Shown here one piece after another: positions 1-34,405 of a stretch of DNA of 34,405 nt. The notes below the pieces were generated by a model. It made no database searches and was not told the origin of the DNA. It saw nothing but the letters and a program-made list of their open reading frames with translations. Where the stretch lies: positions 1 through 34,405 of the forward strand of contig CANLKN010000038.1 of NCBI GenBank assembly GCA_947491475.1, written 5' to 3'. This DNA is from Akkermansiaceae bacterium (GTDB taxonomy: Bacteria > Verrucomicrobiota > Verrucomicrobiia > Verrucomicrobiales > Akkermansiaceae). Made by a program: the position numbers and the translations under genes. Positions within the stretch are counted from its first letter, which is position 1. Each line of letters begins with the position of its first letter.

Positions 1-223
1 AAACCAGCAAGAATTAAATAAATTCGTTAGGCACTACAAAACGACTTTTCGAGTCAATTATCAACGACTTATGGCTTTTTTCGCCTAAAAACGACGCGAT
101 TTGCGTCTAAAATAACTAATTCTGTTAGAGTTTAAGAAACTTGGGCTAATCCACTCATTTGAAATGCTTTCTAGAAACTTGAATTGAATTCAACCGGACA
201 CCCGTGAAACAATAATACAAACT
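1..223. other. AT-rich non-coding lead-in
   Basis: This stretch is clearly more AT-rich than the rest of the window and has no credible coding frame. It includes a 10-bp perfect palindrome, TTGAATTCAA, at about 184-193, shortly before the lipoprotein start codon at 224. A promoter for that gene would be expected here, but no hexamer pair with proper spacing stands out, so none is called. Confidence 0.4.
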
Positions 224-423
224 ATGAAACCATCCCGCCTCGCGCTCTTCGGAGCCTCCCTCCTCGCCTTCGCCGCACTTCCGAGTTGCGTTGTCAACGT
301 GCCTGACTCCAACTCACAGCACGCTGCATACACCAGCCCGGCGCGCAACTCAACGACGCGAACAAAGCGGTGCAGTCCTACATCCGCGAGAACAACAGCT
401 CGCGCGGCTACGACGGCGTCTGA
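224..423 (+). pseudogene. small lipoprotein gene with an internal frameshift
   Basis: The ATG at 224 opens a clear lipoprotein signal peptide: Lys near the start, a hydrophobic core and the lipobox LPSC with Cys at residue 22. Up to about position 331 the reading is natural. After that the same frame turns into Thr/Arg/Ala-rich text typical of an out-of-frame reading, and runs on through the terminator to a stop at 470-472. A one-base shift near 331-334 instead gives a plausible tail, beginning QPGAQLNDANKAVQSY and ending RGYDGV, with a TGA at 421-423 just before the terminator at 432. The second reading is preferred, so the gene is about 66 codons with a single-base deletion or a sequencing error. 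No slippery heptamer is visible at the junction. The function is unknown; the family was not recognised. Confidence 0.55.
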
Positions 424-431
424 TATCCAAT

Positions 432-465
432 CGGGGCGGGCGCAGATCCCGCCCGCCCCGTTTTT
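432..465 (+). terminator. rho-independent terminator after the lipoprotein
   Basis: A perfect 10-bp GC stem pairs 432-441 (CGGGGCGGGC) with 451-460 (GCCCGCCCCG) across a 9-base loop, followed directly by five T at 461-465. It sits 8 bases after the shifted-frame stop at 421-423 and only 3 bases before the ATG of the next gene at 469. It should terminate transcripts of the lipoprotein gene. Confidence 0.9.
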
Positions 466-468
466 CCC

Positions 469-1254
469 ATGAACTCCGGATCCACAACGCCCCGGCCGCC
501 ATCCATCGCCCATGCGGTGATGATCCTGCTGCCCGCTTTCGTGATCCTGCCGCTGATCGGACGCTTCTCCGGCGTGGACTACGATGTCATCGCGGACACC
601 ACAGCGAACGTCCTGCGCGGCATCGTGCCGATGGTCGGCCTCAGTTTGGTGTGGGGACTCTTCATGGCATGGCGCAGCGGCTGGCTGAAGCCGATCTTCG
701 CAAAACAGCCGCCGTCCGCGTTTCCCAAGTTCTTCTGGCTGATCCCCGCATGCTGGTTCGGCTTGTGCCTGATCCGCCTGGCTTCCAGTCCGTGGCCTTC
801 GTTCAATGCCACCTACCTTGTCGTCCTCGCCTTCGCGATGACCATGGTCGGCTTCAATGAGGAACATCTTTTCCGCGGCATCCTCACCTACGGTGCCCGC
901 GGAACCGGTCTGTGGTCGGAAGCGCGAACGATGCTCGTCTCCGCTCTCGGCTTCGGCCTCTTCCACCTGCCGAACGTGCTGGTCGGTCAAGCCCTCGGCC
1001 CGACCCTCATCCAAGTTTGCTACGCGTTCCTCATGGGCATCGCCCTCACCGTCTCCATGCGGCTTTCCCGCAGCATCCTGCTCCCCGTCGCGATGCACGC
1101 GTTGTGGGACTTTTCCACCTTCACGGCTAAGGCCCATCCTCCTGGTCCCGTGTTCTCTTACGCAAGCTTCGCGCTGCTTCTCATCATCCTGATCCTCATT
1201 TTTGCCGCCGTTATCTGGTGCCTTGGAAAAAAGCGCCAACCCGTATATCCCTAA
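469..1254 (+). CDS. CPBP-family (CAAX/Abi) intramembrane protease
   Basis: A 261-residue polytopic membrane protein. The three signature motifs of the CPBP (CaaX protease and bacteriocin-processing) family are present in order: E131-E132 followed by R136 (EEHLFRG), F162xxxH166 (FGLFH) and H210xxxD214 (HALWD). These provide the Glu and His residues of the membrane-embedded active site. The substrate is unknown; bacterial relatives are linked to peptide processing, bacteriocin immunity or prenylated-protein-like cleavage. Several hydrophobic helices cover the protein from about residue 15 to the C-terminal stretch near 235-255. The ATG at 469 lies 3 bases after the T-run of a terminator and lacks a Shine-Dalgarno sequence; M18 (position 520) is an alternative start. 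Only 9 bases separate it from the next gene, so the two are probably cotranscribed. Confidence 0.85.
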   Translation: MNSGSTTPRPPSIAHAVMILLPAFVILPLIGRFSGVDYDVIADTTANVLRGIVPMVGLSLVWGLFMAWRSGWLKPIFAKQPPSAFPKFFWLIPACWFGLCLIRLASSPWPSFNATYLVVLAFAMTMVGFNEEHLFRGILTYGARGTGLWSEARTMLVSALGFGLFHLPNVLVGQALGPTLIQVCYAFLMGIALTVSMRLSRSILLPVAMHALWDFSTFTAKAHPPGPVFSYASFALLLIILILIFAAVIWCLGKKRQPVYP

Positions 1255-1263
1255 TCCCGATTT

Positions 1264-2280
1264 ATGAAATCCTCCATCCTGCCCCTACTCCTCCTCGTCG
1301 GCCTCGCCCACGCCACACCGCCGGTCCTTTCACTCACTCAAGCCGCGCTGCAGAAGGTCGATCCCGAAATCAAGCCCGACCACTACGACATCGCCCGCAC
1401 CGATCTGAACGCCGACGGCAAGGAAGACGTGCTCGTGCTGATGAACGGCAAAAGCAGCTACCGCGGCAGCGGCGGTGCCACGATGTTCGTCCTCAAGGGC
1501 ACGGCAGACGGCTTCGAGTCTCTCGGCTCGATCAAGGTCGTCAACGAGCCCATCTACGCCCGCAAGTCCGTCCACAACGGTTTCCGGGACTTGTTGGTCG
1601 GCGTCCGCGGAGGCGGCGCGGAACCGGGGCTTGCGGCGTTACAATTCAATGGCAAATCCTACCCCGCCTCGCCCGGCGAAGCGACCGCCAAGGTCGAGGA
1701 AAGCGATGAACTTCTCTTCGCCGAACCCACACCACCCTTCGACCAGAAGGAGACCTTGCAAGGTGTCACTTTCCATGTCTTCAGCCCGAACACCCGCAGC
1801 GGAAACCGCCTAACCGTGACACCGACCGGCCTCGAATCTGACAATGCGCCGATCGAGATGGACGTCACGGGTATTATCACCCGTATGGAAGTCGCTGACA
1901 TCAACGTGGACGGCTCGCCGGAACTCTATGTTTACGGCTTCGATGGCAGTTCTCAGACACTCATCGCCTGGAGCTCGAATAGGATGAAATCCATGAGTCC
2001 CATCACGCTCCCGGACTTGGACGCCGCGCAGTCTAAGGGCTATCGCGGCGGAGACGAGTTCGCCGTGGTCGAGGGCATCCTCGGCCGCCGCTTCCCGATC
2101 TATCCAGGTGACAAGCCGGAGTCCAAGCCCACCGGCAAGATCCGACAGATCCAATACAAACTCCATCAAGGTGAGGCCGGATGGATTCTCAGATCAGAAA
2201 AAGTCATTGATATCCAGATTTACCTGAGTTGCGGCAAGCGGCTGACAATTCCCAGCCGCGGGTGGACCGTCGTAAAATGA
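1264..2280 (+). CDS. secreted protein with FG-GAP-like N-terminus and PliI-like C-terminal domain
   Basis: A 338-residue exported protein with a signal peptide of about 18 residues (cleavage near AHA). The first half carries an FG-GAP/VCBS-like, calcium-loop pattern, TDLNADGKEDVLVL, at about residues 45-58. The second half, from about residue 160 (LQGVTFHVFSPN) to 315, matches from memory the conserved pattern of PliI-family inhibitors of I-type lysozyme: GLESDNAPIE, VADINVDGSPELYVY, SLSPI-like MSPITLPDL, KGYRGGDEFAVVEG, RRFPIY, GKIRQIQYKL and GEAGWIL. If correct, it acts in the periplasm or outside the cell and protects the cell wall against invertebrate-type lysozyme. Known PliI proteins are much shorter, so the N-terminal domain is an addition. 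The C-terminal 25 residues resemble nothing recognised. It follows the CPBP protease by 9 bases and converges with the DeoR gene. Confidence 0.7.
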   Translation: MKSSILPLLLLVGLAHATPPVLSLTQAALQKVDPEIKPDHYDIARTDLNADGKEDVLVLMNGKSSYRGSGGATMFVLKGTADGFESLGSIKVVNEPIYARKSVHNGFRDLLVGVRGGGAEPGLAALQFNGKSYPASPGEATAKVEESDELLFAEPTPPFDQKETLQGVTFHVFSPNTRSGNRLTVTPTGLESDNAPIEMDVTGIITRMEVADINVDGSPELYVYGFDGSSQTLIAWSSNRMKSMSPITLPDLDAAQSKGYRGGDEFAVVEGILGRRFPIYPGDKPESKPTGKIRQIQYKLHQGEAGWILRSEKVIDIQIYLSCGKRLTIPSRGWTVVK

Positions 2281-2295
2281 ACGATGGCCCGGCGC

Positions 2296-3084
2296 TCAGC
2301 CCTCCGCGGCCAAAACCTCGATGCCGGCCTGTTCCAACTGCTGCCTGTCGGGACTGCTGATGCGGTCGGTTACCACCGTGTCAATTTGATCGAGCGACGC
2401 AAAGCGGGTGAAGCTCACCCGACCGAATTTCTCGTGATCGCAGAGCAGGTAAACTTTTTTCACCATGCGAAGCATTTCGCGCTTGTTGGTGGCTTGCCCG
2501 AGGTCCGGCGTGGAGGCCCCGGAGTCGATGGAGAAGCCATTGGTGCCGAAAAACCCTTTGTCCACCGAGATCTCGGCCATCCCGTTTTCCCATGCCGGCC
2601 CGATGGTGCACTGGAAACCCTTGCGCACGATGCCGCCCATGAGGAACACATCAATGCCGGGGATGTTTTCTAGCGTCCCGGCCACGACCAAATCGTTGGT
2701 CACTACCGTCAGTTGATCGCGTCTGGCGAGCAGGCGGGCCACCTCGCGGGTGGTGGTTCCGGTGTCCAACAAAATGGTATCGCCGTTCTGGATCTCCTCG
2801 AGCACCAACTTTGCGATGATTTGTTTCTCGGCCGATTGGAGGGCTTCACGCTGGTGCATCTGTGTTTCCAGCCTCGCCTGAGGGCGTTCGATCGCGCCGC
2901 CGTGCGTGCGCAGCAGGAGGAGTGACTGCTCCATATCGCGCAAATCCGTCCGGATGGTAGTGGAGGACACCTTGAGCATTTCTGCCAATTCCGCAACCTG
3001 GACTTTTTTGCGTTCACGGATGAGTTGTTGAATCTTCATCCGCCTTTCTTCGGCAAAAAACGTTTCAACCTTGATGGAAGCCAT
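2296..3084 (-). CDS. DeoR/GlpR-family transcriptional regulator
   Basis: A regulator of 262 residues from the ATG at 3084; the longer GTG frame to 3135 adds 17 residues that do not fit the family. The N-terminal winged helix-turn-helix has the DeoR pattern: AELAEMLKVSSTTIRTDL followed by RTHGGAI. The C-terminal DeoRC sugar-phosphate sensor domain shows LDTGTTTREVARLL, VVTNDLVVA, the MGGIVRKGF motif, KGFFGTNGFS and the late CDHEKFGRVSF block. Members usually repress carbohydrate catabolic genes and are released by a phosphorylated sugar. It is the last gene of a minus-strand run of three glycan-degrading genes, about 100 bases after the six-hairpin gene, so it probably controls that cluster. 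The effector cannot be read from the sequence. No operator was identified. Confidence 0.9.
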   Translation of the reverse strand: MASIKVETFFAEERRMKIQQLIRERKKVQVAELAEMLKVSSTTIRTDLRDMEQSLLLLRTHGGAIERPQARLETQMHQREALQSAEKQIIAKLVLEEIQNGDTILLDTGTTTREVARLLARRDQLTVVTNDLVVAGTLENIPGIDVFLMGGIVRKGFQCTIGPAWENGMAEISVDKGFFGTNGFSIDSGASTPDLGQATNKREMLRMVKKVYLLCDHEKFGRVSFTRFASLDQIDTVVTDRISSPDRQQLEQAGIEVLAAEG

Positions 3085-3187
3085 GGCGGATTGCCGACAC
3101 GATTGTTGCCAGATGGCAAGGCGGAAAATTTTCACAAGTTCGCCGAGTGAGGCGTCACCGGAGCAACATCATGGATTCTTCCGTGCC

Positions 3188-5251
3188 TCAATTGCCGGCC
3201 TGCTGGAACAATTCCGCGATGCGCTTTTTGGCGGGATCCGCGCTGGCTGCGTAGCGGATCATCCGGTTGCTTTGCCCGTGGAACATGGCCAGGGCCGCCC
3301 TTTCATAAAACGCGATGATCGAATCACGACGCCCGATGGTCATCGGGCGGAAGAAACCTTGCGGCTCCATGGCGGTGCGGGTGCGCCATGCCTCGATCGC
3401 GGCCAGCGCCTCGCGGACAAATGCGCGGTCGAAGTCCGCGGATTCAGGCTCGTTTGCGAGAAGTTCCTCCATTTTCTTGAGCACGGCATGGGGTTTGCGC
3501 AGCGATTCCGGCAGTTCGCTTTGTGGAGCGGCGGCCACCGTATTGGCAGCGGGCGTGGCGGCAGCAGGCGGCAGCGCGGGTTCCTGCGGCCAGCCACCTT
3601 CAGTCACAATCTCGACCTTTGCCTGCTCCGGCAATTCATCATAATTCAACACGGCGGCATCTTGCGATGCGACTTTCACCTCCATGCCGTTCACCTTGAG
3701 CGATTTGATTTTCGGGCCGCCGTTTTCGCAGGAAACAAGAATGGTTTTCTTCCCGAAGCGCACCGGTATTTTCTGGGTGTATTGGGTGATCGTGCCGGGA
3801 ATGCGCGGGCGAAGGATCATGCGGTCGGCCCGGTATTCGTAATCAAACAAGCCGCGGACGGTGGCGGCGGGGATGGCAAAATTATCCACCATCACTGACA
3901 CGCCGCCCACCTGGAACCTTGCTTTGCCGTCGGACCAAGGATTGTTCGCATTCTCACCACGACCCGAAAAAGGCGCATCCATGCGGAACTCGCGCGCCCA
4001 TTTCATGGCACGGTCGGCCGAGCGCCGGATGTCCTCGAAGGCACCGACACGGTAATAGCCGAGAATCGCGCGACCCTCCACCGTGCCCCATGAGCCGCCG
4101 TTGACCCACTCGCCGAAGGCATGGAATTCTGGTCCCGGGAGAGGTTCCCTGACTCCCCAATTCCAGTAGGTATCATCAAGCCCCGGCGCATTGTTCAACA
4201 GGAAATCAAATGGCCGGATGTCCGGAAAATTGCGGATCGTCTGATAGATCGAGCGTGCGGTCGCGTCGTCGGCCACCCGCATTGCCATCGCATCGGCATT
4301 GGCCACACCTTCGAGATAGCCGAATTTTTCCTGTCCCAGCACACCGTGCTTCGTGCCGTCGGGTGCGAGGAACTTCACGAAATACCCGGCCGGTGTGAGC
4401 AGTTGCGGCAGCGATTCGCGAGTGATCTGCTGGCGGCGCTCATATTCGGCCTGTTGCGCGGCATCGCCGGTGAGCTTGAACAACTCCACCATCCGGTCCA
4501 CAGCGGCAAGATAGGTGATGGAAACCCCGGTGAGATATGCTTTGCCATAGGTGCCATCCGGCTGAAGCACACCGGCATAGCTGGGCGCGAGCAGGTTGCA
4601 GGCCGGACCGACGAGGAACAGGTTGTTCTTCGGATTGCGCGTCTTTTCGATGAAATCGCAGGCCCGCCGCATCTTCGGCAGATAATGCGCGAGTTTTTCC
4701 GGGTCGCGCGAGGCAAGCAGGATCTCGGCCTGCATCACCACGCCCGCCGCAGTGGCCTCGTAGAACCAATCGTGCATGTCCTGCGGGCCGTCACCCTGCT
4801 TGTAAGCGATGCGGCCCGGTGCGGCGGCGTCCCCCAGACAACCATCAGGGCCGATGTGTCCCCACACGGCTCCCGGTTCCGCACTGCCATCGATCTGCCC
4901 CATGCGCTTGCCATCGCCCTGGTTGTCCCAAAACAGATCCCACGAACGCTGCAGCGTGGAAAACCACGGCTCCGGCAAAAGCGGGGTCGCCGCATAGGAA
5001 AACCCATAACTGTTCTGAATCCACCAATGGCCCCAGTTGGCACCTTCCTCGAAGCTGTCCCAGTCCTGTTGATAGAGCATGGAGACATTCGGCAGATCCG
5101 GATTCACATGGAAAAACGCGAATGAATAATCGATGCGCCGGAGGTCGTCGATGCTGCCCGTGCCTTCGCAATATTTGCCGACAAACTTTTGCGACTCGGC
5201 GGCCGATGCCGCCAGGGCGGATATGGTGAATAAAATCGGTAGTGCTTTCAT
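3188..5251 (-). CDS. secreted six-hairpin glycosidase-like protein
   Basis: A 687-residue exported protein with a short signal peptide ending near ASAAES. Residues about 40-460 have the look of an (alpha/alpha)6 barrel: repeated aromatic and acidic stretches such as FEEGANWGHWWIQNSYGFSY, DMHDWFYEATAAGVVMQAEI, EKFGYLEGVANADAMAM and DDTYWNWGVREPLPGPEFHA. Glu and Asp residues here are candidate catalytic acids but cannot be assigned. Residues about 470-560 form a beta-rich cap, as in GH78, GH95 or GH116-type barrels. A Pro/Ala linker at about 565-585 leads to a helical C-terminal domain of about 100 residues, which was not recognised. The substrate is unknown. It sits 72 bases downstream of a GH29 fucosidase and is probably in the same operon. 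The exact family is uncertain; the glycosidase assignment rests on fold-like features and context. Confidence 0.6.
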   Translation of the reverse strand: MKALPILFTISALAASAAESQKFVGKYCEGTGSIDDLRRIDYSFAFFHVNPDLPNVSMLYQQDWDSFEEGANWGHWWIQNSYGFSYAATPLLPEPWFSTLQRSWDLFWDNQGDGKRMGQIDGSAEPGAVWGHIGPDGCLGDAAAPGRIAYKQGDGPQDMHDWFYEATAAGVVMQAEILLASRDPEKLAHYLPKMRRACDFIEKTRNPKNNLFLVGPACNLLAPSYAGVLQPDGTYGKAYLTGVSITYLAAVDRMVELFKLTGDAAQQAEYERRQQITRESLPQLLTPAGYFVKFLAPDGTKHGVLGQEKFGYLEGVANADAMAMRVADDATARSIYQTIRNFPDIRPFDFLLNNAPGLDDTYWNWGVREPLPGPEFHAFGEWVNGGSWGTVEGRAILGYYRVGAFEDIRRSADRAMKWAREFRMDAPFSGRGENANNPWSDGKARFQVGGVSVMVDNFAIPAATVRGLFDYEYRADRMILRPRIPGTITQYTQKIPVRFGKKTILVSCENGGPKIKSLKVNGMEVKVASQDAAVLNYDELPEQAKVEIVTEGGWPQEPALPPAAATPAANTVAAAPQSELPESLRKPHAVLKKMEELLANEPESADFDRAFVREALAAIEAWRTRTAMEPQGFFRPMTIGRRDSIIAFYERAALAMFHGQSNRMIRYAASADPAKKRIAELFQQAGN

Positions 5252-5323
5252 GGCTGGTTCGTTAGATGATATGACTCAAGATTTGCGCGGTCCTTCGCCA
5301 CGGTCCTCGTGTAAAGAGCGAGT

Positions 5324-7081
5324 TCAGCGGTCACTACTTGGGGGGAATATCAGAAACTCGGTAATCGTCGGTCCGCCTTTGGCCTCGATCACATTCAGGC
5401 GAAGACGCTGCGCAGTGACCGGCGGGAAGCTGGCGCGGAATTTCACGCCAATGGTCGTGCCCTCATGAAAGGATTTCCACTGGCCGTCCTGCCAGGATTC
5501 CAGCGCGAATTTGAGAACTCCCTGCTTTTCCGAATACTCCTCCATGATGAAAACCCGGTCGAATGTCACCGGTTTGCCGAGGTCTAATTCCAGCCATGCG
5601 GATTTCGTGGTTTCGTCGGTGGCCCAGCGGGTGTCATCCCGCCCGTCCACGGCTTTGCCGGGACCAAAATCGGCCATGTCACGATAGACGTTCGAGGCCG
5701 TGGCCTTGGCATTCAGACTGAGCGAAGGCGGCCGAGGCACCACCATCGCCGGAATCGTGAGCGCATCGCCATCAAGCTCCAGCGCGACGATCGTGTAGAG
5801 CGGATCGCGATCGGCTTTCGGAACAGAGACCTTGACGCCATCCGCCGTTTGAAGGACTTCCGCCTTGCCGCCTGTGAGAACACGGCTGCCGACGACCTTC
5901 GCGGCGATCGCGGGCAGATGGAGCGTGTCGCCTTCCCATGTCCGGATATGCAGATAGATTGTTTTTCCCTTCCTCGTGGAAACCCCGTAGTCGCCTGGCT
6001 TGAAGGGCCCGCCACGCGTGCCATAGATGCTCTCACCGTATTTAGTCATCCAGCTGCCGATTTCCCGGAGGCGCTCTACCTGGTTCGGCGGAATCTCGCC
6101 GGTGGGCATCGGCCCGACGTTGAGCAGTAGGTTGCCGTCTCCGCCCACGCTGCCGACGAGCATCTCCATGAACGCCTCGAATGACTTCACTCCGTCGGAT
6201 GGCCCGCCGTAGGCCCAGGCGTCCCGGGACGACATGGTCATGGCCGATTCCCATGGCGTCTGATCGTCATATTCGCCGATGGCATGCTCGGGCGTGTAGT
6301 AGTCGGCATGTCTCGATTTGATGAGCCGGTTACTTTCACGACCCAGGTCGAGCCGGTTGTCGATGATGATTCCCGGCTGGAGGCTCCTGACGAGTTGATA
6401 GGTGTTCTCCTGGTCGTAGAGCGGTTGGCCGAGGTCGAAGTCGAACCACATCAGGTCGATCTTGCCATAGTTGGTGAGCAGTTCGCGCAACTGTTCCTGC
6501 ATCCGGGCGACGAACGCGGCATTGCGCTCGGTGCGGAAGTCCGGGTCACGCCAGTCCGGCGGCGAGAAATACATGCCCACTTTCAGACCATGCCTGCGGG
6601 CGGCCGCCGCCACCTCGGCGACGAGATCGCGTTTGAAGGGCGTAGCGGTGATGTTGTAGTCGCACGAAGGCGAGTCCCATAGCAGGAAACCGTCGCAGTG
6701 CTTGGCCACGAAGACGATGTATCTCATGCCCGCCGCCTTGGCGGTTTCCATCCACTCATCGGCGTTGAAACGCGTCGGGTTGAACTGCTTGTAGAGGTTG
6801 TCATACTCCTCGGCCGGGATCTCCCCCCTGTTGGGGCAGAGAGGATTGGTATTGGCCCGCGACCAACTGATTTCCGTGCCCTTGAGGCTGACTGGCCCCC
6901 AATGGATGAACATTCCCAAACGTGCGTCGGTCCACCATTGAAGGCGTTCTGGAAAAGGCTTTGGCGGCAAGGATGGCGCGGCTGCAGTTTCTTGCGCAAA
7001 GAGGCACGGCTGCGCCAAACCCAGAGCAAGAAAAACCGCCGCGACTAATCCGCTATGCTGGCGAAACAACAGGGATGACAT
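5324..7081 (-). CDS. alpha-L-fucosidase, GH29, with C-terminal F5/8 type C domain
   Basis: A 585-residue exported enzyme (signal peptide about 1-30, cleavage near LFA) that should release L-fucose by a retaining mechanism. The GH29 domain covers about residues 40-370: WWTDARLGMFIHWGP, the HCDGF motif (H128), the catalytic nucleophile D214 in DLMWFDFDL, and NLLLNVGPMPTGEIP near the end. The general acid/base is less conserved in GH29 and was not assigned. A beta-sandwich follows, then a discoidin/CBM32-like domain at about 465-580 (FGPGKAVDGRDDTRWAT, WLELDLGKPVTFDRVFI, FLIF) that probably binds the glycan. The start codon lies 32 bases after the stop of the upstream GH99-like gene, so cotranscription is likely. 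Motifs resemble the subfamily with long C-terminal modules, but linkage specificity is not predictable here. Confidence 0.92.
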   Translation of the reverse strand: MSSLLFRQHSGLVAAVFLALGLAQPCLFAQETAAAPSLPPKPFPERLQWWTDARLGMFIHWGPVSLKGTEISWSRANTNPLCPNRGEIPAEEYDNLYKQFNPTRFNADEWMETAKAAGMRYIVFVAKHCDGFLLWDSPSCDYNITATPFKRDLVAEVAAAARRHGLKVGMYFSPPDWRDPDFRTERNAAFVARMQEQLRELLTNYGKIDLMWFDFDLGQPLYDQENTYQLVRSLQPGIIIDNRLDLGRESNRLIKSRHADYYTPEHAIGEYDDQTPWESAMTMSSRDAWAYGGPSDGVKSFEAFMEMLVGSVGGDGNLLLNVGPMPTGEIPPNQVERLREIGSWMTKYGESIYGTRGGPFKPGDYGVSTRKGKTIYLHIRTWEGDTLHLPAIAAKVVGSRVLTGGKAEVLQTADGVKVSVPKADRDPLYTIVALELDGDALTIPAMVVPRPPSLSLNAKATASNVYRDMADFGPGKAVDGRDDTRWATDETTKSAWLELDLGKPVTFDRVFIMEEYSEKQGVLKFALESWQDGQWKSFHEGTTIGVKFRASFPPVTAQRLRLNVIEAKGGPTITEFLIFPPSSDR

Positions 7082-7113
7082 GATTTGATAATTTAAATCA
7101 TTTCAGGAACCAC

Positions 7114-8988
7114 TCAGGGCGTCGGCTGGATGGCGTAGCGGAAATTGAACCGCCGGCTGGGTGCGGCGTCGCCGTTGAGTGCGAAGCCGTTCGCATCTTC
7201 GGGTGCGCCGGTGTTGTCGGCCCACTTGAAGTCGATGCCACCGGTCTGATCTTCCTTCCAGCCGATGAGCGCAGTGGGCACGGCGAGCTCAATGCGCTTG
7301 CCCTTGGCGCGGAATGGGATCTTGCCGGCATTTTCCAAAACGAAGGATCCATCGGGCTGCTTCACGGCCTTGTGAATGGAGGTTTCACGATCGGATACGG
7401 GCTGAATGTTCACCACAAAATCATATCCCTGCCAACCGGTAGAGGCGTCCTGGTCGGCATCGATGAACAAACGCATCCAGTCCGGATCGGTGTGCGGTGT
7501 AAGATCCTCGCGAGTGACAGCGAGGAAAAACAGATGGTGGTCATCGCGGGAAACCTTGGCGGAAATGATGTCATTGCGGCCGCTGGTATTCACATAGCGG
7601 TCGCTGCGGCCCCAGCCCATGTGATCGCGGTGGGTGGTGTCGAAGGCGTGATCACGGAATTTCGGCGTGACGTCCGCCCACTCGCTGAAGCGGCCGTCGA
7701 TGCGCATGGTCTTGGGTTTCCCGGCTGGCGGGATCGGCCGTGCGCCCTTGAGTTTGCGGATGTGCCCGGCCATCTGATAGTAAAGACTGTCCGAGGAGGC
7801 TTCCTTGGTAGGTTCGGTGTCGCGGTTGTATTCTTCGTCGAAAGCATCCACGAACACCGGGCTGCCTTGCGGCGCTACCTTGCCAAACATCACATCCTTA
7901 ACGCCATCTGCGGCGAAACGCTGGGCGACCCACTCGTTCCAACCAGTGATCATGGTGACCGGCGCATCCACCTCATGGGCTCGTTTCCACTGTTCCTCGA
8001 AATAGAGCCCGAGCTCCGGGCGTGCCTGGTCGCGCGGCGGCTGCACCTTGTTCTGGTTACTGCGGCCGATGTTGGTGGTGGAGTGCTGAGCCACGGAAAC
8101 CACAATTTGCTCGGGCTTGTCCGGCGACTCGTGCCAGCCGTAATTCTGAGGGCTGTGATCGAGCCACGGCCACTTGTCCTTGCCATCGGCGAACCACGGG
8201 GAGCCCTGCGTCCACGCCCACGACTCGCGCCAGGTGAAGGCGTCCTTGATTTCATCCGGAAGTCCATCGTTGGTGGCGAGGATCAGCGGCTTGCCCTGCC
8301 ACTCGAACCACAGATCCTTGTAGCGGCCCGGCTTGTAAATATCCTCATAGAGATTGGTGATGACCTTCTTGTAATCGCAGTGGGTGTAGGTGAAGAAAGC
8401 GAACTTCGGCACCTTGCGCCCCTCCGCCTTGAGTTGTTCGAACTCCGAGAAAATCACGTCATACACGCCCTTGTAGGTGTGGCCATTGGTGGCATCCATG
8501 AATAGGAAATCGACCCCGGCATCAGCGAGCATCTCGGCGTGTTTGCGGATCACGTAGCGGTCATCGGCGACGTAGAATCCCATCTCCGGCTCACCCCAGT
8601 GGTGAAACTCGCCCAAGGCGCCGAGCGTCGGATTCGCCGGGTTTTCCGAGAACAACTTCGAGAGGTTGTGCGGGCTCTGGTATTGATCCGCCGGTTTCAC
8701 CTTCGCAGCCACTCCTTCATTGGTCGGAACCTTCTCGCCGCCGCCGTAGCCGTGCGGCCCGAGCCATGTGAAATAAAAGATGCCGACCTGTTTGTCCTCC
8801 TGCGGCGGGCGCACAGCATCACCGACTGGCATCTCGCGGCCGGTCGCGTCGGTGGAAACCCAGGTATCGCTGAAAAGATCTCGCGGGGTTTCTGTGGTAA
8901 GGTCCTCATCAACGACGGTGTCGGAGCAAGCGGTGATGGCAAAAAGAGATGCGGCGGATAGAAGCGTGGTGGTGGCGAGTGTGTTCAT
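7114..8988 (-). CDS. lipoprotein with GH99/GH71-like barrel and CBM9-like domain
   Basis: A 624-residue lipoprotein: the signal ends in the lipobox ITAC with Cys21. Residues about 65-400 follow the pattern of the GH71/GH99-like proteins common in Planctomycetota and Verrucomicrobiota: QVGIFYFTWLG, GEFHHWGEPEMGFY, IRKHAEMLADAGVDFLFMDA, KPLILATNDG and ITGWNEW near the end of the barrel. Acidic residues in FLFMDATN and GWNEW are likely active-site positions. Residues about 425-620 (MRIDGRFSEWADV, LFFLAVTRED, LFIDADQDASTGW) look like a CBM9/DOMON-type carbohydrate-binding domain. It is the first gene of a minus-strand group with a GH29 fucosidase, which suggests attack on a fucose-bearing glycan at the cell surface. 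True GH99 enzymes are endo-mannosidases; this protein may have another activity. No biochemical assignment is possible. Confidence 0.75.
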   Translation of the reverse strand: MNTLATTTLLSAASLFAITACSDTVVDEDLTTETPRDLFSDTWVSTDATGREMPVGDAVRPPQEDKQVGIFYFTWLGPHGYGGGEKVPTNEGVAAKVKPADQYQSPHNLSKLFSENPANPTLGALGEFHHWGEPEMGFYVADDRYVIRKHAEMLADAGVDFLFMDATNGHTYKGVYDVIFSEFEQLKAEGRKVPKFAFFTYTHCDYKKVITNLYEDIYKPGRYKDLWFEWQGKPLILATNDGLPDEIKDAFTWRESWAWTQGSPWFADGKDKWPWLDHSPQNYGWHESPDKPEQIVVSVAQHSTTNIGRSNQNKVQPPRDQARPELGLYFEEQWKRAHEVDAPVTMITGWNEWVAQRFAADGVKDVMFGKVAPQGSPVFVDAFDEEYNRDTEPTKEASSDSLYYQMAGHIRKLKGARPIPPAGKPKTMRIDGRFSEWADVTPKFRDHAFDTTHRDHMGWGRSDRYVNTSGRNDIISAKVSRDDHHLFFLAVTREDLTPHTDPDWMRLFIDADQDASTGWQGYDFVVNIQPVSDRETSIHKAVKQPDGSFVLENAGKIPFRAKGKRIELAVPTALIGWKEDQTGGIDFKWADNTGAPEDANGFALNGDAAPSRRFNFRYAIQPTP

Positions 8989-9155
8989 GTGATTTGGGAA
9001 AACGAATCAATCTTGCGGCCCGAAAATGCGACAGGCTGGGCCTGATACCAACTGGTGGCGCGCAATCTTTCAATCCGGTAAAAATTTAGGGACCTGCACC
9101 ACCAAAGATGGATCACGCATCCTCACCCTGATCGATCACGCCCACCCCTCATTTC

Positions 9156-10922
<1,767 letters not shown>

Positions 10923-11047
10923 GGACTGGCAGCAGACTGATTCCCGCTGCGGTGCCATTCAAGGCACAATTTGTGATTCCGCAACCAGGCGTATCAGGGG
11001 GAATTTATTGTTTTTACTCACACGGGTTTGTCAGCCAATTTGCCCAC

Positions 11048-12796
11048 ATGCATGCGATGAAACAGCTCACGATGATCACAGCCCTCGCTCTTGGAATGGC
11101 CAATGCCGCCGAAACCGCCGCAGAGCGCGACGAACGCATGGCGTGGTGGCGTGAGGCGAAGTTCGGCGTTTTCATCCACTGGGGCGTTTATGCCGTCCCG
11201 GCCGGCATCCACAATGGCAAGGAGGTTCCGGGCATCGGCGAGTGGATCATGCTGCGCGCCCGCATCCCGGTGGCCGAATACCGTGCTTATGCCAAGGAAT
11301 TCACCGCTTCGAAATACGATCCCGAAGCCTTGGCGGAGCTGATCAAGGAGGCCGGCGCGCGCTACACGGTCATCACCTCGAAACATCACGACGGCTTCGC
11401 GCTTTACCCCTCGGCCGTCACCGATTGGGACGCTGCGGATTCCTCCCCAGCCGGCCGCGATCTGCTTGCGCCGCTTGCCGCCGCCGTCCGCCAGCGGGAC
11501 ATCCGCTTCGGTCTCTACTTTTCCCAGGCCCAAGACTGGGTGCACCCCGGTGGAGCCAAGGCGGAAATGAAGGAGGGCGAAGGTTGGGATCCCGCCCATG
11601 ATGGGGATTTCGATGATTTTCTCCGCGACATCGCAGTGCCCCAAACGCGCGAAATCCTGCTCCGCTACCAGCCTGACATCCTGTGGTGGGACACCCCTGC
11701 ATGGATGACCACCGAACGCGCCCGCCCGCTGGCCGAACTGATCCCGTTGCGCCCCGGATTGATCACCAACAACCGCCTCGGCGGCGATTTTCCAGGTGAT
11801 ACCGAGACCCCCGAGCAATTCGTTCCTGCCACCGGTTTCCCCGGCCGCGATTGGGAGGCCTGCATGACCATGAACGAGACTTGGGGCTACAAGAGCAACG
11901 ACCAGAATTGGAAAACCCCCGCCGAACTCATCCAAACCCTCGTCGATTGCGTCAGCAAGGGTGGAAATTTCCTTCTCAACCTCGGGCCCACGCCGGAAGG
12001 CGAGATCCCAGCTCCCAGCATCGAGCGGATGAAGGCCATCGGTGCGTGGATGAGCAAAAATGGCGAGGCGATTTATGGCACCACCGCCAGCCCCTTCCTC
12101 AAACTCGACTGGGGCCGCTGCACCAAGCGCCTGAGCGCTGACGGTGGCACATTGTTCCTTCACGTCTTCGAATGGCCGGCTGACGGCCAACTCAATGTCC
12201 CCGGCCTGCGCAGCAAGATCACCGCCGCCAGCATGCTCGATGGCGGTGCGAAACTCGAATTTGCCACCACCGATGCCGGCCTGCGCATCAAACTGCCCGC
12301 CAACAAACCGGACCCCTCCGCCTCGGTCATTGCTGTGGAATTCACCGGCGCACTCACCGTCGAGCAGCAGCTGCCCGGCCCGCTCGCCGATGGCAGCATC
12401 AAACTGCCCGCCGCCATCGCCGACATCCACAACCACGTGCTCGCCCAAGCCCGCATCGACGGCCGTGGCGACGAAGCCCGCGTCACCGGATGGACCCGCG
12501 AACTCATCAGTGTCTCGTGGGATTTCCAGGCGAAAAGCCCCGGCCGTTTTGAGCTGACCGCCAGTCACAGCGGCCCGGACAGCGCCAACAAGGGCAGCCT
12601 CCAACTCGGCAAAACCCAGCAAGAGATCGAGTTCCCCGCCTCCCCCGCCGGCCAACGCGCCAGCACCGCCCTCGGCGTGGTCGAGATCCCGGAAGCCGGC
12701 ACCTACCGCATCGAAATCAAACCCAAGGACAAAAACTGGAAGCCGCTCGATCTCTTCGGGCTCTCCTTGAAACCCGTGCCTTCTCATGTCCGATAG
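11048..12796 (+). CDS. alpha-L-fucosidase, GH29, without discoidin domain
   Basis: A second GH29 enzyme, 582 residues from the ATG at 11048 (the ATG at 11057 is equally possible; the signal peptide ends near MANA). The upstream open frame is not used, since it would overlap ptsI on the other strand. Signatures: WWREAKFGVFIHWGVY, the HHDGF motif (H113-H114), nucleophile D215 in DILWWDTPAW, and FLLNLGPTPEGEIP. It belongs to a different GH29 branch from the gene at 5324-7081, having KHHDGF rather than KHCDGF and lacking the F5/8 domain. The C-terminal part, about residues 470-575, is a beta-sandwich of unknown role. The last codons overlap the next gene by 11 bases. The final residues SHVR are absent from a duplicate of this tail found at 13286-13364, which ends at KPVP followed by a stop. 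Confidence 0.92.
   Translation: MHAMKQLTMITALALGMANAAETAAERDERMAWWREAKFGVFIHWGVYAVPAGIHNGKEVPGIGEWIMLRARIPVAEYRAYAKEFTASKYDPEALAELIKEAGARYTVITSKHHDGFALYPSAVTDWDAADSSPAGRDLLAPLAAAVRQRDIRFGLYFSQAQDWVHPGGAKAEMKEGEGWDPAHDGDFDDFLRDIAVPQTREILLRYQPDILWWDTPAWMTTERARPLAELIPLRPGLITNNRLGGDFPGDTETPEQFVPATGFPGRDWEACMTMNETWGYKSNDQNWKTPAELIQTLVDCVSKGGNFLLNLGPTPEGEIPAPSIERMKAIGAWMSKNGEAIYGTTASPFLKLDWGRCTKRLSADGGTLFLHVFEWPADGQLNVPGLRSKITAASMLDGGAKLEFATTDAGLRIKLPANKPDPSASVIAVEFTGALTVEQQLPGPLADGSIKLPAAIADIHNHVLAQARIDGRGDEARVTGWTRELISVSWDFQAKSPGRFELTASHSGPDSANKGSLQLGKTQQEIEFPASPAGQRASTALGVVEIPEAGTYRIEIKPKDKNWKPLDLFGLSLKPVPSHVR
12706..12780 (+). repeat. direct repeat copy A (3' end of the GH29 gene)
   Basis: These 75 bases recur at 13286-13360 with only three mismatches, at a distance of 580 bases. 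They encode the last conserved residues of the fucosidase, from RIEIKPKDK to LKPVP. Two mismatches are silent and one changes Asn to Ser. Copy A continues into SHVR and a TAG at 12794. Confidence 0.95.
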
Positions 12797-13283
12797 CAAC
12801 ATGAGAATCCATCAAGCACCCTGGGGCAAGGCTCTGATCGTGGTTTCCAGCCTGCTGATTGTTTTGTGCGTCGTCAACGTGGCGGTGTTTCGGGCTCTCC
12901 TCCCGGAAGAACCACGGGCCATGCTCCTTCTTGCACAGTGGGCCTTGCCGATGATCGTGCTGGCCTGTTTGCCGTTCATGATCCGCAGTTATGCCATTAC
13001 GGATGATGCGATTTTGATCCGGCGTCTGTTCTGGACTACGCGTTTGGAGCGCAGTGGAATGAAATCGGCGGAATTCTTGCCGAATGCGATGAGCAAAAGC
13101 CTGCGGACCTGCGGTAACGGCGGAGCTTTTTCCTTCACCGGTTGGTATTGGAACAAGTCGCTTGGATTTTACCGAGCGTTCGTGACTGACTTGAACCGGA
13201 CGGTGGTGCTGCATTTTGCAAAGCGAACCGTGATGGTGTCGCCGGTAGATCCGGAGGAATTCGTGAGCGATTTGAATGCATAA
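12786..13283 (+). CDS. bacterial PH-like domain membrane protein
   Basis: A 165-residue protein with two hydrophobic helices at about residues 12-36 and 44-64, then a soluble part from about residue 65 to 165. That part begins SYAITDDAILIRRLFWTTRLE and ends VSPVDPEEFVSDL, the pattern of small bacterial PH-domain proteins (bPH): a beta strand after the membrane pair, an internal loop and a final helix with a DPEEF-type motif. The role is unknown; such proteins are often only described as membrane-anchored PH-like domains. Its ATG overlaps the fucosidase stop region by 11 bases, and M6 (position 12801) is another possible start. The gene lies exactly between two copies of the fucosidase 3' tail, which indicates it was inserted there. 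Confidence 0.7.
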   Translation: MSDSNMRIHQAPWGKALIVVSSLLIVLCVVNVAVFRALLPEEPRAMLLLAQWALPMIVLACLPFMIRSYAITDDAILIRRLFWTTRLERSGMKSAEFLPNAMSKSLRTCGNGGAFSFTGWYWNKSLGFYRAFVTDLNRTVVLHFAKRTVMVSPVDPEEFVSDLNA

Positions 13284-13285
13284 AG

Positions 13286-13364
13286 CCGCATCGAAATCAA
13301 ACCCAAGGACAAGAGCTGGAAGCCGCTCGATCTCTTCGGGCTCTCTTTGAAACCCGTGCCCTGA
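13286..13364 (+). pseudogene. orphan GH29 3'-end fragment (repeat copy B)
   Basis: Bases 13286-13360 repeat 12706-12780 at 72 of 75 positions. In frame they read RIEIKPKDKSWKPLDLFG and on to LKPVP, then a TGA at 13362-13364. There is no start codon and no fucosidase body in front, only the PH-domain gene, whose TAA ends at 13283. This looks like the original 3' end of the fucosidase, displaced when the PH gene arrived. Because two of the three differences are silent, the copies seem to have diverged while coding, for example in different strains, rather than decaying after a recent duplication. Confidence 0.85.
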
Positions 13365-13438
13365 GCGAGATTAAAACCAAGCGGAACACCGATCACCATC
13401 TGACTCATTTCCTCCCGGGCAAGGATGTCTGATTTTGG

Positions 13439-14275
13439 TTAGATTTTCCCGGCGATGCTGCCCGATTTCACCTTGGCTCCGGGATAGTGCGCGAGGATTT
13501 GTGCTTTGAGGCTCCGCAGGAAATTTGCGGAACCGAACTCCGGCAGCGGGATGCGATGATTAATCTTCTGGCTGGCGATTGCTTCGTCGGTGACAATGAA
13601 AGCTCCGGCATCGTAGAGTCTTGTGCCGATGCTTTGTTTCATGAAGATCTTGTATCGCGCGGCGTAGGAAGGGCCATCAAAGGTTTCGAGGTTGGAGCTG
13701 CCGGACGTGCGGAAAGGTGTCATTGCCTCGAAGTGCGGCTGTTTGATTTTCACCGGTTTGCTGTCCACAGAAGGATCGTATTTGCCGACGAAGAGATAGC
13801 CGAGCCATGGCCGTGGCAGTTGCCGCACAAATCCGTCATGCTCGTAGGTCATCCAAAAATCGGTGGCATTGCCGAGGCTTTCCTCCATTCGGTTGTTCTG
13901 GTTGTTGCCGATGCTTTTGTCCTGCGACTTGAACTCGGTGGCGGCGTAGAGAACGGGCTCTTCCTTGTCGCCTTTGGCCGAGTGGAAGCGGCTGTTGGCG
14001 AGAACGATGATGTCCCAGTTTTTGGAAGGGCGGAAGTAGGAGGGCAGAATGGAGGGAGTGCTGGTGAGATGACCTCCAGCAAAAATGTGCTCCGGTTTGA
14101 CGTTGAGACCGATGAGGAAATCACGGATCGCGAGCGCGAAGCCATCCATCGTCTTTCCATGGAGATTCGCGTCACGTGTGCCGCCTTGGGCTTTCTTGGG
14201 CACAGCACTTTTCTTCGATGCCCACCAATGTTGGATCGCCTTGTGAAACAGGTCGGTTTCGGAAAACGCTTTCAT
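13439..14275 (-). CDS. type II restriction endonuclease, XhoI/PaeR7I family
   Basis: 278 residues from the ATG at 14275; the longer frame reaching 14818 lies inside the methyltransferase gene and reads as Arg/Pro/His-rich text, so it is discarded. The protein matches the XhoI/PaeR7I group from memory: GGTRDANLHGKTMDGFALAI, SYFRPSKNWDIIVL, ATEFKSQ, the GNNQNNRMEESLG block and PRPWLGYLF. A PD-(D/E)xK active site is provided by D88 in NWDIIVL with E114 and K116 in TEFKS. Family members cut CTCGAG; the specificity here is inferred. It is slightly longer than PaeR7I (about 246). The start overlaps the stop of the methyltransferase gene in an ATGA, so translation is probably coupled, with methylase first. 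The stop lies about 75 bases from the displaced fucosidase tail. Confidence 0.88.
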   Translation of the reverse strand: MKAFSETDLFHKAIQHWWASKKSAVPKKAQGGTRDANLHGKTMDGFALAIRDFLIGLNVKPEHIFAGGHLTSTPSILPSYFRPSKNWDIIVLANSRFHSAKGDKEEPVLYAATEFKSQDKSIGNNQNNRMEESLGNATDFWMTYEHDGFVRQLPRPWLGYLFVGKYDPSVDSKPVKIKQPHFEAMTPFRTSGSSNLETFDGPSYAARYKIFMKQSIGTRLYDAGAFIVTDEAIASQKINHRIPLPEFGSANFLRSLKAQILAHYPGAKVKSGSIAGKI

Positions 14276-15912
14276 GTCGGAATTTTGTCGATCTGATAGG
14301 CATCCAACGCGGCCTGGGTGGCAAGCTTGAAGTCCTGGGTCGCGAAGGCGTGGCGAAGTGTGTCGGCTAATTTTGGGGAAATGGATTTTGGATCGGGCAC
14401 ACGGATACGGCGCAGGTATTGGGCTTGGAAGCGGAGATAGCCGCCACGCATGCGGACACCGTAACAGTGGATGAAGAATTCGCCGACGGCGGACATGAGC
14501 AAGGCTCCCAGCACTTTGAGATCCCAAATGTCCGAGGTGATCCAGTAGAGATTGTGCTGCGGGTAGGTCTTGCCGGTGTCGAGTGCTGGAAGCAGGCGGT
14601 CCTTGATGTCGGCAATGTAGAGTTTGTGTTTTTTGACGAGCGCGAGGTTCACGCGGTCGATGGTCTTGTGCCAGTTCTCGGCGCGATCCTTTTTCGCGGT
14701 GTGGCGGCTGGAAAGCAGTTCGTGGTGTGGCCCAAGGTGTTTTCTCAGTTGTGGATAGTCGTCGAGCTTGACCAAGCCACTGCCGTTCCATGGATTCGCC
14801 ATGCAGTGGCCGGACCACTTGACTTTGCCCTCATGCAGATCGGAGGCGAGAGCAAGCGGCAGGATGCGGTCGGGTTCGATGTCCGGCTTGTTGGGGGAAA
14901 TGAAAACCTTGTCCGCTCCGGTGGCGACACCAATGCCGATCTTGGTGCCGGTCGTCTTGCATTCGAGGGGAAAGCAGGTGGATTCGAGGTGCTTGAGGAG
15001 TTTCAAAGCCTCGGGCGAGGAACAAGGCCAGGGTTCGGTGCCGTGAAACCAATCGACGAATCGCGCACTCTTGAGATGCCGATTGTGGTCGAGCTTCGGT
15101 CCGAGCGATTCCATCAGGCGGAGGCTGCTTTCGGTTTCGATGCCGGGCAGAGCTTTGGAAACGATGACCGGCCCCTGTTCCTCGCGGGCAATGATGGTGA
15201 CGGCGGGGTAGGCGGAAACCTCGCTCTCAAAAGCCTGCACGTCGTGGGCCTCGATGATGTGGCGGACGTTGTAACCCTCGGTGGTGATGAACTCGCGCAG
15301 GGCGCTGCCGTAGTCGTTGAGCATCCAGCGGTCGGCGCAGATGTAGGCGCAGACGCCGCCTGGCTTGAGCTGGAGTAGAGAGGCTTGATAGAAGGCGACG
15401 TAGATGTCTGCCCGGCCGCGCATGGCGCTGAATCCGTTGCGATACATCGCCGCCTTCTTCTCGGGAATCTCCTCCATACGAATATAGGGTGGATTGCCGA
15501 TGACGAAGTCGGCGATGGGGAAACAGAGCGAGACTTCCAGGAAATCACGGACCTTGATCCAACTCTGCGCGAGCTTTTCGGCCGTGGCGGAAGGAACCCG
15601 TAGGGAAATCAAAGTCTCCCTAACAACGCCCGTCGCCTTTTTTGCAGCTTCCGGATCGATCTCAAAGGCCTGCAAGGCCGAGGTGGCATGATTCAATGGC
15701 GTGCCGTGGCGTTCGCAGGAATCCACCAAACGCCGGACCATCGCGCTAAGAAAGGCACCATCTCCGGCGGACGGCTCCAGCGCCACCATGTCCGCCAAGC
15801 ACTTCTCCGGCAAGTATCCGGCCAAATCGAGCACCAACTCCACCAACCACGGCTTGGTGTAAACGACACCCGCTTCGCGCGGTGGGAGAAGGGTGGCGTC
15901 CAAGTAAATCAT
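14272..15912 (-). CDS. N6-adenine DNA methyltransferase of the XhoI/PaeR7I-type system
   Basis: A 546-residue gamma-type methyltransferase that should transfer a methyl group from S-adenosylmethionine to adenine N6 at the site recognised by the partner nuclease. Motif I is seen as LEPSAGDGAFL at residues 45-55, an acidic motif as AFEIDPEAA near 82-90, and the catalytic motif IV as N140-PPY in DFVIGNPPYIRMEE. GGVCAYICADRWM (about 205) follows the usual post-motif pattern of TaqI-like enzymes. The C-terminal 250 residues form the presumed target-recognition region. The size is close to M.PaeR7I (about 530). It precedes the endonuclease and overlaps it by 4 bases. CTCGAG occurs at 2797-2802 and 10554-10559, so the host chromosome would need this protection if the inferred specificity is right. 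Confidence 0.88.
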   Translation of the reverse strand: MIYLDATLLPPREAGVVYTKPWLVELVLDLAGYLPEKCLADMVALEPSAGDGAFLSAMVRRLVDSCERHGTPLNHATSALQAFEIDPEAAKKATGVVRETLISLRVPSATAEKLAQSWIKVRDFLEVSLCFPIADFVIGNPPYIRMEEIPEKKAAMYRNGFSAMRGRADIYVAFYQASLLQLKPGGVCAYICADRWMLNDYGSALREFITTEGYNVRHIIEAHDVQAFESEVSAYPAVTIIAREEQGPVIVSKALPGIETESSLRLMESLGPKLDHNRHLKSARFVDWFHGTEPWPCSSPEALKLLKHLESTCFPLECKTTGTKIGIGVATGADKVFISPNKPDIEPDRILPLALASDLHEGKVKWSGHCMANPWNGSGLVKLDDYPQLRKHLGPHHELLSSRHTAKKDRAENWHKTIDRVNLALVKKHKLYIADIKDRLLPALDTGKTYPQHNLYWITSDIWDLKVLGALLMSAVGEFFIHCYGVRMRGGYLRFQAQYLRRIRVPDPKSISPKLADTLRHAFATQDFKLATQAALDAYQIDKIPT

Positions 15913-15914
15913 AA

Positions 15915-15947
15915 GTTCAGGTGAACAGTTTTCGTGTGGCTTGTCAA
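15915..15947 (-). promoter_or_regulatory. palindrome and -35-like box upstream of the methyltransferase
   Basis: Directly upstream of the ATG (15912) lies GTTCAGGTGAAC at 15915-15926, an inverted repeat with a 2-base centre. On the minus strand a perfect TTGACA occurs at 15947-15942, but no good -10 box stands at 16-18 bases from it; the region that would hold it is the palindrome itself. This could be a promoter with an operator over the -10 element, for example for methylase autoregulation. That is inference. Confidence 0.3.
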
Positions 15948-15948
15948 A

Positions 15949-16461
15949 GGGAGATTATGGCTGGGGGAAAGGTTGTTGAGAGAGCGCGGCTTGAAAAGTG
16001 AGGCGTGGGTGGGTCAGGGTCCCATTCGAGGCGGAAGAATACGCGGCCGGTGGGGGAGAGGGGAGCGGTCCAGTGATGGGGCTGCGGCGGGTTGGCGGCG
16101 GTGAAGGTGTGGCGGGGCGGGCGGGGTGTGGGGCTTGTTGCATTTCGGAAGACGCCGGGCGTTGCGTGGCGTGTGGCATGGGATGGGAGAGTTCGAGGTT
16201 ATTGGTTGGGTGAGCAGTGAGCATTATTGGAAACCTGGTGAGCCTTGGCGATGAAGTATTCTAGGAAATGCTGGTATCCCTTGGATCCGGGGCCAGTGGA
16301 ATAACGCTGGATGGAATCCTCGACGGTGCGGATGCACAGGGTCCAGAGAAAAAGTCCTGATCGAGTTTGCCGTCTGGTGAAAAACTCTCAAATCATGCGC
16401 TTCACCTGCCATCCTGCGCTTCTGCCTTGTTCGTAGTGTTTCGGGCGCATACCCGCCCGCC
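15949..16461. other. gene-free interval with protein-like fragments
   Basis: About 510 bases without an intact gene. On the minus strand, a frame ending at a TGA at 15944-15946 reads, around 16020-16110, HTFTAANPPQPHHWTAPL followed by GRVFFRLEW. This resembles the tail of the secreted multi-domain proteins common in Verrucomicrobiota. A second minus-strand frame at about 16210-16390 reads LWTLCIRTVEDSIQRYSTG followed by GYQHFLEYFIAKAHQ, protein-like but without a start codon. The plus strand is strikingly G-rich around 16030-16140. These may be remnants of lost genes; neither is assigned. Confidence 0.35.
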
Positions 16462-17115
16462 ATGCATCCACATCCCGCAACCACCGTCACAGAAACCAAG
16501 ATTGTCATGTCTGATCCCACCGCGTTGGGAGTGTTCGGGCTTTCGATGGTTACCTTTGTCGCCGCTTCCCAGAAAATGGGCTGGACCAGCGGTGTCACCT
16601 ACCTGGTTCCATGGGCGTTGTTTCTTGGTTCGCTGGCCCAGATTTGGGCTTCCACCATCGATTTCAGGAAGAACAATTACTTTGGCGCGATCGTGCTCGG
16701 AGCTTACGGCCTGTTCTGGGTGGCGGTGGCCATGCACTGGGCCATCAGCCTCGGATGGTTGGGAAAAATCGATGCGAACGCGGACCCGCGACAACTCGCA
16801 TTCGCCTGCATCGGCTACACGATTTTTTCGCTCTTTATCATGATTGCCGCCTTCGAAGCAAACAAGGTGTTTGCCGCCATTCTGGTGTGCATCAACATCC
16901 TGCTCCCCGCTCTCGCGATCAGCATCCTGATGAAGGGCACCGCAATTGGTGAATTGAGCCACAAACTCGCGGCGTGGTCCGAATTATTGATCTCACTGCT
17001 CGGTTTTTACGCCGCCGGCGCGGTATTTCTCAACAGCTACTTCGGACGTGTGCTCCTTCCGCTGGGAGCACCGCTGGGCCTGATCCGCAAGGGGCCTGCC
17101 AAAACCGGCGCATGA
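16462..17115 (+). CDS. acetate/succinate transporter of the GPR1/FUN34/YaaH family
   Basis: A 217-residue inner-membrane protein with about six hydrophobic helices. The family signature NPxPLGLxGF appears in a variant form, SDPTALGVFGLSMVTF, at about residues 16-31. FEANKVFAAILVCINI in the fourth helix region and the final LNSYFGRVLLPLG also fit. Family members (SatP/AceP) take up acetate or succinate with protons. The missing Asn and second Pro of the signature (S and T instead) make substrate choice less certain. M1 (16462) and M16 (16507) are possible starts; the second lies immediately before the signature. The gene converges on the phosphodiester glycosidase gene with a 1-base gap. Confidence 0.75.
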   Translation: MHPHPATTVTETKIVMSDPTALGVFGLSMVTFVAASQKMGWTSGVTYLVPWALFLGSLAQIWASTIDFRKNNYFGAIVLGAYGLFWVAVAMHWAISLGWLGKIDANADPRQLAFACIGYTIFSLFIMIAAFEANKVFAAILVCINILLPALAISILMKGTAIGELSHKLAAWSELLISLLGFYAAGAVFLNSYFGRVLLPLGAPLGLIRKGPAKTGA

Positions 17116-17116
17116 A

Positions 17117-17947
17117 TCAACGCGCTGGCAGCAGCACCAGAAAATTGCGCACCGGGCGGTTCCATGGCGGACGCTGGCTCAGCGGGCCGCCCGAGACTTG
17201 CGGGGAAACCCATAACTCGGAGGAGCGACCGCCATCCAGATTGAGCGCGTGACACACCGGCCAGCCGGGGATTTTGTGGCTGTCCAGCGCGGCGGCGGTT
17301 TGTGCCAGCGATGCGGGCGTGCTGCGGCCGATCCACCAGCGGCTGCCACCATCCCAGAGGACCATCGTGCGGGCACTGACTTTCACGGAATCAAGCCCGG
17401 CAACGGCGCGGCCATTTTCGACGAGCATCGGTCCGGATTGCAGCAATTCGCGCATTCCAGCAGCCCCCGCGCGGCCGAGTTTTTCGCGACGGCTGATGGC
17501 ACTGCGGTCCGACTCATGCCACACGCCGCTGCCCAGCGATGAGGCCGTGTTCCATGTGCCCGAGCGTTTTCCCGCTGCGATCACCAGTCCCAACGGATCG
17601 CCTTCCGGAGTGAAAAAACCGCCATTCACTGCGGCAAGCCCGCCAACGGATTGCGCGGCTGCCGAGGCATCGGCGAAACGGCTGGCCGGCCCGTCCGCTT
17701 GGTCGATGACTACCAGCCGGTGGCTGCGCGCATCGAAGGAAACTCCCTCGAAGGTGATGCCGGAAAATTCACCGCGGCTTACCCGCGGCTCCTCCGCAGG
17801 CAATGCAGGGAGATCTGGTTTCACCAACTCCATCGCAGCCTGGGGCGGCCGGATGGCCGTCGCGGGGCGGGCCAACGCAGGCGCTTCGCGCACCGGAGCA
17901 CAGGCCGCCATCAACATCATAAGTACCACCCCGGAAACAAATCGCAT
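17117..17947 (-). CDS. phosphodiester glycosidase (NAGPA/DUF2233) family lipoprotein
   Basis: 276 residues with a lipoprotein signal ending in AAC (Cys16). The NAGPA-like domain, about residues 60-275, shows the family landmarks: ITFEGVSFDARSHRLVVID, AVNGGFFTPEGDPLGLVI, LLQSGPMLVENG, and near the end ALNLDGGRSSELWV. Human NAGPA removes GlcNAc from a phosphodiester cap on mannose-6-phosphate; bacterial relatives are thought to cleave related phosphodiester-linked sugars or wall components, so the substrate here is open. The protein should be anchored in an envelope membrane. The region after residue 20 is Pro/Ala-rich, a likely linker. It converges with the acetate-type transporter and is not obviously in an operon with the cyclophilin gene, about 265 bases upstream. 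Confidence 0.85.
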   Translation of the reverse strand: MRFVSGVVLMMLMAACAPVREAPALARPATAIRPPQAAMELVKPDLPALPAEEPRVSRGEFSGITFEGVSFDARSHRLVVIDQADGPASRFADASAAAQSVGGLAAVNGGFFTPEGDPLGLVIAAGKRSGTWNTASSLGSGVWHESDRSAISRREKLGRAGAAGMRELLQSGPMLVENGRAVAGLDSVKVSARTMVLWDGGSRWWIGRSTPASLAQTAAALDSHKIPGWPVCHALNLDGGRSSELWVSPQVSGGPLSQRPPWNRPVRNFLVLLPAR

Positions 17948-17999
17948 GACGCGAAATCGCAGGTTGGCGCGGCTTTTGCAAGCGGCTGGGCGTGCGAAA

Positions 18000-18041
18000 G
18001 GGCGGAGCTTGCGCCCCGCCCCTTCGGGCCGGAACCCGGCC
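18000..18041. repeat. two tandem GC-rich hairpins, REP-like
   Basis: GGGCGG at 18000-18005 pairs with CCGCCC at 18016-18021, and GGCCGG at 18027-18032 pairs with CCGGCC at 18036-18041 over a 3-base loop. They lie in the 264-base gap between the phosphodiester glycosidase and the cyclophilin genes, and no T-run follows. Paired hairpins in a gap suggest a dispersed extragenic palindrome, but copies elsewhere could not be checked. Confidence 0.4.
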
Positions 18042-18211
18042 TACTTGGAATCTCCAACGCAATGGATCACTTGCGGATCTCAAACTGACTGGCTGCGGCG
18101 GCCGCAGGCACGGAACAGTCCGTGTCCAACAACTGCGGTAGCTTCCACGCCCTCCACTCAAGCTCAACGCCCCATGCGTGACAGTCCCGACACAGGCCAA
18201 CCCCGGCACGG

Positions 18212-19393
18212 CTACGGCTTGGTCAGCGTGAGCGTGCCGGAGCCGATGAATCCATATGCGGAACCGTTCCACTCGTAGGATTTGTGGGTGCCCTCTATCC
18301 CGGCGGGCGTCTCTTTGTTCAGAATCATGTCAAAGGCAAAAGAATCGTCGGGACCGACATCGATGAACCATCTCACCTTGTATGGCTCCTCAAGTGCGGA
18401 AGAGGCACCAGTGATCAAACCGGTTGCAGCAGGCGCGCTAGAGTCAGTAAAAGTGCCGGAATTCCCTGTCGCATCGAATACGAAAGACAATGTTCGAAGT
18501 CCATTCACATTCACGACCAAGGTTCGACTCGCGAGAGTGGCTTGCACAAGGGCATCAGGGTAAGATACCAATGAGACATTGTAAAACGCACGAGAGAGGG
18601 TCGCAGAATCGAGTTTGATTGGCCTTGATATATCCTGTCCTGCAACCTGATAGATTTCTCCCAGCTTGTTCCAAGACTGTAAATCCACACTGCGGAATGC
18701 TTGGAATCCGGAGCCACCCGGCTGTGAATCCGCAAACTGAAAAAGCGTTTCCACACCAAGGCTGACTTCAAGCTCTCCCGCAATCCCCGAACATATCGGC
18801 AGCTTCTGGGCTTGTTCGTCGAATGCTTGAGCCGCGGCATCGGTGCGTTCAAAGGTGACGTTGTTGATGGTGGTGGCATTACCGCCTGCTGCCATGATCG
18901 CATCAATCACTACCCGGCTTGGGGAATCCGTGATCAAGCCGAAGACCGTGTGCTTGTTGTCGAGACCCGGAATACTGACACCTCCCGTGAGGTATATCTG
19001 GCTGCCATTGTCATGAACATCGCCAGTATTGGCCATGGCGAGCACATAAGGGACGTGTTTCAAATCCACATGAAACTCATCGCGGAAGGTGTATCCGGGA
19101 CCACCGCTATTGATGCCCGTTCCGGAGCCCGTTTGGGCGATCTTGAAGCCCGGATCATTGACCACCCGAAAAAATTTCTCTCCGGAGTAAAGCGGCTTGC
19201 GAATGACAGCGCCGGTGAGTGGATCGATCCGTGTGCGGGTGGCCTGCGCGAGAGTAATGAAATTCGCCACCGTCTGCGGCGTCTTGTCGTATTGCAACTC
19301 GACGACCACATCCCCCTGCGTGGTGTGGAAGGTGGCCAGCAGCTTGGCATGCAGCGGCGTGGCGAGAATTAGTAAGGGAATCAGGAATTTCAC
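18212..19393 (-). CDS. secreted cyclophilin-type peptidyl-prolyl isomerase with C-terminal extension
   Basis: 393 residues from a GTG at 19393, which gives a clean signal peptide (KFLIPLLILATPLHA). The longer frame begins with a TTG at 19429 and is less likely. The cyclophilin domain, residues about 18-185, shows TTQGDVVVELQYDKTPQTVA, NFITLAQ, YSGEKFFRVV, PGYTFRDEF, VLAMANTGDVHDNGSQIYL and DNKHTVFGLI, so it should isomerise Xaa-Pro bonds in exported proteins. The usual active-site Phe and Gln correspond to FFRVV and the GSQIYL region. Residues 200-393 are a beta-rich extension, including FRSVDLQSW and a region ending GFIGSGTLTLTKP, of the type found in many verrucomicrobial secreted proteins. 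Its role is unknown. Ordinary cyclophilins are about 160-190 residues. Confidence 0.85.
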   Translation of the reverse strand: MKFLIPLLILATPLHAKLLATFHTTQGDVVVELQYDKTPQTVANFITLAQATRTRIDPLTGAVIRKPLYSGEKFFRVVNDPGFKIAQTGSGTGINSGGPGYTFRDEFHVDLKHVPYVLAMANTGDVHDNGSQIYLTGGVSIPGLDNKHTVFGLITDSPSRVVIDAIMAAGGNATTINNVTFERTDAAAQAFDEQAQKLPICSGIAGELEVSLGVETLFQFADSQPGGSGFQAFRSVDLQSWNKLGEIYQVAGQDISRPIKLDSATLSRAFYNVSLVSYPDALVQATLASRTLVVNVNGLRTLSFVFDATGNSGTFTDSSAPAATGLITGASSALEEPYKVRWFIDVGPDDSFAFDMILNKETPAGIEGTHKSYEWNGSAYGFIGSGTLTLTKP

Positions 19394-19505
19394 GCAGGGG
19401 TAAGGAACATAAAGCGCCAAAAAACGCAAGTCCCTGATACTAACGTGATACTAACGACAATGCAAGCACCCTTCCGGTCCCTCCGGGGTGAGGAGCGCCG
19501 GAGTT

Positions 19506-19519
19506 CATGCTTCAGCATG
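19506..19519. repeat. perfect short hairpin in the gap upstream of coaD
   Basis: CATGCT (19506-19511) and AGCATG (19514-19519) pair perfectly around two bases. The surrounding 19470-19560 stretch has further imperfect palindromes (for example GGAGCGCCGG and GGCGGAGC). The 19430-19698 gap holds no gene. It may be another extragenic palindrome; no T-run follows. Confidence 0.3.
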
Positions 19520-19698
19520 TCTTCCGCGCAGGCGGAGCAGAAGATCGGCTGAAGCTCATTTTGCCCAAGCGAACCGGAGATCTGCCGAGGCCAAAAATTC
19601 CCCCCGGCGGCGGAGTGAATCGAAATTTTTCCATGGACATGCCAGCACTGTCGCAATTGGCGGTTCCATTCCGGCGTTTTCCCGTGTAGCAAACGTGC

Positions 19699-20220
19699 AT
19701 GCGCTCTGCGGTTTACGCCGGATCCTTCGATCCTCCCACCAATGGTCATCTCTGGATGATCGAGCAGGGGCTGGAAATGTTCGACCAACTCATTGTGGCC
19801 ATCGGCAACAATCCATCGAAACGATATTCGTTCACGGTTGAGGAAAGGCTGGGACTGCTGCGTTCCTCCACCAAGCCGGTGGACAACCTGGTGATCACCC
19901 ATTTCGACAATCGTTACCTGGTGGATTACGCCCGCAAGAAGGGTGCTAAATACATTCTGCGCGGAATCCGCTCGCCGCACGACTACGAATACGAACGCGT
20001 GATGCGCCACATCAACGCCGACATGGCCCCGGAAATCACCACCGTTTTCCTAATGCCGCCGCGCGACATCGCCGAGGTTTCCTCCAACATGATCAAGAGT
20101 CTCATCGGCCCCAAAGGCTGGGAAGACACGGTCCGCCGCTATGTGCCGGCGCCCGTCTTCGCCCAACTCGCCGCACAGGATCAGGATGGATTCAAGCGCG
20201 ATCTGGGTATCATGCACTGA
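19699..20220 (+). CDS. coaD: phosphopantetheine adenylyltransferase
   Basis: 173 residues, close to the usual 160-170. CoaD joins 4'-phosphopantetheine and ATP to dephospho-CoA, the penultimate step of CoA synthesis, in the cytoplasm. The nucleotidyltransferase signature [11 protein letters not shown] spans residues 7-17 with T14-N-G-H17. Other landmarks are [38 protein letters not shown], the [12 protein letters not shown] block and VSSNMIKSL near residue 130. The C-terminal 15-20 residues ([15 protein letters not shown]) are an extension. It converges with the tRNA-dihydrouridine synthase gene, 19 bases away. No Shine-Dalgarno sequence is visible. Confidence 0.96.
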
Positions 20221-20239
20221 TGCGCGGTGGCCCGTGAAA

Positions 20240-21241
20240 TCAGGCCTGGCATTGCAACCACTCCGCGCGGCTGAGCGACCAGGCGGCGAGATCCTCGATC
20301 GCAGCCACTGAAGTGACATGACAAAGCCGCTGGCGGAGTTCCTTCGCCCCGGGAAACCCCTTGCAGTAGGCCATCAGGCGCGAGCGCATGGCTGTTAGAG
20401 TGTGTCTTTCCTCACCATAACGCCCGCTTTCCACGGCCATGCGGCAATGACGCAGCACCAGTTCCCAGCGTTCCTCCAGCGCAATTTCCGGCGACTCGTG
20501 GCCGGTTTCCAAATAATGCTTCGCCTCGCGGAAAACCCACGGGTTGTGCATCGCCGCCCGGCCGATCATTACTCCGGAAACTGCGGTCTCATGTTTGCGG
20601 CGGGCCACATCGGAACCGCAGGAGACATCGCCATTGCCGATCACAGGGATCGAAACCGCGCGTGCCACGGCATCGATCACGTCCCAGTCCGCGGCACCTC
20701 CATAACCTTGCGAACGGGTGCGGCCGTGGACGGCGAGCGCACTGATGCCGCTGTCTTCCAGAATCCGCGCCACCTCCACGGCGTTGACCGTCTTTTCATC
20801 CCAGCCGATCCGGATTTTCGCGGTGACCGGCACTTTGTCACCGACGGCACGGACCAGTTCCACCGCCACCTCGGTGAGCAGCGGGCAGTCTTTGAGCAAA
20901 GACGAGCCGCCGTTCTTGGCGACCACCTTGTTCACCGGACAGCCGAAGTTGATATCAATGAAATCCGGGCGCTTCCAATCGATGATTTTCCTCGCCGCCT
21001 CGCCCATGCGGCGGCCATCCGCACCGAACAACTGCACGCCCACCGGCCGCTGCATGTCGGTGAACCCGGTGTATTTCCGCGTGCGCTCGTCGGCCTGCAT
21101 GATGCCCTCCGCCGAGACGAACTCGGTGACCATCACGTCCGCGCCGAGTTCCTTGCAGATCTGGCGGAAAATGACGTCCGTCACTCCCGCCATTGGAGCG
21201 AGATAAAGAGGAAACAGGTTGTTGGCGAACCATGGAAGCAC
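20240..21241 (-). CDS. dus: tRNA-dihydrouridine synthase (DusB-like)
   Basis: 333 residues from a GTG at 21241 (VLPWFANNLFPLYLAPMAGV). The frame stays open to another GTG at 21322, which adds 27 residues not expected for the family. This FMN enzyme reduces uridines in tRNA with NADPH. Landmarks: LAPMAGVTDVIFRQICK, FIDINFGCPVNKV with the catalytic Cys, VTAKIRIGWDE, ALAVHGRTRSQGYGG, IPVIGNGDVSCGSD and VMIGRAAMHNPWVFRE. The last 90 residues form the helical tRNA-binding domain. Dus subfamily assignment (A, B or C) is by overall resemblance to DusB and could be wrong. It converges with coaD. Confidence 0.93.
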   Translation of the reverse strand: MLPWFANNLFPLYLAPMAGVTDVIFRQICKELGADVMVTEFVSAEGIMQADERTRKYTGFTDMQRPVGVQLFGADGRRMGEAARKIIDWKRPDFIDINFGCPVNKVVAKNGGSSLLKDCPLLTEVAVELVRAVGDKVPVTAKIRIGWDEKTVNAVEVARILEDSGISALAVHGRTRSQGYGGAADWDVIDAVARAVSIPVIGNGDVSCGSDVARRKHETAVSGVMIGRAAMHNPWVFREAKHYLETGHESPEIALEERWELVLRHCRMAVESGRYGEERHTLTAMRSRLMAYCKGFPGAKELRQRLCHVTSVAAIEDLAAWSLSRAEWLQCQA

Positions 21242-21499
21242 GCGCGACGCTAGCAGCGGCAGGGTTCGGCCGTCCACCCCGCATCGAGCGGATTTCAAAC
21301 CGACTGCATCATGCCGAACCACCCGGATTCCCTTTCACAATCCGTTCCATGAACAACCATTCGTCTTTTTTGCACAACGCCGCCTGTCACCACAGGCAGG
21401 CAGTGTTGGTGCATCCGAATGTAGGTGTTGTCAGTCCAAGTTGAACCTGCCAATCTGAATTCAGCCGTGCATCTTTACAAGCAGCCCGGATGTGCTGGC

Positions 21500-21669
21500 T
21501 CGGAAACCGCACATCCCGCCAGGAACCCCGGTTCCAGCGCTCCTTCGTTCGCCCATGCCATGCTGGCGGATCACAGTATCCGCATGCATGCGCAGACTGT
21601 CTCAACGGACGAAACCGGCGATGATTCAGCCTGCCGACTGCGTTCGCACACCATGCGCGAACCGTGGCG
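21500..21669 (+). pseudogene. decayed 3' end of a Gfo/Idh/MocA-type gene
   Basis: Just upstream of the intact oxidoreductase gene, one plus-strand frame reads HAMLADHSIRM around 21559-21591 and DDSACRLRSHTMREPW at 21620-21667. The C-terminus of the neighbouring intact protein reads DDSANQMCSRAMREPW, ungapped, with 10 of 16 residues identical, and earlier segments (ESASPVEI and HLINISMRL against SETAHPAR and MLADHSIRM) can be aligned loosely. The body of the gene is missing and no start is seen. The same frame ends with a TGA at 21704-21706, overlapping the next ATG. This is best explained as the leftover tail of a paralogue. Confidence 0.5.
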
Positions 21670-21702
21670 GCGGTCCCGTTCTCCCGCAAATCAACCAAAC
21701 CT

Positions 21703-23031
21703 ATGAACCGCAGATCCTTCATTAAATCCAGCCTGGCCGCCGCAGCGGTTGGCGGCCCGCTCATTGTCCCGTCACGCGTGCTCGGCCTCGACGGCGCGGT
21801 GGCTCCTTCCAACCGCATCAACATCGGCGTCATCGGAGCCGGCGGCATCGCCGGAGGATTCCATTTTCCCGCCCTGCTGCGCAACGAAAACGCCCGAATC
21901 ACCGCAGTCTGCGATGTGGATGCAAGGCGCCTCAATACCGCCCGGGATGGAGTCTCGGGCTATTATGCCAACTCCCTGCCTGCCGGAACTCCCGGCGACT
22001 GCGCGGGTTTTCAGGATTTCCGTGAACTGCTAGCCCTGCCGGACCTTGACGCGGTGCTCATCGCCACGCCGGACCACTGGCACGCGGTGATCGCCATCGC
22101 CGCCATGAAAGCCGGCAAGGATGTCTATGGCGAAAAGCCGCTGACGCTGACCATCGCGGAAGGCCAGGCCATGGTGAACGCCACCCGGCGCTACGGCCGC
22201 GTCTTCCAAACAGGAACGCAGAACCGCTCGAACCACGTCGTCCGCGGAATCTGCGAGCTTGTCCGCAATGGCGTGCTGGGAAAAGTCCACACCGTTCAGG
22301 TCGGCCTGCCCGCCAGCATCCAACTCCCCAGACAACCGGTCATGCCCGTGCCGCCGGAATTCGATTACGATCTCTGGCTCGGCCCTGCGCCGTTCATGCC
22401 ATACACCGAGCAACGCTGCCACTTCTCCTTCCGCGGCATTCTCGATTACTCGGGCGGATCACTCACCGACCTTGGAACGCACTACTTCAATGTCATGCAC
22501 TGGGCGATGGGCGTGGATCACTCCGGCCCCGTCTCGATCGAAGGCCATGGCAACTTCGACCGCAATCACCTCTCCGACGTCGCCAACACCTATCAATACG
22601 ACCTCGAATACGCCGAGGGCTTCAAGGTCACTGGCGGCACAAGTCTGCCGCTCGGCGTGCGCTTCGAGGGAGAGAATGGCTGGATATTCCTACCGCTCGG
22701 CTTCCCCGGGCCGGAAACCAATCCGACGGTACAAACCCCCAGCGCCAGCGATCCGGCATTGCTGGCGACCCGGCTCGACGACCGCGCCACCCGCTTGTTC
22801 GTCAGCAACGACCACCACGACACCTTCCTGCGTGCCGTGCGCACCCGCGGCGAGTCCGCCTCTCCCGTCGAGATCGGCCACCGCTCCACCTCGGTTTGCC
22901 ACCTCATCAACATTTCCATGCGCCTCGGCCGCAAGCTTCGCTGGAACCCTCTCACCGAAGAATTCGTCGGCGATGATTCCGCCAACCAGATGTGCTCCCG
23001 CGCCATGCGCGAGCCATGGAGCCTCACCTGA
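21703..23031 (+). CDS. Tat-exported Gfo/Idh/MocA-family oxidoreductase
   Basis: 442 residues from the ATG at 21703, placed there because MNRRSFIKSSLAAAAVGG is a clear twin-arginine signal. The frame opens at 21664, but the extra residues precede the Tat motif. The Rossmann domain begins INIGVIGAGGIAGGFHF with the GxGxxG motif, and EKPLTLT near residue 150 carries the family Lys of the EKP motif. GTQNRSNHVVRG and GGSLTDLGTHYFNVMHW belong to the C-terminal catalytic domain. Family members are NAD(P)-dependent, or keep bound NAD, and act on sugars, inositol or glycosides; the exported PVC types often handle glycan breakdown products outside the cytoplasm. The substrate is unknown. The ThuA/HEAT gene follows 39 bases later, probably in the same operon. 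Confidence 0.92.
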   Translation: MNRRSFIKSSLAAAAVGGPLIVPSRVLGLDGAVAPSNRINIGVIGAGGIAGGFHFPALLRNENARITAVCDVDARRLNTARDGVSGYYANSLPAGTPGDCAGFQDFRELLALPDLDAVLIATPDHWHAVIAIAAMKAGKDVYGEKPLTLTIAEGQAMVNATRRYGRVFQTGTQNRSNHVVRGICELVRNGVLGKVHTVQVGLPASIQLPRQPVMPVPPEFDYDLWLGPAPFMPYTEQRCHFSFRGILDYSGGSLTDLGTHYFNVMHWAMGVDHSGPVSIEGHGNFDRNHLSDVANTYQYDLEYAEGFKVTGGTSLPLGVRFEGENGWIFLPLGFPGPETNPTVQTPSASDPALLATRLDDRATRLFVSNDHHDTFLRAVRTRGESASPVEIGHRSTSVCHLINISMRLGRKLRWNPLTEEFVGDDSANQMCSRAMREPWSLT

Positions 23032-23070
23032 TTCACGGTTACCCCTTCCATCTTCCACTCCATTTTCATC

Positions 23071-26000
23071 ATGAAACGAAACACACGCGCCGCCGCCGCC
23101 CTGGCGATCGCACTCTGCCTTGGCTCAGGACGGCCCGTCGCCGCAGAGCCAGCCACCATCCATCCGGATCCAATCAAGGTGGTGGTCGTCACCGGAGATC
23201 ATCCATTCAACGAGAAAACCTTTCTTGAAGCCTTCGACGGCCAGCCGGACATCGATATCGTCCACGCACCGCAACACGACCACGACGAGATTTTCGAGGA
23301 CGTCAGCGGCTGGAATTACGACGTGATGGTCCTCTATCACTTCTCTCAGGTCACGCCCTCACCTGCCCGGCAGCAGGCATTCACGGAGTTGCTGGATCGC
23401 GGCGTCGGCCTCGTCGTGCTGCACCACGGGACGCTCACCTACCCGCAGTGGCCGGAGACGGAGCGGATCTATGGCCGCAAACGCGATGTCGGCGGGCCCT
23501 TCGGATTCCACCTCGACCAGCGCTACACCGTTCACCTGGCGGATCCCTCTCATCCGATCCTGCAAGGCATGAGCGACTTCACCGCCGAGGATGAAACCTA
23601 CACCCGCTACTATGGCCCCACGCGCCCGGACAACCACATCCTGCTCACCACGGATCACCAACCGTCCGATGCCGTGCTCGCATGGACGCGTTCCTACGCT
23701 CATTCCCGCGTGTTCGCCTATCAACATGGCCACGATTCACCCGCTTTCGGCAATCCGGCGTTCAGGCAAATTCTCACCCAAGGCATCCGCTGGACGGCCG
23801 GCCGCCTGCCGGAGGAAAACGGTGGCAATGCATTGAGCTCAGGCTCGGTTTTCCGCCAACGCAATCTCGAATGGGCGCTCGCCGCTCTGCCCGCATATGA
23901 ATCCGGCAACAGCCGCAGCGCGCCGGCGGTGATCGAATCCAAAGTGTCCACCTCTCTCGGCGACGCCGCTGCCGGCGAGGCGCTCGCCGCACGGCTTGCA
24001 CCGCTCTTGTCATCACCCGCTACCCGCGATGCGAAAAGCTTGCTGTTGCGACAGCTTGGCCAACTGCGTGCCACCGCCCAGATCCCGGCGGTTGCCGCTC
24101 TGCTCAAGGACGCAGATCTCTCGCACATGGCCCGCTATGCGCTCGAAGCCATCGCCACCGCGGATGCCGACTCCGCCCTGCGCGACGCACTCCCGGCCAC
24201 CACCGGCACGCAGCGTGTCGGCATCATCAACTCGCTCGGCCAACGGCGCGATCCACAAGCCATTCCCGCACTCACCGCACTGGCCAATGCTGGAGATGAC
24301 GAGGCCGCCGCCGCAGCAATGAAAGCCCTTGGCAACATCGGCAGCCAAGCCGCACTGGACGCACTCCATGAAATCAAGCCGCCCGCCGCGCTGGAAATCA
24401 CCCGCAAATGGGCGCTGCTCGGAGGTGCCCAGCTCTTGATCAACTCTGGAAACGTCGGGAACGCCGCCGCAGTCATCAGCCCCTTGCTGGATGAAGATTC
24501 ACCGGCACTGCTTCGCGCCACCGCATTGCGCCTTTTGATCACCGCCACACCCGCCGACGCGCTGCCCCGCGCCCTCGCTGCGCTGAAAGGCGGAGAACCC
24601 GAGACGCGCCGCGCGGCACTCGCAGGCCTGCGCGACCTGCCCGGCACCCCGGCCACACTGGCCTATAGCGAATGCATGCCCGCACTCGATACCGGCACCA
24701 AGGTGCAATTGCTCACCGTGCTCGCAATGCGTGGTGATGCCGCCGCCCTCCCGGCGGTCCTCGCCGCAGTCACCGCCGACGATGAATCCGTGCGCCTCGC
24801 CGCCATCAAGGCCCTGATCCCCCTTGGTTGTGAGGAATGCGTGCCGGTGCTCGCCAAATTCCTCACCGGGGGCAGTGAGACGGAAAAATCCGCAGTCCTA
24901 GCCACCTTGGAACGGATGCCGGGCACCGCCGTCAGCCGGGCCATCCTCAACCATGCCGTCACCGCCGAAGCACCCGTCGCAGCATCCCTCATCGCCATCG
25001 TCGGCCAGCGCGGCGCGACCCCGCTGCTCGATGATTTGAAACCGCTGGTCCACCACCAAGACCCCGCCGTGCAAGCCGCAGCCATCACCGCGCTCGGTCT
25101 GCTCGTGATGCCGGATTCCCTGCCAGGCATCATCGGACTGCTCGGCGATCCACCGTCCCCTCGCGGGCGTGCCGCGCTGGAAAAATCCCTCGCCGGCGCC
25201 TTGCTCCGCATGCGTGACAAACCATCCACACTGCAAGTCCTCACCAGCGCCGCCGCACGGGAACCCGCCGCCATGCGTCCGGCACTGCTCCGCCTGATCG
25301 CCGCCCTGGGAACCTCTCCGGCATTCGATTTTCTATCGGAAATGGCGGCGGAAGGCGATGCCAATGACCGGCGCGAAGCCGTGCGCGCCCTCGCCACATG
25401 GCGTGATGCCACCCCCTTCGACCTGCTGTGGGGCATCGCCACCAACTCCCCGGACGCACCAACCCGCGAACTGGCCATGGAAGGTTGCGTGGCGATGCTC
25501 GCGCTGCCGGACGCCCGATTCAAGGAGGACAGGATGTTGCTGTGCGTGCGCGCTCTCGGACTCACCGGGGATGTCGATTTGCGCGTCGAACTGCTCGCCT
25601 TGCTGGAGGAAAGCCAGGACATCGCGGTGCTGCGCGCCGTGCTGCCTCTCATGGGTGACCCGGATCTTGACGCTGCCGCCACCGCCACCACGCTCGAAGT
25701 GGCCTCGAAGCTCATCATGGATTTCCCGGATGAAACCGCGGCCGCCATTGGAAAAATCGCCGCTGAAGCTTCCGACGGCGGCATGCGGCGCCGTGCCGAA
25801 AGCGTGCTGGCCCGGATGCGCGAAATCCGCGCCAGCATCCGGGCGGAGTGGAATTTCAACGAGGACACCGGCGGCTGGGCTGCCGCGAACCAGTGCGAAA
25901 CCGCCCTCAAGGATGGCTCGCTGCTGATCCATTCCACCGGTGTTGATCCTTTCATCCAAGTCACACGGGACATCCCTCCCGGCAGCTACCTGCTGACGTT

Positions 26001-26253
26001 GAGAATGAAATCCGACAGCGCCGGCCCGGCCCAGTTCTACTGGACTACGGACAAGGCCCGCACCTTCAACTCGGATCGCGTGCTCACGATCACACCCGTC
26101 CAAAACGACGGTGCCTGGCATGAACACCAGCTCATCCTCACGCTGGATGACACGCTCAGGGAACTGCGCTTCGACCCAAGCTGCGCGCCGGGAACCATCC
26201 AGCTGCAATCCATCCGGCTGATGATCCCGCCCTCCCCGCCGGCACAACCATGA
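23071..26253 (+). CDS. secreted ThuA-domain protein with HEAT-like repeats and C-terminal sandwich domain
   Basis: 1060 residues. A signal peptide (about 1-25, ending PVAAEP) is followed by a ThuA-like class-I glutaminase-fold domain at about 35-250: VVVVTGDHPFNEKTFLEAF, YDVMVLYHFSQ, GVGLVVLHHG, YTVHLADPSHPILQGMSDF and RVFAYQHGHDSPAFGNPAFR. ThuA proteins are linked to sugar utilisation, such as trehalose; the activity of the domain is uncertain. From about 265 to 920 come many HEAT/PBS-like helical repeats (for example YALEAIATADADSALRDALP, ALTALANAGDDEAAAAAMKA). Residues about 925-1055 (AEWNFNEDTGGW, SYLLTLRMKSD, LTLDDTLRELRFD) look like a carbohydrate-binding beta-sandwich. No CxxCH haem motif is present, unlike related PVC giants. 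It is the second gene of a plus-strand run. Confidence 0.82.
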   Translation: MKRNTRAAAALAIALCLGSGRPVAAEPATIHPDPIKVVVVTGDHPFNEKTFLEAFDGQPDIDIVHAPQHDHDEIFEDVSGWNYDVMVLYHFSQVTPSPARQQAFTELLDRGVGLVVLHHGTLTYPQWPETERIYGRKRDVGGPFGFHLDQRYTVHLADPSHPILQGMSDFTAEDETYTRYYGPTRPDNHILLTTDHQPSDAVLAWTRSYAHSRVFAYQHGHDSPAFGNPAFRQILTQGIRWTAGRLPEENGGNALSSGSVFRQRNLEWALAALPAYESGNSRSAPAVIESKVSTSLGDAAAGEALAARLAPLLSSPATRDAKSLLLRQLGQLRATAQIPAVAALLKDADLSHMARYALEAIATADADSALRDALPATTGTQRVGIINSLGQRRDPQAIPALTALANAGDDEAAAAAMKALGNIGSQAALDALHEIKPPAALEITRKWALLGGAQLLINSGNVGNAAAVISPLLDEDSPALLRATALRLLITATPADALPRALAALKGGEPETRRAALAGLRDLPGTPATLAYSECMPALDTGTKVQLLTVLAMRGDAAALPAVLAAVTADDESVRLAAIKALIPLGCEECVPVLAKFLTGGSETEKSAVLATLERMPGTAVSRAILNHAVTAEAPVAASLIAIVGQRGATPLLDDLKPLVHHQDPAVQAAAITALGLLVMPDSLPGIIGLLGDPPSPRGRAALEKSLAGALLRMRDKPSTLQVLTSAAAREPAAMRPALLRLIAALGTSPAFDFLSEMAAEGDANDRREAVRALATWRDATPFDLLWGIATNSPDAPTRELAMEGCVAMLALPDARFKEDRMLLCVRALGLTGDVDLRVELLALLEESQDIAVLRAVLPLMGDPDLDAAATATTLEVASKLIMDFPDETAAAIGKIAAEASDGGMRRRAESVLARMREIRASIRAEWNFNEDTGGWAAANQCETALKDGSLLIHSTGVDPFIQVTRDIPPGSYLLTLRMKSDSAGPAQFYWTTDKARTFNSDRVLTITPVQNDGAWHEHQLILTLDDTLRELRFDPSCAPGTIQLQSIRLMIPPSPPAQP

Positions 26254-26284
26254 TTCCTAACAAAAACCGCCAGACACCGCGCCC

Positions 26285-26944
26285 ATGAAACGCATCTATC
26301 CGCTCGCCGCATGTTTCATCATCCTCGCCTTCCCCGCCAACGGCGAGGGAGAAAAGGAGCCACTTAAACTCGAACTGCCCGCCCCCACATTCAAGGGCAC
26401 GCCGCAAGACCTGCCCAAGGGCTCGATGGTCGAACCTCTCAGCAACAAACCCCGTCCGCCTTTCATGGTCGTCAAAGGCGTCATGAACGCAGCTCTCGGC
26501 AAGCCCGTCGCCACTAGCGCCAAGCCCGTCGTTGGCGAACCCGGACAAATCACCGATGGCAGCAAGGAGGCCTCGGATGAGGTGCTGGAAATGCGCCGCG
26601 GCACCCAGTGGATCCAGGTGGACCTCGGCGGAAACCATGAAATCCATGCCGTGGTGATGTGGCACGACCACAGCTCGCTTCAGGTCATGCACGATGTGAT
26701 CGTGCAGGTTTGCGACGATCCGGAATTCAAGACGGACGTCCGGACGGTCTTCAACAACGATCTGGACAACTCCTCAGGACAGGGCGTCGGCTCGGACCGT
26801 GAGTATTTTGAAACCCACGAGGGTAAACTCGTGGACGCCAAGGGAGTGAAAGGCCGCTATGTGCGCGCCTACACCCGCGGCGGCAGCCTGGGCCCCGAGA
26901 ATGCCTGGCAGGAAATCGAGGTCTATGCCATACCCGCACCGTGA
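26285..26944 (+). CDS. secreted discoidin-like (F5/8 type C) protein
   Basis: 219 residues with a signal peptide (MKRIYPLAACFIILAFPANG). Residues about 60-215 have a discoidin-like pattern: VMNAALGKPVATSAKPV, PGQITDGSKEASDEV, WIQVDLGGNHEIHAVVMWH, DVIVQVCDDPEFKTDV, KGVKGRYVRAYTRGG and WQEIEVYAI. This suggests carbohydrate or surface binding. No catalytic domain is seen. The TGA stop at 26942-26944 overlaps the GTG start of the Agl23-like gene in a GTGA, so translation is probably coupled. It follows the ThuA/HEAT gene by 31 bases. Confidence 0.78.
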   Translation: MKRIYPLAACFIILAFPANGEGEKEPLKLELPAPTFKGTPQDLPKGSMVEPLSNKPRPPFMVVKGVMNAALGKPVATSAKPVVGEPGQITDGSKEASDEVLEMRRGTQWIQVDLGGNHEIHAVVMWHDHSSLQVMHDVIVQVCDDPEFKTDVRTVFNNDLDNSSGQGVGSDREYFETHEGKLVDAKGVKGRYVRAYTRGGSLGPENAWQEIEVYAIPAP

Positions 26945-28503
26945 ATCATCGAGCGTGGGTTTTCTGCCTGTGTCTGGTTGGAATCGCCGCGCTCGTGCTG
27001 CGAACCACCGCTCCCGACGCGCGGCCCATGCACAATGATGAGGCCGTCAATGCCATCCGCCTCGGTGACTCATGGAGCGGGAAAAACCACCGCTACGATC
27101 CTGAGGAACACCATGGTCCATCGCTCTATTATATCTCTGCGGCAGTCGCCAGGCTCGCCGGCGTGCGAAGCTCCGGGGATCTCGGCGAATCGATCCTGCG
27201 GCTCACTCCGGCCTTGTGCGGGGTTGCGGCCGTCCTTCTGTTAGGACTGCTGCGTGACGGTCTCGGCCGTGCGGCGACGATGGCCGCCGCGATTCTAACC
27301 GCCATCTCGCCGGCGATGGTTTTCCATAGCCGGAATTACATCCACGAGATGTCGCTGGCATGTTTCACACTGCTGGCGCTGGCCGGCGCATGGCGTTACT
27401 TCCGCAGTGGAAACCCGCGCTGGGCCGTCGTCGCCGGCCTCGGCCTCGGGCTGATGCACGCCACCAAGGAAACCTTTGTCCTCTGTCTCGCCGCCGCCGC
27501 GGCAGCGGTCGTCCTCACTGTCTTGATGAGCGGCGGAACGCCCGCCTTGCGGCGGCTGCCCGGAAGCATAAAGCCAGCCCATCTCGCGCTGGCGGCCATG
27601 GCAGCGCTGGTCGTTTCCTGTCTGCTGTTCACCTCGTTTTTTACGAACTGGAGCGGCCCGCTGGATTCGGTGAGAACCTATCTCCCCTGGCTCAAGCGCG
27701 CCGCCGGGGAGTCACCCCATATTCATCCGTGGTATTTCTATCTGGAGCGGCTGCTCTGGTTCCGGCGGCCGGGCGGAACGCTGTGGACCGAGGGAATCAT
27801 CCTGCTGCTGGGCCTTGCAGGCTGCGTGGCGGCCCTGCGCGATCGCCTGCCAGGCACCGTGGATGTCCGCCTCGCCCGGTTTCTTGCCATTTACACACTA
27901 TCGCTCACCGCCATCTACTCGCTCATTGCCTACAAGACCCCGTGGTGTCTGCTCGGTTTCCTGCACGGCTGGATCCTGCTGGCCGGCATCGGCACCGCAT
28001 CGGTCTTTTCAGTGTGCCGGACTCCCGTCGCGAAAACGGCCGCAGCCATTCCGCTGCTCGCCGCCACCGCGCATCTCGCGTGGCAATCGTGGCAGCTCAA
28101 TTTCATCTGTCCCGCCGATTCGCGCAGCCCCCTTGTCTATGCCCAGACCGCACCGGATTTCCTCCGCCTTCCAGATCAGATCGACCGCTTGCTTTCCGTC
28201 CATCCGGATGGGGAGAACATGCGGGTCAAGGTGATCGCGCCAGCCGGCGATTACTGGCCGCTGCCGTATTACCTCCGCCGCATGACACGCGTTGGATGGT
28301 TTGATGAATTGCCGGATGATCCGTATGCTCCGGTAATCGTCGCAGCCGCACAATTGCACGCGCGGCTCGACGAACGCTCGGAAAAAAAATGGCTCATGGT
28401 CGGACTGTTCGAACAGCGGCCGGGCGTCTTCATGGAACTCTATGTGGAAGCCAACCTCTGGAAAAAATGGATCGCGTCACGCAGCGCCGTCGGCGCGGGA
28501 TAA
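26941..28503 (+). CDS. Agl23-like polytopic membrane protein (TIGR03663 type)
   Basis: 520 residues from a GTG overlapping the previous stop by 4 bases. A polytopic protein with many hydrophobic helices in the first 400 residues and a soluble C-terminal part from about 400. An N-terminal acidic motif, RPMHNDEAVNAI at about residues 29-40, and GPSLYYISAAVARLAG fit the flippase-associated Agl23 family, which has the GT-C (PMT/ArnT-like) membrane architecture with an Asp-Glu pair on the first outer loop. By analogy it may move a lipid-linked sugar or transfer one across the membrane; the reaction is not established for bacterial members. It is the last gene of the run and converges with htpG, 29 bases away. 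Confidence 0.75.
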   Translation: MNHRAWVFCLCLVGIAALVLRTTAPDARPMHNDEAVNAIRLGDSWSGKNHRYDPEEHHGPSLYYISAAVARLAGVRSSGDLGESILRLTPALCGVAAVLLLGLLRDGLGRAATMAAAILTAISPAMVFHSRNYIHEMSLACFTLLALAGAWRYFRSGNPRWAVVAGLGLGLMHATKETFVLCLAAAAAAVVLTVLMSGGTPALRRLPGSIKPAHLALAAMAALVVSCLLFTSFFTNWSGPLDSVRTYLPWLKRAAGESPHIHPWYFYLERLLWFRRPGGTLWTEGIILLLGLAGCVAALRDRLPGTVDVRLARFLAIYTLSLTAIYSLIAYKTPWCLLGFLHGWILLAGIGTASVFSVCRTPVAKTAAAIPLLAATAHLAWQSWQLNFICPADSRSPLVYAQTAPDFLRLPDQIDRLLSVHPDGENMRVKVIAPAGDYWPLPYYLRRMTRVGWFDELPDDPYAPVIVAAAQLHARLDERSEKKWLMVGLFEQRPGVFMELYVEANLWKKWIASRSAVGAG

Positions 28504-28532
28504 TTGCTGGAAACGACCGTCTTGGGCTCCCC

Positions 28533-30377
28533 TCAGCCCATCGCTTTTTCCATCAGCGCATTCATGCGGCTGATGGTGTCGCGGGCGTCATCAAGCAGGC
28601 CGGCGGAGATCAGCGCGTTGTCGAGAAGCTGGCGGGAAACGAGCGCGGCCACCTCGGGATTCGATTCCCTGGCGGCGGCGAGTTTTCTAACAAGCGGATG
28701 GCGCGGATTGATCTCCAGCTCCACCTTCACCTCGTCTTTGTAGTTCTCGTCCATCGCCTTCATCATCTGGCGCATCTGCGGGCTCATGCCATCGGCCGGA
28801 ACCAGCGCGATCACCGGATGATCCACAAGGCGCTTACCGCTTGAAACGGAAGTGACGCGATCACCAAGTTCAGCCTTGAGGAATTCACAAAGCGCGGTGG
28901 TTTCCTGCTCGCCGAGCGATTCCCCCTCCGCCGCCTGGTCATCCAACTCGACCCCGCCGTGGCGGATGGAAACGAGTTTCTTGCCGTCGAATTCACCAAG
29001 CGAATCGACCACGTATTCATCCACCCCGTCGGTGAAGTAGATCACCTCAAGTCCGCGCGCCTTGAAGCCCTCGATATACGGGCTGCTCTCGATCTGCTCG
29101 CGGGTGGCTCCCACAAGATAATAGATCTGCTCCTGGCCGTCCTTCATGCGGGCGGCATAATCGCCAAAGCCGCAGACGGCACCCGTATCGGTGAGTGAGG
29201 ATTCAAAACGCAGCAACTTGGCGAGCGCCTCGCGGTTCGGATAATCGGTGACGATGCCTTCCTTGAAAAAGCGTTCGAATTTTTTGTAAAACCCGCGGTA
29301 TTTCTCGGGATCGGACTCGGCTTCCTTTTCAAACATCCGGATCACGCGCTTGCTGATCACGCTGCCCAGCTTGCGGATCAGCGCGCTGTCCTGCATCGTT
29401 TCGCGCGAGATGTTCAGCGGGATGTCGGCGCTGTCCACCACGCCCTTCATGAAGCGCATCCAGTCCGGCAGAAGATCCTTGGGCGAGGCATCGATGAGCA
29501 CTTTCTTGCAATAGAGCGCCACGGCGGGCTCGGCCTTGCCAAATCCCATGCGCTCCGGGTTTTCACTGGGCGCGAAAACCAGCGCGTTAATGGCAAGCGG
29601 AGCGTCGGCGCTGAAGTGCAGCCGGTATGCGGGCTCATCCCATGCCTTGCAGGCAAACTGATAGAATGCCTTGTATTGCTCGTCGTTGATCTCGGACTTG
29701 TTCTTTAGCCACAGTGCCTCCACTTCGTTGACACGCTTGCCATTGAGCATGATAGGAAAACCGACGAAGTTGCTATAAGTTTCAATGAGATGCTTGACGC
29801 GGGTTTCCGTGGCGTATTCGGCGCAGTCTTCCTTGAGGTGAAGAACCAGTTTCGAACCGCGGTCCAGGCCGCTGGTTTCCTCGATTTCGTAGCCGCTCTT
29901 GCCATCGCTGGTCCACACGAGCTCCGGCGAGTCGGCATGCCACGAGCGGGAATAAACCGTCACCTTGTCCGCCACCATGAAGGCGGAATAGAAACCGACG
30001 CCGAACTGGCCGATCATGTTGCCCGGTGAGGCACCGCCGTCCTTGATCGACTTGAGAAAAGCCTTGGTGCCGGAGTGGGCGATGGTGCCGAGGTTCTTGA
30101 CCAATTCGTCGTGCGACATGCCAATGCCGTAATCGGCGATGGTAAGAGTCTTCGCCTCCTCGTCGGTCGTGATGTGGATTTCCAGCGGCAACGTCGGCTG
30201 ATGAATATTCTTCTCGGTGGCCTCCACGTGGCGGAGTTTTTCCATCGCGTCGGAGGCGTTGGAAACCAACTCGCGCAGGAAGATCTCCTTGTCGGTGTAA
30301 AGTGAGTGGACCACCAGATCGAGCAGTTGCTGGATCTCGGCTTGGAAGACGTGTTTTTCAGGGGATGATTCGCTCAT
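28533..30377 (-). CDS. htpG: HtpG, Hsp90-family chaperone
   Basis: 614 residues, near the bacterial norm of 620-635. It is a cytoplasmic ATP-dependent dimeric chaperone. The start is the ATG at 30377 (MSESSPEKHVFQAEI); the longer frame starts with a GTG at 30419 that overlaps the -10 box. The GHKL ATPase domain has LVVHSLYTDKEIFLRELVSN and ASDAMEKLR with the essential Glu and Asn, ADYGIGMSHDEL, SGTKAFL and GQFGVGFYSAFMVADKV. The middle domain contains LPLNISRETMQ-type sequence (IPLNISRETMQDSALIRKLG) with the catalytic Arg, and the C-terminal part is the dimerisation domain. It is probably monocistronic, with its own promoter at 30409-30436. Confidence 0.96.
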   Translation of the reverse strand: MSESSPEKHVFQAEIQQLLDLVVHSLYTDKEIFLRELVSNASDAMEKLRHVEATEKNIHQPTLPLEIHITTDEEAKTLTIADYGIGMSHDELVKNLGTIAHSGTKAFLKSIKDGGASPGNMIGQFGVGFYSAFMVADKVTVYSRSWHADSPELVWTSDGKSGYEIEETSGLDRGSKLVLHLKEDCAEYATETRVKHLIETYSNFVGFPIMLNGKRVNEVEALWLKNKSEINDEQYKAFYQFACKAWDEPAYRLHFSADAPLAINALVFAPSENPERMGFGKAEPAVALYCKKVLIDASPKDLLPDWMRFMKGVVDSADIPLNISRETMQDSALIRKLGSVISKRVIRMFEKEAESDPEKYRGFYKKFERFFKEGIVTDYPNREALAKLLRFESSLTDTGAVCGFGDYAARMKDGQEQIYYLVGATREQIESSPYIEGFKARGLEVIYFTDGVDEYVVDSLGEFDGKKLVSIRHGGVELDDQAAEGESLGEQETTALCEFLKAELGDRVTSVSSGKRLVDHPVIALVPADGMSPQMRQMMKAMDENYKDEVKVELEINPRHPLVRKLAAARESNPEVAALVSRQLLDNALISAGLLDDARDTISRMNALMEKAMG

Positions 30378-30408
30378 GAGTGGATGATTGACGTTGGGAA
30401 AGGCGCGG

Positions 30409-30436
30409 AACATAGCCACAAGTCCCCGGCTGTCAA
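30409..30436 (-). promoter_or_regulatory. sigma-70-type promoter of htpG
   Basis: On the minus strand TTGACA occurs at 30436-30431 and TATGTT at 30414-30409, with 16 bases between. The -35 is a perfect consensus match and the -10 has four of six bases. The likely start site, about 30402, gives a leader of roughly 25 bases to the ATG at 30377. No heat-shock-specific element was recognised. Confidence 0.7.
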
Positions 30437-30526
30437 AGGCAGAGCTGCGAGTGATTGTTTCACTGGAAGAAAGTCTTCCTCGCCACCCCGGTAGTGCAGT
30501 CTTTGGTGAGGCGCATGGCTGAGTGA

Positions 30527-32014
30527 TTATGGAAAAATTTCCGCCGTGCCCACGGCATTCGCGCGCACCCTGCCATGGTGATCGATAAAGGGCTCGGGGT
30601 TTTCCACCCGTCCCAGCAAGCGCACGCCGGGGCCTTTCGAATCGGGCTTGATGCCGAGATCGGCGTCCATGGTGGCGGCGAGTTGTTGAAGCTTTTTGAC
30701 GATCTCGGGATTTCCGGCGGCAACGTTTTTCGTTTCGCCGATGTCGGATTCGAGATGATAGAGGGCGAGGTTAGGAGCTTTGTTTTTCGCAGTGCCGAAA
30801 TGCAGTTTCCATGGACCGCTGCGGATCGCCTCTAACTGAAAACCGCGGAAGTAATGGAAAACCTCGTGAGCTTTCGCATCTGGTTTCCCGAGCCAGACGC
30901 CCGAGACATCGATGCCATCGAGCTTGCGGTCTTCGGGCGGGCTTGTCCCGGCGAGGGCGGCGAGGGTCGGGAGCACATCGTGCATGCCGGTGATCGCATC
31001 GCTGCGGGTGCCAGCGGGGATTTTTCCAGGCCACCAGACGATGGTGGGGACGCGCACGCCGCCTTCCCAAGTGCTGGCCTTGTGGCCGCGCAGCGGCGCG
31101 TTGGAACCGCCCGGGGTGCCGCCGTTGTCCGAGGTGAAAAGCACGACGGTGCGTTCGGCGATGCCGAGTTCGCGCAGGATGTCGAGCACGCGGCCGACAC
31201 TCCAATCCATCTCCTCGACCCAATCGCCATAAAGTCCGTTGTTCGATTTACCGACCCATTCCTTGCCCGGGTAAAGCGGCAAGTGCACGGCAGCGTGCGG
31301 CAGGTAGAGGAAAAACGGCCGCTCGGCATTTTTGCGGACAAATTTCACCGCCGCTTCGGTGAAGGTTTGCACGATGGCCTGATGCTCGGCCTGTCGCACC
31401 CGCCCCGCGACCTTGTCGTTTTCTAACAACGGTAACGGCTGTTGTTGATATTTGCCGGCGATTCCCACTTCATTTTCACCGGGCTTGCCGGGCTCGCGGG
31501 TGTCTTTGGGGATCGGCGCGCCGAGATTGCTTTTGATTCCATCAATCGCAGGGCCCATGTCGTTCGAGTAGGGAATGCCGAAGTAGTAGTCGAAACCCTG
31601 GGCCGTGGGGAGAAACGGCGGTTGGTCGCCGAGATGCCACTTGCCGATGCAGGCGGTGGCATATCCCGAGCCGCTCAGAACTTCGGCGATGGTGACTTCA
31701 TCGGGATGCAGCCCCACGTAGCCAGCGGGGAAGAGCACGTGCGGGCTGGGCAGAGCGCGTTTCGGGTAAGATCCCGTCATCAACGCGGCGCGCGAGGGTG
31801 AGCAGACCGGAGCCGCGTAGAAGGAAGTCAGCTTGCGCCCTTCCTTCGCCATGCGGTCGAGGTTAGGGGTGCGGTTGAGCGTCGAGCCGAAGGGACCGAT
31901 GTCTCCATAGCCGAGGTCGTCGATGTTGATGACGATGAAGTTGGGTTTCTCCGCGCCAGCCAGCGCAAGCGACAGCGTGACGGCCAGGCCTGTTAGTATG
32001 GCGGAGGCTATCAT
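30527..32014 (-). CDS. secreted arylsulfatase, S1 family
   Basis: 495 residues with a signal peptide ending near ALAGA. Formylglycine-type sulfatase: C71 in APVCSPSRAALMTGS is the Cys matured to formylglycine, within the C-x-P-S-R motif, and D32-D33 in NIDDLGYGD bind Ca2+. GYATACIGKWHLGDQ provides the second motif (K and H), and FTSDNGGTPGGSN the third metal-binding block. It should remove sulfate from a glycan in the periplasm; the exact substrate is not readable. The maturation enzyme is not in the window. It ends the minus-strand run and starts 15 bases after the aldolase gene, so the two are probably one operon. The downstream gap to htpG is about 150 bases and carries the htpG promoter. 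Confidence 0.93.
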   Translation of the reverse strand: MIASAILTGLAVTLSLALAGAEKPNFIVINIDDLGYGDIGPFGSTLNRTPNLDRMAKEGRKLTSFYAAPVCSPSRAALMTGSYPKRALPSPHVLFPAGYVGLHPDEVTIAEVLSGSGYATACIGKWHLGDQPPFLPTAQGFDYYFGIPYSNDMGPAIDGIKSNLGAPIPKDTREPGKPGENEVGIAGKYQQQPLPLLENDKVAGRVRQAEHQAIVQTFTEAAVKFVRKNAERPFFLYLPHAAVHLPLYPGKEWVGKSNNGLYGDWVEEMDWSVGRVLDILRELGIAERTVVLFTSDNGGTPGGSNAPLRGHKASTWEGGVRVPTIVWWPGKIPAGTRSDAITGMHDVLPTLAALAGTSPPEDRKLDGIDVSGVWLGKPDAKAHEVFHYFRGFQLEAIRSGPWKLHFGTAKNKAPNLALYHLESDIGETKNVAAGNPEIVKKLQQLAATMDADLGIKPDSKGPGVRLLGRVENPEPFIDHHGRVRANAVGTAEIFP

Positions 32015-32029
32015 GGATTTGCTGGAAAA

Positions 32030-32689
32030 TCAGGCCCGGACTTTGGCCACGATGCCGATGATTTCGCGGGCCTTGGCGGTGATCGAATCCCAATCATGGG
32101 CCTTGATGAGATCGCGGGGGGCGATCCATGAACCGCCGAGCGCGGCGACCAAGGGGCTGGCGAGGTATTCGGCGGCGTTGGCGGCGCTGACTCCGCCGAG
32201 CGGCACGAAACTCACGCCGAGGTGCTGATAAGGTGCGGCAATGCTCTTGAGGTAGGCTAGGCCGCCCTGCGGTTCGGCCGGGAAAAGTTTGAGCAGCTTG
32301 CATCCTTGCTCAAGTGCCATTTCAATATCGGTGGGCGTGCAAATGCCCGGCGCGAAGGGCAGCCCGGCCGCGGCGGCCTCTTGGACAACCCGCGGGTTGA
32401 TCCCGGGGGCCACGGCGAAGGCGGCACCAGCGGCGTGCACCTCGCGCACTTGTTGGGGAGTGAGCACGGTGCCGCAACCGGCAATCATTTCCGGCACCTC
32501 GGCGCGGATTCTCCGCAGCGCTTCGACGGCCGCCGGCGTGCGCAGGGTGAGTTCCATGGCATTCACGCCGCCGGCCAGCAGCGCGTGAGCGAGTGGCACG
32601 GCGTCCTCCGCGTCATCGACGACCAGCACGGCCATCACGCCGGTGCGTTTGATTTCGGCTTGCAGCCCGGATGGAAAAATCTCGTTCAT
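32030..32689 (-). CDS. eda: 2-keto-3-deoxy-6-phosphogluconate / 4-hydroxy-2-oxoglutarate aldolase
   Basis: 219 residues, as usual for the class I KDPG/KHG aldolases. It cleaves KDPG to pyruvate and glyceraldehyde-3-phosphate, the last step of the Entner-Doudoroff and uronate routes. The Schiff-base Lys is K134 in KLLKLFPAE, and E46 in AMELTLRTP is the catalytic Glu. MIAGCGTVLTPQQV and AFAVAPGINPRVV complete the pattern, and VPLGGVSAANAAEYL is the phosphate-binding end. The gene is preceded by an orphan tail of a PfkB kinase, which in intact clusters would make KDPG from KDG, and followed by the sulfatase 15 bases on. It may still work with a kinase encoded elsewhere. Confidence 0.94.
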   Translation of the reverse strand: MNEIFPSGLQAEIKRTGVMAVLVVDDAEDAVPLAHALLAGGVNAMELTLRTPAAVEALRRIRAEVPEMIAGCGTVLTPQQVREVHAAGAAFAVAPGINPRVVQEAAAAGLPFAPGICTPTDIEMALEQGCKLLKLFPAEPQGGLAYLKSIAAPYQHLGVSFVPLGGVSAANAAEYLASPLVAALGGSWIAPRDLIKAHDWDSITAKAREIIGIVAKVRA

Positions 32690-32719
32690 GGCAAATTGTT
32701 TTTGGTTGGAGTGATCCGC

Positions 32720-32833
32720 TCAGCGGAAGACGCGTCCGGAGGTGTTTCCCCCCATCAACGCCTCGACCTCCGCGCGGCTGCGCGGATTGAAGTCGCCTTC
32801 GATCAAATGCGCAAGGCAGGATGAGCAACACGC
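32720..32833 (-). pseudogene. orphan C-terminal fragment of a PfkB-type sugar kinase
   Basis: On the minus strand a frame ending in TGA at 32720-32722 reads SCLAHLIEGDFNPRSRAEV and then EALMGGNTSGRVFR. This matches the typical end of PfkB-family 2-keto-3-deoxygluconate kinases (AH-x-IPGDFN... RAEVEALM... SGRV-R), recognised from memory. Nothing upstream belongs to a kinase: beyond about 32835 the sequence reaches the end of the sialidase gene. So the kinase body was deleted, leaving about 38 codons. KDG kinase and KDPG aldolase genes are often adjacent, as here. Confidence 0.7.
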
Positions 32834-32866
32834 CGCTCGCTGATCCTTGGGTTCTTATCTGATCTC

Positions 32867-34222
32867 TCACGGGATGAAAACCGGCAGCGCCCACTTGCCG
32901 ATGGTGATGGTTTCCCCTGCCGCGCAGTCTTTCTGATAGAGGGTGCAGAAATTCCACGCGACACCCAGGTTGAAAAGACTGATTTCAGTATGCGCGACTT
33001 TTTTGAAACCCTGGTCGAGCAGTGTTTTTTGCTGCGAGTCCGAATTGCGTGACGGCAGCGGCGTGAGAAACCACAAGGTGCCGGCGCGTTCGCAGGTGAG
33101 TTTCTTTTCGGCTTCCAAGGGCACTCTCAGGAAATTGGCCTGCTTGAAGACCTCGGGAACTTCCGCCAGCGTGTAGTCGCGATCGGTGAACAATTTCGCG
33201 ACGACCACGAAGGCCGCGGCATCGAAGCCTTCGATACGGAATGTCCCGGGTTTCGCGGTGCGCAACGGCTCACCGTCGGCGTTCGCCTCGCGCGGCACCG
33301 TCAATTTGCCTTGGCCACCGGTGGCCTTGTTGATCACCTGGCGCAGGCGCACGGCATCACTCACCGGCTTGCCTGCGGCCACGTCCTCCTCGCGAAAAAC
33401 CGCCATGAGGATCTCACGCGCTCCCATGCGATCGAAATCATAAGTGATATGAATCCGCCCGTCGGCGACTTGCTGGCCGTCGGGATAGGAAACGCCCGGG
33501 CGTTCATCGAGCATCAATCCGCCCGACCATGTGTGGCCGTCGTCTTCTGATAGAAATGCGGTCAGCTGTGAGCGGGCGGCCACATTGTCGATGGGGCCGT
33601 GTTTCACCAGGAGCAGATTTCCGGATGCCAGACGGCTGATGAAAAAGCGTGCGGGTGGGTGCTTGATGGCGGAGGGAGCCACTTCCGGCCAGGTCTTGCC
33701 GCGGTCCGTGGAAATGCTCTCACCGATGCCGTATTGGGTGCGTGCGAGCATCCACAGCGAGCCGTCGCGGCGCTCGATGAACATGTGTTCGGGACAAGTC
33801 CTTGCTTCCTTGGGCACGTTGGCCGCGCCGCGGACGGACCAGGTTTTCCCATGATCGGAGGAGACCACCATTTTGCACATGTCATCGATGTCCCATGTCG
33901 CAGCGGGGAGCGCCCACTCGCCGGTGGAAAGCACCAAGGGCTTGCACATCATGATGCCATCGCAAAGGCGGCGCGGTTCGCTCCATTGGGGCTCGGCGGA
34001 TTCCATGTCGGATGCTTCCACCATCCACGTGCCGGAAATTTTGCCCTGATGCCCGATGGCCTGCGCCCAAAACACGAAAAGTCGGTTGTCCGGAGTCACC
34101 CAGATCTCGGGGTCGAACGCGCGCACCGGCCCTTTGGCATCCGGATCGATGATGAGCACTTCCTGCCAGGTCGCGCCATCATCGCCACTGGTGGCGACCA
34201 TCACGTAATTATTGTAATCCAC
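32867..34222 (-). CDS. BNR-repeat sialidase, 5'-truncated by an IS element
   Basis: The readable part has 451 residues, from a GTG formed at the junction with the IS at about 34222. Four Asp-boxes are present in order: SGDDGATW at the very start, SSDHGKTW, STDRGKTW and SEDDGHTW. This places it among exo-alpha-sialidases with a six-bladed propeller. The family's N-terminal Arg (RIP motif) and signal peptide are absent, since the first Asp-box is within the first 20 residues. DARPIPA-type sequences would be upstream, now beyond the IS and outside the window. The gene is therefore very likely inactivated. Its C-terminal 90 residues (about 360-451) are an extra domain ending in IGKWALPVFIP. It is the first gene of the minus-strand run toward the aldolase and sulfatase. 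Confidence 0.8.
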   Translation of the reverse strand: MDYNNYVMVATSGDDGATWQEVLIIDPDAKGPVRAFDPEIWVTPDNRLFVFWAQAIGHQGKISGTWMVEASDMESAEPQWSEPRRLCDGIMMCKPLVLSTGEWALPAATWDIDDMCKMVVSSDHGKTWSVRGAANVPKEARTCPEHMFIERRDGSLWMLARTQYGIGESISTDRGKTWPEVAPSAIKHPPARFFISRLASGNLLLVKHGPIDNVAARSQLTAFLSEDDGHTWSGGLMLDERPGVSYPDGQQVADGRIHITYDFDRMGAREILMAVFREEDVAAGKPVSDAVRLRQVINKATGGQGKLTVPREANADGEPLRTAKPGTFRIEGFDAAAFVVVAKLFTDRDYTLAEVPEVFKQANFLRVPLEAEKKLTCERAGTLWFLTPLPSRNSDSQQKTLLDQGFKKVAHTEISLFNLGVAWNFCTLYQKDCAAGETITIGKWALPVFIP

Positions 34223-34405
34223 AGCCGTCCCACAGGACGGCTTAGCTAGGGAAGGAAAAGCGGGCTGGTGTTGAGTTTAAATCCCTGCCACTCGGTAGGG
34301 TGTTATGAAAAACACACCACCAACCCGCAGCAATGTGGTCGTCCTCAAGCAGATTCTCAACCTCATTCCTCGCGGAATGATCAACCGCCACGCCCTTGAG
34401 ACCGG
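34222..34405 (+). mobile_element. left end of an IS4-family insertion sequence
   Basis: The element starts at the end of the sialidase reading frame, about 34222, and continues past the window. A perfect 8-bp hairpin, AGCCGTCC at 34223-34230 and GGACGGCT at 34235-34242 around CACA, lies at its edge, as is common for IS ends, where such structures block read-through. A transposase start follows at 34305. The exact terminal inverted repeat and target duplication cannot be fixed without the other end. Confidence 0.75.
34305..34405 (+). CDS. IS4-family transposase, N-terminal part only
   Basis: The first 33 codons from the ATG at 34305 are visible: MKNTPPTRSNVVVLKQ, then ILNLIPRGMINRHALET, running off the end of the window. 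The pattern (a hydrophobic QILNLIP stretch followed by an HALETG motif) resembles the DUF4372 N-terminal region of IS4 transposases. The DDE catalytic residues are outside the window. A weak purine stretch (GGTAGGGTG) precedes the start. Since the rest is not visible, family assignment rests on this motif and the IS-like hairpin. Confidence 0.7.
   Translation, partial: MKNTPPTRSNVVVLKQILNLIPRGMINRHALET

What the first reader, a model, noticed from the sequence alone, without database searches (positions are those of the whole stretch)
12706..13364. PH-domain gene inserted at the fucosidase 3' end with regeneration of the gene tail
The last 75 conserved bases of the GH29 gene occur twice, at 12706-12780 and 13286-13360, with 3 mismatches. 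The only thing between them is a complete 165-residue membrane PH-like gene. Copy B ends at KPVP-stop, the apparent ancestral terminus, while the active gene ends in SHVR. This looks like the way integrative elements restore the 3' end of their target gene, but with a single-gene cargo of about 500 bases and no recombinase. Two of three differences are silent, so the copies probably diverged while coding, perhaps in another strain.
Basis: partly seen in the sequence, partly recalled or inferred. Interest (0 to 1): 0.62.

Follow-up and report, generated by a model that had tools for sequence, protein, structure and literature searches.

The report
One-gene insertion duplicating a gene's tail
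A small membrane-protein gene was once dropped into the very end of a sugar-enzyme gene, and the joining process seems to have copied 75 bases of that end, so that the new gene now sits between two copies; this looks like a clean example of a known but seldom described kind of bacterial gene insertion rather than a new mobile element.

Summary
A 75-nt direct repeat (72/75 identical), made of the GH29 fucosidase tail, brackets a 505-nt stretch holding only a bacterial PH-domain (bPH_5) gene. Of 23 related fucosidases compared, 20 end exactly where copy B ends (KPVP) and 21 have nothing beyond it, so SHVR is an added tail. The PH gene occurs in 10 of 72 other congeners, in no locus fetched beside this fucosidase; in six of the ten a sigma-type gene follows it, in at least four behind a DUF4019-protein gene. 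The window's genome shows no DUF4019 gene and only a 36-residue sigma relic on another contig. The PH gene is thus secondary here. The likeness to integrative elements fails: no recombinase, no structured site, and none of 12 other PH genes lies between repeats. Best reading: one insertion with long target duplication, as described in Helicobacter, by template switching or staggered-break repair; the copies then drifted by three transitions. 'Diverged while coding' is not supported (chance 0.11 to 0.26). No relative with the empty site is held, so the ancestral state is inferred from the protein family. Donor and exact chemistry stay open.

The parts
11057..12796 (+). GH29 alpha-L-fucosidase gene (target), now ending SHVR*
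   Evidence: Pfam Alpha_L_fucos E 1.4e-86, Fucosidase_C E 1.5e-5; terminus comparison
12706..12780 (+). repeat copy A: last 75 conserved bases of the fucosidase reading frame, still coding
12781..13285 (+). inserted segment, 505 nt: one complete gene with 20 nt before its ATG and 2 nt after its stop; G+C 53.9% against 63.1% for the fucosidase (the G073 PH gene is also lower than its region, 56.4 against 63.4%)
12781..12796 (+). added fucosidase tail SHVR-stop (first base completes the last Pro codon); possibly the end of a donor gene (..YFIR-stop)
   Evidence: no residue beyond KPVP in 21 of 23 homologues; likeness to donor-like ends not significant, 793 of 13,890 random sites as good
12801..13283 (+). 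PH-domain (bPH_5) membrane protein gene, intact, 160 aa from the second ATG; 4 nt after the fucosidase stop
   Evidence: Pfam PF10882; 38-69% identical homologues in 10 of 72 other congeners; dN/dS about 0.23 against the G073 copy
13286..13360 (+). repeat copy B: duplicated fucosidase tail, between the PH gene and the restriction gene
13361..13364 (+). C-TGA that ends copy B at KPVP, the ancestral fucosidase terminus
13439..14275 (-). XhoI-type restriction endonuclease (ORF 13439-14818, probable ATG with its first base at 14275), neighbour 74 nt beyond copy B's stop, not between the repeats
   Evidence: Pfam XhoI E 3.8e-34, PADLOC REase_II E 9e-36, ORF
14272..15912 (-). type II DNA methyltransferase, probable partner of the above
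   Evidence: Pfam Eco57I E 5.6e-19, PADLOC MTase_II E 4e-172

Best explanation
A fragment of about 505 bases carrying one complete PH-domain gene was inserted one base before the stop codon of a fucosidase gene, and the last 75 bases of the target were duplicated in the same event (insertion with long target duplication). The likeliest chemistry is replication-associated: the polymerase reached the end of the fucosidase gene, switched to a PH-gene template, copied it, and switched back 75 nt upstream of where it had left; repair of a break with 75-nt staggered ends gives the same product. No recombinase is needed. The resident gene kept copy A, lost only its stop and gained four codons (SHVR) up to a stop brought by the insert; copy B became non-coding and the two have since come to differ by three transitions. 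The PH gene begins four bases behind the fucosidase stop, the distance that two of six relatives show behind their upstream gene, so it can be translated by coupling. Shown: the repeat, the insert, the ancestral terminus, the presence of the PH gene elsewhere in the genus. Inferred: one-step origin, template switching, translational coupling.
For: Repeat and its limits. Of 23 aligned GH29 homologues 20 end exactly at the residue where copy B stops, one two residues earlier, one has 1 and one distant one 14 residues more. PH homologues in 10 of 72 other congeners; no relative of this GH29 in the 9.0-19.9 kb fetched around each of the ten (in G073 the contig ends just upstream of PH). In six of ten a related sigma gene follows, whole or in part; in four a DUF4019 gene lies just upstream by search, and in G073 and G024 the upstream frame ends in similar residues by eye. 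The window's genome has no DUF4019 match although the same search rings in 5 of the other 10 genomes given, and only a sigma relic, 36 aa at 78%, closest in DNA (79.4% over 107 nt) to the sigma gene behind G073's PH gene. The genome search reports no second place for the region or for the PH protein. No recombinase or tRNA found. 0 of 12 other PH loci flanked by repeats.
Against: No orthologous empty fucosidase site is held: the nearest GH29 is 53% identical, and none of ten relatives shows a GH29 beside the ptsI gene that adjoins it here (in G031 only 0.6 kb of that side is held). The 4% difference between copies needs time or a second source. Junction microhomology is no better than chance: 7 nt in one of six donor-like loci, reached at 97 of 1,634 control positions; likeness at the left joint is reached at 793 of 13,890. 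The genome is a draft in 182 contigs and reads were not seen.
Confidence: 0.72

Rival explanations
1. Single-crossover integration: a circular DNA carrying the PH gene next to a diverged fucosidase tail from another strain recombined with the resident tail, giving tail-PH-tail.
For: Gives exactly this structure; explains the 4% difference between copies at once; two of three differences are silent.
Against: Needs a pre-existing joint of PH and fucosidase tail, seen in none of the 10 congener PH loci; 75 bp is short for homologous exchange (general knowledge); the silent excess is not significant (0.11-0.26).
Confidence: 0.13
2. Copy B is the stump of a tandem duplicate fucosidase behind the PH gene, the rest lost by deletion.
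For: Tandem GH29 genes occur in the genus (G072 contig 102).
Against: Needs a duplication, a PH insertion between the copies and a deletion ending 2 nt after the PH stop; the repeat search shows nothing else of a second gene.
Confidence: 0.08
3. Assembly chimera of two strains in a draft genome.
For: Draft in 182 contigs, reads not available; the two copies could be two alleles.
Against: At the joint of PH stop and copy B, the bases before copy B do not match those before copy A, so there is no shared stretch through which an assembler would have joined them; genes on both sides are intact.
Confidence: 0.05
4. A recombinase-driven element (integrative element or integron cassette) that restores its target's 3' end.
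For: Position at a gene's 3' end, duplicated tail, single compact gene.
Against: No recombinase among 27 window ORFs scanned, repeat folds like its shuffles, PH elsewhere not flanked by repeats (0 of 12), no match in phage, plasmid or viral collections.
Confidence: 0.02

Closest known systems
Insertion with long target duplication (Nobusato et al. 2000, Helicobacter pylori; known to me here through passages of PMC1643837, PMC3031569, PMC3154945 and PMC4978471, not the original paper)
   Same: A gene-sized insert between long direct repeats made of target sequence, with no mobile-element gene of its own; a type II restriction-modification pair lies 74 nt away.
   Different: There the pattern is frequently tied to restriction-modification genes and was found by comparing two strains; here the insert is a PH-domain gene, the restriction-modification pair is outside the repeats, and no empty strain is held.
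Transposed Arabidopsis genes with flanking repeats (PMC2869330, passages read)
   Same: Single host genes that moved without a transposon, some between direct repeats over 30 bp whose sequence is found at the matching site of a relative.
   Different: Eukaryote; the paper draws excised circles recombining at matching sequence, and names target duplication as an alternative.
Integrative elements that use gene 3' ends (recalled, not from a call)
   Same: Target gene's 3' end present twice around the insert.
   Different: No integrase found, no cargo beyond one gene, resident gene keeps its own tail and gains foreign codons.
Homology-facilitated illegitimate recombination (PMC3240628, search listing only)
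   Same: Recombinase-free capture of short foreign DNA, with homology at one end.
   Different: Whether it leaves a duplicated target like this one was not checked.

Membership tests
Insertion with long target duplication | insert bracketed by long direct repeats | tested here: met
   75 nt, 96%
Insertion with long target duplication | repeat is a single-copy target sequence in an empty relative | tested here: inconclusive
   no orthologous empty site found among 72 other congeners by GH29 search or beside ptsI in ten of them; the family terminus supports copy B as the old end
Insertion with long target duplication | insert foreign to the locus | tested here: met
   PH in 10 of 72 other congeners, no relative of this GH29 in the stretches around them
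Insertion with long target duplication | restriction-modification genes as insert (frequent, not defining) | tested here: not met
   XhoI-type pair lies outside the repeats
Integrative element at a gene 3' end | site-specific recombinase | tested here: not met
   none among 27 window ORFs scanned with Pfam; rest of the genome not scanned
Integrative element at a gene 3' end | same unit found at other sites with the same kind of ends | tested here: not met
   0 of 12 other PH loci flanked by repeats (G073 has only 58 nt upstream)
Integron cassette | foldable attC site beside the gene | tested here: not met
   repeat folds like its shuffles, z -0.02; integrase not sought genome-wide
Insertion sequence or transposon | transposase or inverted ends | tested here: not met
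   no transposase among 27 ORFs; no inverted pair of 30 nt or more in the window; the shorter pairs do not bracket the insert

The most novel reading that the evidence does not exclude
The PH gene was moved within this genome: it left a DUF4019-PH-sigma module, whose only trace is a sigma relic on contig C40, and was set behind a fucosidase in a spacing that allows translational coupling (stop, four bases, ATG), so that a putative regulatory membrane protein gained a new upstream partner by a recombinase-free copy event.
Probability: 0.25. Interest if true: 0.4.

Novelty: new member of a known kind. Interest (0 to 1): 0.22.

Why it matters
Single-gene insertions without mobile-element genes are hard to recognise; here both joints and the duplicated target survive, and the protein family tells which copy of the tail is the old end. 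It shows the pattern known from Helicobacter in a genome of the same genus as an Akkermansiaceae MAG (G073, matched), with cargo that is not a restriction-modification system, and gives a concrete case of a gene set behind a new upstream partner. It does not reveal a new element.

Tried and rejected
Rejected: integron cassette (no foldable site), integrative element, insertion sequence, tandem-gene stump as first choice. Tried without result: an empty site next to ptsI in ten relatives (no GH29 and no restriction-modification pair in the 6.9-20 kb held of each; for G031 only 0.6 kb on the relevant side); PH in phages, plasmids and viral contigs (none); Rfam at gathering thresholds over 10900-16300 (none); likeness of the left joint to donor-like ends (5.7% of random sites as good) and microhomology at the right joint (5.9%), both kept only as suggestions. 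The search for a whole DUF4019 protein in the window's genome was empty but had no control; one search replaced it.

Contig C40 as the former home of the PH module is only probable. For: two of its 17 ORFs of 180 aa or more (a Kup-like transporter, name recalled from its sequence, and one other) have homologues beside PH in three relatives, against two genes in 20 other sampled stretches. Against: order and orientation differ; the sigma family is found in 38 of 73 genomes, often in several copies; G063 and G064 have closely related sigma genes (76-77%) without any PH match, though the relic's DNA is nearer to the sigma genes of G073 and G031 (79, 79%) than to theirs (73, 72%). The low G+C of the insert is weak evidence, since the G073 PH gene is low too.

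Dropped rows: of 29 GH29 loci other than the window's own returned, L044-L049 (partial or 33-51% identical) were not given to the terminus comparison. In one search a window hit antisense to PH was not counted. The 44-nt (86%) and 41-nt (90%) pairs of L092 and L095 were not examined. A 75-80 nt dispersed repeat found in the control sample was first suspected to be a cassette array; orientation and gene content did not bear that out.

Full report
Observation. The repeat is as described: 12706-12780 and 13286-13360, 75 nt, three differences. It is the only strong repeat the window search lists (self-blast E = 2e-28). In 446,406 bases of the same genome (22 stretches, window included) the other long, highly similar pairs are a dispersed 75-80 nt family (27 matches genome-wide) and a contig-end tandem of 68 nt; the rest are 86-90% pairs of 41-74 nt, two of which were not examined. 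The insert, 12781-13285, is 505 nt long, 53.9% G+C against 63.1% in the fucosidase and 60.0% in the genome sample, and holds one intact gene. Its protein matches Pfam bPH_5; homologues begin at the second ATG, 12801.

Which tail is old. Twenty-three GH29 homologues, of the 29 loci other than the window's own that one search returned, were aligned: 20 end exactly at the residue of the last proline of KPVP, one ends two residues earlier, one has one residue more, one distant protein fourteen more. None carries SHVR. Copy B with its TGA is thus the ancestral end of the gene, and SHVR comes from the insert. The insertion point is one base before the old stop codon.

Where the PH gene comes from. 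A PH homologue exists in 11 of 73 genomes of the genus, this one included, 38-69% identical in the other ten. In six of these (G031, G009, G073, G077, G071, G024) a related sigma-type gene follows, whole or in part; in four (G031, G009, G077, G071) a DUF4019 gene lies just upstream by search, and in G073, at its contig edge, and G024 the upstream frame ends in similar residues by eye. In G009 another ORF lies between PH and sigma. In the remaining four (G075, G086, G035, G080) neither was found in the stretch fetched around PH. The window's genome has no DUF4019 match (where the search rings in five of the other ten genomes) and only a sigma relic on contig C40 (49 aligned residues at 61%; 36 at 78%), whose DNA is closest (79.4% over 107 nt) to the sigma gene behind the G073 PH gene. 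The neighbourhood of this relic shares two genes with native PH loci of three relatives, in different order. This fits a former home of the module, but sigma genes of this kind also occur without PH (G063, G064), so it does not prove that the PH gene moved from there rather than arriving from another cell.

Is the PH gene itself mobile? Nothing says so. Twelve other PH loci were tested for direct repeats between 2 kb on either side (58 nt upstream only in G073, 1.7 kb downstream in G024): none has one above chance, the best E being 0.02. It was not found in the phage, plasmid or viral collections. No recombinase or transposase was found among the 27 window ORFs scanned and no tRNA, and the 75-nt repeat folds like its shuffles.

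How it arose. One-step template switching with return 75 nt upstream, or repair of a widely staggered break, yields exactly tail-insert-tail without a recombinase. Microhomology at the right joint (7 nt in one donor-like locus of six) and likeness of the SHVR codons to the donor-like upstream gene end (..FIR-stop in most; the same 4-nt distance to the PH start in G073 and G031, two of six) point that way but are matched by 5.9% and 5.7% of control positions. Single crossover of a circle carrying a diverged tail is the main rival. The PH gene has stayed intact, and its differences from three relatives lie mainly at third codon positions (dN/dS 0.20-0.28), though this covers its whole history.

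Known kind. Insertion with long target duplication was described from two Helicobacter pylori genomes and is frequently linked to restriction-modification genes; I read passages on it in PMC1643837, PMC3031569, PMC3154945 and PMC4978471, not the original paper. An XhoI-type restriction-modification pair lies 74 nt beyond copy B's stop, outside the repeats. Moved plant genes show similar flanking repeats (PMC2869330, passages). Of the searches for this phrase and for related wordings I saw titles and starts of abstracts only (8 of 49 papers); none of those listed names a PH gene or this bacterial group. Searches on DUF4019 and on fucosidase with Luteolibacter listed nothing on this locus in the titles and abstract starts shown.

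Limits. No relative with the empty fucosidase site is held (nearest GH29 53%; none of ten ptsI neighbourhoods shows it), and reads were not available.

Noticed in passing
L083:157-236 and 26 more places in the window's genome (e.g. L102:577-654, 1482-1556, 2591-2666, 3067-3141, 9444-9520): A 75-80 nt dispersed repeat, 77-100% identical, sometimes in tandem pairs and running into ORFs; 27 matches, some partial. Not an ordinary cassette array, nature unknown.
   Followed up: partly
L064, L065, L066, L067, L068: A recurring module in the genus: DUF4019 protein (with an ExbD-like part in G031), bPH_5 membrane protein, sigma-type factor; in G062 (L080:8002-8346) a different ORF of about 115 codons takes the PH place.
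   Followed up: partly
L054:6417-6524 (G000 contig C40:14416-14523): Relic of a sigma gene, 36 residues at 78% identity to the sigma protein of the PH module of G073.
   Followed up: yes
13439-15912 (-): XhoI-type restriction endonuclease and its probable methyltransferase, overlapping by 4 nt if the endonuclease starts at 14275, convergent with the fucosidase-PH pair.
   Followed up: partly
5324-7081 (-): A second GH29 fucosidase with an F5/8 type C domain; a sulfatase (30527-32014) and a BNR-repeat protein (32867-34222) also lie in the window, which suggests a glycan-degrading neighbourhood.
   Followed up: no
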